Shown one piece after another: positions 1 through 64,000 of a stretch of DNA of 64,000 nt. The notes beneath the pieces are model-generated. The model had not been told where the DNA came from. It saw only the letters and a list, made by a program, of their open reading frames with translations, and searched no databases. The translations under genes and the position numbers were made by a program. The first letter of the stretch is position 1. Every line of letters begins with the position of its first letter. Source of the DNA: Pseudomonas sp. LB-090624 (GTDB lineage Bacteria > Pseudomonadota > Gammaproteobacteria > Pseudomonadales > Pseudomonadaceae); assembly GCF_003205205.1 (NCBI RefSeq), contig NZ_QJRL01000003.1, positions 186,001 to 250,000 of the forward strand. The letters are read 5' to 3'.

Positions 1-556
1 CCTTCTTCTCCAGCTGCTGCAGCTCGTTGTTGAGCTGGTTGGCACGCTTGAGGCGGGCCTGCAGTTCGTTCCAGGCAGCGGGGCCTTCGGCAACCACGCG
101 GCCTTGTTCCTTGACGCTGACCAGGTAGCCATAGAAGTTGCCCCACTCGCGGCGCTCGAGGGCCATCAGGTCGGCTGGGCGCTGTTCGTCCACCAGCCAG
201 TCGCCGACCACCCAGGTGAAATCGCTGCCGTTGAGGTCGCGGTTACCTACCTTGATAAGCTCGCGGGTCATGAACTCCGGGCCCTGGTCCGGTACCGGCA
301 GGCCGGCGCCTTTCAGACGGGCACGGGGTACTTCTTCCTTTTGCACTACTTCGCCGATGACGACATGGTCTACCTGGCCTGGCACCTTGTAGGTCGCCTG
401 GACCAGGTCAGCTGGCCAGAAGTGGCCCAGGCCGCGCACGGCGATGACCGCCAGCAGGCCGACGGTCATGATCACCGCCATCGCCACCGCGCCGCCGCTC
501 ATCCAGACGCCTGGGGCGCCGCTCTTGAACCAGCCTTTGAGGGAAGCCTTTTTCAC
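1..556 (-). CDS. pstA: Phosphate ABC transporter permease PstA (partial, N-terminal part only)
   Basis: Inner-membrane permease of the PstSCAB high-affinity phosphate importer. The gene starts with GTG at 556 and runs off the left edge, so only about 185 N-terminal residues are here. They begin MKKASLKGWF, then a membrane segment (roughly residues 21-42) and a long periplasmic/coiled-coil stretch rich in Leu, Glu and Gln. This extended N-terminal domain is usual for the large Pseudomonas PstA and absent from the short E. coli form. It lies 17 bp after the pstC stop, so the two are cotranscribed. The reading frame is unbroken and the assignment rests mainly on the pstS-pstC context and N-terminal look. 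Confidence 0.85.
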   Translation of the reverse strand, partial: MKKASLKGWFKSGAPGVWMSGGAVAMAVIMTVGLLAVIAVRGLGHFWPADLVQATYKVPGQVDHVVIGEVVQKEEVPRARLKGAGLPVPDQGPEFMTRELIKVGNRDLNGSDFTWVVGDWLVDEQRPADLMALERREWGNFYGYLVSVKEQGRVVAEGPAAWNELQARLKRANQLNNELQQLEKK

Positions 557-573
557 GGATCGCTACCTTTCTA

Positions 574-2862
574 TCAAAGCGACGAGTATTTCTTGCGCAG
601 ACGCTGGCGAATCAGCTCGGCCAAGGTGTTCATGATGAAGGTGAACATCAGCAGCACCAGCGCGGCCAGGAACAGCACGCGATAGTGGCTGCCGCCGACT
701 TCCGATTCGGGCATTTCCACGGCCACGTTGGCAGCCAGGGTGCGCATGCCCTCGAACAGGTTCATCTCCATCACCGGGGTGTTGCCGGTGGCCATCAGTA
801 CGATCATGGTCTCGCCCACCGCACGGCCCATCCCGATCATCAGCGCCGAGAAGATCCCCGGGCTGGCGGTGAGGATGACCACGCGGGTCAGGGTCTGCCA
901 GGGCGTCGCACCCAGCGCCAGCGAGCCCAGGGTGAGGCTGCGCGGCACGCTGAATACGGCGTCTTCGGCGATGGAGTAGATGTTGGGAATAACCGCAAAG
1001 CCCATGGCGATACCCACCACCAGGGCGTTTCGCTGGTCGTAGGTGATCCCCAGGTCATTGGTAATCCACAGACGCATGTCGCCACCGAATAACCAGCTTT
1101 CCAGATGCGGGCTCATGGTCAGGGCGAACCAGCCGGTGAACAGGATGACCGGTATCAGGATCGCCGCTTCCCAGCCGTCCGGCACGCGCAGGCGAATCGA
1201 TTCTGGCAGGCGGGTCCAGGTAAAGCCGGCCAGCAGAATGCCGAACGGCATCAGCAGGAATAGGCTGAACACACCTGGCAGGTGGCCTTCCAGGTAGGGG
1301 GCCAGGAACAGGCCGGCAAAGAAGCCAAGGATCACCGTCGGCATCGCCTCCATCAGCTCGATCACCGGCTTGACCTTGCGACGCATGCCGGGGGCCATGA
1401 AGTAGGCGGTGTAGATAGCGGCAGCGATGGCCAGCGGAGCCGCGAGGATCATCGCGTAGAACGCGGCCTTGAGGGTACCGAAGGTCAGGGGCGACAGGCT
1501 CAGCTTGGGCTCGAAGTCGGTGTTGGAAGCGGTCGATTGCCAGACGTATTTAGGCTCGTCGTAGTTCTCGTACCAGACCTTGCCCCAAAGCGCGCTGAAG
1601 GAGATTTCCGGGTGCGGGTTACGCAAGCTCAGCGGCAGCAGCTTGCCGCCTTGTTCGATGATGATGCGGTTGGCGCGTGGCGACAGGGCAAGGATGCCAG
1701 GGCCCTCGGTAACCGGTTCGACCAGCAGGGTACGGTGCGCGGTGCTGTGGAACACACCCAGCTTGCCCTCGGCGTCGAGGGCGATGAAGCCCTTGCGGCG
1801 CTCTTCGGCGTCGATCTGCACGACTGGCGCCTTGCCCAGCTGGAAGGTACGGATCTGTTTGAAGCGCGATTCGCCATCCGGGTCGCGGGCCATGAACCAC
1901 TGGGCCAGGCCACCCTTGGAGTCACCGATGATCAGCGAGATACCACCCACCAACTGGCCGGTGGCGGTGACTTCGGTGTCTGCACTTTCGGACAGCTTGT
2001 AGCGGCCGTTAAGGCTCTTGTCGCGCAGGCTGAATACATCGGCCGTGGCACGGCCATTGATCACGTAAAGCCACTGCTGACGCGGGTCGATGAAGATGTT
2101 CTTCACCACTTCGGTCATCTGCGGCAGGACGATGCGGTTCTGCTCGGTGGTGACCTCTTCGGTCATCATGTTTTCGCTACGGGTCAGTTCCAACACCTGC
2201 AATTGCGCACCAGTGGAGCCGGCCAGCACCAGGGTGTCGCCATTGACGTTGACGCTGACGTGCTCCAACGCACGCCCCTGCTCGTCGAGCACGAACGGCT
2301 GCTCGCCGTACGGGTAGTCGATGTTGGCGGTGATGGTCTTCTTGTTGTCCGGGTAGGTGATCTTGTAGGTGTGGTGGAACACCAGCGCCTGACCGTTGGA
2401 CAAGCCCAGCACCACCAGAGGGCTGCCCGGCTGGTCGGCACTGATCGAAGTGACCTGGGTGCCCGTTGGTACCGGCAGGTCAACACGCTTGAGCTCGTTA
2501 CCGGTCTTGGTATCGAAGAACAATGCCTGGCCCTTGTCCGAAACCCGCATGCCCACCAGGTTCTGCTCTTCGAGCGCGATCATCAGTGGCTTGCCAGCAT
2601 CCTGCTGCAGCCAGGTCGGCTCCAGGGTTTTCTTGCTGGTCAGTTCGGCACCCTGGAACAGTGGCAGCACCACGTAGGCCAGGTAGAAGAAGATCAGGGT
2701 GATGGCCGCCAATACGGCAAGCCCGCCCACCAGTACATACCAGCGGGTCAGGCGATCCTTGAGCGCACGCATGCGGCGCTTGCGTTGCAACTCGGGCGTA
2801 TTGAAATCAATGCGCACGGGCTGGGAGTTTTGGGTCATGTTGGAATTGGCCAGATCATTCAT
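574..2862 (-). CDS. pstC: Phosphate ABC transporter permease PstC (long Pseudomonas form)
   Basis: Inner-membrane permease partner of PstA in phosphate import. About 762 residues from ATG 2862; a GTG two codons upstream is less likely. One membrane segment lies near residues 40-65, followed by a large periplasmic domain of about 380 residues with beta-propeller-like repeats. The C-terminal third holds the real permease domain with several membrane segments and an EAA-type loop (GATPWQTLTRVVILTASPGI). This is more than twice the length of E. coli PstC but normal for Pseudomonas. It sits between pstS upstream and pstA downstream. Confidence 0.93.
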   Translation of the reverse strand: MNDLANSNMTQNSQPVRIDFNTPELQRKRRMRALKDRLTRWYVLVGGLAVLAAITLIFFYLAYVVLPLFQGAELTSKKTLEPTWLQQDAGKPLMIALEEQNLVGMRVSDKGQALFFDTKTGNELKRVDLPVPTGTQVTSISADQPGSPLVVLGLSNGQALVFHHTYKITYPDNKKTITANIDYPYGEQPFVLDEQGRALEHVSVNVNGDTLVLAGSTGAQLQVLELTRSENMMTEEVTTEQNRIVLPQMTEVVKNIFIDPRQQWLYVINGRATADVFSLRDKSLNGRYKLSESADTEVTATGQLVGGISLIIGDSKGGLAQWFMARDPDGESRFKQIRTFQLGKAPVVQIDAEERRKGFIALDAEGKLGVFHSTAHRTLLVEPVTEGPGILALSPRANRIIIEQGGKLLPLSLRNPHPEISFSALWGKVWYENYDEPKYVWQSTASNTDFEPKLSLSPLTFGTLKAAFYAMILAAPLAIAAAIYTAYFMAPGMRRKVKPVIELMEAMPTVILGFFAGLFLAPYLEGHLPGVFSLFLLMPFGILLAGFTWTRLPESIRLRVPDGWEAAILIPVILFTGWFALTMSPHLESWLFGGDMRLWITNDLGITYDQRNALVVGIAMGFAVIPNIYSIAEDAVFSVPRSLTLGSLALGATPWQTLTRVVILTASPGIFSALMIGMGRAVGETMIVLMATGNTPVMEMNLFEGMRTLAANVAVEMPESEVGGSHYRVLFLAALVLLMFTFIMNTLAELIRQRLRKKYSSL

Positions 2863-2964
2863 GCGCACACCCTAGCGGTCCCGTGTGACAAAAACATTAC
2901 AAAGTGGTGACGCGCGAAAGCCCGCCGCACAGGATACCTGGCTTCGGACCGGAACATCGTGGAA

Positions 2965-2989
2965 GAGGCCGGGCAGCGGCGCCGGCCTC
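2965..2989 (-). other. Stem-loop between pstS and pstC
   Basis: Inverted repeat GAGGCCGG / CCGGCCTC with a 9-nt loop in the 133-bp gap after the pstS stop. No U-run follows in the minus direction, so it looks like an mRNA-stabilising or partial-attenuation hairpin rather than a full terminator. That would fit the need for far more PstS than PstC/PstA. The role is inferred from position. Confidence 0.5.
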
Positions 2990-3001
2990 CTCTTCAGTTA
3001 C

Positions 3002-4000
3002 TTACTTCTTTGCAACGTTACCGGCATGCGACAGGCCCAGGTCAGCCAGGGTCTTCTCGACAACTTTAGCCGGCAGCGGGATGTAGCCATCCTTCACCAC
3101 GACCTGCTGGCCAGCTTGCGACAGCACCAGTTTGACGAACTCGGCTTCCAGCGGGGCCAGAGGCTTGTTCGGGGCCTTGTTGACGTACACGTAGAGGAAA
3201 CGCGACAGCGGGTAAGAGCCATTCAGGGCGTTGGTTTCGTTGTCTTCGACGAACTCGCCGCCTTCTTTCTTGGCCAGGGCTACAGTCTTGACGCTGGCAG
3301 TCTTGTAACCGATGCCCGAGTAGCCAATGCCGTTCAGCGAGGAGCTGATCGACTGCACGACCGAAGCCGAGCCAGGCTGTTCGTTGACGTTAGGCTTGAA
3401 GTCGCCTTTGCACAGGGCTTCTTCCTTGAAGTAGCCGTAGGTACCCGATACCGAGTTGCGGCCGAACAGCTGGATTGGCTTGTTGGCCAGGTCGCCGGTC
3501 ACACCGACATCGCCCCAGGTCTTGATCTCGGCCTTGCCACCGCACAGGCGGGTGGAGGAGAAGATGGCGTCTACCTGAGCCATGGTGAGGCCCTTGATTG
3601 GGTTGTCCTTGTGCACGAACACGGCCAGGGCGTCGACGGCAACCGGGATGGCGGTCGGCTTGTAGCCGTACTTCTGCTCGAAAGCCTGCAGCTCGACGTC
3701 CTTCATCTTGCGGCTCATCGGGCCGAGGTTGGCGGTGCCTTCGGTCAGCGCAGGTGGCGCGGTCGAGGAGCCGGCAGCCTGGATCTGGATGTTTACGTTC
3801 GGATATTCCTTCTTGTAGGCCTCGGCCCACAGAGTCATGAGGTTCGCGAGGGTGTCGGAACCGACGCTGGAGAGGTTGCCCGAAACACCGGTGGTCTTGG
3901 TGTAGGTCGGGATCGCAGGATCGACAGCGGCTACCGCGTTGGCGGTTGCAACGCCAGCGGCGGCAAATGTGAGGGCCGCCATCAAACGCTTCAGTTTCAT
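3002..4000 (-). CDS. pstS: Periplasmic phosphate-binding protein PstS
   Basis: Phosphate receptor of the PstSCAB importer, 332 residues. An N-terminal signal peptide ([20 protein letters not shown]) is followed by the PBP-like fold. The phosphate-loop motif [12 protein letters not shown] lies near residues 45-56, with further ligand-type motifs [11 protein letters not shown] and [12 protein letters not shown]. First gene of the minus-strand pst operon; a Pho box lies 75-92 bp upstream, so PhoB control in phosphate starvation is expected. Confidence 0.95.
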
Positions 4001-4074
4001 GCCTTGCTCCTAGCAGGAATATGGGGGTGCTGGATGGAACGGGCCCAAGTATCGGCAGGCCGCATGAATACGAT

Positions 4075-4092
4075 ATGACTTGAATATGACAA
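4075..4092 (-). promoter_or_regulatory. Pho box upstream of pstS
   Basis: Read on the minus strand: TTGTCAT-ATTC-AAGTCAT. These are two 7-bp direct half-sites separated by 4 bp, matching the PhoB box layout (CTGTCAT N4 CTGTCAT), 75 bp before the pstS start. PhoB activation of the pst operon is established knowledge; the site itself is by eye. Confidence 0.75.
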
Positions 4093-4145
4093 ATGGATGA
4101 AAGGCCATCACCAACAATCGGGATGGCCATGGCAAAAATACTGCC

Positions 4146-5663
4146 TCAAAGCTCGCGGCGGTCCCTGAACATGATGTACAGAGGCACCACGCCAGCATCG
4201 GGAGGAAACACCACCACGTAGTCGTCGAACTCAACCTGGGACAAGTCCGCAAAACGGTCTATCAAAGGTACTTTCGGCATATGGAGGAAGCCGATGCTCG
4301 GGGGGCTCGCGAGATCCTTGAGCGCATTCGGCGCGCGGCCCTTCTGCCACAACACGGTCACAGGCGCCTTGCCCTCGCTGGTGAACGCAAAAACCTGCCG
4401 CGTGGCATCCCAGCCAGCCGCCCGAACTCGCACCCCTGAGGGGACAACCGCCCCCTGAGTGACTGTCATGACGACATGGGAGTATAGGGTAAACGGCTTG
4501 ACGCCCACACTGGTGCCAGAACTAGTGCCGTGTACTGTTGAGCACAAGCGCACGGGCAATTCCACTTCAGCCCTTGCTGCCGCCAAGGCTGCCCAGTCCA
4601 GATCCTCGCCAGAGAGCATTTCAACCAGCGGCACCGTCATCGCAAAGCGGGGGTCATCGCTTGGCGTACCCAGCACGAATTCGACAACATCCGCATAGGT
4701 GCCGGGGTGTTGGCCTTCTACAGAGGTGGCCTGCCATGCCAGTTCTGCTGCTGCGGAGCGAAAAGTCTTGATCAGCTGATGCTGCTGTTGGGCCACCTCA
4801 AAGCTCAGGCCCTGCGCAGTCAGCAATGCCGGATGCAAACCTGCCGCCTGTGCATGCGCCTTTAACGTCAGTGGCCCATGGCCTGGTCCGGTTGCCGTGG
4901 TTCTGGCCAGTTGGGCGATACGCGCTTCCAGAGCTTCAATCAGCGTCACAGCTTGGGCGTACAAGCCGGGGTGGCGCGCTTGTGCCGCTGCCAATGCTTG
5001 GGCATGTAGTTGGCTACCTGCCGTGATTTCCTGCAGCACCACGGCCTGTATCGCCGCATTGAGAAACGGGCTGGAAGCATCCCGAACGGCGCCATCCCGA
5101 GCGAACCCGACCGACATCTGTAGCCGCTCGAGCTGGCTGACTGCACGCTTGGCTTGGTGCTGGGTGGTTTCCAGTGCACGCAGCGTGGCATGGCTTACGG
5201 TCAATTGCTGCTCTGGCGTGCTCGCGACAGGGTCAATGCCTAACTGCCGTTCAAGTGCTGTGAGTTGCAGCGCTGCCTGCTGCTGCGCAGCATGAACCTG
5301 TGCCACCAATTTGCGCACTTTCTCCAGGTTTTGGTTGGACGACCGGCTGGCACGCTGCTCGCGGGTCAGGTTCTGCTGGGGCGGTAGCGGCTGCACGGTC
5401 TGGCCCAGGAAGGCCGCGCGGCCGTTTTGCCGGTGCCATGCCTTTACCGTTTTAACGATGTAATCGGGAGAGTTGACGTTGCCAGTTTCGTCAGCGTTTG
5501 AGTAGAACAGGAGATCGCTGCCGGCGGGGTGGCCGACAATGTTGTTGAAGTGGGCGATCCACGCGTCATGCGAGGGCTTGTCGACATCTGCCTGCCAAAT
5601 AGCTTCGACCAGACCAAGAAAGGAATGCTCTTCGTACTGCTCCAGGCGGGGTTTGAGTTCCAT
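4146..5663 (-). CDS. Immunity-domain / pyocin-S-domain fusion protein lacking a nuclease tip
   Basis: 505 residues from ATG 5663, which has a good GAGG ribosome site 8 nt upstream. Residues 1-80 look like the colicin E / pyocin S immunity family: the segment HFNNIVGHPAGSDLLFYSN matches the HF..I..HP.GSDL.YY motif, followed by IVKTVKAWHRQNGR. A long Ala/Gln-rich helical region follows (about 85-330). The C-terminus ends in DDYVVVFPPDAGVVPLYIMF, the hallmark of the pyocin-S translocation domain, and the protein stops right there with no cytotoxic domain. Third gene of the bacteriocin operon, 35 bp after the preceding stop. It could be an immunity-carrying decoy, a delivery partner, or a relic of a bacteriocin whose tip was lost. 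The domain calls are by eye. Confidence 0.65.
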   Translation of the reverse strand: MELKPRLEQYEEHSFLGLVEAIWQADVDKPSHDAWIAHFNNIVGHPAGSDLLFYSNADETGNVNSPDYIVKTVKAWHRQNGRAAFLGQTVQPLPPQQNLTREQRASRSSNQNLEKVRKLVAQVHAAQQQAALQLTALERQLGIDPVASTPEQQLTVSHATLRALETTQHQAKRAVSQLERLQMSVGFARDGAVRDASSPFLNAAIQAVVLQEITAGSQLHAQALAAAQARHPGLYAQAVTLIEALEARIAQLARTTATGPGHGPLTLKAHAQAAGLHPALLTAQGLSFEVAQQQHQLIKTFRSAAAELAWQATSVEGQHPGTYADVVEFVLGTPSDDPRFAMTVPLVEMLSGEDLDWAALAAARAEVELPVRLCSTVHGTSSGTSVGVKPFTLYSHVVMTVTQGAVVPSGVRVRAAGWDATRQVFAFTSEGKAPVTVLWQKGRAPNALKDLASPPSIGFLHMPKVPLIDRFADLSQVEFDDYVVVFPPDAGVVPLYIMFRDRREL

Positions 5664-5698
5664 GTTACTTACCTCTTCATAGATACAGTCAAGGCAAT

Positions 5699-6205
5699 TC
5701 AACTGTCAGCCGGCTGGTGAACCTGATCACGCATGCGATCGTAGCCAGATTCTTTCAATGCAAACGACAGCCCTATCACATTCAAGGCCACGTCATATTT
5801 CACGATGGCCACCAACCCTGCATGCCCTGCGAGGTCGAATTTGTCCCACCCACCAACCTTGCCCATAGGCAAAGGCATCATGAAGGGACCTTTCGAGTCA
5901 ACTGGATCCCCCAAAATTTTCAGCGTTTGCTCGCGAGTAATACAGCTATCAAACGGCGGCGGAAGCTTATCCTGATAAACGGTTTTCGAAGTAGCTGTTG
6001 ACGCGATGGAGATAATTACAGACTCAAACCTTCTATCTTCAGCCCAAAATCTCAAGTTCAACCCGGGCGCCGGACGCAAATATACAGATAACGCACCTGG
6101 ATAAACTTCAATAAACTCAGTCAACCATGAGCCATCTTCGCGAATTAGTTCGTCTTGCGACTTCCCCAATTTTTTTAGATACGAATCCAGTTTTTGAGCA
6201 TTCAT
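5699..6205 (-). CDS. Probable bacteriocin immunity protein (DUF6392-like)
   Basis: 168 residues, no signal peptide or membrane segment. Its ATG overlaps the toxin stop (ATGA, 6202-6205), so it is translationally coupled to the large bacteriocin gene; a small gene directly after a toxin is the standard immunity position. The C-terminal motif PLPMGKVGGWDKFDLAG followed by a Y-x-V...L-x-F strand resembles a small family (DUF6392-like) found beside S-type pyocins. The plus-strand gene at 9416-9883 is clearly related. Immunity function is inferred from position and the repeated presence of the family in this locus. Confidence 0.6.
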   Translation of the reverse strand: MNAQKLDSYLKKLGKSQDELIREDGSWLTEFIEVYPGALSVYLRPAPGLNLRFWAEDRRFESVIISIASTATSKTVYQDKLPPPFDSCITREQTLKILGDPVDSKGPFMMPLPMGKVGGWDKFDLAGHAGLVAIVKYDVALNVIGLSFALKESGYDRMRDQVHQPADS

Positions 6206-8790
6206 TTATAAAGACCCTTCTGTTGATGGTGGGCGTGCAGCTGACGCCGGGCATTTTCAATTTCTGAATCGCTATATCCGTGCTCAAGCAACCCTGGCTT
6301 CAAGGCGTCCATATTGCTATCAACAGCTGCGCGGAGATCTGATGCATCTTTGCGCTGTTTTGCTGCATTATTTCGCCCTCCATATGTCTCACTGTACTTT
6401 CGATGCACTTCCACAGGGATCACTATGCTCGGCGCGGCCTCCAGCAGGCTCTTGATATCCTCCGGTGAAAGGTCAGGGTAGTTTTCAGTCAAAAAAATCT
6501 CGTAAGCTTTTCGTGACACAATGTGATCCACATCCATACGATCGTTGATGCTTCGGCGTCGTAAGTCCTTGTAATCACCGACCTCAAGCGGCCTGGCTGG
6601 CGTGTAGTTGACCAGCCCCGGTTCGGGTAGATCAGTTTCGCCTCCGAATCCAGGAATTATGGCCCCAGTTTCACTTGAAATTTCGCCCGGAAGTATTTCA
6701 AGACTTGGCCCCACGGGATCGGTGGGCGCGCCCGGGAGGATTCCCGGTAGCGAAGGTGCCACCGGCAAGCGCGTCGGACCGAGCAGTTCTGCACCAGGGG
6801 CCACCAGGGGTGTCCAGGTGCGCGTTGGCTGGCCTTGAACAACTGCCGGGTCAAAGGCCAGCGCCACACTGGAAGCGAACCAGGGCTGAAACGGCTGAGC
6901 GACTGTCAGCACGCCCTGGGCATCGGTGGGCCTGTGGATACTCAGTTGGTCGAGGTTATAGAGGCCGGAGCCAACGCCAACGGCAGATAGATGCCGGAGT
7001 TCGAACGACTGCCGTGCCCCGCTCCAACTCGCCCTCGGCGCAATAGGAGGAAAACCGTTGAGGATGCGCCGCTGGTTCAGTTCATCGAACTGCCCGAACA
7101 ACGCCTGCTCCGCTGCGATAGCCCGCCATACCGCACTTTCGAAAGCCGGCATATCGGTGAACTGGCGGCCGCGCAGCTGGTTGCCAACCTGTGCCGGCAC
7201 GGCCAAACCAGCAGCGGCCCCGTTGCCGGACCACCAGTTGCCAGCAACCGCTTGCCCTCTTCCGCTGACCACTCCGGTACCGGCTGGCGGCAGCACGAAA
7301 GAGAAATACTGAGGGGGTTGGCCAGGAATACAGACAATACAGTCGTCAAAGCGCAGGTCCACGCCTGCGCCAACCGGGACCACCTCCGGCGCAAGTGACA
7401 GCACTCTCCCTGTCGACCCACCTTCTACCGGCACGGCAGAACCACCGAGGACGATGGTTTTGTCAGAGGGCGTGGCGCCCTGGAGTCGGTAGGTTTCGGT
7501 CAGAGGATCGAAAACGGCATTTCTGACCCGTACCTCGGGCGCGATCCCGGCGCCTGTCGACGCCACCGCGACACCACTGCCTCCCGGCAGGTGCTCGATC
7601 TTGATGCGACTCGAGAGACGGGCCGAACCACCAGCATTGGCGATAGCCTGGAGGTCCTGCCCAGCCTCAACGCCCAGCAGATCAGCACGTACCCCCAGCC
7701 CTTCGAGTCGTCGCCGACGCTGGTCGGCAGTCAACTCGCCATCGCCCAGCACCGGGGAGTGCACCATAGCTGTAACCGACAGGCTAATGGCCTGACCGGC
7801 GCGTATCGCTGCGACCCTTAGCACTTCCTTGGCCGCATTGGCGATGGCCTGCTGGATGGCAGTAGCCACTTCCAACGCTACCTGTGCGCCGCCCTGGGTG
7901 AGCAACACACCACCGGCCTGGGCTGCACCAACTGGAGCCGTCAGCGTGGCGGCATCTCTCAGCCGCTGCAGTCGCTGGTCTTCATCCGCCTGTTGCTTGA
8001 AGCGAATCCGCGCTTCGCGCTGTTCAGCGTACTGTCGCTGCTGCTCCCGACTTGCCTCCCGCGCCTTCCAGACCTGCTCCTGCGCGGCATGTTCCACCAG
8101 CAACGCGGCCGAGCGCTCTGACAATTGCCTGATGGCCTCTTGCAGCAACCGGGCCTCCTGGGATGCCAGATAGGCTGCTTCCCAGTCGCGATGCAGTTGT
8201 TGCATCTGCACTGCGTTCGCCAGCTCTGACAGCCGCGCGGCATAGGCGTCCGCGCTTACACCCCGGTCAGCGAAAGCAGCCGCTCGTGCCTGATACTCGG
8301 TCAGCGCGCCTTGCTTTGCCGCAATGAGCCCTTCTGTCTCGTTACGTGCCTTGGTGATCTGGTAGAGCTGCCAGCGTTCGCTACCGTCATATTCTGGGCG
8401 CTTGCGTGCTGCATCGATTTCGCCTTGAAGCGCCTGGGTCAACCCCTGAGCCAGGCCTGCGAAGTGGGCGTCAAGCTGCACGCGCCGGTCTTCTCGTGCC
8501 TGGCTGTAGGCAGCTACTCGCTGCCGATGAGCGAGCGCTTGCGCTTCGGCGCGTTCAGCCGCAGCCGCGGCCTGGCGTGCTTGTTCTTCGGCCTGCGCCT
8601 TGGCCAGCGCAGCAGCGCGAGCTCTCGCCCGCTTTTTCCGGCGACGCCGGCTGGAACCACCAAAGCCACCACCGAAGCCACCGCCGCCGCCAATGCTGAA
8701 GAAGCCACCCCCGCCACCGCTTGAACCGGAAGAGCCTGGGGTGATAACTACGTCACCTGTTGAATTGTCGTTAAACGTGTTCTGAGCCAT
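6202..8790 (-). CDS. S-type bacteriocin with degenerate colicin-DNase domain and a separate C-terminal tip
   Basis: 862 residues. Order: Gly/Ser-rich N-terminus (15-46); basic stretch RRRRKKRARAR (48-58); long coiled coil rich in Ala/Gln/Arg/Glu (60-280); pyocin-S-like translocation region (about 330-505, ending FDDCIVCIPGQPPQYFSFVL); then a colicin E DNase-like region (505-622) recognisable from GTGVVSGRGQAVAGNWW, VPAQVGNQLRGRQF, and GARQSFELRH. The HNH active site is broken: ELHH has become ELRH (598-600) and the final His-x-x-x-His is missing. A Pro-rich linker (660-735) leads to a new tip (736-862) with DVDHIVSRKA and ETYGGRN, perhaps a different nuclease. The ribosome site AAGGAGA precedes the ATG. 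Coupled immunity-like gene follows. Secreted or released toxin killing related bacteria is the likely role. Confidence 0.7.
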   Translation of the reverse strand: MAQNTFNDNSTGDVVITPGSSGSSGGGGGFFSIGGGGGFGGGFGGSSRRRRKKRARARAAALAKAQAEEQARQAAAAAERAEAQALAHRQRVAAYSQAREDRRVQLDAHFAGLAQGLTQALQGEIDAARKRPEYDGSERWQLYQITKARNETEGLIAAKQGALTEYQARAAAFADRGVSADAYAARLSELANAVQMQQLHRDWEAAYLASQEARLLQEAIRQLSERSAALLVEHAAQEQVWKAREASREQQRQYAEQREARIRFKQQADEDQRLQRLRDAATLTAPVGAAQAGGVLLTQGGAQVALEVATAIQQAIANAAKEVLRVAAIRAGQAISLSVTAMVHSPVLGDGELTADQRRRRLEGLGVRADLLGVEAGQDLQAIANAGGSARLSSRIKIEHLPGGSGVAVASTGAGIAPEVRVRNAVFDPLTETYRLQGATPSDKTIVLGGSAVPVEGGSTGRVLSLAPEVVPVGAGVDLRFDDCIVCIPGQPPQYFSFVLPPAGTGVVSGRGQAVAGNWWSGNGAAAGLAVPAQVGNQLRGRQFTDMPAFESAVWRAIAAEQALFGQFDELNQRRILNGFPPIAPRASWSGARQSFELRHLSAVGVGSGLYNLDQLSIHRPTDAQGVLTVAQPFQPWFASSVALAFDPAVVQGQPTRTWTPLVAPGAELLGPTRLPVAPSLPGILPGAPTDPVGPSLEILPGEISSETGAIIPGFGGETDLPEPGLVNYTPARPLEVGDYKDLRRRSINDRMDVDHIVSRKAYEIFLTENYPDLSPEDIKSLLEAAPSIVIPVEVHRKYSETYGGRNNAAKQRKDASDLRAAVDSNMDALKPGLLEHGYSDSEIENARRQLHAHHQQKGLYK

Positions 8791-9062
8791 ACAGGGTCTC
8801 CTTGTCTGTATGGCCGATCGTTGTGAAAAAGCCGTATGACGCTGCGTTACATATCTATCAACTCATATTTGAAACTCCACCCCTTCTATTTATTCACCAA
8901 TACCAAACAAAGAAATGTCTTACTGATTATATTGATTCTTCTTACAGCGACACAAAACAGCACACAATGAAACAAATCCGCACTGGCGCAGAAAATCATT
9001 AAATGCAACTCTATGGATGAAGCATTTGCCACTTACATTTCAATTATTAGCAGCGAGCACCC
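8791..9062. other. AT-rich intergenic region between divergent bacteriocin-locus genes
   Basis: 272 bp, clearly richer in A/T than the flanking core genome, lying between the minus-strand toxin and a plus-strand gene pair. It must hold promoters for both directions. No PrtN-type P box or LexA palindrome was recognised by eye. A 66-codon open frame inside has no credible ribosome site and was not called. Confidence 0.5.
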
Positions 9063-9419
9063 ATGCCTGAAAACATCACTCATGAGAAGACCTTCACCAT
9101 GCCAACTATTTGGCCAGAGATCCTCATCAAGATACTCATAAGAAAATACCCGAAACTCAGCTTTGCCAAGACCAAAGAAATATTACTGCAAACACCCTCA
9201 ATCGTTTTGCCCGAAGCCATACTGCCAAAATTCGATTTGGCATTTCACCTCATCAAGAACAAGAGGCATGCCGCAGGCGATCAACCTGGAGAGATATTGG
9301 CTGAGGTCGACCTTTTTTTCACCGCTTTGAACATAGCTTGGCCGGACAACGCTACACAACTCGGGAGCGCCAAGCAGAAGATAATCAGCCTTTATCAAAA
9401 CGGGGGATGGGTAGAATGA
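9063..9419 (+). CDS. Hypothetical protein of the bacteriocin locus
   Basis: 118 residues from ATG 9063 (an in-frame ATG at 9099 is an alternative). The family is not recognised. Mostly helical in look, with a hydrophobic start MPTIWPEILIKILI and no signal sequence. Its stop overlaps the start of the next gene (ATGA), so the pair is one translationally coupled operon. Composition is AT-rich like the rest of the island. Being coupled to an immunity-family gene, it could be a small toxin remnant, a second immunity protein or a regulator; nothing in the sequence decides this. Confidence 0.5.
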   Translation: MPENITHEKTFTMPTIWPEILIKILIRKYPKLSFAKTKEILLQTPSIVLPEAILPKFDLAFHLIKNKRHAAGDQPGEILAEVDLFFTALNIAWPDNATQLGSAKQKIISLYQNGGWVE

Positions 9420-9883
9420 ACCAATCAATAATTGATTCCTGGATAGAGCGACTTGGCCACCCGCACGCGTCATTAGTAACGCTGGGCCATTTGCCAGATA
9501 CACCTCTTGAAGTGGTATTCATGGGGCAAGAATCAGAAACTGCCACCCCTCTGCCCGGCCTCGAGCTGGAGTTTTCAACTGAGCCGTTAATTTTGAAGTG
9601 CGTGCATGTCAACGTGATCAGAACAATCCCCCAGGACCAACCCTATCAAGGCACGCTGCCCGATCGATTACAGGGACTTACAACCAGAAAAGAAGTCACC
9701 GAGAGATTCGGCCCTTCGTCCATGTCGCAGCCGCCCTTGCGAATGCCCTCCCCCTTGGGTGATACCGGGGGTTGGGACGTGTTTGCCTGGGAAAACACAA
9801 ACAACGTCCCCACCTTCGTGATGGTTCAATACAACACCGATCTACAGGTTTGCGACTTGGCCTTCTTCAGGGAGGGCATCTGA
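9416..9883 (+). CDS. Second immunity-like protein, paralogue of the 5699-6205 product
   Basis: 155 residues from ATG 9416, overlapping the previous stop by 4 bp. The layout matches the minus-strand immunity-like protein: a start MNQSIIDSWIERLG against MNAQKLDSYLKKLG, a middle PGLELEF against PGLNLRF, a TTRKEV...FG against TREQT...LG turn, and the shared signature P-x-PLG-x-x-GGWD-x-F followed by QYNTDLQVCDLAF. No membrane segment or signal peptide. It probably gives immunity to a bacteriocin not encoded here (orphan immunity) or is a duplicated copy that has diverged. Confidence 0.6.
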   Translation: MNQSIIDSWIERLGHPHASLVTLGHLPDTPLEVVFMGQESETATPLPGLELEFSTEPLILKCVHVNVIRTIPQDQPYQGTLPDRLQGLTTRKEVTERFGPSSMSQPPLRMPSPLGDTGGWDVFAWENTNNVPTFVMVQYNTDLQVCDLAFFREGI

Positions 9884-9891
9884 CCTGAAGC

Positions 9892-11181
9892 TCAACGTTT
9901 TTTCGCCAGCAAATAGAGGCCAACGAGCAAGCCGAGAACACACAAGCCAGCTACATAGTAGGCAGGCGCCATCGGGCTCACTTTCAGCAGCGCGGTCACC
10001 GCCATCGGCGTCAGCCCACCAAAGATCGCGTAGGCCACGTTGTATGAGAACGACAGCCCGCTAAAGCGGACCACCGCCGGGAATGCCTTGACCATCACAT
10101 AAGGCACCGCGCCGATCACGCCCACGCACAGGCCGGTCAGCGCGTACAGCGGGAACAGCAGCTCGGGCCGGGTCGGCAGGCTGTGGTAGAAGGTCCAGGA
10201 GCTGGCCAGCAACAACAGGCTGCCGATCACGAACACTCGGCCCGCACCAAAGCGGTCGGCCAGGCTGCCGGCACCAATACAACCGAAGCTGAGCAACACG
10301 ATGGCCAGGCTGTTGGCCTTGAGCGAGTCGGTCGGGCTGATGTGGTAGAAGCTCTGCAGCAGCGCCGGGGTCATCAGGATGACCACCACGATGCCGGCTG
10401 AAAGCAGCCAGGTCAGCAACATCGACAGGATGATCGGGCCACGGTGATCGCGCAGCACAGCGCGCAGCGGCAGCTCCTCGGCCAGCGCCTTGCGTTGCTG
10501 CATTTCGGCAAACACCGGGGTTTCGTGCAGCCAGCGGCGCAGGTACACCGAGAACAGGCCGAACACACCGCCAAGCAGGAACGGAATACGCCAGGCGTAG
10601 TCAGCCACTTCTTCCGCGCTGTACACGCTGTTGATCAGGGTCGCTACCAGCGAGCCCAGCAGGATGCCGGCAGTCAGGCCAGCGGTCAGAGTGCCGCAGG
10701 CATAGCCGGTGTTGCGAGCCGGCACGTGCTCGGAGACGAACACCCATGCACCCGGTACTTCACCGCCGATTGCCGCGCCCTGGATGACGCGCATCAACAA
10801 CAGCAGGATCGGTGCCCACATGCCGATCTGCGCATACGTCGGCAGCAACCCCATGATCAGGGTCGGCAGGGCCATCATGAATATGCTCAAGGTGAACATC
10901 TTCTTGCGACCAAGCAAATCACCGAAGTGGGCCATGATGATGCCACCCAGCGGCCGCGCCAGGTAACCGGCGGCGAAGATCCCGAACGTTTGCATCAGCC
11001 GCAGCCACTCGGGCATGTCGGCCGGGAAGAACAACTTGCCCACCACCGTGGCGAAGAACACGAAGATGATGAAGTCGTAGAACTCCAGCGCGCCGCCCAG
11101 GGCGGACAGTGAGAGGGTCTTGTAGTCACTGCGGGTCAGCGGCCGCGAGGGCTGCTCGATACTGCTCGGCACGGAGGTCAT
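9892..11181 (-). CDS. MFS transporter, metabolite:H+ symporter family
   Basis: About 429 residues from ATG 11181; longer starts upstream lack a good ribosome site. Twelve hydrophobic segments. The early motif GALEFYDFIIFVFFA and the loop GDLLGRKKMF (loop 2-3 of the major facilitator fold) plus RVIQGAAIGGEVPGAWVF place it in the MHS branch (ProP, citrate, shikimate and alpha-ketoglutarate porters). The substrate is not predictable. It stands alone, divergent from the thioesterase gene. Confidence 0.88.
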   Translation of the reverse strand: MTSVPSSIEQPSRPLTRSDYKTLSLSALGGALEFYDFIIFVFFATVVGKLFFPADMPEWLRLMQTFGIFAAGYLARPLGGIIMAHFGDLLGRKKMFTLSIFMMALPTLIMGLLPTYAQIGMWAPILLLLMRVIQGAAIGGEVPGAWVFVSEHVPARNTGYACGTLTAGLTAGILLGSLVATLINSVYSAEEVADYAWRIPFLLGGVFGLFSVYLRRWLHETPVFAEMQQRKALAEELPLRAVLRDHRGPIILSMLLTWLLSAGIVVVILMTPALLQSFYHISPTDSLKANSLAIVLLSFGCIGAGSLADRFGAGRVFVIGSLLLLASSWTFYHSLPTRPELLFPLYALTGLCVGVIGAVPYVMVKAFPAVVRFSGLSFSYNVAYAIFGGLTPMAVTALLKVSPMAPAYYVAGLCVLGLLVGLYLLAKKR

Positions 11182-11542
11182 CGCTCGTTGTTCTCTTTGT
11201 AGGGGCATGCAGGCCGCTTGGCGCGCGGCTTCTGAATTGGGAGAGAGGCGAAGATAGCAAATTGCCGAGCCGCGCTGAAAGCGATACAAAATCCCTCCAG
11301 ATATTCATGAATGTGCGGTCGTCGCTGGCCGTTATGCTCTATATACTGGGGATTCGTAGGAAAAGGTTGCTGCTAGTGTGGGATGTTGTGCGAAAACGTC
11401 GGTCTTGATGTCAGACGGTTTCGCAGAGTTTCCCTACGGCCGCCCAGTGAAACGAAATCGGCGTAGTATGTTTCAAGCTGAATCGTTTACCCGGCCTTTG
11501 CGCCACACCAACGAAAGCGTCACGGGTCAGAGGCCCCATCGC

Positions 11543-11941
11543 ATGATTGAGCTCGAACAAGAAGATCCTATCCCGCAAGGCGACCTGGCCTTGCAGATTA
11601 CCGCGCTGCCGCGCGAGACCAACGGCTTTGGCGACATCTTCGGCGGCTGGCTGGTTGCCCAGATGGACTTGGCCGGCACTGCCATGGCCAGCCGCGTCGC
11701 CGGCGGCCGCGTGGCGACCGTGGCCATCGACCGCATGGCCTTTCTGGTACCGGTTGCGGTAGGCGCGCAGCTGTCGTTCTATACCCAGACGCTGGAAATC
11801 GGCCGCAGCTCGATCCAGATGATGGTCGAGGTGTGGAGCGACGACCCACTGTCCAGCGAATGGCGCAAGGTCACCGAAGCGGTATTCGTCTTCGTCGCCA
11901 TCGACGGCAGTGGCCGCACCCGCTCCGTGCCTCGTCGCTGA
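11543..11941 (+). CDS. Acyl-CoA thioesterase, hot-dog fold (YciA-like)
   Basis: 132 residues from ATG 11543. Hydrolyses acyl-CoA to free acid and CoA in the cytoplasm. The hot-dog signature DIFGGWLVAQMDLAGTAMASR contains the catalytic Asp, and VAIDRMAFLVPVAVG follows as in YciA-type enzymes. Normal length for the family. A longer upstream frame lacks support. It is followed 72 bp later by the mutarotase gene on the same strand. Confidence 0.88.
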   Translation: MIELEQEDPIPQGDLALQITALPRETNGFGDIFGGWLVAQMDLAGTAMASRVAGGRVATVAIDRMAFLVPVAVGAQLSFYTQTLEIGRSSIQMMVEVWSDDPLSSEWRKVTEAVFVFVAIDGSGRTRSVPRR

Positions 11942-12013
11942 GCCACGCCGGCGGTAAACTCATTGGATGAGCCAGGGTCCAAGGCCTTCTGGCAATACAA
12001 TGAGACGAATGCA

Positions 12014-12910
12014 ATGGCTACCTTCCAGGTCGTAACCGAGCAACATGGCGAACTGAACTGCTGGCGTATCAGCAGCGACCGCGCCGAACTCCTGATCGCC
12101 CAGCAGGGCGCGCAGATCCTCAGCTACCAGCGGGTCGGCGAGCCGCCGCTGCTGTGGCTGAGTGACCAGGCGATCTTCCGCGAGGGCAAGTCGGTCCGTG
12201 CCGGTGTGCCGGTGTGCTGGCCGTGGTTCGGCAACCTGCAGCGCAACCCCCAGGCCGTTCAGGCTATGTACCACGGCGAACAGGCGCCTGCTCACGGGCT
12301 GGCGCGCTCACGTGACTGGCAGCTGCTGGGTATCGAGGAAGCGGGCGAAAACCTACGCATCGAATTCAACCTCACAGAAGCCCAAGGCCACCTGCCCGAC
12401 TGGCCGCACAATGTGGAACTCACGCTGGTAGTGGAGCTGGGCGAAGCGTTGGCGCTGAAACTCACAAGCCGCAACATGGGCGATAGCCCGGTTACCATCA
12501 GCCAGGCCCTGCACAGCTACTTTGCCGTCAGCGATGTGCGCCAGGCGCGTATCGAAGGGGTCGAGGGGCTGGGCTACATCGAGACTTTGGCCGACTGGGA
12601 GCAGCGCCAGCAGCAGGGGGCACTCGAGTTCGCCGGGGAGACGGACCGGATCTACCTCGACACCCCGCAAACGCTGAGCATTGTCGACCCGCATTGGAGC
12701 CGCCGTATTACCTTGACCAGCAGTGGCTCGCGCTCGGCGGTGATCTGGAACCCTTGGACCGATCGGGCCAGGGCATTGGCGGACATGGCTGATGATGGCT
12801 GGCAGCGGATGCTGTGCATCGAGACGGCGAATGTGTGGAATGACCTGGTGGACTTGAAGCCTGGGGCGAGTCATTCGCTGGGCGTCCAGATCGGTTGTGA
12901 AAATATCTGA
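12014..12910 (+). CDS. D-hexose-6-phosphate mutarotase (YeaD-like aldose 1-epimerase)
   Basis: 298 residues from ATG 12014. Interconverts alpha and beta anomers of hexose 6-phosphates. The galactose-mutarotase beta-sandwich signs are present: GAQILSYQ near the start, RAGVPVCWPWFG (substrate-binding region), AHGLARSRDW with the catalytic-type His, and the C-terminal VIWNPWTDRARALADM with a conserved Trp-Asn-Pro. Followed by a REP-like hairpin that separates it from the convergent DUF3299 gene. Confidence 0.88.
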   Translation: MATFQVVTEQHGELNCWRISSDRAELLIAQQGAQILSYQRVGEPPLLWLSDQAIFREGKSVRAGVPVCWPWFGNLQRNPQAVQAMYHGEQAPAHGLARSRDWQLLGIEEAGENLRIEFNLTEAQGHLPDWPHNVELTLVVELGEALALKLTSRNMGDSPVTISQALHSYFAVSDVRQARIEGVEGLGYIETLADWEQRQQQGALEFAGETDRIYLDTPQTLSIVDPHWSRRITLTSSGSRSAVIWNPWTDRARALADMADDGWQRMLCIETANVWNDLVDLKPGASHSLGVQIGCENI

Positions 12911-12923
12911 GCCCTGCACTTTG

Positions 12924-12959
12924 CCGGCCTCTTCGCGAGCAAGCCCGCGGAGAGGCCGG
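12924..12959. repeat. REP-like palindrome between convergent genes
   Basis: Arms CCGGCCTCT / AGAGGCCGG around a GC-rich core with TTCGCG. This matches the look of the ~35-bp P. putida REP element (CCGGCCTCTTCGCG...). Located between the mutarotase and DUF3299 genes, where it can also act as a bidirectional terminator. Confidence 0.65.
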
Positions 12960-12967
12960 GCCAATTA

Positions 12968-13501
12968 TCAGAGGTCAGCGTCCTCCACCACCCTCACTTT
13001 CCCCGCATCGAGTGCATAGGCCGCGTCGGCCAGGTCATTGCTTACTTTTTCCACCTTCAGCTTGCCGCTGACCCATAGCGGGGTGTAGATGTCATCGATC
13101 TTCAGGCCTTTCGGGTAGCGCACCAGTACCAATTGGTTGGGCGGCGGTGGCGGCACATGGATGCACGCACCCGGATACGGCACCAGGAAGAACAATGTGC
13201 TGTTGCCCTTGGCGTCACTCTCCAGCGGCACAGGGTAGCCACCCAGACGGATGTCCTTGCCATTCATGGCCGGAACGGTCTTGGTCGAGTACATCACCGC
13301 GGGCAGGCCCTTGCTCTGCTTGAGGCCACCCTTGGCGGTAAAGGTGCCCATGGCTTCCGGAGAGTTGTGATCGATCTCGGGCATTTGCTCGAGCGCCTTC
13401 TGGTCCGACTTCGGCATCAACTCCAGCCAGTCGGTTTCGGGCAGTTCGGCATGGGCCAGGGTACTGGCCAACAGCAGGGGGATAAGAAAAAAGGCACGCA
13501 T
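12968..13501 (-). CDS. DUF3299 family secreted protein
   Basis: 177 residues from ATG 13501. Clear signal peptide (MRAFFLIPLLLASTLAHA). The mature part has ELPETDWLELMPKSD at the start and the DUF3299-type core GYPVPLE...FFLVPYPGACIHVPPPPPNQLV, a Cys-His-Pro-rich loop seen in the family. Function unknown; members often sit near metal or membrane transport genes, but no such neighbour is here. Exported to the periplasm. Confidence 0.8.
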   Translation of the reverse strand: MRAFFLIPLLLASTLAHAELPETDWLELMPKSDQKALEQMPEIDHNSPEAMGTFTAKGGLKQSKGLPAVMYSTKTVPAMNGKDIRLGGYPVPLESDAKGNSTLFFLVPYPGACIHVPPPPPNQLVLVRYPKGLKIDDIYTPLWVSGKLKVEKVSNDLADAAYALDAGKVRVVEDADL

Positions 13502-13549
13502 GGCAATGCTCGGCAACTCGGGTGAATTGCCGGGCATTCTAACCAGTAT

Positions 13550-13795
13550 TCAGCGTTTCTTGATGAATCCGTAGATCACCAGAAGGACAACGGCACCGAC
13601 CAGCGCGCCAAAGAAGCCCGCCGCCTGCCCGGCCTGGTAAATACCCAGGGCCTGGCCGCCATAGGTGGCCAACAGGGAGCCGGCGATACCCAGCAGGATG
13701 GTCATGATCCAGCCCATGCTGTCATCGCCCGGCTTGATGAAGCGGGCCAGCAGGCCGACGATGAGGCCGATGAAAATGGTTCCAATGATGCCCAT
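13550..13795 (-). CDS. GlsB/YeaQ/YmgE family small membrane protein
   Basis: 81 residues, three hydrophobic segments with many Gly (GIIGTIFIGLIVGLLARF, WIMTILLGIAGSLLATYGG, FFGALVGAVVLLVIYGFI). This is the transglycosylase-associated / GlsB stress-response membrane family; molecular role unknown. ATG 13795 is preferred over an upstream frame. Confidence 0.88.
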   Translation of the reverse strand: MGIIGTIFIGLIVGLLARFIKPGDDSMGWIMTILLGIAGSLLATYGGQALGIYQAGQAAGFFGALVGAVVLLVIYGFIKKR

Positions 13796-13891
13796 GGCAA
13801 TCCCTCTGCAGTGAATATGAAACAAGCCGAAGCCTAGACAGCACTTCGGCTTGTTGCCATTTCAGAGGGCATGGCGCATGTAGAAGTTCGA

Positions 13892-14974
13892 TCAGTTGCT
13901 GATCAGGGCCTCTACTTCGGCAATCTTGCGCTCGAGGGTGGCCATGTCACGGCAGCGCAGGGTGGCGTGGCCAACCTTGCGGCCGACCTTGAAGGCCTTG
14001 CCGTAATGGTGCAGGTGGCAGTCATCGATGGCGACAACCTGCTCCACCGCCGGCACTTCGCCGATGAAGTTCAGCATCGCGCTCTCGCCCACCTTGGCAG
14101 TCGAGCCCAGCGGCAAGCCGGCAACGGCGCGCAGGTGGTTCTCGAACTGGCTGCACTCGGCGCCTTCGATGGTCCAGTGCCCGGAGTTATGTACTCGCGG
14201 GGCGATCTCGTTGGCCTTCAGGCCGCCGTCGACTTCGAAGAACTCGAAAGCCATCACGCCCACATAATCCAGCTTCTGCAGCACACGGCCGACGTAGTCT
14301 TCGGCCAGGGCCTGCAGCGGGTGTGCCTGGCTAGCCACCGACAGGCGCAGGATGCCGCTCTCGTGGGTGTTGTGCACCAGCGGGTAGAAGCGGGTTTCGC
14401 CATCACGGGCACGCACGGCCACCAGCGATACTTCGCCAGTGAACGGCACGAAGCCTTCCAGCAAGCACGGGACGCTGCCCAGTTCGGCGAAGGTGCCTAC
14501 CACGTCTTCTGGCGTGCGCAGCACCTTCTGGCCCTTGCCGTCATAGCCCAGGGTGCGGGTTTTCAGCACGGCCGGCAGGCCGATGCTGGTCACTGCAGCG
14601 TCCAGGTCTGCCTGGGAGAGGATGTCCGCAAAGGCTGGGGTGGGGATACCCAGGTCGCGGAACATGCTCTTTTCGAACAGGCGGTCGCGGGCAATGCGCA
14701 ACGCCTCGGCGCTGGGGTACACCGGCACGAACTGCGAGAGGAAGGCCACGGTCTCGGCCGGGACGCTTTCGAATTCGAAGGTGACCAGGTCGACCTCGTC
14801 GGCCAACTGGCGCAGGTGGTCCTGATCGCCATAGTCGGCACGCAGGTGCTCGCCCAGGGGCGCCGCGCAGGCGTCCGGTGCCGGGTCGAGGAAGGCGAAG
14901 TTCATGCCCAGCGGAGTACCCGCCAGGGCCAGCATGCGGCCCAGCTGGCCGCCACCGATTACACCGATCTTCAT
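13892..14974 (-). CDS. purK: N5-carboxyaminoimidazole ribonucleotide synthase PurK
   Basis: 360 residues. ATP-grasp enzyme of de novo purine synthesis: AIR + bicarbonate + ATP to N5-CAIR. Start MKIGVIGGGQLGRMLA is the Rossmann-like PurK signature; KTRTLGYDGKGQ is the ATP-grasp loop and EIAPRVHNSGHWTIEG the substrate/metal region. Ten bp after purE in a purEK operon. Confidence 0.96.
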   Translation of the reverse strand: MKIGVIGGGQLGRMLALAGTPLGMNFAFLDPAPDACAAPLGEHLRADYGDQDHLRQLADEVDLVTFEFESVPAETVAFLSQFVPVYPSAEALRIARDRLFEKSMFRDLGIPTPAFADILSQADLDAAVTSIGLPAVLKTRTLGYDGKGQKVLRTPEDVVGTFAELGSVPCLLEGFVPFTGEVSLVAVRARDGETRFYPLVHNTHESGILRLSVASQAHPLQALAEDYVGRVLQKLDYVGVMAFEFFEVDGGLKANEIAPRVHNSGHWTIEGAECSQFENHLRAVAGLPLGSTAKVGESAMLNFIGEVPAVEQVVAIDDCHLHHYGKAFKVGRKVGHATLRCRDMATLERKIAEVEALISN

Positions 14975-14984
14975 GGGTTGAGCC

Positions 14985-15476
14985 TCAAGCCTGGCGCGGG
15001 TCTGGATTATCCAGCACGGTGTCGGTCTGTTCCGTGCGGAACTGCTTCAGTGCCGCGTGATACTGCGGATACTTGGCGCCAAGGATGCTGGCCGACAGCA
15101 AGGCTGCGTTGACCGCGCCGGCACGACCGATGGCCAGGGTGGCAACTGGCACACCCGCGGGCATCTGCACGATCGACAACAGCGAATCGACGCCCGACAG
15201 CATCGACGACTGCACCGGCACACCCAGCACCGGCAGGTGGGTCTTGGCGGCGCACATGCCTGGCAGGTGGGCTGCGCCACCGGCACCGGCGATGATCACC
15301 TCGATGCCACGGCCCTCGGCCTCCTCGGCATACTGGAACAGCAGATCCGGGGTGCGGTGGGCGGAAACCACCTTCACTTCGTAGGGAATGCCGAGTTTTT
15401 CCAGCATATCGGCGGTGTGGCTAAGGGTGGACCAATCGGACTTGGAGCCCATGATCACGCCAACCAGTGCACTCAT
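14985..15476 (-). CDS. purE: N5-carboxyaminoimidazole ribonucleotide mutase PurE
   Basis: 163 residues from ATG 15476. Converts N5-CAIR to CAIR, the step after PurK. Shows [20 protein letters not shown] with the conserved catalytic-region His, [12 protein letters not shown] and [21 protein letters not shown], all standard for class I PurE. First gene of purEK. Its leader contains two hairpins, one terminator-like. Confidence 0.96.
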
Positions 15477-15513
15477 CGTCGAGCCTCTTCGCTTGTGCGC
15501 CCTTGGGCGCGTC

Positions 15514-15554
15514 AAAAAACAACAAGCCACGCGGGACGACCGGCGTGGCTTGTT
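15514..15554 (-). terminator. Intrinsic terminator in the purEK leader / end of the LysR transcript
   Basis: A 12-bp perfect stem (AACAAGCCACGC / GCGTGGCTTGTT, 10-nt loop) followed in the minus direction by TTTTTT. It lies only about 40 bp before the purE start and about 94 bp after the LysR stop. It either ends the LysR transcript or acts as an attenuator for purEK. Confidence 0.8.
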
Positions 15555-15564
15555 TGCTGATCAG

Positions 15565-15600
15565 GACCGGACACATCCGGTCGAAAGGCCGCGCAGTATA
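15565..15600 (-). promoter_or_regulatory. Candidate purEK promoter -10 and leader hairpin
   Basis: On the minus strand a good -10 (TATACT, 15595-15600) is followed by a short leader containing the perfect 7-bp hairpin GACCGGA/TCCGGTC (15565-15582). Both lie upstream of the terminator at 15514-15554. The -35 is weak. If this is the purEK promoter, transcription must read through a terminator. Confidence 0.45.
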
Positions 15601-15647
15601 CCGTAAGGTGGTGCGTTTAAGGCACCCCGGCGACCAACTGTCGCCCC

Positions 15648-16580
15648 TTATTTTTCGGGGCTTTGACTGACTTTTGGGTCAACCGCTGCGGCACCCTCGA
15701 GCTTGCGCCACAACAGCCTGACATTGGCCTTGCGCACCAGCGCGCAGCGGTACAGGCGGATTTCCAGCGGCACGTGCCACTGGCTGCCGCCACAGATCGC
15801 CAGCTCACCCCGCTCAAGCTCGCCCCGCATCGACAGGCGCGGCACCCAGGCGATACCCATGCCTTCCAACGCCATGCTCTTGAGACTGTCGGCCATGGCG
15901 GTTTCATAAACGGTGGTATAGCGCAGATTGCGCTGGCGCAGCAGCAAGTTGACCGAACGGCCGAGGAAGGCGCCAGCGGAATAGGCCAGCAGCGGCACGC
16001 TGCCCTCGCCTTCCAGGTCGAACAATGGCTTGCCGTCATCATCCACGGCGCACACCGGCAGCATCTCGGTGTTGCCCATGTGCAGCGAGGGGAAGATCTC
16101 GGCGTCCATCTGCAAGGCTGCATCCGGGTCGTAGAACGCCAGCATCAGGTCGCAGCCACCTTCGCGTAATGCATGCACGGCATCCCCAACGTTAGTCGCA
16201 ACCAGGCGGGTGGCGATGTTCAGCCCGTCGTGGCGCAACTGAGCCACCCATCGCGGGAAAAAGCCCGATGCCAGGGAGTGTGCCGCGGCGACCTGCACCA
16301 CTTCGCCTTGCCCACCTTCAAGGTGATGCAAATGACGTAGAATTTCGCCCAACTGGTCGACAACGGTACGTGCTGTGACCAGAAATAGCTGCCCGGCCTC
16401 GGTCAGTTCGATCGGCGTGCGGGAACGATTCACCAGTTGCAGGCCCAAGGCCGCTTCAAGGCTGCGAATACGCCGGCTGAAGGCCGGTTGGGTGACGAAA
16501 CGCCGCTCTGCCGCCTGGGAAAAACTGCGGGTAGCGGCCAGCGCGCTGAAGTCTTCCAGCCATTTGCTTTCGAGGTTCAC
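15648..16580 (-). CDS. LysR-family regulator, HypT/YjiE-like
   Basis: About 310 residues. GTG 16580 is chosen because GGGAGA lies 8 nt upstream; ATG 16589 and GTG 16616 are alternatives. The N-terminus NLESKWLEDFSALAATRSFSQAAERRFVTQPAFSRRIRSLE is a LysR winged helix closely like the hypochlorite-responsive HypT (YjiE). The C-terminal effector domain is normal. It is divergent from aspA, which it may control; that link is inferred. Confidence 0.8.
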   Translation of the reverse strand: MNLESKWLEDFSALAATRSFSQAAERRFVTQPAFSRRIRSLEAALGLQLVNRSRTPIELTEAGQLFLVTARTVVDQLGEILRHLHHLEGGQGEVVQVAAAHSLASGFFPRWVAQLRHDGLNIATRLVATNVGDAVHALREGGCDLMLAFYDPDAALQMDAEIFPSLHMGNTEMLPVCAVDDDGKPLFDLEGEGSVPLLAYSAGAFLGRSVNLLLRQRNLRYTTVYETAMADSLKSMALEGMGIAWVPRLSMRGELERGELAICGGSQWHVPLEIRLYRCALVRKANVRLLWRKLEGAAAVDPKVSQSPEK

Positions 16581-16762
16581 AAAGCACATCTCCCGACGTG
16601 CACCAAAATGGAACACGCTCGAATGTCAATTGGCGTCACATGAAACACTATGCCGTTTGTGCATAGGTTAGCGTGCAACAGCATTGGCCGCAAAATCACC
16701 TTCAGGCCTAGGATTGGCGCCATTCCGGCATGTGCCGGGTCAAAATCGAGATGATATACATC

Positions 16763-18187
16763 ATGTCCTCCGCTGCATCGTTCCGCGTCGAAAAAGATTT
16801 GTTGGGCACCCTCGAAGTTCCTGCTGATGCTTACTACGGCATCCAGACACTGCGCGCTGCCAACAACTTCCACCTCTCCGGTGTTCCGCTGTCGCACTAC
16901 CCGAAACTGGTAGTCGGCCTGGCGATGGTCAAGCAGGCCGCTGCTGACGCCAACCGAGAGCTGGGGCACCTGAGCGATGCCAAGCATGCTGCCATCAGCG
17001 CTGCTTGCGGTCGACTGATCAAAGGCGACTATCACGAGCAGTTCGTGGTCGACATGATCCAGGGTGGTGCAGGTACTTCCACCAACATGAACGCCAACGA
17101 AGTCATTGCCAACATCGCGCTGGAGGCCATGGGCCACCAGAAGGGTGAATACCAGTACCTGCACCCGAACAACGATGTGAACATGGCGCAGTCGACCAAC
17201 GACGCCTACCCGACTGCTATCCGTCTGGGCCTGCTGCTGGGTCACGACGCCCTGCTGGCCAGCCTCGACAGCCTGATCCAGGCCTTCGCTGCCAAGGGTA
17301 AAGAGTTCGACCACGTACTGAAAATGGGCCGTACCCAGCTGCAGGACGCGGTGCCAATGACCCTGGGCCAGGAATTCCGTGCCTTCGCCACCACCATGAC
17401 CGAAGACCTGCAGCGCCTGCGCTCGCTGGCTCCGGAACTGCTGACCGAAATCAACCTGGGCGGTACCGCCATCGGCACCGGCATCAACGCCGACCCTGGC
17501 TACCAAGCCCTGGCCGTACAGCGCCTGGCAATCATCAGCGGCCAGCCGCTGGTACCGGCTGCCGACCTGATCGAAGCCACCTCCGACATGGGCGCTTTCG
17601 TGCTGTTCTCGGGCATGCTCAAGCGTACTGCGGTCAAGCTGTCGAAGATCTGCAACGACCTGCGCCTGCTGTCCAGCGGCCCGCGTACCGGCATCAACGA
17701 GATCAACTTGCCAGCGCGTCAGCCAGGCAGCTCGATCATGCCAGGCAAGGTCAACCCGGTTATCCCGGAAGCCGTGAACCAAGTGGCCTTCGCCATCATG
17801 GGCAACGACCTGGCCCTGACCGTCGCCGCCGAAGGTGGCCAGCTGCAGCTGAACGTGATGGAGCCGCTGATCGCCTACAAGATCTTCGACTCGATCCGCC
17901 TGCTGCAACGCGCCATGGACATGCTGCGCGAACACTGCATCGTCGGCATCACCGCCAACGAACAGCGCTGCCGTGAACTGGTCGAGCACTCGATCGGCCT
18001 GGTCACCGCCCTGAACCCATACATCGGCTACGAAAACGCCACCCGTATCGCCCGCGTTGCCTTGGAAAGCGGCCGCGGTGTGCTGGAACTGGTGCGCGAA
18101 GAGAAGCTGCTGGATGAAGAGATGCTTAACGACATCCTGCGTCCAGAAAACATGATCGCTCCACGTCTGGTTCCGCTGAAGGCGTAA
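16763..18187 (+). CDS. aspA: Aspartate ammonia-lyase
   Basis: 474 residues from ATG 16763. Deaminates L-aspartate to fumarate and ammonia. Fumarase/aspartase superfamily marks: TLEVPADAYYGIQTLRA, the TSTNMNANEVIAN and STNDAYPT substrate loops, and the flexible catalytic loop signature GSSIMPGKVNPVIPE. Preceded by a divergent LysR gene and followed by a strong terminator, so it is monocistronic. Confidence 0.96.
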   Translation: MSSAASFRVEKDLLGTLEVPADAYYGIQTLRAANNFHLSGVPLSHYPKLVVGLAMVKQAAADANRELGHLSDAKHAAISAACGRLIKGDYHEQFVVDMIQGGAGTSTNMNANEVIANIALEAMGHQKGEYQYLHPNNDVNMAQSTNDAYPTAIRLGLLLGHDALLASLDSLIQAFAAKGKEFDHVLKMGRTQLQDAVPMTLGQEFRAFATTMTEDLQRLRSLAPELLTEINLGGTAIGTGINADPGYQALAVQRLAIISGQPLVPAADLIEATSDMGAFVLFSGMLKRTAVKLSKICNDLRLLSSGPRTGINEINLPARQPGSSIMPGKVNPVIPEAVNQVAFAIMGNDLALTVAAEGGQLQLNVMEPLIAYKIFDSIRLLQRAMDMLREHCIVGITANEQRCRELVEHSIGLVTALNPYIGYENATRIARVALESGRGVLELVREEKLLDEEMLNDILRPENMIAPRLVPLKA

Positions 18188-18244
18188 CCCGGCTGCTGCA
18201 CACTGTCTCACCAGGTTAAGGGACTAGACACCTCTCAACCTTTC

Positions 18245-18277
18245 AAGGCCCGAGCCAATGCTTCGGGCCTTTTTTTT
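18245..18277 (+). terminator. Rho-independent terminator of aspA
   Basis: Stem AAGGCCCGA / TCGGGCCTT with T8, 58 bp after the aspA stop. Confidence 0.9.
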
Positions 18278-18365
18278 GCCTGATGGATTGTCGGCCCGGT
18301 AAGCGCCCGGAATTACGGCACACTACTTGCTCCGTAATGCATCCCAAGCAAAGGGATTACCCAGC

Positions 18366-19358
18366 ATGCTGCACAGCCACCTGACCACCCTCAACGCGGT
18401 TTCGCTGATCCTCAACGTCTTCCAGGCAGACGGTTGCGAGGCTTCGGCGCTGTTGGCCGGCAGCGGCATCGGCCCGGCAGACCTAGGGCTCACCGATGCG
18501 CGCATCACTACCCAGCAGGAACTGCAGGTGTGCGCCAATGCCGTGGCCCGGCGCGAGGACATCGGCCTGGAACTGGGCCAACGCATGCATGTGTCATGCT
18601 ACGGCATGCTCGGTTACGCCTTGCTCTCCAGTGCCACTTTGGGTGACGCCCTGCGCCTGGCGTTGCAGTATCCGGCACTGCTGGGAACAGTCTTCAAGCT
18701 GCGCTTGCGCGACGATGGGCAGCGCGTGTGGTTCAGCGCCAGCGATTATCACGACAGCCCGGCGCTGAGCGCTTTCAACGCCGAATTCTGCCTGGTGTCG
18801 TTGAAGGTTATCTGCGACGACCTGCTCGGCCGCCCACTACCACTGCTGGGGGCCCGCTTCGAACACCCTCGCCCGGGTTACCATATGCGCTATGCCGGTG
18901 CTTTCCAGTGCCCCATAAGTTTCGCTGCCGAGGACAACGCCTTCGCTTTCGAAAGGCGCTGGCTAGAGATGCCGTTGCCGCTGGCCGACCCGATCACCCA
19001 CAAGGCCATGAGCGAACGCTGCCGACGCCTGAACCTGGAGTTCACCGGCCGGCAGGCCTGGCTGGGGAAAATTCGCCAATTGCTGGCGCAGCAACTGGAC
19101 GCGGCCCCGGGGCTGGAAGGGCTGGCGCGGCAGATGAACTGCTCGTCGCGCACCCTGCGCCGGCATTTGCAGGCGCAGGGCTGCAGTTATCAACAGTTGC
19201 TGGATGAACTGAGGTTCGAGCGGGCCAAGCAGTTGCTGGCAGACGAGCAGATGCCGATCTACCGGATTGCCGAGACCTTGGGGTTCAGTGAAACAGCCAG
19301 TTTTCGACATGCCTTCCAGCGCTGGAGCGGCGTGGCGCCCAGCCATTTTCGCGGTTGA
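18366..19358 (+). CDS. AraC-family transcriptional regulator (Arabinose_bd type)
   Basis: 330 residues from ATG 18366. The N-terminal two thirds resemble the arabinose-binding-like domain of OruR/ArgR-type AraC regulators (GYALLSSATLGDALRLALQYPALLG). The C-terminus has two helix-turn-helix motifs: LARQMNCSSRTLRRHLQAQG and IYRIAETLGFSETASFRHAF. A REP-like palindrome separates it from the polyamine deacetylase and binding protein genes, which it might regulate; this is inferred only from adjacency. Confidence 0.88.
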   Translation: MLHSHLTTLNAVSLILNVFQADGCEASALLAGSGIGPADLGLTDARITTQQELQVCANAVARREDIGLELGQRMHVSCYGMLGYALLSSATLGDALRLALQYPALLGTVFKLRLRDDGQRVWFSASDYHDSPALSAFNAEFCLVSLKVICDDLLGRPLPLLGARFEHPRPGYHMRYAGAFQCPISFAAEDNAFAFERRWLEMPLPLADPITHKAMSERCRRLNLEFTGRQAWLGKIRQLLAQQLDAAPGLEGLARQMNCSSRTLRRHLQAQGCSYQQLLDELRFERAKQLLADEQMPIYRIAETLGFSETASFRHAFQRWSGVAPSHFRG

Positions 19359-19367
19359 CCTGTTGCG

Positions 19368-19396
19368 CCCCCTTCGCCTGCGAGCCCGCGAAGGGG
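19368..19396. repeat. REP-like palindrome
   Basis: Arms CCCCTTCGC / GCGAAGGGG followed by CCGG, 10 bp after the AraC stop. Resembles Pseudomonas intergenic REP elements and may also stop transcription. Confidence 0.55.
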
Positions 19397-19520
19397 CCGG
19401 CACAAACAATGCGGCCAAACAGCTTGGCCATATCGATCCCCTTTTGGCCGTTTGCGTCGTTCTCCGTTACTGACCCGCCCATGACAATGGACCCACGCCA
19501 GTACCCACCGGAGAACAACA

Positions 19521-20564
19521 ATGCTGACGATCTATTCCGATGACCACCGCCTGCACCATGGCCGCTGCGAGCTGATCGACGGCAAGCTGATGCCCTGCTT
19601 CGAAATGCCTTCACGCGCTGACCATGTGCTCGATCAGGTGAAAAAGCGCAACCTGGGTGACATCCAAGGCCCCACCGACTTCGGCCGTGCGCCGCTGCTG
19701 CGTATCCACAGTGCCGACTACCTCGACTTCTTCGAAGGCGCCTGGGCGCGCTGGGCCGCCATGGGCCAGGAAGGCGACCTGCTGCCGTTCACCTGGCCTG
19801 CACGCACCCTACGCCAGGTAAAACCCACGGGCCTGCACGGCGAATTGGGCTACTACAGCTTCGACGCCGGCGCGCCGATTACCGCCGGTACCTGGCAGGC
19901 CGCCTACAGCGCCGCCCAGGTAGCCCTTACCGCTCAGGCAGCCATTCAGCAAGGCGCGCATTCCGCCTTTGCCCTGTGCCGCCCACCAGGGCATCACGCG
20001 GCTGGCGAAGTAATGGGTGGCTACTGCTACCTGAACAACGCCGCCATCGCCGCCCAGGCCTTCCTTGACCAGGGCCGGCGCAAGGTCGCCATCCTCGATG
20101 TCGACTACCACCATGGCAACGGCACCCAGGACATCTTCTACAGCCGCGACGACGTGTTTTTCGCCTCGATCCACGGCGACCCGCAGGACGAGTTCCCGTT
20201 CTTCCTCGGCTATGCCGATGAAACCGGTGAGGGTGCCGGCGAGGGCTGCAACATCAACTACCCCCTACCCGCCGGCAGCGACTGGGCCGCCTGGAGCACC
20301 GCCCTGGAAGATGCCTGCCAGCGCATCGCCCGCTATGACGCCGACGTGCTGGTGATATCGCTGGGCGTGGACACCTTCAAGGACGACCCGATCTCGCAGT
20401 TCAAGCTGGACAGCCCTGACTATCTGGAAATGGGCAAACGCATCGGTCAGCTCGGCAAGCCCACCCTGTTCGTGATGGAAGGCGGCTACGCTGTGGAAGA
20501 AATCGGTATCAACGCAGTCAATGTGCTGGAAGGCTTCCAGCGCGCCCAGCCAGGAGCCCGATAA
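19521..20564 (+). CDS. Acetylpolyamine amidohydrolase (histone-deacetylase family)
   Basis: 347 residues. Zinc-dependent deacetylase that removes acetyl groups from acetylputrescine, acetylcadaverine and similar. The HDAC-fold signatures are complete: [10 protein letters not shown] (tandem His), [14 protein letters not shown], and the zinc/catalytic site [11 protein letters not shown], followed by [10 protein letters not shown] and MEGGYAV. Its stop overlaps the ATG of the polyamine-binding protein by one base, coupling deacetylation to polyamine uptake. Confidence 0.93.
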
Positions 20565-21667
20565 TGGTCCGACTCAAGCGCCTGCTCGCCCCGTTCATCG
20601 CTGCCACCCTGCTCACCGGAGCCCTGCAGGCCCAAGCCGAGCAGCGCACCCTGCGTGTGTATAACTGGTTCGATTACATCACCCCGCAGACCTTGACCGA
20701 CTTCCAGAAGGACAGCGGCGTCAAGCTGGTATACGACATCTTCGATACCAACGAGGCCTTGGAGGCCAAGCTGCTAACCGGCAATTCCGGCTATGACGTG
20801 GTGGTACCGTCCAACGTGTTCCTCGCCAAGCAGATCGAAGCCGGGGTATTCCAGCCGCTGGACCGCAGCAAGTTGCCGAACTGGCAGCACCTGGACCCGT
20901 CGCTGATGAAGTTGATAGAAGCCAACGACCCAGGCAACAAGTTTGCTGTCCCGTACATGTACGGCACCGTGCTGATCGGCTTCAACCCGGCCAAGGTCAA
21001 GGCTGCGCTGGGCGACAACGCACCGGTGGACAGCTGGGACCTGATTTTCAAGGAAGAGAACATCGCCAAGCTCAAGCAGTGCGGTGTATCCCTGCTCGAC
21101 TCGCCGTCCGAGATTCTGCCGTTGGCCCTACAGTATCTCGGCCTGCCACCGAACAGCGACAAACCGGCCGACTACAAGAAGGCCGAGGAGCTGATGCTGA
21201 AGATTCGTCCGCACATCACGTACTTCCACTCCTCGAAGTACATGGCTGACATGGCCAACGGCGATATCTGCGTGGCGGTGGGCTACAGCGGCAGCTTCTC
21301 GCAGGCCGCCAACCGCGCCAAGGAGGCAAAGAACGGCGTGGTGGTGGACATGCGCCTGCCCAAGGAGGGTGCGCCAATCTGGTTCGACATGCTGGCGATC
21401 CCTAAAAACGCGGCCAACCCGGATGATGCCCACGCGTTCATCAACTATCTGCTACGCCCAGAGGTGATTGCGCCGATCAGCGATTTTGTCGGCTACCCGA
21501 ACCCGAACAAAGATGCCACCGACAAGGTGAACCCGGCGATTCGCAACAACCCCAACCTGTACCCAACGCCGGAGGCAATGGCCAGGTTGTACACGCTCAA
21601 GCCGTTGGCCCGGGATGCCGAGCGGGCCAGGACTCGGGCCTGGACGCGGATCAAATCCGGGACCTGA
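20564..21667 (+). CDS. Polyamine ABC transporter substrate-binding protein (PotF/SpuD-like)
   Basis: 367 residues with a signal peptide ([25 protein letters not shown]). The mature start [15 protein letters not shown] and the motifs [24 protein letters not shown] and [11 protein letters not shown] are those of the PotF/SpuD putrescine-spermidine receptors. No ABC or permease genes follow, so it must share a transporter encoded elsewhere. Transcriptionally and functionally linked to the deacetylase upstream. Confidence 0.9.
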
Positions 21668-21676
21668 GTTTGCTTC

Positions 21677-21752
21677 TTCGCGGGTGAACCCACAGGGCGT
21701 GCGCCGACCTCAGATGCGGCGCAGCCCCTGTGAGAGCGGGTTCACCCGCGAA
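21677..21752. terminator. Large inverted repeat / bidirectional terminator with REP-like arms
   Basis: Perfect 15-bp arms TTCGCGGGTGAACCC / GGGTTCACCCGCGAA around a 46-nt core. It lies between the convergent polyamine-binding and MocR genes and overlaps the last codons of the latter. The arms carry the P. putida REP core. Confidence 0.65.
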
Positions 21753-23280
21753 ACGGCCGCCAAACCTTGCGCAATTTAATCAAGGCCTCGGCAATCTCCC
21801 CCTCCGGCACCGCAGCAAACCCCAGCACCAGCCCCGCGCGCTTATCCACAGGCACCTCGCTGTCCGCCAACCAGAAATTGCTTAGCGGCGTCACCTCCAC
21901 CCCTACTGCCTCGGCCTTGGCCACCAGCGCCTGCTCCAGCGCAAAGTTATCCACATCCACTTTGACATGCAGCCCCGCCGCCACCTCGGGCATGGCTCCC
22001 AAGCCCGGAACATCCACAGGCCAGCCGGCGCAGAGCACATTGCGCCGGCTCAACGCCGCTTTACGCATACGCCGTATATGCCGCTGAAAATGTCCACGGG
22101 CCATGAACTCGGCCATCACGCACTGGCTGCTGACCTCCGAATGTCGCACCGCCAGCGCCCTGCCTTGGCTAAAGGCCTGCGCCAACTGCGGTGGCAGTAC
22201 CAGGTAGCCCAGGCGCAGCGCCGGGAAGGCGATCTTGCCAAAGGTGCCGACGTACAGTACCCGACCATGCTGGTCTAGAGCTGCCAGCGGGGCAAGGGGC
22301 GCACCGCTGTAGCGGTACTCGCCATCGTAGTCATCCTCTATGACCCAGCCATCGTTGCGCTCAGCCCAGGCCAGCAACTCCAGACGACGTGCCAGGCTCA
22401 TGGTCACTCCGGTCGGGTACTGGTGCGCAGGTGTGACATAGACCAGTCGGCAATCGGCCACTTGCCCCAGCCGATTGCAGTCCATTCCCTCTTCATCCAC
22501 CGGCACACCGCACACCTTGGCACCCGCCAATGCAAAGGCGTGACCAGCCGCCCGATAGCCTGGGTTTTCCACAGCCACCGTGTCGCCAGGCTGCAACAGC
22601 AACTGTGCACAAAGGCTGATTGCCTGCTGCGCGCCACTGGTGATCACAATTTGTTCAGACGTGCAGCTCAACCCTCTTGACCGCCGCAGGTAGGCGGCGA
22701 CCAGCTCGCGCAATGCAGGCTCGCCTGCGGGGTCACCATAGCCCAAATGCGCAGGAGATGGATTGCGCCAGAAACCCGCCTGCAGCTTGGCCCAAACGTC
22801 AAATGGGAACAAATCGAACGCAGGTATGCCGACACGAAATGCACGTGGCGCGCCACTTCTCGGCGGCGGCAAGTGGTTATTTTTCAGGCGCTGCAAAGGC
22901 TCGCTGAGAGGACGCTTGCTGGATAAATCCTCAGTATCATCAGAGTAAAATGTGGATAAACCTGTTGATAACCCCCGGGATAACCCTGTGGATACTTGTG
23001 TGGATAATTTCGGCAGCCGACTGACATATGTGCCATCGCCGACCCGGCTCTCGATGTAGCCCTCGGCATAGAGTTGGTCGTAAGCACGCACTACGCTGTT
23101 GCGTGACAACGCCAGCATAGCGGCCAGATCACGACTGGCCGGCAACCGCGTGCCACTGCTCAGGCGCCCGTCCAGTACGCGTGCGCGTAGCGCCTGGTAG
23201 AGCTGCTGGCTCAGCCCGCGGCGACGATCCAAGGTGATCCCGGCGGGGTCGAAAGGCAGGATGAGGGGGCGTTCGCTCAT
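21742..23280 (-). CDS. MocR/PdxR-family regulator (GntR domain fused to PLP aminotransferase fold)
   Basis: 512 residues. The N-terminal GntR winged helix (GLSQQLYQALRARVLDGRLSSGTRLPASRDLA) is joined to a class I aminotransferase-like domain with the PLP-lysine region YVGTFGKIAFPALRLGY and VIEDDYDGEYRY. Such regulators bind pyridoxal phosphate, not as enzymes. The linker holds a repeated Leu-Ser-Thr pattern (STGLSRGLSTGLST), encoded by several DnaA-box-like 9-mers. Divergent from the PaiB-like flavoprotein gene, its likely target. Confidence 0.9.
   Translation of the reverse strand: MSERPLILPFDPAGITLDRRRGLSQQLYQALRARVLDGRLSSGTRLPASRDLAAMLALSRNSVVRAYDQLYAEGYIESRVGDGTYVSRLPKLSTQVSTGLSRGLSTGLSTFYSDDTEDLSSKRPLSEPLQRLKNNHLPPPRSGAPRAFRVGIPAFDLFPFDVWAKLQAGFWRNPSPAHLGYGDPAGEPALRELVAAYLRRSRGLSCTSEQIVITSGAQQAISLCAQLLLQPGDTVAVENPGYRAAGHAFALAGAKVCGVPVDEEGMDCNRLGQVADCRLVYVTPAHQYPTGVTMSLARRLELLAWAERNDGWVIEDDYDGEYRYSGAPLAPLAALDQHGRVLYVGTFGKIAFPALRLGYLVLPPQLAQAFSQGRALAVRHSEVSSQCVMAEFMARGHFQRHIRRMRKAALSRRNVLCAGWPVDVPGLGAMPEVAAGLHVKVDVDNFALEQALVAKAEAVGVEVTPLSNFWLADSEVPVDKRAGLVLGFAAVPEGEIAEALIKLRKVWRPFRG
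22951..23007. repeat. Cluster of DnaA-box-like 9-mers inside the MocR gene
   Basis: Within 57 bp: two perfect TGTGGATAA (22951-22959, 22999-23007) and two one-mismatch copies (22963-22971, 22987-22995). Two further perfect TTATCCACA lie at 21842-21850 and 21947-21955 in the same gene. They encode Leu-Ser-Thr in the MocR linker. Confidence 0.7.
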
Positions 23281-23370
23281 GGCATTGGACCTATGAAAAC
23301 AGCCTGGAATGGCTCTTACTCAGAACCAATAGCCTGCCTAGGATGAAGCCATTCGACAAGGACCCCAGCC

Positions 23371-24000
23371 ATGTACAACAGCAAGCCCCACCAGGAACAC
23401 GACCTCGCTCGCCTGCATCAGCACATGCTCGACACCCGCCTGGCCGTGCTGGTCAGTCACGGCGAACAGGGCCTGCTGGCCACGCACCTTCCGGTTCTGG
23501 TGGATACCACCGAGGGCGAATTCGGTACCGTCTATGCTCACCTGGCACGGGCCAACCGCCAATGGCAGGACCTGGCGTTGGGGGCTGAAGCGATGCTGGT
23601 GTTCCCGGGGGCCGATGCCTATGTCAGCCCCAGCTACTACCCGAGCAAGGCCGATAACCCCAAAGTGGTGCCGACCTGGAACTACCTGGCCGTGCACGCC
23701 TATGGCGCGGCTGATGTAATCCACGACGCGGAGCCACTGCTGGCGATTGTCAGCCGCCTGACCGACCGGCATGAGCGCGGCCGCAGTGAACCGTGGAAAG
23801 TCACCGATGCCCCCGCCGACTACCTCGACGGCATGCTGCGCGCCATTGTCGGTATTCGCCTGCCGATCACCCGCCTGCAAGGCGCGCGCAAGCTCAGCCA
23901 GAACCGCTCCGAACAGGACATCATCGGCGTGCGCGAAGGCCTGAGCGCCAGCCCCGATCAAATGGACAACCAACTCGCCGCGCACATGCGCCAACTGTAA
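23371..24000 (+). CDS. PaiB-like FMN-binding protein
   Basis: 209 residues. FMN-binding split-barrel family named after B. subtilis PaiB. Motifs: MYNSKPHQEHDL at the start, a Y-x-SPSYYPSK segment (YVSPSYYPSKADNPKVVPTWNY) and KLSQNRSEQD near the end, all typical. The family is annotated as a negative regulator but more likely acts as a flavin enzyme. Divergent from the MocR gene and followed closely by two acetyltransferase genes, a pai-like arrangement. Confidence 0.88.
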   Translation: MYNSKPHQEHDLARLHQHMLDTRLAVLVSHGEQGLLATHLPVLVDTTEGEFGTVYAHLARANRQWQDLALGAEAMLVFPGADAYVSPSYYPSKADNPKVVPTWNYLAVHAYGAADVIHDAEPLLAIVSRLTDRHERGRSEPWKVTDAPADYLDGMLRAIVGIRLPITRLQGARKLSQNRSEQDIIGVREGLSASPDQMDNQLAAHMRQL

Positions 24001-24012
24001 GGGAACAACCCC

Positions 24013-24459
24013 ATGCCCAGCGTTACCCGGCGCCCCGTCACCGCCCAAGATCACGCCGCCTGGCATGCCCTGTGGCAAGCCTACCTGCACTTCTACGAAA
24101 CCGAGATCGCCGATGACGTCAGCCTCAGCACCTGGCAGCGCCTGCTCGACCCCAGCGAACCCACCCATTCGGCGCTAGCCTGGATCGATGGCAAGGCCGT
24201 GGGTATGGTCAACTTCATCTACCATCGCTCCAACTGGAGCATCGAGAACTCCTGCTACCTGCAGGACCTATACGTGGATAGCACGCAGCGCGGACTGGGT
24301 ATTGGCCGCCAGCTGATCGAGCACGTCTACACCACTGCCAAGGCCGACAACTGCATCAAGGTGCACTGGCTGACCCACGAAACCAACGCCACCGCCATCA
24401 GCCTGTACCAACAGGTTGCCGAGCGCTCGGGCTTCATTCAATTCCGCAAAGGCTTGTAG
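24013..24459 (+). CDS. GNAT acetyltransferase
   Basis: 148 residues. Acetyl-CoA binding motif A is clear: LQDLYVDSTQRGLGIGRQLIEHV (R/Q-x-x-G-x-G/A). The C-terminal ATAISLYQQVAERSGFIQFRKGL completes the fold. Twelve bp after the PaiB-like gene, as in the B. subtilis paiA/paiB pair where PaiA acetylates polyamines; a polyamine substrate would fit the nearby polyamine genes but is inferred. Confidence 0.88.
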   Translation: MPSVTRRPVTAQDHAAWHALWQAYLHFYETEIADDVSLSTWQRLLDPSEPTHSALAWIDGKAVGMVNFIYHRSNWSIENSCYLQDLYVDSTQRGLGIGRQLIEHVYTTAKADNCIKVHWLTHETNATAISLYQQVAERSGFIQFRKGL

Positions 24460-24466
24460 GTTGAAC

Positions 24467-25138
24467 ATGACAGATGCACTGAACTGGAAACCCGCCGCAA
24501 CGCCCCAGGCCGAGCCGATAGAGGGCCGCTTCATTCGCCTTGAAAAGCTCGATCCCGCACGCCATGGCGATGACCTCTGGGAGGTATTGCAAGGCCCGGG
24601 CTCAGACCCCGTGCTATGGGACTACCTACCCTATGGCCCATTCAGCGAACGTGCCGCTTTCGACCGCTGGCTGGAAGGTAACGCCGCAGGCCGCGACCCG
24701 CTGTACTACACCGTCATCGACCGCCCCAGCGGCCAGGCCCAGGGAATTCTCAGCCTGATGTCGATCGTGCCCGACCACGGCCGCATCGAAATCGGCCACA
24801 TCGCCTTCGGCGCCGCCATGCAACGCACGCCAAAGGGTACCGAGGCGGTGTACCTGCTGGGCAAACTGGGCTTCGAGCTGGGCAACCGCCGGCTGGAATG
24901 GAAGTGCAATAATGCCAATGCCCGCTCCAAGCGCGCGGCGGAGCGCTTTGGTTTTGTGTTCGAAGGGGTGTTCCGCAAGCACCTGGTCGTGAAAGACCAC
25001 AACCGCGATACGGCGTGGTATTCGATTACCGATGATGAGTGGCCGCAAGTGGCTGCTGGGTTTGAGCGGTGGTTGAGCGAAACGAATCAGCAACCGGGTG
25101 GGCAGGTTGAAACCCTTGAGGTGTGCCGCAAAGGCTGA
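24467..25138 (+). CDS. GNAT acetyltransferase, RimJ/RimL type
   Basis: 223 residues from ATG 24467, seven bp after the previous stop, so same operon. The RimJ/RimL layout is visible: GRFIRLEKLDPARHGDDLW, IEIGHIAFGAAMQRTPKGTEAVYLL (motif A), then RLEWKCNNANARSKRAAERFGFVFEGVFRKHLVVKDHNRDTAWYSI. Acceptor unknown; probably a protein N-terminus or small amine. Confidence 0.88.
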   Translation: MTDALNWKPAATPQAEPIEGRFIRLEKLDPARHGDDLWEVLQGPGSDPVLWDYLPYGPFSERAAFDRWLEGNAAGRDPLYYTVIDRPSGQAQGILSLMSIVPDHGRIEIGHIAFGAAMQRTPKGTEAVYLLGKLGFELGNRRLEWKCNNANARSKRAAERFGFVFEGVFRKHLVVKDHNRDTAWYSITDDEWPQVAAGFERWLSETNQQPGGQVETLEVCRKG

Positions 25139-25196
25139 AAAAAAGGGGAGCATCCGCTCCCCAGAGGTAAACCGCTTGTAGATGAAGGGGGCTGAA

Positions 25197-27005
25197 TCAG
25201 CCCTCGATCTCGATCAGGATCTCACCCGGCGTCACACGGTCGCCTTTGGCCACATGGATGGCCACGACCTTGCCAGCGATGGCGGCCTGCACTTCGGTCT
25301 CCATCTTCATGGCTTCGGTGATCAGCACCGCTTGGCCGGCCTTGACCATGTCGCCTTCCTTGACCAGCACATCGACAATGTTGCCTGGCATGTTGGTGCT
25401 GACGTGGCCCGGCGCGCTCGCTTGCTTGCGCTTGCTGCCGCCACCGCCGACAAACTCGTTGAGCGGCTCGAACACCACTTCTTCCGGCATGCCGTCGATC
25501 GACAGGTAGAAGTGACGCTTGCCTTCGGCCTTCACACCCACGCCAGTAATGTCGACGCGGTAGGTTTCGCCATGCACGTCAATGACGAACTCGGTCGGTA
25601 CGCCTTCCCCGCCAGGGGCCGCCACGGCACCGGCTTCCGGAATCGGCAGCAGGGCTTCAGGGGTCAGCGTGCCGGCTTCGCGCTCTTCAAGGAACTTGCG
25701 GCCGATATCCGGGAACATGGCAAAGGTCAGCACGTCTTCTTCACAACGCGCCAGGGCGCCGATGTCGCCACGCAGCTTGGCCATTTCCGGCTTCAGCAGG
25801 TCGGCTGGGCGCACGTCGATCACTTCCTCGCTGCCGATGGCCTGGCGGCGCAGTTGCTCATTGACCACGCCCGGGGCCTTGCCGTAACCGCCTTGCAGGT
25901 ACAGCTTCACCTCGTTGGTGATGGTCTTGTAGCGCTCGCCGGCCAGCACGTTGAAGAACGCCTGGGTACCAACGATCTGCGAAGTCGGGGTTACCAACGG
26001 CGGGAAACCAAGGTCTTCACGCACACGCGGAATCTCGGCCAGTACTTCGTTCATGCGGTTGAGCGCGCCCTGCTCCTTGAGCTGGTTGGCGAGGTTGGAA
26101 ATCATGCCGCCCGGCACCTGGTTGACCTGCACACGCGTGTCCACGGCGGTGAACTCGCTTTCGAACTGGTGGTACTTCTTGCGCACGGCATAGAAGTACA
26201 GGCCGATTTCCTGCAGCAGCTCCAGGTCCAGGCCGGTGTCGAACTCGCTGCCTTTGAGCGCAGCAACCATCGACTCGGTACCCGGGTGGCTAGTGCCCCA
26301 GGCGAAGCTGGAGATAGCGGTGTCGATGTGGTCGGCGCCGTTTTCCACAGCCTTGAGCTGGCACATGGCAGCCAGGCCGGCGGTGTCGTGCGAGTGGATG
26401 AACACCGGCAGCGACTGCTCGGCCTTCAGCGCCCGGACGAGTTCGCCGGTAGCGAACGGCGTCAGCAGGCCGGCCATGTCCTTGATCGCGATCGAGTCAC
26501 AACCCATGGCTTCCATCTGCTTGGCCTGGTTCACGAAGGCTTCGATGGTATGCACCGGGCTGACGGTGTAGGCGATGGTGCCCTGAGCGTGTTTGCCAGC
26601 AGCCTTGACCGCCTCGATGGCCACACGCAGGTTACGCACATCGTTCATGGCGTCGAAAATGCGGAACACGTCAATGCCGTTGACCGCCGCCTTGGCAACG
26701 AAGGCCTTGACCACGTCATCGCTGTAGTGCCGGTAGCCCAGCAGGTTCTGGCCGCGCAGCAGCATTTGCAGGCGGGTGTTGGGCAGCGCTGCACGCAGCT
26801 TGCGCAGTCGCTCCCACGGGTCTTCCTTGAGGAAACGCACACAGGCGTCGAAAGTGGCGCCGCCCCACATTTCCAGCGACCAGTAGCCAACCTTGTCGAG
26901 CTTGTCGCAGATCGGCAGCATGTCTTCGGTACGCATGCGGGTAGCCAGCAGAGACTGGTGGGCGTCGCGCAGGATCGTGTCGGTTACGTGAATTTTCTTG
27001 GACAT
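25197..27005 (-). CDS. Pyruvate carboxylase subunit B / oxaloacetate decarboxylase alpha-like
   Basis: 602 residues from ATG 27005. Carboxyltransferase half of the two-subunit biotin-dependent pyruvate carboxylase (pyruvate to oxaloacetate). The N-terminal TIM barrel shows VTDTILRDAHQSLLATRMRTEDM and AIKDMAGLLTP; the C-terminal biotinyl domain ends with the biotin-lysine motif EAMKMET. Domain order is that of OadA, but pairing with the biotin carboxylase gene upstream and a PycR-like regulator points to anaplerotic pyruvate carboxylase. Named pycB/oadA in related strains. Confidence 0.93.
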   Translation of the reverse strand: MSKKIHVTDTILRDAHQSLLATRMRTEDMLPICDKLDKVGYWSLEMWGGATFDACVRFLKEDPWERLRKLRAALPNTRLQMLLRGQNLLGYRHYSDDVVKAFVAKAAVNGIDVFRIFDAMNDVRNLRVAIEAVKAAGKHAQGTIAYTVSPVHTIEAFVNQAKQMEAMGCDSIAIKDMAGLLTPFATGELVRALKAEQSLPVFIHSHDTAGLAAMCQLKAVENGADHIDTAISSFAWGTSHPGTESMVAALKGSEFDTGLDLELLQEIGLYFYAVRKKYHQFESEFTAVDTRVQVNQVPGGMISNLANQLKEQGALNRMNEVLAEIPRVREDLGFPPLVTPTSQIVGTQAFFNVLAGERYKTITNEVKLYLQGGYGKAPGVVNEQLRRQAIGSEEVIDVRPADLLKPEMAKLRGDIGALARCEEDVLTFAMFPDIGRKFLEEREAGTLTPEALLPIPEAGAVAAPGGEGVPTEFVIDVHGETYRVDITGVGVKAEGKRHFYLSIDGMPEEVVFEPLNEFVGGGGSKRKQASAPGHVSTNMPGNIVDVLVKEGDMVKAGQAVLITEAMKMETEVQAAIAGKVVAIHVAKGDRVTPGEILIEIEG

Positions 27006-27016
27006 TATGGGGTTCC

Positions 27017-28432
27017 TCACAGGCCTGCGTGGGCGGCGATGGCGGCGGCGATGGCCAGGGCCAGCTCTTCGGGTTTGCGCTTGATCGAGTAGTTGGTCAG
27101 TTCCGGGTGGCTTTCAACGAAGCTGGTGTTGAACTGGCCGCTACGGAATTCCGGATTGCGCAGAATTTCCTGGTAGTACGCGGCGGTGGTCTTCACCCCT
27201 TGCACGCGCATGTCGTCCAGGGCCCGCAGGCCGCGGTCCATGGCTTCTTCCCAGGTCAACGCCCACACCACCAGTTTCAGGCACATGGAGTCGTAGAACG
27301 GTGGAATGGTGTAGCCGGTGTAGATCGCCGTATCGGTACGCACGCCCGGGCCACCGGGGGCGTAGTAACGGGTGATCTTGCCGAAGCTGGGCAGGAAGTT
27401 GTTTTTGGGGTCTTCCGCGTTGATCCGGAACTGCAGCGCATAACCGCGGTGCTGGATATCTTCCTGCTTTACCGAAAGCGGCAGGCCAGATGCAATGCGG
27501 ATCTGCTCACGGACAATGTCGATACCGGTAATTTCTTCGGTGATGGTGTGTTCCACCTGCACCCGGGTGTTCATTTCCATGAAGTACACCTCGCCATCGG
27601 CGAGCAGGAACTCCACGGTACCGGCGTTCTCGTAGTTCACCGCCTTGGCTGCACGCACCGCCAGGTCGCCGATGTAGGCGCGCTGCTCGGGGGTGAGCTG
27701 TGGGCTTGGGGCAATTTCGATGAGCTTCTGGTTACGGCGCTGGATCGAGCAGTCGCGCTCGAACAGGTGCACCACGTTGCCGAAGCTGTCACCGAGGATC
27801 TGCGCTTCGATGTGCTTGGGGTTGACGATGCACTTTTCCAGGAACACTTCGGCCGAACCAAAGGCCTTGGTCGCCTCGGAAATTACCCGCGGGAAGTTCT
27901 GTTCCAGTTCTTCACGGCTGTTGCAGCGACGAATGCCGCGGCCGCCACCACCGGAGGTCGCCTTGAGCATCACCGGGTAACCGATACGCTCACCCTCACT
28001 CAGGGCTTCATGGATATCGGCCACGTTACCTTCGGTGCCCGGGGTTACCGGCACACCAGCGGCAATCATGGTGCGGCGCGCTTCGGTCTTGTCGCCCATG
28101 CGGCGAATCACGTCGGCGGCCGGGCCGATGAACTTGATTCCGCGCTCGGCGCAGATCTCTGCCAGTTCGGCGTTCTCCGACAGGAAACCATAGCCCGGGT
28201 GCAGGGCATCGCAGCCTGTTTCCACAGCCAGGTTCACCAGCTTGCGCGGGTTCAGGTAACCGGCCAGCGGCTCGGTACCAATGCTGTGTGCTTCGTCGGC
28301 ACGCTTGACGTGCAAGGCGTGGCGGTCGGCGTCGGAATAGATCGCTACCGAGCGAATGCCCATCTCGGCGCAGGCACGCACGATCCGAACTGCGATTTCA
28401 CCTCGGTTGGCGATCAGGATTTTTTTTATCAC
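27017..28432 (-). CDS. Pyruvate carboxylase subunit A (biotin carboxylase)
   Basis: 471 residues from GTG 28432. ATP-dependent carboxylation of the biotin carried by the B subunit. MIKKILIANRGEIAVRIVRA, the Gly-rich ATP loop KATSGGGGRGIRR and EMNTRVQVEHTITEEITG are the biotin carboxylase signatures. 11 bp upstream of subunit B, same operon. It also resembles AccC, but acc genes are absent here. Confidence 0.93.
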   Translation of the reverse strand: MIKKILIANRGEIAVRIVRACAEMGIRSVAIYSDADRHALHVKRADEAHSIGTEPLAGYLNPRKLVNLAVETGCDALHPGYGFLSENAELAEICAERGIKFIGPAADVIRRMGDKTEARRTMIAAGVPVTPGTEGNVADIHEALSEGERIGYPVMLKATSGGGGRGIRRCNSREELEQNFPRVISEATKAFGSAEVFLEKCIVNPKHIEAQILGDSFGNVVHLFERDCSIQRRNQKLIEIAPSPQLTPEQRAYIGDLAVRAAKAVNYENAGTVEFLLADGEVYFMEMNTRVQVEHTITEEITGIDIVREQIRIASGLPLSVKQEDIQHRGYALQFRINAEDPKNNFLPSFGKITRYYAPGGPGVRTDTAIYTGYTIPPFYDSMCLKLVVWALTWEEAMDRGLRALDDMRVQGVKTTAAYYQEILRNPEFRSGQFNTSFVESHPELTNYSIKRKPEELALAIAAAIAAHAGL

Positions 28433-28622
28433 TGGAGTCTTCCCAAAGCCGTAGGAACAGTCGAGCCGGTTCTACCGGTCGGCGCGTGACCAGACGTTGC
28501 TGGCCAGTCGCACAATCACCCTAGCGCTGTAGGTCGATAAACAAAAATCAATATTTGTTAGGGGCTGTATTAGCAAAAGCTTATAGTTAGGTAACAAGGT
28601 ATTGCCGAAGAGCCCCTATAAA

Positions 28623-29585
28623 ATGCGTAAGTCCTTGATGCGTATGACTTTGCGTCAATTGCAGATCTTCAATGAGGTATGCGATTTGCGTTCTTATAGC
28701 CGGGCGGCCGAGGAGATGGCGCTGACGCAACCCGCCGTAAGTCTACAAATCCGCCAGCTTGAAGAGCTGATTGGCCAGCCGCTGTTCGAGTATGTGGGCA
28801 AAAAGCTGTACCTGACCGAAGCGGCCGAGGCCCTGCAGCGCGCCAGCCGCGACATTTTCGGGCGCCTGGAGAGCCTGGACATGCAGTTATCGGACATGCA
28901 GGGCTCACTGCAGGGGCAGTTGAAGCTGGCGATCGAGTCCAGTGCCAAGTACTTCGTGCCACACCTGTTCGCCGCCTTCAAGCAGCGTCACCCGGAGGTC
29001 AACCTGACCCTCACGGTGGTCAACCGCGCTCAGGCCATCCGCCGCCTTTCCGACAACCGCGACGACCTGATCATCATGTCCATGGTGCCGCAGGACATGG
29101 GCCTGGAATTTCTGCCGTTCCTCAACAACCCGATAATCGCCGTTGCTCCCCCCGAGCATCCGCTGTGCAAACTGGAACAACTGCGCCTGCAGGACCTGGA
29201 GCCTCACACCCTGCTGGTGCGCGAGCAGGGCTCGGGCACGCGCAAGGCGTGTGAAGAGTACTTCAAGGACAAGCGCGTGCACTTCACCCAAACCCTCGAA
29301 GTGGCCTCGGCCGATGCCCAGCGCGAATGCGTGATTGCCGGGCTGGGCATCGCCCTGTTGACCCGCCATGCGGTGAACCTCGAGCTGGCTACGGGCGTAC
29401 TGAAAGAGCTACCCGTGGAGGAGCTGCCCCTGTACCGCAGTTGGTGCGTGGTGCAGGCCAAGGCCAAGCGGCAGTCACCGGTGGCTTTGGCCTTTCTGGC
29501 GTTCATCCGCGGCGAACGTGCGCTGATCAGCGCGCTGGTTGAGCGTTTTTCGGGGAAATTGCCGCCGATGCCTGCCACACCGTGA
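28623..29585 (+). CDS. LysR-family regulator PycR-like
   Basis: 320 residues from ATG 28623 (other in-frame ATGs at 28638 and 28644). N-terminal LysR helix-turn-helix TLRQLQIFNEVCDLRSYSRAAEEMALTQPAVSLQIRQLE, then a normal effector domain. Divergent from the pyruvate carboxylase genes across a 190-bp AT-rich gap, matching pycR in P. aeruginosa, a regulator of that operon. The gap contains ATCAATATTTGTTAG and other possible T-N11-A sites. Confidence 0.88.
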   Translation: MRKSLMRMTLRQLQIFNEVCDLRSYSRAAEEMALTQPAVSLQIRQLEELIGQPLFEYVGKKLYLTEAAEALQRASRDIFGRLESLDMQLSDMQGSLQGQLKLAIESSAKYFVPHLFAAFKQRHPEVNLTLTVVNRAQAIRRLSDNRDDLIIMSMVPQDMGLEFLPFLNNPIIAVAPPEHPLCKLEQLRLQDLEPHTLLVREQGSGTRKACEEYFKDKRVHFTQTLEVASADAQRECVIAGLGIALLTRHAVNLELATGVLKELPVEELPLYRSWCVVQAKAKRQSPVALAFLAFIRGERALISALVERFSGKLPPMPATP

Positions 29586-29745
29586 GTTCCTGCAGCTCGG
29601 GGTAATCCGCCAAGTCGCGCAGCAGTTGCCGCTGGTCGCAATAGCTCTCGATCGCGCGGCGGTACTCCATGCGGCGCTGGTCCTTTTCCTGCTGCTTGCG
29701 AGCTTTGGCGTTGGGTTGGTACGTTCCGTCGAAGTCACGAGCCAT
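29527..29745 (-). CDS. Small conserved basic protein (PA3496-like)
   Basis: 72 residues starting MARDFDGTYQPNAKARKQQEKDQRRMEYRRAIESY, highly charged and helical, no signal peptide. Similar small basic proteins are conserved across Pseudomonas, some labelled PA3496-type putative envelope integrity proteins, but I am not sure of the exact family. It overlaps the 3' end of the convergent LysR gene by 59 bp. Confidence 0.6.
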   Translation of the reverse strand: MARDFDGTYQPNAKARKQQEKDQRRMEYRRAIESYCDQRQLLRDLADYPELQELTVWQASAAISPKNAQPAR

Positions 29746-29877
29746 TGCCTGTCTCCCAGATAGGATGCGGGAACTTCAGACTGGCCTTAGAGGTTTACGG
29801 TTTGGCTGAGGAATGGTGACAAAATCGTGAATCTTCACTGCCTGTGCCAGCCATGAGGCCAGCACAGGCCATTCATC

Positions 29878-30744
29878 TCAATCGTCGGTAGCCTTGATCG
29901 ACTTGGGCGACAAACGCAGGCTGCGCAAGCTGCGCTTCACGCTCTTGAGGTGGTTGACCAGGCTCGGCCCGCGCGCCATGGCCACGCCCATGGCCAGCAC
30001 GTCGATCACTACCAGGTGGGCGATCCGCGAGGTGAGCGGGGTATAGATTTCGGTGTCTTCATGCACGTCGATCGCCAGGTTGACGGTCGACAACTCGGCC
30101 AGAGGCGTCTGGCTGGGGCACAGGGTTATCAGGTTGGCACCACTCTCACGCACCAGGTTGGCGGTGATCAGCAGGTCTTTGGAGCGTCCCGACTGGGAAA
30201 TACACACCGCCACATCGCCTGGTTTCAGGGTAACGGCCGACATTGCCTGCATGTGCGGGTCGGAATATGCCGCCGCGCTGAGCAGCAGGCGGAAGAACTT
30301 GTGCTGGGCATCGGCAGCCACCGCGCCGGAGGCACCAAACCCGTAGAACTCCACACGCTGCGCCTGGGCCATGGCGCTCACCGCCTGTTGCAGCGCCTGC
30401 GGGTCAAGATGCTCGCGCACTTCCATCAGGGTGTGCAGGGTGGTGTCGAAAATCTTCAGGCTGTAGTCGGCGACCGAGTCGTCTTCATGGATGGCGAACT
30501 GGCCAAAACTGGCCCCGGCAGCCAGGCTTTGCGCCAGCTTCAGCTTCAGGTCCTGAAAGCCCGAGCAACCAATCGCTCGGCAGAATCGCACGATGGTCGG
30601 TTCGCTGATACCCACACTGTGCGCCAAGTCGGCCATTGAGCTGTGCATGACGGCAGCCGGGTCGAGCAGCACGTGGTCGGCCACTTTCAATTCCGATTTG
30701 CGCAGCAGGTGGCGCGATTGGGCGATATGTTGCAACAGATTCAC
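29878..30744 (-). CDS. hexR: HexR, RpiR-family repressor of glucose catabolism
   Basis: 288 residues. N-terminal RpiR helix-turn-helix (MNLLQHIAQSRHLLRKSELKVADHVLLDP... SMADLAHSVGISEPTIVRFCRAIG), C-terminal SIS sugar-phosphate domain with FYGFGASGAVAADAQHKFFRL and CISQSGRSKDLL. In Pseudomonas HexR binds KDPG and represses zwf, edd and gap. A HexR palindrome lies between it and the divergent zwf. Confidence 0.94.
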   Translation of the reverse strand: MNLLQHIAQSRHLLRKSELKVADHVLLDPAAVMHSSMADLAHSVGISEPTIVRFCRAIGCSGFQDLKLKLAQSLAAGASFGQFAIHEDDSVADYSLKIFDTTLHTLMEVREHLDPQALQQAVSAMAQAQRVEFYGFGASGAVAADAQHKFFRLLLSAAAYSDPHMQAMSAVTLKPGDVAVCISQSGRSKDLLITANLVRESGANLITLCPSQTPLAELSTVNLAIDVHEDTEIYTPLTSRIAHLVVIDVLAMGVAMARGPSLVNHLKSVKRSLRSLRLSPKSIKATDD

Positions 30745-30788
30745 GGGCTGGACTCGGTTATGATCGGCTGGCCGGGTTGTAGCTTTCT

Positions 30789-30803
30789 TGTAGTTATACT
30801 ACA
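30789..30803. promoter_or_regulatory. HexR operator between hexR and zwf
   Basis: TGTAGT-TAT-ACTACA: perfect 6-bp inverted arms with a 3-bp centre, matching the known HexR consensus TGTARTWWWAYTACA. It is 45 bp before the zwf start and 45 bp before hexR on the other side, so it can control both. Confidence 0.88.
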
Positions 30804-30847
30804 TGGACGCCAACCCGCCCAGTTAAACGAACGTGGAGAGTGGCGGT

Positions 30848-32290
30848 TTGACTATTCCTTGCGACATTCTGGTCTTCGGCGGTACCGGCGATCTGGCCCT
30901 GCACAAATTGCTTCCGGCGCTCTACCACCTGTTTCGCGAGGCCCGTCTGAACCCTGCCGTGCGGGTCATCGCGCTGGCCCGACGCAACATGCCGCGCAAC
31001 GACTACCTGAAACTCGCCGAACGCCATTGCCGTGCACAGGTTGCCCGCAGCAACTTCGATGAAGAAGTCTGGCAGCGGTTTTCCGCGCGGCTCGACTATT
31101 TTCCCATGGATGCCTCGCAGAGCGCCGACTTTGGCCGCCTGGCACGCTACCTGGGCGAGCCTGGTGGGCTGACGCGCATCTTTTACCTGGCCACGGCACC
31201 CAACCTGTTCGTACCGATTGCCAACCACCTGCGCGTTGCCGGCCTGGCCGACAGCGAAGCGCGCATCGTGCTGGAAAAGCCCATCGGCCACTCGCTGGAA
31301 TCGGCCACCGCCATCAACGAAGCGATTGGCGCGGTGTTCGAGGAAAAACAGGTGTTCCGCATCGACCACTACCTGGGCAAGGAAACCGTGCAGAACCTGA
31401 TGGCGCTGCGCTTCGCCAACGCCCTGCTGGAGCCGGTGTGGCGCAACAGCCAGGTCGATCATGTGCAGATCAGCGTCTGCGAGACGCTGGGTGTAGAGAA
31501 CCGCGGTGCCTACTACGACCGCGCCGGGGCAATCCGCGACATGCTGCAAAACCACCTTCTGCAGCTGCTGTGCCTGGTTGCCATGGAACCACCGGCGCAG
31601 TTCGAGGCCGAGGCGGTACGCGACGAAAAGGTGAAGATCCTGCGCGCGCTCAAGCCGATCACCGGCCAGGACGTGCAGGACAAGACCGTGCGCGGCCAGT
31701 ATGGGGCCGGGCGAATCGGCGGCCAGGAAGTGCCGGCCTACTACTTCGAAAAGGACGTGGACAACGACAGCGACACTGAAACCTTCGTCGCCATCGAGGC
31801 CCACATCGACAACTGGCGCTGGGCGGGCGTGCCGTTCTACTTGCGTACCGGCAAGCGCATGGCGCGGCGTTCGTCGCAGATCGTCATCCAGTTCAAACCG
31901 GTACCGCACGAGCTGTTCAGCGGGGGCCAAGTCAACCAGTTGCTGATTCAGCTGCAACCGGACGAACGCATCAGCCTGCGCATGATGACCAAGAGCCCGG
32001 GCAAGGGCATGCGCCTGGAGCCGGTGGACCTGGACTTGAACCTGGCTCAGGTATTCAGCCAGACCCGCCGCTGGGAAGCCTACGAGCGCCTGTTGCTGGA
32101 TGTGCTGGAAGGCGATTCGACACTGTTCATGCGCCGCGACGAAGTGGAAGCAGCCTGGGCCTGGGTCGATTCCATGCTCAAGGGCTGGGAAGAGCACTTT
32201 CAGGCACCTCGGCCCTACGCTGCTGGCAGCAATGGCCCGGAGCAGGCCAATCAGTTGCTGGCACATACCGGCAGGGCATGGTTGCGCTGA
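30848..32290 (+). CDS. zwf: Glucose-6-phosphate 1-dehydrogenase
   Basis: 480 residues from TTG 30848, with GGAGAG 6 nt before; GTG 30833 would place the ribosome site inside the gene. Oxidises glucose 6-phosphate to 6-phosphogluconolactone, feeding the Entner-Doudoroff pathway. Motifs: CDILVFGGTGDLALHKLLPALY (dinucleotide binding), LEKPIGHSLESA and the active-site signature RIDHYLGKE. No pgl or eda follows, so this is the lone paralogue (zwf-2/zwfB type) rather than the operon copy. Confidence 0.93.
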   Translation: MTIPCDILVFGGTGDLALHKLLPALYHLFREARLNPAVRVIALARRNMPRNDYLKLAERHCRAQVARSNFDEEVWQRFSARLDYFPMDASQSADFGRLARYLGEPGGLTRIFYLATAPNLFVPIANHLRVAGLADSEARIVLEKPIGHSLESATAINEAIGAVFEEKQVFRIDHYLGKETVQNLMALRFANALLEPVWRNSQVDHVQISVCETLGVENRGAYYDRAGAIRDMLQNHLLQLLCLVAMEPPAQFEAEAVRDEKVKILRALKPITGQDVQDKTVRGQYGAGRIGGQEVPAYYFEKDVDNDSDTETFVAIEAHIDNWRWAGVPFYLRTGKRMARRSSQIVIQFKPVPHELFSGGQVNQLLIQLQPDERISLRMMTKSPGKGMRLEPVDLDLNLAQVFSQTRRWEAYERLLLDVLEGDSTLFMRRDEVEAAWAWVDSMLKGWEEHFQAPRPYAAGSNGPEQANQLLAHTGRAWLR

Positions 32291-32408
32291 GCACCCTGCA
32301 CCCATCGTGAAAGCCAGAACCGTCCTGGCCGATGGGTGGCAGCGCGAGAGGTGAACATTTATACAGTAGGCATTTGCCCCTGCCCTTGCCTCGCCCTAGA
32401 ATGGCCCG

Positions 32409-34595
32409 ATGCGCACAGACGACCTCTCCCTCCTGCTGAACTCCCTCAACGATGCCCAACGCCAGGCCGTAGCGGCCACGCTGGGGCGTCAACTGGTGCT
32501 TGCCGGCGCCGGTTCCGGTAAAACCCGCGTGCTGGTGCACCGCATCGCCTGGTTGATCCAGGTGGAGCAGGCCTCGCCGCACTCGATCCTGTCGGTGACC
32601 TTCACCAACAAGGCTGCAGCAGAAATGCGCCAGCGGATCGAGCAACTGCTGGGCATCAACCCGGCAGGCATGTGGGTCGGCACCTTCCACGGCCTCGCCC
32701 ATCGCCTGCTTCGGGCTCACTGGCAGGAAGCGCGGCTGGTGCAGAACTTTCAGATCCTCGACAGCGACGACCAGCAGCGCCTGATCAAGCGGGTGATGCG
32801 CGAGCTGGGCCTGGACGAGCAGAAGTGGCCAGCACGCCAGGCCCAATGGTTCATCAACGGGCAGAAGGACGAGGGCCTGCGCCCGCAGCATATCCAGGCT
32901 GGCGGCGACCTGTTCCTGGCGACCATGCGCGAAGTCTATACCGCCTACGAACAGGCCTGCGAACGTGCCGGTGTCATCGATTTCTCCGAACTGCTGCTGC
33001 GCGCCCTGGACCTGTGGCGCGACCACCCCGGCCTGCTGGAGCACTACCAGCGGCGCTTCCAACATGTGCTTGTAGACGAATTCCAGGACACCAACGCCGT
33101 TCAGTACGCCTGGCTGAGATTGTTGGCGCGGGGTGGTGCCAGCCTGATGGCGGTGGGCGATGATGACCAGTCGATCTACGGCTGGCGCGGCGCCAAGATC
33201 GAGAACATTCACCAATACACCGCCGATTTCCCCGACGCCGAAATGATCCGCCTGGAGCAGAATTACCGCTCCACCGGGGGCATCCTCAAGGCGGCCAACG
33301 CACTGATCGCCAACAACAGCGGCCGCCTGGGCAAGGAGCTGTGGACCGACATGGGCGAAGGCGAACCGCTGACCCTGTACGCGGCCTACAACGAGCATGA
33401 CGAAGCGCGCTACGTGGTAGAAACCATCGAAAGCCTGGTCAAGCAGGGGAATACGCGTAACGAAATCGCCATTCTGTACCGCTCCAACGCCCAGTCGCGG
33501 GTGCTGGAAGAAGCCTTGCTGCGCGAACGCATTCCCTACCGTATCTATGGCGGCCAGCGTTTCTTCGAACGCGCCGAAATCAAGAACGCCATGGCATACC
33601 TGCGGTTGATCGAGGGGCGTGGCAACGATGCCGCTCTGGAACGGGTAATCAATGTGCCGCCGCGCGGCATTGGCGAAAAAACCGTCGAGGCCATCCGCGA
33701 GCACGCCCGCCACAGCCAGCTCTCCATGTGGGAAGCCATGTGCCAGCTGCTGGCCGCCAAGGCCCTGAAAGGCCGCGCCGCCAGTGCCCTGGGCGCCTTC
33801 GTCGAGCTGATCGAGGGGCTGGCGACCAAGGTGGTGGACATGCCGCTGCATACCATGACCCAGACCACTATCGAGCAGTCCGGACTGATCACCTATCACC
33901 AGGAAGAAAAGGGTGAAAAGGGCCAGGCACGGGTAGAAAACCTTGAGGAACTGGTCAGCGCAGCGCGCAACTTCGAATCCACAGAAGAAGACGCCGACCT
34001 CTCGCCGCTTTCCGCCTTCCTTGGCCACGCCTCGCTGGAAGCCGGCGATACCCAGGCCGACGAGCATGAAGACAGTATCCAGCTGATGACCCTGCACAGC
34101 GCCAAGGGTCTGGAGTTCCCGTATGTGTTCCTGGTGGGTATGGAAGAAGGCCTGTTCCCGCACAAGATGAGCCTGGAAGAACCTGGCCGCCTGGAAGAAG
34201 AACGCCGCCTGGCCTATGTGGGCATCACCCGTGCCATGCGCCAGCTGGTGATGACCTACGCTGAAACACGTCGCCTGTACGGCAGTGAGACCTACAACAA
34301 GGTGTCGCGTTTCGTACGCGAGATTCCGGCGGGTCTGGTTCAGGAAGTGCGCCTGTCCAATAGCGTCAGCCGCCCGTTCGGCGGCGCGAAAACGGCCTCC
34401 AACAGCAACTTGTTCGCCAACGCCAGCATTCCACAGACCGCCTTCAACCTCGGCCAGCGGGTGCAGCATTCGGTGTTTGGCGAGGGTGTAATCCTCAACT
34501 TCGAGGGCTCCGGCGCGCAGGCACGGGTGCAGGTGAATTTTGCCGAAGGCAGCAAGTGGCTGATGCTGGGGTACGCCAAGCTCGAGGCCCTCTGA
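32409..34595 (+). CDS. uvrD: DNA helicase II UvrD
   Basis: 728 residues. 3'-5' SF1A helicase for mismatch and nucleotide excision repair. Walker A LAGAGSGKTR (residues 31-40), motif Ia SVTFTNKAAAEMRQR, motif II VDEFQDTN, motif III GDDDQSIYGWRGA, motif IV LEQNYRST, motif V LMTLHSAKGLEFPYVF and VI EERRLAYVGITRAMRQL. The C-terminal Tudor-like tail (GQRVQHSVFGEGVILNFEG) favours UvrD over Rep. Confidence 0.94.
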   Translation: MRTDDLSLLLNSLNDAQRQAVAATLGRQLVLAGAGSGKTRVLVHRIAWLIQVEQASPHSILSVTFTNKAAAEMRQRIEQLLGINPAGMWVGTFHGLAHRLLRAHWQEARLVQNFQILDSDDQQRLIKRVMRELGLDEQKWPARQAQWFINGQKDEGLRPQHIQAGGDLFLATMREVYTAYEQACERAGVIDFSELLLRALDLWRDHPGLLEHYQRRFQHVLVDEFQDTNAVQYAWLRLLARGGASLMAVGDDDQSIYGWRGAKIENIHQYTADFPDAEMIRLEQNYRSTGGILKAANALIANNSGRLGKELWTDMGEGEPLTLYAAYNEHDEARYVVETIESLVKQGNTRNEIAILYRSNAQSRVLEEALLRERIPYRIYGGQRFFERAEIKNAMAYLRLIEGRGNDAALERVINVPPRGIGEKTVEAIREHARHSQLSMWEAMCQLLAAKALKGRAASALGAFVELIEGLATKVVDMPLHTMTQTTIEQSGLITYHQEEKGEKGQARVENLEELVSAARNFESTEEDADLSPLSAFLGHASLEAGDTQADEHEDSIQLMTLHSAKGLEFPYVFLVGMEEGLFPHKMSLEEPGRLEEERRLAYVGITRAMRQLVMTYAETRRLYGSETYNKVSRFVREIPAGLVQEVRLSNSVSRPFGGAKTASNSNLFANASIPQTAFNLGQRVQHSVFGEGVILNFEGSGAQARVQVNFAEGSKWLMLGYAKLEAL

Positions 34596-34741
34596 ACCTG
34601 CCGCTGGCCGCACCTGCGAGAGCCTGCACCGCCAAGTTTGCAACTTCAGGCAAAAGCTCGAAACATTATGTTGCTGGTCATGCGGCCACGAACCTGTGCA
34701 ACATGATGCGCGTGCAATCCACAATAGGGGATATCCCACTT

Positions 34742-35596
34742 ATGCAACGTTTTCTTAGCATCGCACTGGCGCTCTGCGTCGGCCTGACGCTGAGCCTGGA
34801 CGCCAACGCCAAGCGTTTCGGCGGCGGCAAGAGCTCGGGCTCCGCGCCTATCCACCAGACCCGCCAGGCCACGCCAACCACGCCTGCCGCCGCGCCGACC
34901 GCTCCTGGTCGTGCAGCTCCGGCGGCCAGCGGTGCTTCGCGCTGGTTGGGCCCACTCGCCGGCCTGGCCGCGGGTGGCCTGCTGGCGTCCATGTTCATGG
35001 GCGACGGTTTCGAAGGTTTCCAGATCATGGACTTCCTGATCATTGCGCTCATCGCCTTCCTGGTGTTCCGCTTCATCGCCGCACGCCGTCGCCAGCAGCA
35101 GCCGCAAATGGCTATGCCGGGCCACGCCCCCATGCAGCGTGAAGCTCACGGTCAGCCTGCCCAGCCGTCGATCTTCGGTGGTTCGGCTGCGCCTGCCGCC
35201 GCCGCTGCCCCGGTGATCAATGCCCCGGCCTGGTTCAATGAGCAGAGCTTCCTGGCTGCCGCCCGCAACCACTTCCAGTCGCTGCAGCAGCACTGGGATG
35301 CCAATGAAATGGACAAGATCGCCGAGTTCGTCACCCCGCAAATGCTTGAATTCCTCAAGCGCGAGCGTGCCGAACTGGGTGACGGCTTCCAGTCCACCTA
35401 CATCGATAACCTTGAAGTGCAGCTGGACGGCGTCGATGATCGTGCCGACCGCACTGACGCTACCCTGACCTTCCGTGGCGTGTCGAAGAACTCGCGCTTC
35501 GACCAAGGCGAAGTGTTCAGCGAAAGCTGGCACATGGTTCGCGCCCCGGGCGAGAACCAGCCGTGGCTGGTTGCCGGTATCCGTCAAAACGGCTAA
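34742..35596 (+). CDS. Tim44-like domain membrane protein
   Basis: 284 residues from ATG 34742. Signal peptide MQRFLSIALALCVGLTLSLDANA, then RFGGGKSSG and a Pro/Ala-rich spacer, a second membrane segment (IMDFLIIALIAFLVFRFIAARR) and a C-terminal Tim44/MBA1-like domain (FLAAARNHFQSLQQHWDANEMDKIAEFVTPQM). The family is conserved in proteobacteria; function unknown, probably anchored in the inner membrane. Followed by a strong terminator. Confidence 0.85.
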   Translation: MQRFLSIALALCVGLTLSLDANAKRFGGGKSSGSAPIHQTRQATPTTPAAAPTAPGRAAPAASGASRWLGPLAGLAAGGLLASMFMGDGFEGFQIMDFLIIALIAFLVFRFIAARRRQQQPQMAMPGHAPMQREAHGQPAQPSIFGGSAAPAAAAAPVINAPAWFNEQSFLAAARNHFQSLQQHWDANEMDKIAEFVTPQMLEFLKRERAELGDGFQSTYIDNLEVQLDGVDDRADRTDATLTFRGVSKNSRFDQGEVFSESWHMVRAPGENQPWLVAGIRQNG

Positions 35597-35613
35597 CCGC
35601 TGAGTGCTGCACC

Positions 35614-35644
35614 AAAAACCCCGGACCTGCTCCGGGGTTTTTGC
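35614..35644 (+). terminator. Rho-independent terminator
   Basis: AAAACCCCGGA / TCCGGGGTTTTT hairpin with T-run, 18 bp after the Tim44-like gene. Confidence 0.9.
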
Positions 35645-35710
35645 TTTTGCCAGAGTGGCCTACTAGGGTATAACGCGCAGCGTTGTCATCTAGGTCAGAG
35701 GAAGTGAACC

Positions 35711-36118
35711 GTGGAAGAAGTGATCGAACAACTCCGTGAAGCCAATGAGCCGGTACCGGTGCCTCTGGAGCTGCCCGATGAGGACCAGCTGGTAGAGATC
35801 GAAGAACAGCTGTTCATTAACATTCCATACGTGTTCAAAGAATTTCTGCTAACCGTGAGTGACGTGGTTTACGGCTCTCTTGAGCCCGTCACTTGTACTG
35901 ACCCACATTCACACACGTACCTGCCAGAAGTTGCCGCTACCGCTTGGGATGCGGGCGTTCCCCGCGAGCTGATCCCGTTGTGCCAGGACGGCGACGACTA
36001 TTACTGCGTCGAAGAAGACGGAACCGTGGTGCTATGGAGCGCCGAAGACGAAATCGTCGGCGAGGAAAGCTGGGAATCGGTGTGGCACTGGGCGCGGGAT
36101 GTCTGGCTGGAGAGCTGA
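35711..36118 (+). CDS. SMI1/KNR4-family protein
   Basis: 135 residues from GTG 35711 (GAGGA 9 nt upstream). Shows LPDEDQLVEIEEQLFINIPYVFKEFLLTVSDV, the SMI1/KNR4 (SUKH) fold start, and WSAEDEIVGEESWESVWHWARDVWL at the end. SUKH members are often immunity proteins of toxin systems, but no toxin gene is adjacent, and this one is a conserved stand-alone Pseudomonas gene. Confidence 0.82.
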   Translation: MEEVIEQLREANEPVPVPLELPDEDQLVEIEEQLFINIPYVFKEFLLTVSDVVYGSLEPVTCTDPHSHTYLPEVAATAWDAGVPRELIPLCQDGDDYYCVEEDGTVVLWSAEDEIVGEESWESVWHWARDVWLES

Positions 36119-36265
36119 TTGCCCCCTGGATGAGCCGGGACTGGAACATATGGCTTAGTGCCATCTATGTAGTAAAATCGCCAGGCTTCCTGCGCCTGGC
36201 GACATCGCTACCGCTCCATCCCCTCGGACGACGGTGAAAGCTTGCGCAGGGAGCGTGATCCCTTC

Positions 36266-38026
36266 TCAGTGCGAATTCTCGCGGCTGTTTTCCAGCGTCT
36301 CGAGCAAGGCAATCTGCATCCGCGTATGCACGCGGATGAACCAGCGCCACAACAGCGCCACCACCACCGCAGCCACTACGGCAATGACCAGCAGTAGTTC
36401 GCTGGTCGGCAGGATGCTCGCCGACAACGCTGATAGCAGCAGGAAAATCACCAGCAGCGACAACAGCGGAATGACCTCGGCAATCACACGGCGCACACGC
36501 TGGGTATGCCGCCCGGCCATTTCCGGCTTCACCCCCATCTCCGCCAGTAGCATCGACAGCGCCTTGAGTTTGCGGTACGCGGCGATCAAAAATGGCAGCG
36601 ACAGCAGCAACGCCGCGCCCCAGATCACTGCTTTCTGTTGGCTGGCATCGCTTACCCATTCACTGAGCCAGTTGCCGATACGCCCGGCGAAGTAGCCACC
36701 ACTGAAGAAGATGGCGATGACCAACGCCAGATTAACCCCCACCTGCAACAGGATGCGCCGGATCATGGCCGCCACCATGGCGCTCTCGCCCTGCGGCTGA
36801 ATGTTGCGCAGCCACTCGCCATATAACGACAACACCCGCGCCAGGCGGCGGGGCACCACATTGCCCAGCTTATGCGACAGCGGGTCGGCAGCACGGATCA
36901 GGTACGGCGTCAGCAGCGTGGTGATTGCCGATACGGCGACCGCCACCGGGTAGAGGAAGTCGCTGGTTACCTGCAGGGTCATGCCCAGTGCAGCGATGAT
37001 GAAAGAGAACTCGCCGATTTGCGAAAGGCCCATGCCCACGCGCAACGAGGTCCGTCCGTCATTGCCTGCAATGAACGCCCCCATGCCGCAGGACAGCATC
37101 TTGCCCAGCACTACGGCAAGGGTGATGACCACGATTGGCCAGGCGTAGTCGACCAGGACCTGCGGGTCGATCATCAGACCGATGGCAACGAAGAAGATGG
37201 CGCTGAACAGGTCGCGTACCGGCTCGATCAGGCGCTCGATCTTCAGCAACTGGCGCGACTCGGCCATGATCGCGCCGATCAGGAAGGCGCCTAGCACCAT
37301 GCTGTACTCCAGTTTCACTACCAGCAGGCAGAAGCCGAAACACAGGCCCAGCACGGTAATCAGCAACATCTCGTTGCTTTCGAACTTGGCCACATAGGCC
37401 AACAGCCTTGGCACCAGCAGGATGCCGATGACCAAGGCAACGATCATGAACAGCGACAGCTTGCCAACGGTGGAGAACACCTCGCCCGAGCTCACCGTAC
37501 CGCTGACGGCGATGCCCGAGAGCAGGGCGATGATGCCGATGCCAAGGATGTCCTCGACGATCAACACACCGAAGATCAGCTGGGCAAAGCGCTCGTTTTT
37601 CATCTTCAGGTCGTTGAGCGCCTTGACGATGATGGTGGTCGAAGAAATGGCCAGGATGGCGCCAAGGAACAGTGAGTCCATGGTGTTCCAGCCGAACCAG
37701 CGGCCGATCTCGAAACCGATCCAGATCATCAGCACGATTTCCAGGAACGCCGCGATAAATGCAGTCGCCCCCACCTTGAACAGCTTGCGCAAGCTGAACT
37801 CAAGCCCCAGGCAGAACATCAAGAAGATCACCCCCAGTTCGGCCAGGGTCTTGATGGTGTCTTCATCGTGGATCAGGCCAAACGGCGGGGTGTGCGGGCC
37901 AATGATGAAGCCGGCGACAATGTAGCCCAGCACCACCGGCTGCTTGAACCGGTGGAACAGAATGGTCACCACGCCAGCGACCAGCATGATGACTGCCAGG
38001 TCCTGGATGAAGCTGATGGCATGCAT
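36266..38026 (-). CDS. Monovalent cation:proton antiporter, CPA2 family (KefB-like)
   Basis: 586 residues from ATG 38026. About 12-14 membrane segments. Early motif HRFKQPVVLGYIVAGFIIGPHTPPFG, then FCLGLEFSLRKL, LSSTTIIVKALNDL-like helix and GMGLSQIGEFSFIIAALG are those of the Na+/H+ exchanger domain of KefB/KefC. No RCK/TrkA-N domain follows, so it is not glutathione-gated KefC. Probably K+ or Na+ efflux in the inner membrane. Confidence 0.88.
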   Translation of the reverse strand: MHAISFIQDLAVIMLVAGVVTILFHRFKQPVVLGYIVAGFIIGPHTPPFGLIHDEDTIKTLAELGVIFLMFCLGLEFSLRKLFKVGATAFIAAFLEIVLMIWIGFEIGRWFGWNTMDSLFLGAILAISSTTIIVKALNDLKMKNERFAQLIFGVLIVEDILGIGIIALLSGIAVSGTVSSGEVFSTVGKLSLFMIVALVIGILLVPRLLAYVAKFESNEMLLITVLGLCFGFCLLVVKLEYSMVLGAFLIGAIMAESRQLLKIERLIEPVRDLFSAIFFVAIGLMIDPQVLVDYAWPIVVITLAVVLGKMLSCGMGAFIAGNDGRTSLRVGMGLSQIGEFSFIIAALGMTLQVTSDFLYPVAVAVSAITTLLTPYLIRAADPLSHKLGNVVPRRLARVLSLYGEWLRNIQPQGESAMVAAMIRRILLQVGVNLALVIAIFFSGGYFAGRIGNWLSEWVSDASQQKAVIWGAALLLSLPFLIAAYRKLKALSMLLAEMGVKPEMAGRHTQRVRRVIAEVIPLLSLLVIFLLLSALSASILPTSELLLVIAVVAAVVVALLWRWFIRVHTRMQIALLETLENSRENSH

Positions 38027-38308
38027 GGCGTGATACTCCTTTTCTCGTCTTTTTCTGGATGCCTGGGCAGACCGCTCCGCTGCCAAGGCGTCCTTGAGCG
38101 AGCAGCACGTACATACTGTATTGAATGCCGGAAGGCCCACATTGCGTGGGCGTACTCAGGGTAACATCGCGATACGCGGCAAAAAGCCGATGCAATATGC
38201 AGAAACAGATCGGCCGGAAAAGCACCGCTGATGGCATGATCAGCGTGACGATGGCGCGTCAGCCAACGTCCCGTATCAGCAAGGCATATTCAAAAGAGGG
38301 GAACAGAA

Positions 38309-38854
38309 GTGTCAGCAGATAACGCCCTCCATTCGCCCGATTCAGCGCAACCTAACCGTGAGCACACTATGGAACCTGGAAACGCCCAGCTGAGCATGAC
38401 CGTCCTGATGACCCCGGACATGGCCAACTTTTCTGGCAACGTACATGGCGGCACCCTGCTCAAGTACCTCGACGAGGTGGCCTACGCGTGCGCCAGCCGC
38501 TATGCCGGCAGTTATGTGGTGACTTTGTCGGTAGACCAGGTGATCTTCCGCGAACCGGTACATGTAGGAGAGCTGGTGACCTTCCTGGCATCGGTCAACT
38601 ACACCGGCAACACCTCGATGGAGGTGGGTATCAAGGTGGTGACCGAAAACATCCGCGAGCGCTCGGTGCGCCATTCGAACAGTTGCTTCTTCACCATGGT
38701 CGCAGTCGACGACAACCGCCGGCCGGTGCCGGTGCCGCCGCGCCAGCCGCACACCAGCGAAGAAAAGCGCCGCTTCCTGCAAGGCCAGCAGCGCCGCCAG
38801 ATTCGTCAGGAGCTGGAAAAGCGCTACCAGGACCTGAAAACCGACGCCAACTAG
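38309..38854 (+). CDS. Acyl-CoA thioesterase (hot-dog fold, YciA/BACH type)
   Basis: 181 residues from GTG 38309, which has AGAGGGG 8 nt upstream; ATG 38369 is possible but has a weak site. Hot-dog signature [28 protein letters not shown] with catalytic Asp, then [21 protein letters not shown] and the charged C-terminal tail [14 protein letters not shown]. Cytoplasmic hydrolysis of acyl-CoA. Its stop overlaps the stop of the convergent pdxY (CTAG). Confidence 0.88.
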
Positions 38855-39723
38855 AACGCCAGCAACTGCGCCTCGAAGCGCACCCGTGGATGCGCGATAC
38901 GGTCCTGGGCCCGAATTAGCTGCAGTTCGTAGCTGGCGCAGGCCTGGGTTTCCAGCAGTACTTCGTGCACCGCAGCGGCGGTGAACTCAAACGCCTGCAC
39001 CCAGGTATCGCCGAGCAGCGCGCGGGCCAGGAACAACCCGGAAGTCAGGTCCCCCACCCCCACCGGCTGGCGTGGGAACGCCAGCATCGGGCGGCGCAAG
39101 TGCCAGCTGTGTTCGGCGGTGACCAGCAGCATTTCGAACTGGTCCTCGGCACGGCCGGGGTAAGCCAGGTGCTTGACCAGCACCACCTGCGGCCCGCGCT
39201 GCAGCAAGCTGCGCGCCATGTCTACGCAATCCTCAAGTGACTGCGCTCGGCGCCCACAGAAGCTATCCAGCTCCAGCTGGTTGGGGCACAGGATGTCGGC
39301 CCTGGCAGCAGCTTCATCGAGCAGGAACTCACTGACTTCCGGTGGCACGATGCAGCCCTTTTCCGGGTGCCCCATGACTGGGTCGCACAGGTACAAGGCT
39401 TTAGGGTTCACCGCCTTGATCCGCTCGACGCCGGCCAAAATCGCCCGGCCCTGTTCGGCACTGCCCAGGTAGCCCGACAGCACCGCATCGCAGTGGCCCA
39501 ACTCGCCAATGTTGGAAATGCCTTGCACCAACGCAGGAATTTGCGCCGGGGCAAGCACTTCGCCCGCCCACTGGCCATACTGTGTGTGATTGGAGAACTG
39601 CACGGTATTGAGCGGCCAGACATTGACCCCGATACGCTGCATGGGAAACACCGCGGCGCTGTTGCCGGCGTGGCCGAACACCACATGGGACTGAATGGCG
39701 AGCAGGTGCGGGGTACGTTTCAT
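38851..39723 (-). CDS. pdxY: Pyridoxal kinase PdxY
   Basis: 290 residues from ATG 39723. Phosphorylates pyridoxal to PLP in the salvage path. [44 protein letters not shown] and the ribokinase-type C-terminal [13 protein letters not shown] (phosphate loop with catalytic Asp) are diagnostic. The gene is convergent with the thioesterase and sits near the DUF3301 gene. Confidence 0.94.
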
Positions 39724-39843
39724 GCGGGAGGTTTCCAAAGCTGTTTCAGGGATTGTGCGCAGCGCAGTATGAACTCGATTGCCACCTGTACGACAGGCCA
39801 GGGACGCAGTTAAGCTGGATCTACCTGTTTGGAGCATATGCAA

Positions 39844-40236
39844 ATGTTGACCCTGGAGAACCTCTTCGTCCTGATGCTGGTAGCCACGGCAGGCGCCTGG
39901 TTGTGGCACAACCACGGGTTGCGCGAAAAAGCCCTGGAGCGGGTCAAACAGCATTGCGCCAAGCTCGACCTTGAGCTGCTCGACGACGCCGTTGCGCTCA
40001 AGCGCATAGCCTTCGTCCGCGATGCCAACGGCCGCAAGCGCCTGGCGCGCATCTACGCCTTCGAGTTCACCGTTACCGGCGAGCAGCGCCACCCCGGTAC
40101 CGTGACCCAGTTCGGCGCGCACAGCGTGCATATCGAGCTTGCGCCCTACCCGTTCGAAATCAAGACCCCGCCACGTACCGACAATGTCATCGAGATGCAG
40201 CAGTGGCGCCAGGAGCACAATCGCTGGCGTAATTGA
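39844..40236 (+). CDS. DUF3301 family membrane-anchored protein
   Basis: 130 residues from ATG 39844, 9 nt after GGAG. N-terminal membrane segment [21 protein letters not shown], then a soluble part with [17 protein letters not shown] and [12 protein letters not shown]-type strand, typical of DUF3301. Function unknown. Its TGA abuts the stop of the convergent CobW gene. Confidence 0.82.
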
Positions 40237-41208
40237 TCAACTGACGCGGCATTCACGCAACCCGGCGTGCAAAGCGGGTTGGGGTTGCGGGTGGTCGAAA
40301 ATCAGCTCGATCCGGCTGTCTCTGCGCCAGTCACTGGGCTGCCAGGCGGGTAAGTTCCCGTCCAGCCCATTGAATGACTGCCAACCTTCCAAACTGTGGA
40401 TAACTCCCTTGGCGCGACGCCAGGGCAAAGTGCGCAAGAACGCTTCCAGCCGTTGTGGATAAAACTGCTGGCTGGGGTGCCAGCGCCAGCCAATGCTCCA
40501 CCCTCCCTCCCCGTCTTGGGCAAGACAGATCGGCTGGCTGGGATCGGTCCATAGCACGGCTGGCGCACTCTCAAGATTGTCGACAATCTCAATATCGCGA
40601 AATGGGCTGTCAACAATCTGCAAAGGCGCTGTGGGCAGGCCTGCAAGCGGTAGCTCCCCTTGCACGATCCAGATAATTTTCTTGTCTTTAAATTTATTAG
40701 TTATCAACAACTTAAATGATTCATCCACAGCCTCAGACTTGTTGAAAATCACATTATCCGAGGCGTTGAATGCTTGCTGCTGGGCGTCTGGAAGCGGCTC
40801 GTTACGAACCATGGCCTGGGCATCCAGAACAGTCAAAAGCGGCTGGATTGTCAGCACTCCGGCCCAAGGCGCCGCTTGCAGTTTGACCAATAACTCAAGC
40901 GGATGGCCTAAGCCAGAAGGCTCGATGAACAACCGATCAGGGCGGGATTTACGTAACAAACGGCCCAGCCCCACCTGGAATGGCATACCGTTGACGCAGC
41001 ACAGGCAGCCGCCCGCGACTTCACCGATGGCAATGCCGTCTTCATCACGGCTGAGCAAGGCCGCATCCAGGCCTACCAGGCCGAACTCGTTGATCAACAC
41101 CGCCCAGCGTTCATTGGCAGGGCGTTGGGCCAGCAGGTGGCGGATCAGGGTGGTCTTGCCGGCACCTAGCGGCCCGGCAATCACGTGGGTGGGGATGTTC
41201 TGCAGCAT
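40237..41208 (-). CDS. CobW/COG0523 GTPase (putative metal chaperone)
   Basis: 323 residues. G3E GTPase: Walker A HVIAGPLGAGKTTLIRH, metal-binding GGCLCCVNGMPF (CxCC), and IEPSGLGHPLELL. The C-terminal domain (LRTLPWRRAKGVIHSLEGW) is CobW-C-like. COG0523 proteins deliver zinc or other metals. Third in a minus-strand group after zigA and the DUF1826 gene and likely Zur-controlled with them. It contains two perfect DnaA-box 9-mers. Confidence 0.88.
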   Translation of the reverse strand: MLQNIPTHVIAGPLGAGKTTLIRHLLAQRPANERWAVLINEFGLVGLDAALLSRDEDGIAIGEVAGGCLCCVNGMPFQVGLGRLLRKSRPDRLFIEPSGLGHPLELLVKLQAAPWAGVLTIQPLLTVLDAQAMVRNEPLPDAQQQAFNASDNVIFNKSEAVDESFKLLITNKFKDKKIIWIVQGELPLAGLPTAPLQIVDSPFRDIEIVDNLESAPAVLWTDPSQPICLAQDGEGGWSIGWRWHPSQQFYPQRLEAFLRTLPWRRAKGVIHSLEGWQSFNGLDGNLPAWQPSDWRRDSRIELIFDHPQPQPALHAGLRECRVS

Positions 41209-42257
41209 GGGTTGGCTTCAGGCGATTGCAATATCTAACTATGCGCTGTCAGGCCAGCCAGTCAAGGCTGAGCAACAGGCGCGCCTGCTGCCCCGAAGGC
41301 GAGCGGTGGACGAGTCCCGCCCCTTCGTTACCCTGCCATTTTTCGCCCTTGAGCACCGCCACTTCACCGGCCAGCAGTTGCTGAATGTTATCCACATACC
41401 GATCAGCTGTGGGTAACTCACTGCGCGTGCTTTGCTGCTCCTGCAACCACTCGCTACCGGGGCCCACGTAAGTGGTGAGCAGCCTTAGTGGAACGTTATC
41501 CACATGGAAGCGCGGGCACATCGGGTTGTGCAGTACCCGCAGACGCAAACCGACCCGCCGTGCACCCACCAGGCACGTATAAGCCGCCACCAACCAGGTT
41601 ACATCGGCAACGAAGGCCTCGTAGCCTTGCAACTCCGCAGCTTCGCGCAGCAGGTCAGGCAGTATCGGCGTGTTTTGCTCGTCCACATCGATCACCCGCT
41701 GATCGGCGAGCGGCACGCCAAGGCTTATCACCAGGTCGGCAAAGTCTTCCAGCTGTGGCGGCAAGCGCCGGCGCCATACGGCTAAATTAACGCCATCCCG
41801 AAGTACTTCAGTCAGCACCTGTGGGTTTTCGCCCGACACCTGGAAAATATCCACAGGCCGGTGTGCCAGGTTCATGCCGCCACCTCATCGTGCCAGGGGC
41901 CAAACGGGTCAGGCAGTCGCAACCACCCCATATGCCCCAGACCCATTTCTTCATCCGTCAACAAGCAGGCATCAAGGGCTGTGGATAGTTTGTCGAAGTC
42001 AATATTTTGCCCTATGAACACCAGCTCCTGACGGCAGTCACCCGTTTCGGGGATCCAGTGCTTGAGAATCGCGCTGGTGTTATCCACATCTTGCGGCCAC
42101 TGGTCGCGCGGCACGAAGCGCCACCAGCGCCCGGCCAGGCCATAGCGCATCATCCCTCCAGCCTGCGACCAGCTTCCGGCTTCCTGATATTTACTGGCCA
42201 GCCAGAAAAAGCCTTTGGAACGCAACAGCCGACCGTTGCTCCAGTGCGTGTGGATAA
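40395..42257. repeat. Dispersed cluster of perfect DnaA-box 9-mers
   Basis: Six perfect copies of TTATCCACA or its complement: 40395-40403(-), 40454-40462(-), 41388-41396(+), 41496-41504(+), 42080-42088(+), 42249-42257(-), with one-mismatch copies at 41980-41988 and 42272-42280. They lie within the CobW, DUF1826 and zigA coding genes. Confidence 0.7.
41249..41875 (-). CDS. DUF1826 family protein
   Basis: 208 residues; ATG overlaps the zigA stop by 4 bp (ATGA). Conserved features include AVWRRRLP near the start, [25 protein letters not shown] (His-x-Asp of a possible metal or cupin-like site) and LKGEKW...[11 protein letters not shown]1826 genes are commonly linked to COG0523 GTPases and Zur sites. 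Function unknown, presumably part of zinc-limitation response. Confidence 0.85.
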
Positions 42258-43080
42258 AGTTGAAAAAGCGCTGTGGATGAAACGGTCGACGCGCCTGCCA
42301 GGTTGTTGCAGCGATCCCGTACTCTTCGGTTTCCGGCACATGCTCACCGCGCAGCTCCTGCAGCCAGCCTGGCGCCTGGGCAGCCTGGTCGAAGTCGAAC
42401 AAACCGGTATCGAGGATGCGCGCCAGCGGCACCTGGCCCATGACCATGGGTATGATCTGCGCCCGGGCATTGAGGCTGCGCAAAATAGCAGTGAGCTCTT
42501 CGCGCTCATGCTGGCTGATCAGGTCGATCTTGCTCAGCAGCAGCACATCGGCAAACTCGACCTGCTCGATCAACAGGTCAGTGATGGAGCGCTCGTCTTC
42601 TTCGCCCAGGGTTTCGCCGCGGCTGGCCAGGCTGTCAGCGGCCTGGTAATCACGCATAAAGTTCAGGCCATCGACCACGGTAACCATGGTGTCTAGCCGC
42701 GCCATGTCTGAGAGGCTTCGGCCCTGCTCATCACGGAAGGTGAAGGTTTCAGCCACCGGCAGAGGCTCGGAGATACCGGTGGACTCGATGAGCAGGTAAT
42801 CGAAACGTCCCTCCTCTGCCAGCCGTGCTACCTCTTCGAGCAAGTCTTCACGCAGCGTGCAGCAGATGCAGCCGTTGCTCATCTCCACCAGTTTTTCTTC
42901 GGCACGGTTGAGGCTGACATTGCGCTGCACCTCGCTGGCGTCGATGTTGATCTCACTCATGTCATTGACGATCACCGCAACCCGCAGGTTGTCGCGGTTA
43001 CGCAGCACATGGTTGAGCAAGGTGCTTTTGCCGGCGCCAAGAAATCCGGACAGCACGGTGACGGGTAAACGGTTGGACAT
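41872..43080 (-). CDS. zigA: Zinc metallochaperone GTPase ZigA
   Basis: 402 residues from ATG 43080. COG0523 GTPase: Walker [18 protein letters not shown], metal motif [32 protein letters not shown], and nucleotide motif SKIDLI. C-terminal CobW-C domain. In Acinetobacter and Pseudomonas ZigA is induced by zinc starvation to direct zinc to client enzymes. A Zur-like palindrome sits 49 bp upstream. First gene of zigA-DUF1826-cobW. Confidence 0.9.
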
Positions 43081-43128
43081 GGGCAAAACCTCTTCAGGCG
43101 AGCGCATTCGAAACGATGCATTGCACAA

Positions 43129-43143
43129 TGTTATAAAGTAACA
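43129..43143. promoter_or_regulatory. Zur-like box in the zigA / folE2 divergent region
   Basis: TGTTATAAAGTAACA: arms TGTTA / TAACA around a 5-bp A/T-rich centre, embedded in a longer AT-rich tract, close to the Zur consensus core TGTTATAATATAACA. It lies between zigA (minus) and the secreted protein-folE2 pair (plus). Repression by Zur with zinc is inferred from the site and from the genes. Confidence 0.7.
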
Positions 43144-43196
43144 ATACAATTTCGCCAAGTCGTAATCGACAGACGCGTGCTCACTGGGGATGAAAC

Positions 43197-43577
43197 ATGA
43201 AACTGCCTTGCGTCATGGTGATGCTGATGCTTGCGATGCCCACCTCGCTGCTAGCCATGCCACAAAGCAGTGGCCTGGCGCTGTGTACCCGCAGTGCAAT
43301 GCTGATCGCTTGCCAGGATGGCAAGGGCAGTTACTACAGCGTGCGCAGCGAAGGCAGCACGTTGTTCCTGCGCGGCTACGACTTCAGTAGCCAACGCCTG
43401 TGGGCACAAACAAACAGCCGCTACGGCACGCTAACCTTTTTCACCGGCCTGGCCAGCGACGGGGAGGCTTGGGTGGGCTACAGCCGCCGCGTCGGCTGGA
43501 CCACCCTGAACCGCGTGTCCAGTTCCAGCGGCCAACGCTTCAAGCTGCATTGCAGTTTGATCGGCGGTTGCCGTTGA
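43197..43577 (+). CDS. Secreted hypothetical protein of the zinc-limitation cluster
   Basis: 126 residues with a signal peptide ([20 protein letters not shown]). The mature part has four Cys ([21 protein letters not shown]) that could form two disulfides. No known domain recognised. It lies just after the Zur-like box and 27 bp before folE2, so it should be co-induced in zinc starvation. Exported periplasmic protein, role unknown. Confidence 0.7.
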
Positions 43578-43604
43578 TGCCTCCTTTTTTGATTGGAAAG
43601 CCAG

Positions 43605-44510
43605 ATGACCCAGCTCAAGCTCCCAGACATCGCCGCACAAACCCAGCAGTACACTTTGCCGTTGAGCTGGGTGGGCATGTGTGGAATCGCCTTGCCAGTG
43701 CAATTCGAGGGGCGCATCGCTGCCGCCAATATCGATGCCGGGGTCAGCTTGGTGGATGGTTGTTCTCGCGGTATCCATATGTCGCGGCTGTACCTTGCCT
43801 TGGAATCGCTGGAGAATCAGGCGCTGACTCCAATCGCAATCCACCGGCTTTTGCTGGATTTTCTGAGCAGCCATGAAGGGCTTTCCTCGGCAGCCTATCT
43901 ACGTATCAGCTTCGAACACTTGCTAAAACGACCCGCCTTGATCAGTCCGCTGGCGGGCTGGAAAAGCTATGCCGTGACGGTCGATGCCAGAATCTTGGAT
44001 GGAATGTTCCACGTGGAACTATCCGTTTCCGTACCATACTCATCGACTTGCCCATGCTCGGCGGCACTGGCGCGACAATTGATTCAGCAGCAGTTCCTAG
44101 CGGACTTCAGCGAGCAGCAGGTCGACAAGTCTGCGGTGCTGCAATGGCTAGGCACTGCCGAAGGCATCGTGGCTACGCCCCACAGCCAGCGCAGTGCAGC
44201 GCATGTTCAGGTGCGGCTACGCCATAACCAGCCGGTATTGCCAGTTACCGAATTGATAGATGGTATCGAGAGGAGCTTGGGGACCGCGGTGCAAACCGCA
44301 GTGAAGCGAGCAGACGAACAAGCGTTTGCGTTGTCCAATGGGCAGAACCTGATGTTCTGCGAAGATGCAGCTCGGCGCCTGCACCAAGCACTGCGCCAAG
44401 TTGAATGGAGCACTGCTTTCAAGCTGCGCGTGGAACATGCAGAAAGCCTGCATGCCCACGACGCGGTTGCCACAAGCCAGTGGCAGTGGGGGCTCAACTG
44501 CGCGGCTTGA
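43605..44510 (+). CDS. folE2: GTP cyclohydrolase FolE2 (type IB)
   Basis: 301 residues from ATG 43605. Makes 7,8-dihydroneopterin triphosphate for folate; unlike FolE it works without zinc. Family marks: SWVGMCGIALPV, ANIDAGVSLVDGCSRGIHMSRLY, VPYSSTCPCSAALARQLI (catalytic Cys region) and TPHSQRSAAHVQV. Its placement beside the Zur-like box agrees with its known role as the zinc-starvation backup of FolE. Confidence 0.94.
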   Translation: MTQLKLPDIAAQTQQYTLPLSWVGMCGIALPVQFEGRIAAANIDAGVSLVDGCSRGIHMSRLYLALESLENQALTPIAIHRLLLDFLSSHEGLSSAAYLRISFEHLLKRPALISPLAGWKSYAVTVDARILDGMFHVELSVSVPYSSTCPCSAALARQLIQQQFLADFSEQQVDKSAVLQWLGTAEGIVATPHSQRSAAHVQVRLRHNQPVLPVTELIDGIERSLGTAVQTAVKRADEQAFALSNGQNLMFCEDAARRLHQALRQVEWSTAFKLRVEHAESLHAHDAVATSQWQWGLNCAA

Positions 44511-45021
44511 CCGTACCGCAGTCATTGCCCAACCACACCGCCCGGGTGTTCATGCTGCCTTGCTGCTGCACACCCGAAGCGTTGAAAGTGCCACTCACCT
44601 GCGTAGTGAATTCGCGGTCACTGAGGAATGTGGCCTGGCCGGTGCCCTGTGCTTTCGGGCAGCTGAACTGGAACTTCCAGACATTGCCGGTACGGTCGGT
44701 AATTTTCTGAGTGCAGCCTGACTTGGGGTCCTGCAACGGGATGTCATTGGTCGCCACTTGCTCTGGTGTCAGGCACGAACGAACGCCTTTGCCACCGACA
44801 GTCACCCCCTGTTTAGCCAACATCCCTTCCATCATTGCGCGCTGCTCCGGCGGCAGGTTCTTAAGCTGGCCAAGCATGAACTCCATGTCGGGCAGCGGCT
44901 TGCCATCGACCTGCATGTTGCTGGTAGTCAGCTCCCACAAACCTGGTTGTAGCATCTGGGCATGCACCAATGGGCTGCTCAAACCTAGGGCCAACGCCAA
45001 CAGTGGCAGACGAATCTTCAT
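44494..45021 (-). CDS. DUF3617 family periplasmic protein
   Basis: 175 residues with a signal peptide (MKIRLPLLALALGLSSPLVHAQ). The mature start MLQPGLWELTTSNMQVDGKPLPD and the paired-Cys segments RSCLTPEQV, SGCTQKI, FSCPKAQG are typical of DUF3617. Function unknown. It overlaps the folE2 end by 17 bp on the opposite strand. Confidence 0.88.
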   Translation of the reverse strand: MKIRLPLLALALGLSSPLVHAQMLQPGLWELTTSNMQVDGKPLPDMEFMLGQLKNLPPEQRAMMEGMLAKQGVTVGGKGVRSCLTPEQVATNDIPLQDPKSGCTQKITDRTGNVWKFQFSCPKAQGTGQATFLSDREFTTQVSGTFNASGVQQQGSMNTRAVWLGNDCGTVKPRS

Positions 45022-45154
45022 GGACGAACGCTCCTGGAAAAAAGCCGGCCAAGCGGGCCGGGCTGAGCCTTAGACGCCAAATCCACCTGCGGGTTGCAAG
45101 GTGGACCGGGAACGTGTTCTGTTACCTCAAGTGTATTCGGCAAGCAGGATGCAA

Positions 45155-46594
45155 ATGGATTACCACAGCCCCTACTTCTTCGGTTACCTACTCGGCCTGA
45201 TCCACCTGCTGGGTATCGTTGCCGCGCTTCACGCACTGTTCACCGTGCGCACAGCCCAAGGCGCAATTGCCTGGGCCATGCCATTGTTCTTCATCCCCTA
45301 CCTGACCTTGATCCCCTACCTGGTTTTTGGCGCCCGCTCGTTCTATGCCTACATCAAGGCGCGACGGCAAGCCAATCAGGAAATGCACGTGGCCATGGCC
45401 AACCTCAACTGGCGCCCTTGGGTTGAAGAAGCCCTGACTGCCCGCGAATCACAAAGCTATGTGGCGTTGCGCGCCATGCCTAAGCTGGGGCGTATGCCTT
45501 GCCTGGCAAACAACCAAGTGAAGCTGCTGATCAATGGCAAAGCCACCTTCGATGCCATCTTTGCAGCCATCGAGAAAGCCCAGGACGTGGTGCTGGTGCA
45601 GTTCTTCATCATCCATGACGACACCCTTGGCAAGGCACTGCAGGAACTGCTGTTGCGCAAAGCCGCCGAAGGGGTAAAGGTTTTCGTGTTGTATGACCGC
45701 GTGGGCAGCCATGCCTTACCGGCCAGTTACAGCCAGGTACTGCGTGAGGGCGGAGTACAGATTCATGCGTTCGCTACTCGCCGTGGCTGGTTCAATCGCT
45801 TCCAGGTGAACTTCCGCAATCATCGCAAGATCGTGGTGGTGGATGGCCTGCTCGGTTTTATCGGCGGGCACAACGTGGGGGACGAGTACCTGGGTGCGCA
45901 CCCGCATCTTTCCCCCTGGCGCGACACCCATGTGCAAATCGGCGGGCCAGTGCTTGCCTGCCTGCAAGAGTCGTTTGCCGAGGACTGGTATTGGGCCACG
46001 CGCCAGCTACCTCCGCTGATTCTTCCAGATACCTACCCGGACAACGGCGTGTTGTGCCAAGCGCTCGCCAGCGGCCCGGCCGACCCACAGGAAACTTGCT
46101 CGTTGTTCTTCCTCGAAGCAATTCATTCGGCCACCCGCAGGGTGTGGATTACCAGCCCGTATTTCATTCCTGACGAAGCGGTGTTCGCCGCATTGCGGCT
46201 GGCGGTATTGCGCGGGGTCGATGTACGGGTGCTGATTCCATCGAGGCCAGACCACCGTATCGTCTATGCCGCATCCAGCCTGTTCGCCTTCGAAGCAGTA
46301 CGCGCGGGGGTACGCATGTTCCGTTACCAGCCGGGCTTCTTGCACCAGAAAGTGGTGCTGGTGGATGACGATGTCAGTGCCATTGGCAGTGCCAACCTGG
46401 ACAACCGCTCGTTCCGCCTGAACTTCGAAATTACCCTGCTTACCGTAGACCGGGCGTTTGCAGATCAGGTCGAGCATATGCTGAACGATGACTTTGAACA
46501 GTCGCGGGAGATAACCGCTGAGGACAGCCGCGATACCCACCGGCTGCAGCAATTGGGGATGCGTATTGCACGGTTGATCTCGCCGATTCTCTAA
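45155..46594 (+). CDS. cls: Cardiolipin synthase
   Basis: 479 residues from ATG 45155 with AGGA 5 nt upstream. Condenses two phosphatidylglycerols to cardiolipin. Two N-terminal membrane segments ([22 protein letters not shown] and [22 protein letters not shown]), then two phospholipase D HKD motifs: [19 protein letters not shown] and [21 protein letters not shown]. Length matches Pseudomonas ClsA. Followed by a 19-bp-stem terminator and convergent with cfa, another membrane-lipid gene. Confidence 0.95.
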
Positions 46595-46633
46595 CGCTGG
46601 AGGCAGGACCTCGCGCCACCCGCTTGCGTTGCG

Positions 46634-46680
46634 AAGGGGCCGGTCAAGCTGAGCGAACCTTTCAGCTTGACCGGCCCCTT
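46634..46680. terminator. Bidirectional terminator between cls and cfa
   Basis: Perfect 19-bp arms from AAGGGGCCGGTCAAGCTGA to its complement, 9-nt loop, with a few further outer pairs (GC..AAC). It serves both convergent genes. Confidence 0.88.
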
Positions 46681-46716
46681 TGCAACGCAAAGCTGTTAAC
46701 GCATGTAGAAGGTGAT

Positions 46717-47901
46717 CTAGCGGTACAGATCCTCGCGGGTCCATGGCAGATCATGGTGCCCATCGGCATACGGCTTCACAGCCAGAATCTGGTGCAGATT
46801 GATCCAGCCTTTCTGAAACGCATAAGCACACCCGGCCAGGTACAACCGCCAGATTCGCAGGGTTTTCTCGGGCACCAGCGCGGCCGCTTTGTGCAGCTGG
46901 TTCTCCAGGTTCTCACTCCAGTGATGCAGGGTCTTGGCGTAATGCAAGCGCAGGCTTTCCACGTCCACCACCTCCAGCCCCGCTTCGCAGATACTGGCGC
47001 TGATCATCGACAAATGCGGCAGCTCCCCGTGAGGAAACACGTAGCGGTCGATAAACTCGCCAGCACCCCGCCCGACCGGCCGGCCATCGACGTGCTTGGC
47101 GGTGATGCCGTGGTTCATCACCAGCCCGCCCTCCCTCACCGCCCCAAACAGCTTCTGGCAATACAGCGCCAAGTTGGCGTGCCCAACGTGCTCAAACATG
47201 CCCACGCTGACGACTTTGTCGAAGCGACCATCCTGGGGCAAGTCGCGGTAGTCCAGGATCTGCAGGTCGACCTTGTCGGCAAGGCCCTCTGCTTTGACGC
47301 GTTGGCGACCAAGCTTGAGCTGCTCTTTGCTCAGGGTGATGCCAAACACCTTGGCGCCATACTCACGGGCAGCGAAACGCGCCAGCCCACCCCAGCCACA
47401 GCCCACATCCAACAGGTAGTCGCCCGCATCCAGGCGTAGCTTGCGGCACAAGTGATCGAACTTGTCCTGCTGGCCTTGATCCAGGGTGTTGTCCGGTTCG
47501 CGGAAGTAGGCACACGAATAGGCCATGTCCTTGTCCAGCCACAGCTGGTAAAACTCGTTGGACACATCATAGTGATAGGAGATGGCTTCGGCGTCCGTGC
47601 TCTTGTCGTGAGACAGCCGTTGCGGTGGCGTTTCGTCCTCGTCCTTCAGCAATGCGTCACTCAGTTCATCGCATACGCGGATGGCCTCACCAATATCGCC
47701 TTCCAGCTCCAGCTTGCCTTCAACGAACGCAGTGCCCAGCTGGTCCATGCTTGGGTGAGTCAGCTGGCTGATCAGTTGCGGTTCCTTGACCAGGATCGTG
47801 ACCTGCGGGCTAGGCCCCAGATCGAACTGATTACCGTCCCAAAGTTTCAGCCGCAGCGGCAGATGCAAGCTCTGCAGTGCCGGTGGAAGTTGCGCAAGCA
47901 T
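46717..47901 (-). CDS. cfa: Cyclopropane-fatty-acyl-phospholipid synthase
   Basis: 394 residues from ATG 47901. Adds a methylene from S-adenosylmethionine across cis double bonds of membrane lipids, typically in stationary phase. SAM motif YLLDVGCGWGGLARFAARE; ISYHYDVSNEFYQLWLDKDMAYSCAYF and VVSVGMFEHVGHANLALYC are diagnostic. Length equals P. putida CfaB. Convergent with cls. Confidence 0.95.
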   Translation of the reverse strand: MLAQLPPALQSLHLPLRLKLWDGNQFDLGPSPQVTILVKEPQLISQLTHPSMDQLGTAFVEGKLELEGDIGEAIRVCDELSDALLKDEDETPPQRLSHDKSTDAEAISYHYDVSNEFYQLWLDKDMAYSCAYFREPDNTLDQGQQDKFDHLCRKLRLDAGDYLLDVGCGWGGLARFAAREYGAKVFGITLSKEQLKLGRQRVKAEGLADKVDLQILDYRDLPQDGRFDKVVSVGMFEHVGHANLALYCQKLFGAVREGGLVMNHGITAKHVDGRPVGRGAGEFIDRYVFPHGELPHLSMISASICEAGLEVVDVESLRLHYAKTLHHWSENLENQLHKAAALVPEKTLRIWRLYLAGCAYAFQKGWINLHQILAVKPYADGHHDLPWTREDLYR

Positions 47902-48109
47902 GAACGACCCTCCAAATCCGTATATGGCCACGACGCCTTATATTTCGAACGTTGCCGGATCAGAGTAGTTCATTCGTGGGATGTTTCCTCTAAACACGAC
48001 CATGGTCTAGAACCAACTGGTCTTATTCGCATATCAGATTGTATACAATTTCCGCATCTCAGCTTAACCTTGTGCCCCTCTCGCGCTTCTACATCCTGGA
48101 GTTGAACCC

Positions 48110-49510
48110 ATGAAATCCTATGACGTGGTGATCATCGGCGGTGGCCCTGGTGGCTACAATGCGGCCATCCGCGCTGGCCAGCTGGGCCTGAGCGTAGCCT
48201 GTGTGGAAGGCCGCTCGACCTTGGGCGGCACCTGCCTGAATGTCGGCTGCATGCCGTCCAAGGCACTGTTGCATGCTTCTGAATTGTACGAAGCGGCTGG
48301 CGGCGACGAATTCGCCCACCTCGGTATCGAAGTAAAGCCCACCCTCAACCTCGCCCAAATGATGAAACAAAAGGACGAGAGCGTGACCGGCCTGACCAAG
48401 GGCATCGAATATCTGTTTCGCAAGAACAAGGTCGACTGGATCAAGGGCTGGGGCCGCCTGGACGGTGTCGGCAAGGTCGTGGTCAAAGCTGAAGACGGTA
48501 GCGAGACAGCGCTGCAGGCCAAGGACATTGTCATTGCGACCGGCTCCGAGCCCACCCCGCTGCCAGGTGTGACCATCGACAACCAGCGCATCATTGACTC
48601 GACCGGCGCACTGTCCCTGCCACAAGTGCCCAAACACCTGGTCGTCATCGGCGCCGGCGTGATCGGCCTTGAACTGGGTTCGGTCTGGCGACGCCTGGGT
48701 AGCCAGGTTACGGTCATCGAATACCTCGACCGGATCTGCCCAGGCACCGACACCGAAACCGCCAAAACCCTGCAGAAGGCCCTGGCCAAGCAAGGCATGG
48801 CATTCAAGCTGGGCAGCAAAGTGACCCAAGCCACGGCCAGCGCCGATGGCGTGAGCCTGACACTGGAGCCTGCCGCTGGCGGTCCTGCAGAGTCACTGCA
48901 AGCCGACTACGTGCTGGTGGCTATCGGTCGCCGCCCCTACACCAAAGGCCTGAACCTTGAAAGCGTGGGCTTGGAAACCGACCAGCGCGGCATGCTCGGC
49001 AACCAGCACCATCGCACCTCTGCGCCGGGCGTGTGGGTGATTGGTGACGTCACATCCGGCCCGATGCTGGCGCACAAGGCCGAAGATGAAGCAGTAGCCT
49101 GCATCGAGCGCATCGCTGGCAAGCCCCACGAGGTCAACTACAACCTGATCCCTGGTGTGATTTACACACGCCCGGAGCTGGCTACCGTGGGCAAGACCGA
49201 AGAGCAGCTGAAAGCCGAAGGGCGTGCCTATAAGGTAGGCAAATTCCCCTTCACCGCCAACAGCCGCGCCAAGATCAACCATGAAACCGAAGGCTTCGCC
49301 AAAGTCATCGCTGATGCCGCAACCGATGAAGTGCTGGGTGTACACCTGGTGGGCCCAAGCGTCAGCGAAATGATTGGGGAGTTCTGCGTGGCCATGGAGT
49401 TCTCGGCCTCTGCAGAAGACATCGCCCTCACCTGCCACCCGCACCCGACCCGCTCCGAGGCGTTGCGCCAGGCAGCGATGAATGTGGATGGCATGGCCAT
49501 GCAAATCTGA
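48110..49510 (+). CDS. lpd: Dihydrolipoyl dehydrogenase (Lpd3-type)
   Basis: 466 residues. FAD-dependent re-oxidation of dihydrolipoamide in 2-oxoacid dehydrogenase or glycine cleavage complexes. FAD site VIIGGGPGGYNAAIRAGQLG, redox disulfide GGTCLNVGCMPSKALLH, NAD site VVIGAGVIGLELGSVW, and C-terminal His-Glu HPHPTRSEALRQA. No E1/E2 genes are adjacent; it matches the third Pseudomonas paralogue (lpd3) which stands alone. It is the last core gene before the insertion. Confidence 0.93.
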   Translation: MKSYDVVIIGGGPGGYNAAIRAGQLGLSVACVEGRSTLGGTCLNVGCMPSKALLHASELYEAAGGDEFAHLGIEVKPTLNLAQMMKQKDESVTGLTKGIEYLFRKNKVDWIKGWGRLDGVGKVVVKAEDGSETALQAKDIVIATGSEPTPLPGVTIDNQRIIDSTGALSLPQVPKHLVVIGAGVIGLELGSVWRRLGSQVTVIEYLDRICPGTDTETAKTLQKALAKQGMAFKLGSKVTQATASADGVSLTLEPAAGGPAESLQADYVLVAIGRRPYTKGLNLESVGLETDQRGMLGNQHHRTSAPGVWVIGDVTSGPMLAHKAEDEAVACIERIAGKPHEVNYNLIPGVIYTRPELATVGKTEEQLKAEGRAYKVGKFPFTANSRAKINHETEGFAKVIADAATDEVLGVHLVGPSVSEMIGEFCVAMEFSASAEDIALTCHPHPTRSEALRQAAMNVDGMAMQI

Positions 49511-49685
49511 TGGGGCACATTCGCAGCGTCAGGCTACTCTCTGTCGCACTTGGCGCTGCGGAACACTGCCCTCCAGCAGATCGCGCGCCGGCTGGCATGA
49601 ACGTGCTTGTCTCCGGGAAGTGGTGCTGAAGTCGAGGCCTTTGTCCCGGGTGGCGTTACCAATCAGGGTTTCGCGATCTGAAAGT
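49511..49685. other. Gene-free stretch between lpd and the glmS terminator
   Basis: 175 bp of ordinary composition. No credible gene, no repeat shared with the transposon ends. Probably the original intergenic region between lpd and glmS. Confidence 0.5.
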
Positions 49686-49714
49686 AAAATGCCCTCCGGA
49701 TGGAGGGCATTTTG
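49686..49714. terminator. Original glmS terminator, displaced by the insertion
   Basis: AAAATGCCCTCC-GGAT-GGAGGGCATTTT, a perfect 12-bp stem with A/T runs on both sides. In the uninserted arrangement it would directly follow the short glmS 3' tail. The insertion has used its ATTTT as target site, so glmS transcripts now run into the element. Confidence 0.75.
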
Positions 49715-49720
49715 GATTTA

Positions 49721-49850
49721 GAGAATTAAACCTGTCGCGATCGAGCTACGGATTCTGGGGCCTGTAGCCTCGTTTGAAGATAACGCAAAACTGTCGCCAT
49801 CTGCGAAAAGCTCGGCCCGGACAGTTGTCCTAGGGAATTAAAACTGTCGC
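49721..49850 (+). repeat. Left-end repeated sites of the attTn7 element
   Basis: Three sites in direct orientation pointing inward: 49721-49738 (GAGAATTAAACCTGTCGC), 49780-49797 (weaker, ATAACGCAAAACTGTCGC) and 49833-49850 (GGGAATTAAAACTGTCGC). Spaced by about 59 and 53 bp, as expected for widely spaced transposase sites at a Tn7 left end. Confidence 0.75.
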
Positions 49851-50096
49851 AGCCACGGACGACGAGGCTTTGGTGCCGGATTAGCAGCACCGGCGGCTTG
49901 TGAATGGTTTCGGATAAGAGCTTCGTTGGCGCATGAAGATCCTGGCCGAAAAGGCTGATCGCGTCCGCTTAAAAATACGCGGACACCATCGCCCTAAATG
50001 CTGGGGTTCGGAAGGTGAGTCCGCCAGACGCTTACCATTCACAGGGTAGGTGGACATCACTCTGTATGAAAGCTCGGGGATTGGCGTCACGAAATG
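49851..50096. other. Gene-free stretch between the left end and the cargo
   Basis: About 245 bp. It holds a small hairpin (GTCCGC/GCGGAC, 49963-49984) but no credible gene; the open frames overlap the terminator and end sites and have no ribosome site. Confidence 0.45.
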
Positions 50097-50097
50097 C

Positions 50098-50126
50098 AAA
50101 AAACCGCCACATAAGCGGCGGTTTTC
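50098..50126. terminator. Terminator of the patatin operon
   Basis: AAAACCGCC / GGCGGTTTT hairpin, 8-nt loop, with A6 and T4 runs; 25 bp beyond the stop of the 73-residue gene on the minus strand. Confidence 0.85.
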
Positions 50127-50150
50127 ATACACAGGAATGGCTATTGTCTA

Positions 50151-50372
50151 TCAGGCACCGAAGCCCGCACGTTCACGACCAGCCTGCTCCATCTTACGTT
50201 TTTTTGCGGCTCGCTCGGTATCCCGATCATTCAGGAATTCGCGTAGGTGGCTCTGGTGCTCTTCGCTCGCCAAAGCCGCGGCTTCAAATGTCGGGTCTAG
50301 CTCGTACTTATCTGAAGATTTTTCCTTCTTCGCGTAGACCGACTTACCACCAACGTAGAGGGTTATAGCCAT
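50151..50372 (-). CDS. Small cargo protein, unknown
   Basis: 73 residues from ATG 50372; an upstream extension would lie inside the patatin gene. The start overlaps the patatin stop by 10 bp, so the two are coupled. Begins MAITLYVGGKSVYAKKEKSSDKYELDP and ends in a strongly charged helix (HLREFLNDRDTERAAKKRKMEQAGRER). No known domain or membrane segment. Likely a regulatory or accessory partner of the patatin-like lipase; this is inferred from the coupling. Confidence 0.6.
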   Translation of the reverse strand: MAITLYVGGKSVYAKKEKSSDKYELDPTFEAAALASEEHQSHLREFLNDRDTERAAKKRKMEQAGRERAGFGA

Positions 50373-52114
50373 GAATTTGATCCTTGCAGGATGAAATCGA
50401 GATCTCTCTGCCTTAAATATTCGACTGCCGATTCCTGGATGCGTTCTAGGCATTCCAGAATGTCATCGTAAGCGTGCTCAAGCGTGTCATCGAGCGGCAT
50501 GGTTCCGTCAATGATTATAACGATTGGCCGAATTTTAGCCATCTCCCCATGAACCTTGTCGAGGAACGGCGCTTTAGGCCGAGGCGTGAGCACCTTTGCG
50601 ATAGGGAATCCTACGCGAGGTGTCAGCCGAAAGCACATGAACCATTTGACAGGTTCCCACATCCTTTCCAACGCGTGTAGGGCGATGTTTTCGCTCCAAG
50701 GAAGCGTTGCCGCAACCGCGCCCTCAGCCCAAGCAATACCTGCCGCGGATCCACTCAAAGGGAGGGTGATCTTGCTATCAGAATGCTGATCTGAAAAACC
50801 GGACCCAGATACAAGAGACAAGCTGTTCATCGCCCCTGACCGTTGGGCACCGATTGCTACGCGGATAGTGTGGTCCTCAAGTGACTCGGTGTACCAACGG
50901 CCCCGATATTCAGCCAGCTTAGCCATGACACCAGCATGCAGAACCTCAGTCGCATCGTCGATCAAAGCCGGATACGTGGTGAGCTCTTTTTTCAACTGAT
51001 GGGTCACTTGGTGCCGAGATCTCCGAACCTCTTCATAAATTTTGTCTATTGGCGCATCAAACTCCAAAAGGTTCAAACGACACCTAAGCGGAATCTTGAT
51101 TATCCGGCCGACAGCTCGTGTGTGAATCTCTCCGGTGCCTGAAACAATGGCATTGATGATTGAGCCTAGCCAATGCTTGGCTTTTTGGGGCCCGGGGACT
51201 ACTTCAGGGCTGATCCCCAATGCAATGGTCGTCGTGCCAGGATAGATAAGCCGTTCCTCATCAAAGGGCCATGCCGGAAGGTTGGACATCAGCCCACCGT
51301 CGAAAAAACGCCCTGAGACGTAGCGATCGAGGTTTTCAGTGCTGCGACGAAATTTCAGTGCCCACGGACGGAAAATGACTGGAAGACAAATCGAGGCGGC
51401 AACGGCGTCAGCCACCGGTGTATCTGGAGTGCGCTCAAAGCAGAACAGCTCCAAGCACTCTCCCAAAATATTTGTCGAGATGATTTTGAGAGGCAGTCCG
51501 TTGTGGTCCTGGAGGTCCCGGAAGGTGATGTTCTCCTTCTCGACCCCTAGCTTAACTCGAATCGCACCATCGATCAGACGACGAACCGCTTCAACCGTTG
51601 AAATTCCTTGGGATACCCAACGAACGGCCCAGCACATCACCAGCACACCGATGGATGAAAAAATTGCGACTATCTGAGCAATTGTCGGACATGTCGCTAG
51701 TAGCCCGAAAAAGGAAACTAAGGCGATAAGCGGCCACGGGGCGTCGGGTAGGCGCTTGGCGTAAGGGGCGATTTTTTTAAGGTAGTAGCCTTTGACTTCC
51801 CGAAGACGATCGGGAACAGCTCGCCCAATCGTCAGAATTCGCCAAGCCTTTTTAGTAAAAATGTCCGTTGCTCGGTTTATACCGAAACGAGGCGTAATGG
51901 ACTGGAAAAGATGAGTTTCGTTTTCTGGATCAACTAGCTCATCGCCAGTGTAACCGGCGGCGATGAGCGCAGCGATCATAGATCCAGCCGAGGTACCGGC
52001 AACGCCCTTGATATCTAGGTTGAGGTCATTGATAGCGAGCAACGCGCCAGCATGAACTACCCCCTTCGCTCCGCCGCCTTGAAAAGCGAGAAAAACGGGA
52101 TACCTACTTTCCAT
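50363..52114 (-). CDS. Patatin-like phospholipase with membrane segments and GAF-like C-terminus
   Basis: 583 residues. The Ser-Asp dyad hydrolase fold is complete: oxyanion loop FQGGGAKG (11-18), nucleophile GTSAG with Ser42 (40-44) and Asp272 in FFDGGLMSN. Unusually, two hydrophobic helices are inserted at about 128-165 (WPLIALVSFFGLLATCPTIAQIVAIFSSIGVLVM), so it is probably held at the membrane. Residues about 415-570 look like a GAF-type sensor (KITLPLSGSAAGIAWAEGAV). Acyl-ester hydrolysis of phospholipids is the expected reaction. First gene of the minus-strand cargo operon, divergent from the kinase gene. Likely effector; target unknown. Confidence 0.82.
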   Translation of the reverse strand: MESRYPVFLAFQGGGAKGVVHAGALLAINDLNLDIKGVAGTSAGSMIAALIAAGYTGDELVDPENETHLFQSITPRFGINRATDIFTKKAWRILTIGRAVPDRLREVKGYYLKKIAPYAKRLPDAPWPLIALVSFFGLLATCPTIAQIVAIFSSIGVLVMCWAVRWVSQGISTVEAVRRLIDGAIRVKLGVEKENITFRDLQDHNGLPLKIISTNILGECLELFCFERTPDTPVADAVAASICLPVIFRPWALKFRRSTENLDRYVSGRFFDGGLMSNLPAWPFDEERLIYPGTTTIALGISPEVVPGPQKAKHWLGSIINAIVSGTGEIHTRAVGRIIKIPLRCRLNLLEFDAPIDKIYEEVRRSRHQVTHQLKKELTTYPALIDDATEVLHAGVMAKLAEYRGRWYTESLEDHTIRVAIGAQRSGAMNSLSLVSGSGFSDQHSDSKITLPLSGSAAGIAWAEGAVAATLPWSENIALHALERMWEPVKWFMCFRLTPRVGFPIAKVLTPRPKAPFLDKVHGEMAKIRPIVIIIDGTMPLDDTLEHAYDDILECLERIQESAVEYLRQRDLDFILQGSNSWL

Positions 52115-52353
52115 AGCTTCAACCCTGGGTCATTCCAATTAAGAACCGTGCTCAAGACGACGTACGCGCCCCTACCAGGACACTGGCGTTGCCACGGCTT
52201 TAGGTGATGATGCAGCTTTCTGAAGGGGCAAAAGTGTATTCCATGTGCTGGCGATCTGCTATAGATTCACAGGTCCCACCGGTCGCCTGCCCGAGCTCAT
52301 GAAGCTTTAGCGCGGTAGCTGCCTGCCCCCCAAAATCTGTCTGTGGTGGAAAT
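52115..52353. promoter_or_regulatory. Divergent promoter region of the cargo operons
   Basis: 239 bp between the patatin and kinase starts. Both operons must be driven from here. No convincing operator was recognised. A minus-strand frame spilling into the kinase gene is not supported. Confidence 0.45.
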
Positions 52354-53481
52354 ATGCAAAATCCCGAAGTGCTCGATACGCCCGCTACCCGCCTCACAGG
52401 TATGGAGCTAGCAGACGGATGGTTTGTGGAAGAGCTGCTTGCCTGTGGAAGAGCCAGCTCAGACAGCTCCGGGGGCACCTACTCCGTTTCATATCGTGTT
52501 CGGAAAGGAAACTCAGTGGCTTTTCTCAAAGCCCTTGATCTAGACAGTGTCATCAAGGATGAAGGGGACGACGACTTCATAGGCAGCATCAATCGTGCTA
52601 CCCAAGCATTCGGTGACGAAAAAACCCTTAACGAGCTTTGCGCGAAGAGCCGGATGCGCCAGGTAGTCACAATTCTCGGACACGGAGATGTGAAGGTTGA
52701 TAAAAAACCGGAAGACCACATGCCTCGCGTGGCATATCTCATACTTGAGCTCGCCGACGGCGGAGATGTTCGGAACCACGTCGCTCGAATCTCAAACGAC
52801 GACTACGCAAAAAAATTTAGCTATTTGAAAGATGTGGTTTTAGGTATTGGGCAGCTTCACAGTGAAGGTATCAGCCACCAAGACCTAAAGCCTTCGAACG
52901 TGATGGTATTCTTCCTCGCAGGAGCCAAAATTGGCGACTTGGGACGCGCTGCGGTACAAGGATATGGAAAAAGTGCGTTCGAGCAATGCATTGTTGCTGG
53001 CGATTTTAGCTACGCCCCCCCTGAGCAACTGTACGGCCATATTCCAACTGAATGGATTGACCGTAGACAACGGGCAGATATCTACCAGTTAGGCTCACTT
53101 GTGGCATTCCTTCTGTTTGGAGTAACGGTAAACAATATAATTAAAGAGCTACTGCCACCCGTTGTGGGGCCAAAGCACTGGTTTCCAGAGGAAGGGGGAG
53201 AGAGCAGCTACAATCAAGCGCTGCCTTATTTGGAATCAGCTTTTTTTGAAGGTTTGCAGAAATACAAGACCGCACTTCCCACTTGGGCAGCCGAAAAGGT
53301 AGTCAGCCTGATAACTCAATGTTCGCACCCTGACTACTCGAAACGCGGTGCAAAGCAGATCCTTGGCAAAGGGGATCAATTGGGATTAGGCCTAAATCGC
53401 TTTGTGAGCGCGTTGGAAAATTTGCGAACTGAGGCAAAAAAACAAGCCATTCTTCAAGCAAAAAGGCAGGAAAAAGTATGA
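52354..53481 (+). CDS. Serine/threonine protein kinase
   Basis: 375 residues, no membrane segment. All catalytic kinase motifs are present: Lys59 (AFLKAL), Glu89 of helix C, the catalytic loop SHQDLKPSNVM (His175, Asp177, Lys179, Asn182), IGDLGRA (Asp195; DLG for DFG), FSYAPPEQ (APE) and ADIYQLGSLV (Asp242). The Gly-rich loop (CGRASSDSSGGTYSV) is weak but plausible. A C-terminal helical tail is rich in Lys and Gln. Its stop overlaps the ATG of the TPR gene (ATGA). Active-kinase look suggests real phosphorylation, perhaps of the TPR protein or the lipase; substrate is inferred. Confidence 0.88.
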   Translation: MQNPEVLDTPATRLTGMELADGWFVEELLACGRASSDSSGGTYSVSYRVRKGNSVAFLKALDLDSVIKDEGDDDFIGSINRATQAFGDEKTLNELCAKSRMRQVVTILGHGDVKVDKKPEDHMPRVAYLILELADGGDVRNHVARISNDDYAKKFSYLKDVVLGIGQLHSEGISHQDLKPSNVMVFFLAGAKIGDLGRAAVQGYGKSAFEQCIVAGDFSYAPPEQLYGHIPTEWIDRRQRADIYQLGSLVAFLLFGVTVNNIIKELLPPVVGPKHWFPEEGGESSYNQALPYLESAFFEGLQKYKTALPTWAAEKVVSLITQCSHPDYSKRGAKQILGKGDQLGLGLNRFVSALENLRTEAKKQAILQAKRQEKV

Positions 53482-55118
53482 GCTTTAGCAAGGAAGAGTC
53501 TGACAGGAAAGTCATACCGCTCTGGGACTCCTCGAAGCTAGCCTCATCACTGGCAGAGAACTCAGCCATCCGGTCTACTAATCACCAAACGACGGACGTT
53601 TCGGAGTCTGAAAGACTGATGGAGGAGTTCTCCAGGTCATCAGCCGTGGGTACAGCGATCGAACTTTTGAACTCAGCCAAGCTTGAAAATAACCGTAAGG
53701 GGGAGCTTCTTGCATCTCGCCGAATTATTGAAGACGGATGCTTGCCTGCTTCGGTGATTTCTATGGCGCGAATCACCCTGGAAGAAGAACAGGCCCCCTT
53801 GGAGGCGACGGATCCGAAGGACCGTATTAAAGCGATTCGAAAAAGTCTTATTGATAGTCCGAAAAATACATTGGCGTGGGTAGACTTGGCGCGCGAATAT
53901 ATTTCCTTAGGCCAAGGCGAGCCGGCCGAGCGGGCTATGATAGTTGCCCTAGGACTAGCCCCAAACCATCGATGGGTCTCACGAGTTGCATCAAGGCTAT
54001 ACATCCATCTTGGAGACATCGAGCGCTCACATTATTTGTTAGCTAGGCATCCTGCGATTAAGACCGATCCTTGGATTGCATCGGCCGAATTAGCTGTCTC
54101 TCAAATGATCGGGAAAGTCAGCAAAAATCTTACGTCTGCTCGCCGAATTCATGAACTTGGGTTACACCCTAGGCATACCACCGAGCTCGCGAGTTCATTG
54201 GGCACGCTTGAAATTGAAAGTGGCGCGATAAAGCGCGCCAAGAAGTATATTCGTGATTCGCTTGTGCACGCCAATCGAAACACTCTAGCCCAGGCATTAT
54301 GGGCTGAGCAACGCCATGACATAAAATCCGATCATCACTCGCAAGTTAAAAGTTTAGAGATTGCTTATGAAGCGAAAGCGAGAGAGAGCTATATTCAAGG
54401 TGAAGCCGAACCGGCTATTGCACATGCATTAGACTGGTTCGCCGCCGAACCCTTTTCCAGCAAACCACCAGTATTGGCTAGCTACATCGCGTCACTGGAT
54501 GACCAATATGAGCTAATTATAGATATAACGAAGAAGGGGCTGATAGCGAACCCAAACAACTCTATACTGAAGCTGAATCGTGCGTATGCAGAGCTGGCAA
54601 TGATTACGCCACTCCACCCATCAGAACAAGATAGGGAAAAACTTCCGACATGGATAACTCTATTCACGGAAGAGCTAAAAGAAGGTGGCTCACATCACGC
54701 GCAAGCGCTAGCTAACTTCGGCATACTTTGCTATCGAATGGGAATGCTAGAAGAGGGAAGGAAATATTACGAGGCAGCTGAAAGAGTATGCCAAGCTGAA
54801 AGCTATCGAGATCCCGTTCTATGCACTATTTATCACGCGCGCGAAGCACTTTTGGCAAAAGCCGAATGGGCTACAACGATACTGGAACGTGCACGTGCGA
54901 TCACTCAAAAAACAGCTGACGTTGGGAAACTTGAGGGCTCTGGCAGCTTGGAAAAAGTCAATCAACTTCACGCTAGCCCGGATCATTATAGAGCTATATT
55001 CAAGATACCTGATACCTCAACTACTAAGCCAACTAAAAATCCCGGCCATTTGGAGTTTGCCGACTCAATACTATCTGGATTGAGTTTTCACCTTCCAGGG
55101 GACTTCAAGCTCCGTTAA
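53478..55118 (+). CDS. TPR-like repeat protein coupled to the kinase
   Basis: 546 residues, start overlapping the kinase stop by 4 bp. Mostly helical with TPR-type pairs, for example around residues 115-185 (NTLAWVDLAREYISLGQGEPAERAMIVALGLAPNHRWVSRVASRLYIHLGDIERSHYLLARHP) and again near 405-450 (ALANFGILCYRMGMLEEGRKYYEAAERV). The N-terminal 50 residues are Ser/Thr-rich and could be phosphorylated by the kinase. No enzyme motif seen. Likely adaptor or sensor of the module. Confidence 0.75.
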   Translation: MSFSKEESDRKVIPLWDSSKLASSLAENSAIRSTNHQTTDVSESERLMEEFSRSSAVGTAIELLNSAKLENNRKGELLASRRIIEDGCLPASVISMARITLEEEQAPLEATDPKDRIKAIRKSLIDSPKNTLAWVDLAREYISLGQGEPAERAMIVALGLAPNHRWVSRVASRLYIHLGDIERSHYLLARHPAIKTDPWIASAELAVSQMIGKVSKNLTSARRIHELGLHPRHTTELASSLGTLEIESGAIKRAKKYIRDSLVHANRNTLAQALWAEQRHDIKSDHHSQVKSLEIAYEAKARESYIQGEAEPAIAHALDWFAAEPFSSKPPVLASYIASLDDQYELIIDITKKGLIANPNNSILKLNRAYAELAMITPLHPSEQDREKLPTWITLFTEELKEGGSHHAQALANFGILCYRMGMLEEGRKYYEAAERVCQAESYRDPVLCTIYHAREALLAKAEWATTILERARAITQKTADVGKLEGSGSLEKVNQLHASPDHYRAIFKIPDTSTTKPTKNPGHLEFADSILSGLSFHLPGDFKLR

Positions 55119-55186
55119 AAGCGGCGGTATAGAACACTCGAACAACCCCGCAGGAACGAGCTTCTTCACTGTGGGGCAGTGACAGG

Positions 55187-55399
55187 TCAATACTTTAATG
55201 ATATATAAACGATTTCATGTCCATCAAGCACTCGTTTGATTGGAGTAATCTCCCCCTCAGAAAGCCAGCGTAACCTGTCTACCCTCCAATCCATAAAATT
55301 CACGAGCAAATTGCGGTCAACATATGAGCGCAGAGATTCATCAGGTTGGATACGCAACAGCATTGATGGGTTGGCCCTCAGCGACTGATGCCGCGTCAT
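55187..55399 (-). pseudogene. Possible TniQ/TnsD N-terminal relic
   Basis: 70 residues, minus strand, near the right end. The segment MLLRIQPDESLRSYVDRNLLV resembles the N-terminal signature of TniQ/TnsD target-selection proteins (P-x-ESL-x-S-Y-x-x-R). The frame stops after only 70 codons, whereas TniQ proteins have hundreds, and no zinc-finger or DNA-binding part remains. If right, it is what is left of the transposition genes; it could instead be a chance frame. Confidence 0.4.
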
Positions 55400-55446
55400 C
55401 GTTCAAAGGTTGCGGTTGAGCATCCAACGCCAGATATCAGGTGTAA

Positions 55447-55470
55447 AAAAGGCACCCAAAGGTGCCTTTT
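55447..55470. terminator. Hairpin terminator near the right end
   Basis: AAAAGGCACC-CAAA-GGTGCCTTTT, flanked by A and T runs, so it could stop transcription both ways, shielding the cargo from glmS read-through. Confidence 0.75.
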
Positions 55471-55777
55471 CGGAAGGTTCGAGGAGTAGTCGCAGCGATC
55501 CTTTAACTCCCAGCCTTGCGACCTTGGGTTCAGAATCCGACTGGCTTTGCCCGTCGTCACTACTTCAGAGAAACCAGCATTCTCTGCTGCCGAAATTGCG
55601 GGGGGGCCTTGCTGGTACCCAGTCCCAACGGATGCGCAGTTGCAGTCCTCGACTACAAGCCTATACCGGGTGACACGCGTGTCAATTACATTCTGAGGCG
55701 TAATTCAAAGTCGGGACAATGGGGTGCATCACTGCACCCCGCCAACCCGAATTGGTCCCGAACAGGATTACCTGCCT

Positions 55778-55815
55778 GCGACAGCTTTAATTCCCGTGCG
55801 ACAGGTTTAATTCCC
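55778..55815 (-). repeat. Right-end repeated sites of the attTn7 element
   Basis: Two sites 20 bp apart, minus orientation: 55798-55815 (GGGAATTAAACCTGTCGC) and 55778-55795 (GGGAATTAAAGCTGTCGC). Closely packed, unlike the spaced left-end sites, just as Tn7 right ends pack TnsB sites tighter. Confidence 0.8.
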
Positions 55816-55846
55816 TAAATCCATTTTAGCAACGTGCAGCTACCTG

Positions 55847-57682
55847 TTATTCGACAGTAACGGACTTGGCCAGATTCCGAGGCTGGTCAACGTCAGTCCC
55901 CTTGAGTACGGCCACGTAATACGAAAGCAGCTGCAGTGGAATGGTGTACAGGATCGGCGCCAGGGCGTCCGCGATGTGCGGCACCTTGATCACGTGGGTG
56001 CCTTCGCCATTGGTCAAGCCTGCTTGCTCGTCAGCGAATACCACCAGCTCGCCGCCACGGGCACGCACTTCCTGCAGGTTGGACTTCAGCTTTTCCAGCA
56101 GTTCGTTGTTCGGTGCAACGGTAACCACCGGCATGTCGTTGTCTACCAGCGCCAGCGGGCCGTGCTTCAGCTCGCCTGCCGGGTAGGCTTCAGCGTGGAT
56201 GTAGGAGATTTCCTTGAGCTTGAGTGCACCTTCCATCGCCACCGGGTACTGCGCACCGCGGCCGAGGAACAGGGTGTGGTGCTTGTCGGCAAACAGCTCG
56301 GCGATCTTCTCGACGGTCGCGTCCATGGCCAGTGCCTCGCCCAGGCGGGTAGGCAGACGGCGCAGTTCTTCCACCAGCTCGGCTTCGACACCGGCTTCCA
56401 AGGTACCGCGCACCTGGCCCAGCGCCAAGGTCAGCAGCATCAACGATACCAGCTGTGTAGTGAAGGCCTTGGTCGAAGCAACGCCGATCTCCGGGCCGGC
56501 GAGGGTCAACAGGGTCAGGTCCGATTCACGTACCAGCGAGCTGATACCGACGTTGCAGATTGCCAGGCTGCCAAGGAAACCCAGTTCCTTGGCGTTGCGC
56601 AGCGCGGCCAGGGTGTCGGCAGTTTCACCGGACTGCGAGATGGAGACGAACAGGGTATCCGGCTGCACCACCACCTTGCGGTAACGGAACTCGCTGGCCA
56701 CTTCAACCTGGCATGGGATGCCGGCCAGGCTTTCCAGCCAGTAGCGGGCGACCATACCAGCGTGGTAGCTGGTGCCGCAGGCAACGATCTGCACGTTGCG
56801 CACCTTGGCGAACAACTCCGCAGCGTTCGGGCCGAAGGCTTGGACCAGCACATTATCCTTGCCCAGGCGACCTTCCAGGGTGCGCTGGACAACGCTTGGC
56901 TGCTCGTGGATTTCCTTGAGCATGAAGTGGCGGTAGTTACCCTTGTCCGCAGCTTCAGCGCCTTCATGGTACTGCACGGTTTCGCGCTGGACCTTGTGGC
57001 CGGCCTGGTCCCAGATGGTGACCTGCTCACGACGGATCTCGGCGATATCGCCTTCTTCCAGGTACATGAAGCGGTCCGTGACCTGGCGCAAGGCCAATTG
57101 GTCGGACGCCAGGAAGTTCTCACCCAAGCCCAAGCCGATAACCAGCGGGCTGCCGCTGCGTGCGGCTACCAGGCGGTCAGGCTGCTTGGCGCTGATAAGG
57201 GCCAGGCCGTAAGCACCATGCAGGCGCTTCACTGCGGCCTTGAGGGCATCGGCCAGGTCCGGAATGCTCTTCAGGGTGTGCTGGATCAAGTGCACGATGA
57301 CTTCGGTGTCAGTCTGCGAAGTGAAGACATAGCCTAGGCCCTTCAACTCTTCGCGCAGCTCTTCATGGTTCTCGATGATGCCATTGTGCACAACGGCCAC
57401 TTCGTTGCCAGAGAAGTGCGGGTGGGCGTTGCCTTCGGTTGGCGCGCCGTGGGTAGCCCAACGCGTGTGGGCGATGCCCAACTGGCCAGCCAGCGGGTCT
57501 GCAGCGACAGCAGCTTCCAGCTCACTGACCTTGCCGATGCGGCGGCGGCGATGCAGCTCACCATTCTGGGATAGCACGGCCAGGCCAGCGCTGTCGTAAC
57601 CGCGGTACTCAAGACGCTTGAGGCCTTCGATCAGGATGGCGGTGATATTGCGTTCGGCGACGGCACCAACGATTCCACACAT
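55847..57682 (-). CDS. glmS: Glutamine-fructose-6-phosphate aminotransferase GlmS
   Basis: 611 residues. First step of UDP-GlcNAc synthesis: Fru-6-P + Gln to GlcN-6-P. The N-terminal MCGIVGAV holds the catalytic Cys of the glutamine amidotransferase; GYDSAGLAV and [18 protein letters not shown] follow. Two SIS domains bind sugar phosphate ([29 protein letters not shown]) and the end [13 protein letters not shown] is the attTn7 recognition region. Two bp after the DeoR-type gene. The Tn7-like element sits just beyond the stop. Confidence 0.97.
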
Positions 57683-57684
57683 AG

Positions 57685-58461
57685 TTATTGCTCCTGGCTG
57701 ATCGCGGCGCAGATCAGGTTGATGCCGCGGGCTTGAATTTGTTCGCGTGCCGCTGCGGGCAGGCGCTCATCTGTAATAAGGGTGTGCACGCTGCCCCAGG
57801 GCAACTCAAGGTTGGGGATCTTGCGCCCCACCTTGTCCGACTCGACCATGACGATCACTTCACGGGCCACTTCGGCCATGACCCGGCTCAGGCCGAGCAA
57901 CTCGTTGAAGGTGGTGGTACCCCTGCCGAGATCGATGCCATCGGCACCGATGAACAACTGGTCGAAATCGTAGGAACGCAGGACATGCTCGGCGACCTGA
58001 CCCTGAAACGACTCGGAATGCGGGTCCCAGGTACCACCGGTCATCAACAGCACCGGCTCGTGTTCAAGGTCGCAAATGGCACGGGCCACATTAAGCGAGT
58101 TGGTCATCACCACCAGACCAGGCTGGCGCCCCAGCTCGGGGATCATCGCCGCCGTGGTGCTGCCACTGTCGATGATGATGCGCGCATGCTCGCGGATACG
58201 CCCTACCGCTGCCCGGGCGATGGCCTTCTTGTAGGAAGACACGGGCTGGGCGGGCTCACCCAGCAGTTCTTGGGGCACCGGTACTGCACCACCGTAGCGG
58301 CGCAGCAACAGGCCGTTGGTTTCCAGCGCGGCGAGGTCTTTGCGTATGGTCACTTCCGATGTTTCGAAACGCTTGGCCAAGGCGTCCACGCTCACCTCGC
58401 CCTGCTCATTGAGCAAAGCGAGGATATTGTGCCGACGTTGTGGGGTGTTTCGTTTCGACAT
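57685..58461 (-). CDS. DeoR/GlpR-family regulator, cotranscribed with glmS
   Basis: 258 residues. N-terminal DeoR helix-turn-helix ([39 protein letters not shown]) and C-terminal sugar-phosphate sensor domain ([34 protein letters not shown]). It is two bp upstream of glmS, so the two genes are one operon. Likely senses an amino-sugar phosphate and represses its own operon; TTTCG-type repeats upstream support autoregulation. Confidence 0.88.
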
Positions 58462-58485
58462 GAGCGGTTAAGTTTCGATTCGAAA
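58448..58485. promoter_or_regulatory. Candidate DeoR-type operator
   Basis: Repeated TTTCG elements around the start of the regulator gene, including the palindrome TTTCGATTCGAAA (58473-58485) 12 bp upstream of the ATG. DeoR-family proteins commonly bind TTTCG-like repeats. By eye only. Confidence 0.5.
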
Positions 58486-58763
58486 GATAATGATGGCAAT
58501 CAAAACTCAAGATGGGCGGCTCGTCAAGTTCCACCTGCCCTGTGGATAATTTTTTTGGCACAGGCCGGGCTCTTTGAGGGAGCAACCTAGTGCCGCAAAT
58601 GGTGGAGAAGTGGCCTTAGAGATCGGGAGGGAGGCAGCAACTTGAGCGCTTATGTAAAGCCGATCGCGCTATCAGCGCCGCTCCTGGAGCCACCACAAGA
58701 CGCTCAAAAAAAAGCCGACTTATTCACACAAGTCGGCTTTCGATCGAAACATCTGTGGAAAAC
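58462..58763. other. Intergenic region between glmU and the DeoR-glmS operon
   Basis: 302 bp. It holds the candidate operator, a perfect DnaA-box 9-mer (58541-58549), and the glmU terminator (58706-58740). No gene seen. Confidence 0.55.
58706..58740 (-). terminator. Rho-independent terminator of glmU
   Basis: AAAGCCGACTT / AAGTCGGCTTT, 8-nt loop, followed in the minus direction by T8; 23 bp beyond the glmU stop. Confidence 0.92.
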
Positions 58764-60131
58764 TCAATTCTTCTTGAGTTTTTCCGGTCGCTTCCAGCCC
58801 GAAATATTGCGCTGGCGTGCACGGCCCACCGCCAGATCGCCGGCTTCGACAGTTTGGGTAATGGTCGAACCGGCAGCAGTGGTGGCCCCAGCCTGGATTT
58901 CCACAGGCGCGACCAGGGAATTATTCGAACCGATGAACACGTCCTCGCCCATTACGGTCTTGAACTTGTTGGCGCCATCGTAGTTACAGGTGATGGTACC
59001 CGCGCCGATATTGGTGCGCGCGCCAATCTCGGCATCCCCCAGGTAGGTGAGGTGGCCAGCCTTGGCGCCTTCACCCAGGTGGGCATTTTTCAGTTCGACG
59101 AAGTTACCCACATGGGCCTTGGCCTCCAGCACGCTGCCCGGGCGCAGGCGGGCGAACGGACCAGCATCGCTGCCCTCGCCCATCACGGCACCTTCCAGGT
59201 GGCTGTTGGCCTTAACCACCGCACCTTTGCGCAGGGTGGTGTTCTTGATCACACAGTTAGGGCCAATCTGCACGTCGTCCTCGATGACCACCTTGCCTTC
59301 GAGAATCACGTTGATGTCGATGAGTACATCACGACCAACGGTCACTTCACCGCGCACATCGAAGCGGGCTGGATCACGCAGTGTCACACCCTGGGCCATC
59401 AGCCGACGGCCTTCACGCAGTTGGTAGTGGCGCTCAAGCTCGGACAGCTGGCGGCGGTCGTTGGCGCCCTGCACTTCCATCGGGTCGTGGGGCTGTTCGG
59501 TTGCCACCACCAGGCCATCGGCCACGGCCATGGCAATGACATCGGTCAGGTAGTATTCGCCCTGGGCGTTGTTGTTCGACAGGCGGCCCATCCAGTCGGC
59601 GAGGCGCGCGGCCGGCAGGGCCAGAATACCGGTGTTGCCTTCCTTGATTGCTCTCTGCGCGTCGTCGGCGTCCTTGTGCTCAACGATGGCAGTGACCTGG
59701 CCTTGCTCGTCACGAACGATACGGCCATAGCCAGTCGGGTCGTCGAGCGTGACGGTAAGCAGGCCCAATTGCTGGTCGTTGGCTTTGGCCAACAGACGCT
59801 GCAGGGTTTCCACTTCGATCAGCGGCACATCGCCGTACAGTACCAGCACGGTGTCGGCGGTGAGCGCCGGGAGGGCTTGGGCAACCGCATGGCCGGTACC
59901 CAGCTGCTTGTCCTGCATGACGAAATTCAGGTCGTCAGAAGCCAGGCGCTCTCGCACCAACTCGGCCCCATGACCAATGACCACATGAATCCCCTGCGGC
60001 TGCAACTGGCGTGCACTGTGGATAACATGGCCAAGCATGGAGTTGCCGGCTACCGGGTGCAGTACCTTGGGCAGGGCCGAGCGCATGCGGGTGCCTTGGC
60101 CGGCGGCGAGAATAACGATATCGAGTGACAT
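58764..60131 (-). CDS. glmU: Bifunctional GlcN-1-P acetyltransferase / UDP-GlcNAc pyrophosphorylase GlmU
   Basis: 455 residues. N-terminal uridyltransferase ([32 protein letters not shown]) and C-terminal left-handed beta-helix acetyltransferase with hexapeptide repeats ([19 protein letters not shown]). Makes UDP-GlcNAc for peptidoglycan and LPS, two steps after GlmS. Own terminator downstream; upstream is the atp operon. Confidence 0.97.
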
Positions 60132-60186
60132 TACTGGCTACCAATCCTGGGCGGTCAGTGAAATGACCGGTTCTATGAGTTTCACA

Positions 60187-60217
60187 AAAGAAAAAGGGTA
60201 GCCGATGGCTACCCTTT
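60187..60217 (-). terminator. Terminator of the atp operon
   Basis: AAAGGGTAGCC / GGCTACCCTTT hairpin with a tight GAT loop, T-run in the minus direction, 38 bp after the atpC stop. Confidence 0.9.
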
Positions 60218-60254
60218 AACTCAATCGCAACGCAAGTACGCGGCCAAAGCCGGA

Positions 60255-60674
60255 TTACTTGCCTCTGCGCATTTGCTGGACAGTACGCAGCTGAGCTGCA
60301 GCCTCGGCCAGACGTGCGGCAGCTGCGCCGTAGTCGAAATCCGAGCCTTTAGTGTTCAGCGCGTTCTCGGCAGCCTTGAGGGCTTCCTGAGCCTGAGCTT
60401 CGTCCAGGTCGGCAGCACGTTGTACGGTGTCGGCAAGAACCTTCACCATGTTCGGCTGCACTTCGAGGAAGCCACCGGAGATGTAGAACACCTCTTGAGT
60501 GCCACCCTGCTTGGTCAGCGTGATCGGACCTGGCTTGAGATTGGTGATCAGCGGCGCGTGGCCTGGAGCGATACCCAGATCGCCCAGGTTGCCGTGCGCT
60601 ACTACCATCTCGACCAGGCCGGAGAAGATTTCTCCTTCCGCGCTGACGATGTCGCAATGGACTGTCATAGCCAT
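60255..60674 (-). CDS. atpC: ATP synthase epsilon subunit
   Basis: 139 residues. [49 protein letters not shown] is the beta-sandwich of F1 epsilon; the C-terminal helices ([17 protein letters not shown]) can inhibit ATP hydrolysis. Last gene of the atp operon, 44 bp after atpD. Either of two close ATGs could be used. Confidence 0.96.
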
Positions 60675-60718
60675 CTGCTTGCCTCAACCTGATTAGCGCC
60701 CCTTGCGGGGCGCCGGGA

Positions 60719-62122
<1,404 letters not shown>

Positions 62123-62983
62123 TTAAACCGCGGCAGCGCCGCCGACGATTTCCGAGATCTCCTGGGTGATCGCAGCCTGACGCGCCTTGTTGTAGATCAA
62201 TTGCAGCTCTTTGATCAAATCACCGGCGTTGTCTGTGGCGTTCTTCATGGCGATCATCCGGGCCGCTTGTTCAGCAGCGTTGTTCTCGACCACCGCCTGG
62301 TAGACCTGCGACTCCACGTAACGCACCATCAAGCCGTCCAGCAGCTCTTTTGCGTCGGGTTCGTACAGGTAGTCCCAGTGGTGCTTGAGTTCCTGATCCG
62401 GGGTTGCCACCAACGGTACCAATTGCTCGACCGTCGGTTTTTGGGTCATGGTGTTGATGAACTTGTTCGAAACCACCGAAAGGCGATCGATACGGCCATC
62501 CATGTAGGCGTCCAGCATAACTTTGACGGAGCCGATCAGATCATTGATCGATGGCTCTTCGCCCAGGTGGCTGATCGCGGCTACAACGTTGCCGCCAAAG
62601 ATGCGGAAGAAAGTCGCACCCTTGCTGCCGATCACGCACAGGTCGATTTCAACGCCCTGTTCGCGGTTTTCGCTCATGTCCTTGACCAGGGCCTTGAACA
62701 GGTTGGTGTTCAAGCCACCGCACAGACCACGGTCACTGCTCACCACGATATAACCGGCGCGCTTTACAGGGCGCTCGATCATGAACGGGTGGCGGTATTC
62801 CGGGTTGGCGTTGGCCAGATGACCGATCACCTGGCGGATACGCTCCGCGTAAGGACGGCTAGCAGCCATGCGCATTTGTGCCTTGCGCATTTTGCTGACC
62901 GCCACTTTCTCCATGGCGCTGGTAATTTTTTGCGTGCTTTTGATGCTCGCAATCTTACTGCGAATCTCTTTTGCGCCTGCCAT
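62123..62983 (-). CDS. atpG: ATP synthase gamma subunit
   Basis: 286 residues. Central rotor shaft of F1. [36 protein letters not shown] and the C-terminal helix ([32 protein letters not shown]) form the long coiled coil. Lies between atpA and atpD in the normal order. Confidence 0.98.
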
Positions 62984-63031
62984 GTATCACCTATCAGGTT
63001 AGCAAGCGGGGGCCGGAGCCCCCGCTGCGGC

Positions 63032-64000
63032 TTACCAGGTCTGGGTGGCCTTGAACTTCTCGATACCGGCTTTCAGGCCAGCGTCGATTTCGTCGTTGAA
63101 GTCACCCTTCACGTTGATCTTCGCCATCAGGTCGGCGTGATCACGGTTGAAGAAGGCGATCAGCGCTTGCTCGAAGCTACCGACCTTGGAGACTTCCACG
63201 TCAGTCAGGAAACCACGCTCAGCGGCATACAGCGACAGGGCCATGTCCGCGATGGACATCGGCGCGTACTGCTTCTGCTTCATCAGCTCGGTTACGCGCT
63301 GACCATGCTCCAGCTGCTTGCGGGTCGCTTCGTCCAGATCGGAAGCGAACTGGGCGAATGCAGCCAGTTCACGGTACTGAGCCAGAGCGGTACGAATACC
63401 ACCGGACAGCTTCTTGATGATCTTGGTCTGAGCGGCACCACCTACGCGGGATACCGAAACACCGGCGTTAACTGCAGGGCGGATGCCCGAGTTGAACATG
63501 GCCGATTCCAGGAAGATCTGACCGTCGGTGATGGAAATCACGTTGGTCGGAACGAACGCAGAAACGTCGCCAGCCTGGGTTTCGATGATCGGCAGGGCGG
63601 TCAGGGAACCGGTCTTGCCAGTGACTGCGCCGTTGGTGAACTTCTCGACGTACTCTTCGGAAACGCGCGATGCACGCTCCAGCAGACGGGAGTGGAGATA
63701 GAACACGTCACCTGGGTACGCTTCACGTCCTGGTGGACGGCGCAGCAGCAGGGAGATCTGACGGTAGGCAACGGCCTGCTTGGACAGGTCATCGTAAACG
63801 ATCAGGGCGTCTTCACCGCGGTCACGGAAGAACTCGCCCATGGTGCAGCCGGCGTATGGCGCCAGGAACTGCAGTGCGGCGGATTCCGAAGCACTGGCAA
63901 CGACCACGATGGTGTTGGCCAGGGCGCCGGTTTCTTCCAGCTTGCGAACGATGTTGGCAACGGTGGAACGCTTCTGGCCGACTGCAACATAAACACAGAA
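63032..64000 (-). CDS. atpA: ATP synthase alpha subunit (partial, C-terminal part)
   Basis: About 322 C-terminal residues; the start lies beyond the right edge, the frame remaining open to base 64000 (first residues [14 protein letters not shown]). Contains [30 protein letters not shown] and [17 protein letters not shown], the F1 alpha signature. Regulatory nucleotide-binding F1 subunit. 48 bp before atpG. Confidence 0.97.

Follow-up and report, generated by a model that had tools for sequence, protein, structure and literature searches.

In a bacteriocin-like toxin of Pseudomonas sp. LB-090624, an old colicin-type DNase domain that has lost its catalytic residues probably serves as the docking site for a partner protein, an immunity-type (Im) domain fused to a translocation (IMT) domain, and killing would be the task of an exchangeable C-terminal tip. 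The toxin (862 amino acids from an ATG start; positions 6202..8790, minus strand; open reading frame list and Pfam) lies in the window, the 64,000-nucleotide stretch of DNA analysed here. From N to C terminus it consists of a Gly-rich N-terminus, a long helical region, a split IMT domain, the dead DNase, a linker and the tip.

A sequence-only reading of this DNA had noted a colicin DNase pattern at residues 505-622, with ELHH reading ELRH and the final HxxxH gone. The profile search and structure prediction that it proposed bear out the family and the fold. Residues 506-622 (6925..7275, minus strand) match Pfam Col-Pyo_DNase (PF21431, E 1.2e-26 in a scan of the whole protein), the nearest PDB chain by sequence is the pyocin S8 DNase 6w0v (E 4.9e-21), and the predicted fold resembles colicin and pyocin DNases, best 6er6_B (target TM 0.85, rmsd 1.7 Å; 10-residue pLDDT means 56-89, structures being predicted as single chains). 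The HNH catalytic residues are lost: ELRH (residues 597-600; 6991..7002, minus strand) replaces catalytic ELHH, giving H102R in colicin E9 numbering, and H127 and H131 are absent. The same decay runs through 41 relatives, where alignment to colicin E9 places R (39), L (1) or G (1) at H102, and Y (22), H (11), F (7) or N (1) at H103; H127 and H131, the two histidines of HxxxH, are gapped in 41/41. These are distinct chassis loci, counted after 11 with identical dead domains were dropped; partial chassis in G366, G111, G158 and G106 stand outside the 41, and loci L020-L079, short cuts around genome-search matches most of which were also covered at length, outside the scan of open reading frames. 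The dead DNase is monophyletic in 41/41 loci (support 0.999), and median dN/dS is 0.08-0.28 in every part tested (Nei-Gojobori, with partly saturated pairs). According to the available text of Sharp et al. 2017, which cites Ghequire 2014, the dead DNase itself has already been published.

The tip (residues 733-862; 6205..6594, minus strand) was found to be TseN-like by profile (E 9.8e-12) and by predicted fold (TM 0.70). It contains both motifs that the sequence-only reading had picked out, DVDHI (D755, H756) and ETYGGRN, and its H796 aligns with the position of the residue mutated in crystallised TseN H254A (available text of PMC12574953). This His column is invariant across 42 aligned tips, so that the essential His is present as well as the TseN fold; L112 was left out of set A4, and 4/41 fusions out of set A6. 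The DUF6392 gene that overlaps the toxin stop (5699..6205, minus strand; Pfam) is probably the cognate immunity gene of the tip, and a tip immunity gene is present at all 36 intact loci. Judging by the TseN homology and the overlapping DUF6392, the toxin thus appears to have the C-terminal nuclease tip and adjoining immunity gene of S-type nuclease bacteriocins. The window DUF6392 has no PDB match at E up to 1, and therefore no detectable link to TsiN; no paper naming DUF6392 was found among the open-licence PMC literature. A second TseN-like tip copy, orphan and degenerate (9063..9419, plus strand; 19% identical to the tip), without the DH and IPxxVH/GGRN residues, is overlapped (ATGA) by an orphan DUF6392 gene (9416..9883, plus strand), which scores 22.1 bits against a Pfam cut-off of 25.9 and was recovered with a purpose-built profile.

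Comparison of the loci indicates that tips and immunity genes are exchanged between fixed flanks. Tips are TseN-like at 19 of the 41 loci and colicin-type DNases at 22 (the label of two frameshifted loci, L012 and L112, was assigned by hand), the label changes eight times on the dead-DNase tree by parsimony, and close loci differ mainly in the tip and immunity block (L009/L014, L097/L098). With differing tip and immunity cassettes on one chassis, and orphan or displaced tips nearby, the family has the organization of a polymorphic toxin. The tip exchange suspected in the sequence-only reading is therefore real, but it happened downstream of an already dead domain. Indeed, since the 41 relatives share one dead lineage and 22 of them have a colicin-type DNase tip, DNase death predates the present tips. 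Relatives with live DNase tips carry the same dead domain, which rules out a former tip stranded by the present swap; for the same reason the companion claim, that the exchange turned the old nuclease into a passive spacer, is unlikely.

Downstream of the tip immunity gene, in 41/41 chassis loci, lies the gene for the proposed partner of the dead DNase (frameshifted in L015 and L100), in the window an Im-IMT fusion protein of 505 amino acids (4146..5663, minus strand; Pfam, profile and locus comparison). Its Im domain (5409..5654, minus strand; Colicin_Pyocin PF01320, E 5.6e-16) belongs to the Im family, retains the helix III hotspot and has Lys (Lys29 of the fusion) at the position of Im9 Glu30; its Pyocin_S/IMT domain (4170..4592, minus strand; Pfam and IMT profile) is complete and carries the DPY motif DYVVVFPPDAGVVPLY. 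Pfam finds Im and Pyocin_S in 37/37 fusions scanned (of 41). The aligned fusions start straight at the Im domain and lack a Gly-rich N-terminus, and a live nuclease is found in none of them; 4/37 scanned fusions keep a DNase-like C-terminus, truncated before HxxxH or otherwise dead. Being present at 41/41 loci, the fusion gene cannot be a relic private to this one genome.

Among 398 Pseudomonas genomes, every full-length match to the dead DNase plus linker was accompanied by the fusion (33/33). The fusion was found in 39 of these genomes, near full length in 38 (G214 matches profile positions 1-359 of 509 only), and in the remaining six of the 39 chassis pieces adjoin it; these searches scored the best seven (dead DNase plus linker) and the best three (fusion) first-look candidates per genome, so copies may be missed. 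A further genome search scored the best 10 first-look candidates per genome. Outside the genus the fusion was found in 0/368 other genomes of the class at E 1e-30, with the best up to four candidates scored in each. The titles and abstract openings of the open-licence literature, where "Pyocin_S" was searched as "pyocins", gave no mention of an Im-Pyocin_S fusion. P-box- or LexA-like patterns gave no consistent matches in the upstream regions of the first 12 listed chassis genes.

DNase-Im complexes are a textbook example of ultra-tight, specific protein binding, and we take the exact limits of the E9 immunity-protein exosite to be residues 72-98. Its counterpart in the window toxin, by alignment, is residues 569-595 (7006..7086, minus strand), and ahead of it sits an acidic swap residue, E551, at the position of E9 R54. 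The exosite was taken from PMC4548480, whose available text also reports a salt bridge between Glu30 and Arg54 in all DNase-Im structures. In the chassis this charge pair is reversed. Position 54 of the dead DNase is D or E in 35/41 loci and position 30 of the fused Im is K or R in 37/41, both holding in 32/41; the window fusion, with its Lys, lacks the conserved Glu30 of colicin immunity proteins, and the one fused Im that is acidic at position 30 is that of L015, where a frameshift affects the Im part. Ordinary pyocins have R54 in 20/20 and Glu at Im30 in 20/20 by aligned column (19/20 counting back from position 39), and pairs of tip DNase and free Im have R54 in 21/21 and an acid at Im30 in 19/21. 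A scan for charge reversals over columns 48-59 and 70-99 of the DNase and 10-59 of the Im (>30/41 versus >25 of 41 others) found only DNase 54, DNase 98 and Im 30. As both lineages are monophyletic, the swap may reflect a small number of events, perhaps a single one, passed down to many loci.

Outside the window's clade, the dead DNase has retained its Im-binding surface and lost the catalytic site. At the 21 loci with both kinds of domain, exosite identity was 0.88 in dead versus 0.52 in live DNases, and identity at the catalytic positions 0.57 versus 1.0; loop 1 and helix II of the Im had identities of 0.67 and 0.73 in fused versus 0.32 and 0.47 in free proteins, and the far side (57-84) 0.48 versus 0.84. 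The fused Im keeps its hotspot (D51 in 41/41, F54 in 40/41, Y55 in 36/41). In the 30 loci outside the window's clade the exosite ranks 7 of 89 windows by conservation, and in live DNases 82 and 84 of 89. The clade of the window itself (11 loci) argues against docking: there the exosite ranks 60 of 89 and is not specially conserved (dN/dS 0.21 versus 0.12 for the whole dead domain), and the window toxin is among the 7/41 without an acidic residue at position 98. Across the family, changes on the former Im-binding surface are matched by the Im domain of the partner, which makes passivity of the dead DNase doubtful.

The IMT domain is distributed unequally between the two proteins. In the window toxin, the Pyocin_S match (residues ~378-447; 7450..7659, minus strand) is over the Pfam cut-off, yet covers profile positions 1-80 of 139 only, with the domain divided by the dead DNase. 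Behind the DNase, the Pro-rich linker (residues ~654-710; 6661..6831, minus strand) matches the second half of the Pyocin_S/IMT profile weakly (10 bits), a likeness to the translocation domain that the sequence-only reading had missed. With a purpose-built profile, the IMT domain is full-span in 37/41 fusions versus 2/41 toxins, by a criterion that is harsh for divergent domains: 7/16 other carriers of TseN-like tips pass it, and Pfam finds Pyocin_S complete or nearly so in 9 scanned of those 16. The DPY motif, said in the available text of PMC5536347 to be present in all nuclease bacteriocins examined, is missing from the window toxin under the strict pattern at the proper site. By this pattern and site it is found in 38/41 fusions, 1/41 toxins and 7/20 ordinary pyocins, two further ordinary pyocins having it at another site. 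Since 13/20 ordinary pyocins also lack it, loss of the strict motif is weakened as proof that the toxin IMT is non-functional; a looser hairpin pattern is found in 36/41 fusions, 3/41 toxins and 19/20 ordinary pyocins.

The docking reading rests on these features together: the fusion at 41/41 loci, the charge swap, the retention of exosite and hotspot, the low dN/dS and the split versus intact IMT. The fused Im domain would grip the dead DNase through the classical DNase-Im interface, re-polarised so as to prevent cross-binding to live DNase/Im pairs, and the tip would kill, here as a TseN-like DNase against which DUF6392 would protect the producer. The role of the docked partner is the least direct part of this reading; most likely it would supply or complete the inner-membrane translocation module. 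More tentatively, and at somewhat less than even chances, a toxin-antitoxin interface has become the structural joint of an obligate two-subunit bacteriocin, built from the dead DNase and the Im-IMT protein, whose tip is swapped freely; reciprocal loss, of an intact IMT from the toxin and of the nuclease from the partner, would have led to mutual dependence. Two observations speak against a role in import. Colicin Im is stripped off as the toxin passes unfolded through the outer membrane (available text of PMC12927319), and a docked partner would need to survive this step. In addition, the fusion is full-length beside seven broken toxins (some perhaps sequencing errors) and broken beside 0/36 intact ones by hand reading, and such lopsided gene loss is what an immunity gene would show.

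This loss pattern favours tip-independent immunity. On that reading the producer retains the Im-IMT fusion, perhaps at its inner membrane, and the protein would catch arriving sister toxins by their invariant dead DNase, stopping any tip that follows; the dead DNase would be retained as a recognition tag. We regard this as unlikely, with perhaps the best claim among the alternatives. It shares the docking evidence of conservation and charge reversal, Im is an immunity fold, and the fusions lack both the Gly-rich N-terminus and a live nuclease. Against it, the fusion lies next to a chassis or its pieces in 39/39 of the genomes that have it (398 searched, best three first-look candidates each), a separate tip immunity gene is kept at every intact locus, and the complete IMT domain with its DPY motif is left unexplained.

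A rather improbable alternative is that the tip is helped across the inner membrane by a contact with the membrane or FtsH that the dead DNase has itself retained, in which case the fused Im would just mask that contact in the producer. The DNase fold is retained, and earlier colicin work, as cited in the available text of PMC9040868, proposed direct nuclease-membrane contact in import; the same text reports, however, that PyoG can cross the inner membrane with its nuclease removed, and contact alone does not predict a reversed charge pair. Least probable is the passive spacer of the sequence-only reading, or a relic, in which case the dead DNase would be jobless and the downstream fusion a decayed second pyocin: death of the DNase at all 41 loci, the DNase-like remnants in a few fusions and the unremarkable exosite of the window's clade would suit it, but not the low dN/dS and joint retention of both parts at 41/41 loci, the charge reversal on either side of a single salt bridge, or the exosite ranks outside that clade and in live DNases.

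The grip of a DNase-Im complex has seemingly been retained, the enzyme dropped and the key charge pair reversed, and a usually fast-changing surface appears to have become fixed in most of the family. If the docking reading is right, the two proteins are a natural orthogonal binding pair, one delivery chassis can take differing tips, and the system offers a handle on how nuclease bacteriocins pass the inner membrane.

The toxins very probably belong to the same family as the tandem pyocin_S Pseudomonas nuclease bacteriocins of Ghequire and De Mot 2014, cited by Sharp et al. 2017 (PMC5536347). The available text of the latter was found to mention neither an Im-IMT partner nor a changed interface nor a tip cassette, and a search of its main text found neither "fused" nor "fusion". 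The tip resembles TseN, the T6SS DNase effector of Acidovorax citrulli (9J9W; available text of PMC12574953), in profile, fold and essential His; unlike TseN, it sits on a bacteriocin-like protein and has DUF6392 as its predicted immunity. Pseudomonas PAAR-Pyocin_S and CdiA-like proteins carry the same TseN-like tip, and the stretches of them examined showed no dead DNase. With colicin E9-Im9 and pyocin AP41-ImAP41 the chassis and its partner have in common the DNase fold, the Im family and the hotspot Asp and aromatics; they differ from both in that catalysis is absent, the Arg54-Glu30 pair is reversed and the Im forms part of a fusion with an IMT domain.

The 862-aa bacteriocin-like toxin encoded by the open reading frame at 6202-8790 (reverse strand) matches Pfam Pyocin_S at residues 380-457 (positions 1-80 of the 139-position profile) and Pfam Col-Pyo_DNase at residues 506-622. 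A sequence-only reading had described the latter as an inactivated colicin-type DNase, in which ELRH replaces ELHH and the final HxxxH has lost its two histidines, and these statements were borne out. The profile search and structure prediction that it proposed for the stretch agree: besides the Pfam match, the predicted structure has the pyocin S8/AP41/colicin DNase fold, and these proteins are also the nearest PDB relatives by sequence search. Taken whole, the 495-residue model was poor (mean pLDDT 58), worst N-terminal to the DNase. The source genome also encodes a second pyocin, of the ordinary kind, at another locus (L001; contig C11, about 109-112 kb); its DNase looks live, and two Im genes come after it.

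We collected relatives of the toxin chassis (the toxin body with dead DNase and linker, without the tip) by scanning genome contigs, which gave 17 loci, and by searching 398 Pseudomonas genomes, which gave more; 11 loci whose dead domain duplicated that of another were dropped, leaving 41 distinct loci. The upstream DNase is dead in all 41, and these domains form a single clade (41/41, support 0.999). The tips are of two kinds, colicin-type DNases in 22 loci, with the four catalytic histidines complete in all 21 that were aligned, and TseN-like domains in 19 (two frameshifted loci were labelled by hand). By parsimony, the tip label switches eight times on the dead-DNase tree. Loci L009 and L014 are 96% identical in the chassis and 97% identical from the downstream fusion gene onward, with no long match across the tip and immunity gene; L097 and L098 repeat this pattern with flanks 90-94% identical. 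Several loci have displaced tips close by: L093 carries an orphan DNase tip and L104 an orphan TseN tip, and L007 and L009 have others. Taken together, the label changes, the flank identities and the displaced tips show that the tip-immunity block is a cassette swapped between fixed flanks.

The last 130 residues of the toxin matched no Pfam or NCBIfam family above cut-off. Profiles built from 8 and from 42 tips found TseN (9J9W) in the PDB (E 2.6e-4 and 9.8e-12, respectively), and TseN was the sole structural match with E < 0.001 to the tip model (pLDDT 88; TM 0.70), so that both analyses suggested by the earlier reading lead to TseN. TseN is reported to be a DNase effector whose toxicity was lost only in the H254A mutant, which degrades no DNA and is the form crystallised (PMC12574953). 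The invariant tip histidine (H796 in the window toxin) aligned opposite an alanine of the 9J9W chain in the 42-tip profile alignment; by residue count, this alanine should be the H254A site. The genome search placed TseN-like tips in 58 of 398 Pseudomonas genomes. They are also borne by PAAR-Pyocin_S proteins (of 10 carriers scanned, 5 had PAAR) and by hemagglutinin-repeat proteins (1/1 scanned; frames of 2604-4567 aa). The PAAR-Pyocin_S proteins of L117, L121, L125, L127 and L130, each with DUF6392 behind, are probably T6SS effectors sharing the tip.

A tip immunity gene is present at 36 intact chassis loci, and a DUF6392 gene stands behind the tip in 17/17 intact TseN-tipped chassis loci and in 16/16 shorter TseN-tip carriers. 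No DUF6392 match was found within the stretches fetched for L135-L139 (0/5), where immunity may belong to another family. In L135-L138 the tip terminates a very long open frame, L139 is cut by the contig start, and L137, the one scanned of the five, has hemagglutinin repeats. Divergent to the window toxin, at 9063-9883 (forward strand), a degenerate TseN-like tip copy without catalytic residues precedes a second DUF6392 gene (ATGA overlap); similar divergent pairs occur at L005 and L007.

The fixed flank on the right consists of a roughly 500-codon gene (4146-5663 in the window, reverse strand), whose product joins an Im domain through a helical middle to a Pyocin_S/IMT domain. This fusion gene is present at 41/41 loci (frameshifted in L015 and L100), Pfam detected both Im and Pyocin_S in all 37 fusions scanned, and the fused Im domains form a single clade (41/41, support 1.0). 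Among the 398 Pseudomonas genomes the fusion occurs in 39 (one truncated, 38 near full length); it accompanies the full-length chassis in 33/33, and in the other six, chassis pieces adjoin it. It was not seen in a search of 368 other genomes of the class. Four of the 37 scanned fusions, the longer ones of L018, L107, L109 and L111, retain a truncated or dead C-terminal DNase-like remnant, which in three stops just before HxxxH; they possibly represent an earlier stage of the partner. At L161:3035-5525, the first part of a dead DNase lies within about 50 bases of the fusion gene, and a deletion seems to have removed the remaining dead DNase, linker, tip and immunity.

From sequence comparison, the dead DNase and the fused Im are likely a docking pair with a reversed interface. 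Position 54 (colicin E9 DNase numbering) is Arg in 41/41 live DNases, of which 20 belong to ordinary pyocins and 21 are tips, and Im position 30 (Glu30 of Im9) is acidic in 19/20 ordinary pyocins (Glu in 20/20 by aligned column) and 19/21 tip immunity proteins. Dead DNases have Asp (23), Glu (12), Gly (4), His (1) or Asn (1) at position 54 and never Arg (0/41), and fused Im domains have Lys (33), Arg (4), Gln (3) or Glu (1) at position 30; opposite signs are swapped at both positions together in 32/41 loci. In ordinary complexes these two residues form the Arg54-Glu30 salt bridge, which is reported in all solved DNase-Im structures (PMC4548480). The Arg54 change emerged before this published bridge was taken into account, and Im 30 was examined afterwards. 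A charge-reversal scan across columns 48-59 and 70-99 of the DNase and columns 10-59 of the Im returned DNase 54, DNase 98 and Im 30 alone. Position 98 presumably corresponds to residue 540 of colicin E7. Residue 540 is listed among the positively charged residues that face Im helix II (PMC7884437). At the 21 loci holding both kinds of domain, the dead DNase has a conserved exosite and an eroded catalytic site, whereas the live DNase shows the opposite; likewise, the fused Im is conserved on its binding face and loose elsewhere, whereas free Im varies in loop 1 and helix II, its other parts being conserved. The exosite of live DNases is near the bottom for conservation (ranks 82 and 84 of 89 windows). 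The dead-domain pattern fails in the clade of the window toxin (11 loci), whose exosite shows average conservation (rank 60 of 89).

By our own IMT profile, the toxin IMT lies in two halves flanking the dead DNase, and the full span is found in 2/41 toxins and 37/41 partners; of 16 other TseN-tip carriers, however, only 7 reach it. The strict DPY motif stands at the proper site in 1/41 toxins, 38/41 partners and 7/20 ordinary pyocins, and a looser hairpin pattern in 3/41, 36/41 and 19/20, respectively. Because the toxin IMT is split, the partner IMT is intact with DPY, and PyoG requires IMT to cross the inner membrane (PMC9040868), the sequences suggest that the partner may supply translocation. 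Counting against this role, Im9 dissociates as ColE9 is pulled through the outer membrane (PMC12927319). Furthermore, by hand reading, a full-length fusion stands beside seven broken toxins (L012, L018, L112, G111, G244, G154 and G310), both genes are broken or lost in seven loci or genomes (L015, L100, G366, G214, G158, G106 and G127), and a broken fusion was never seen beside the 36 intact toxins. This one-sided retention is the pattern of an immunity gene.

Neither the Im-IMT fusion nor the reversed interface nor the chassis tip cassettes turned up in the mainly open-access literature searched. TseN is already published (2025), and the dead DNase of this bacteriocin group has been described before (PMC5536347, citing Ghequire & De Mot 2014).
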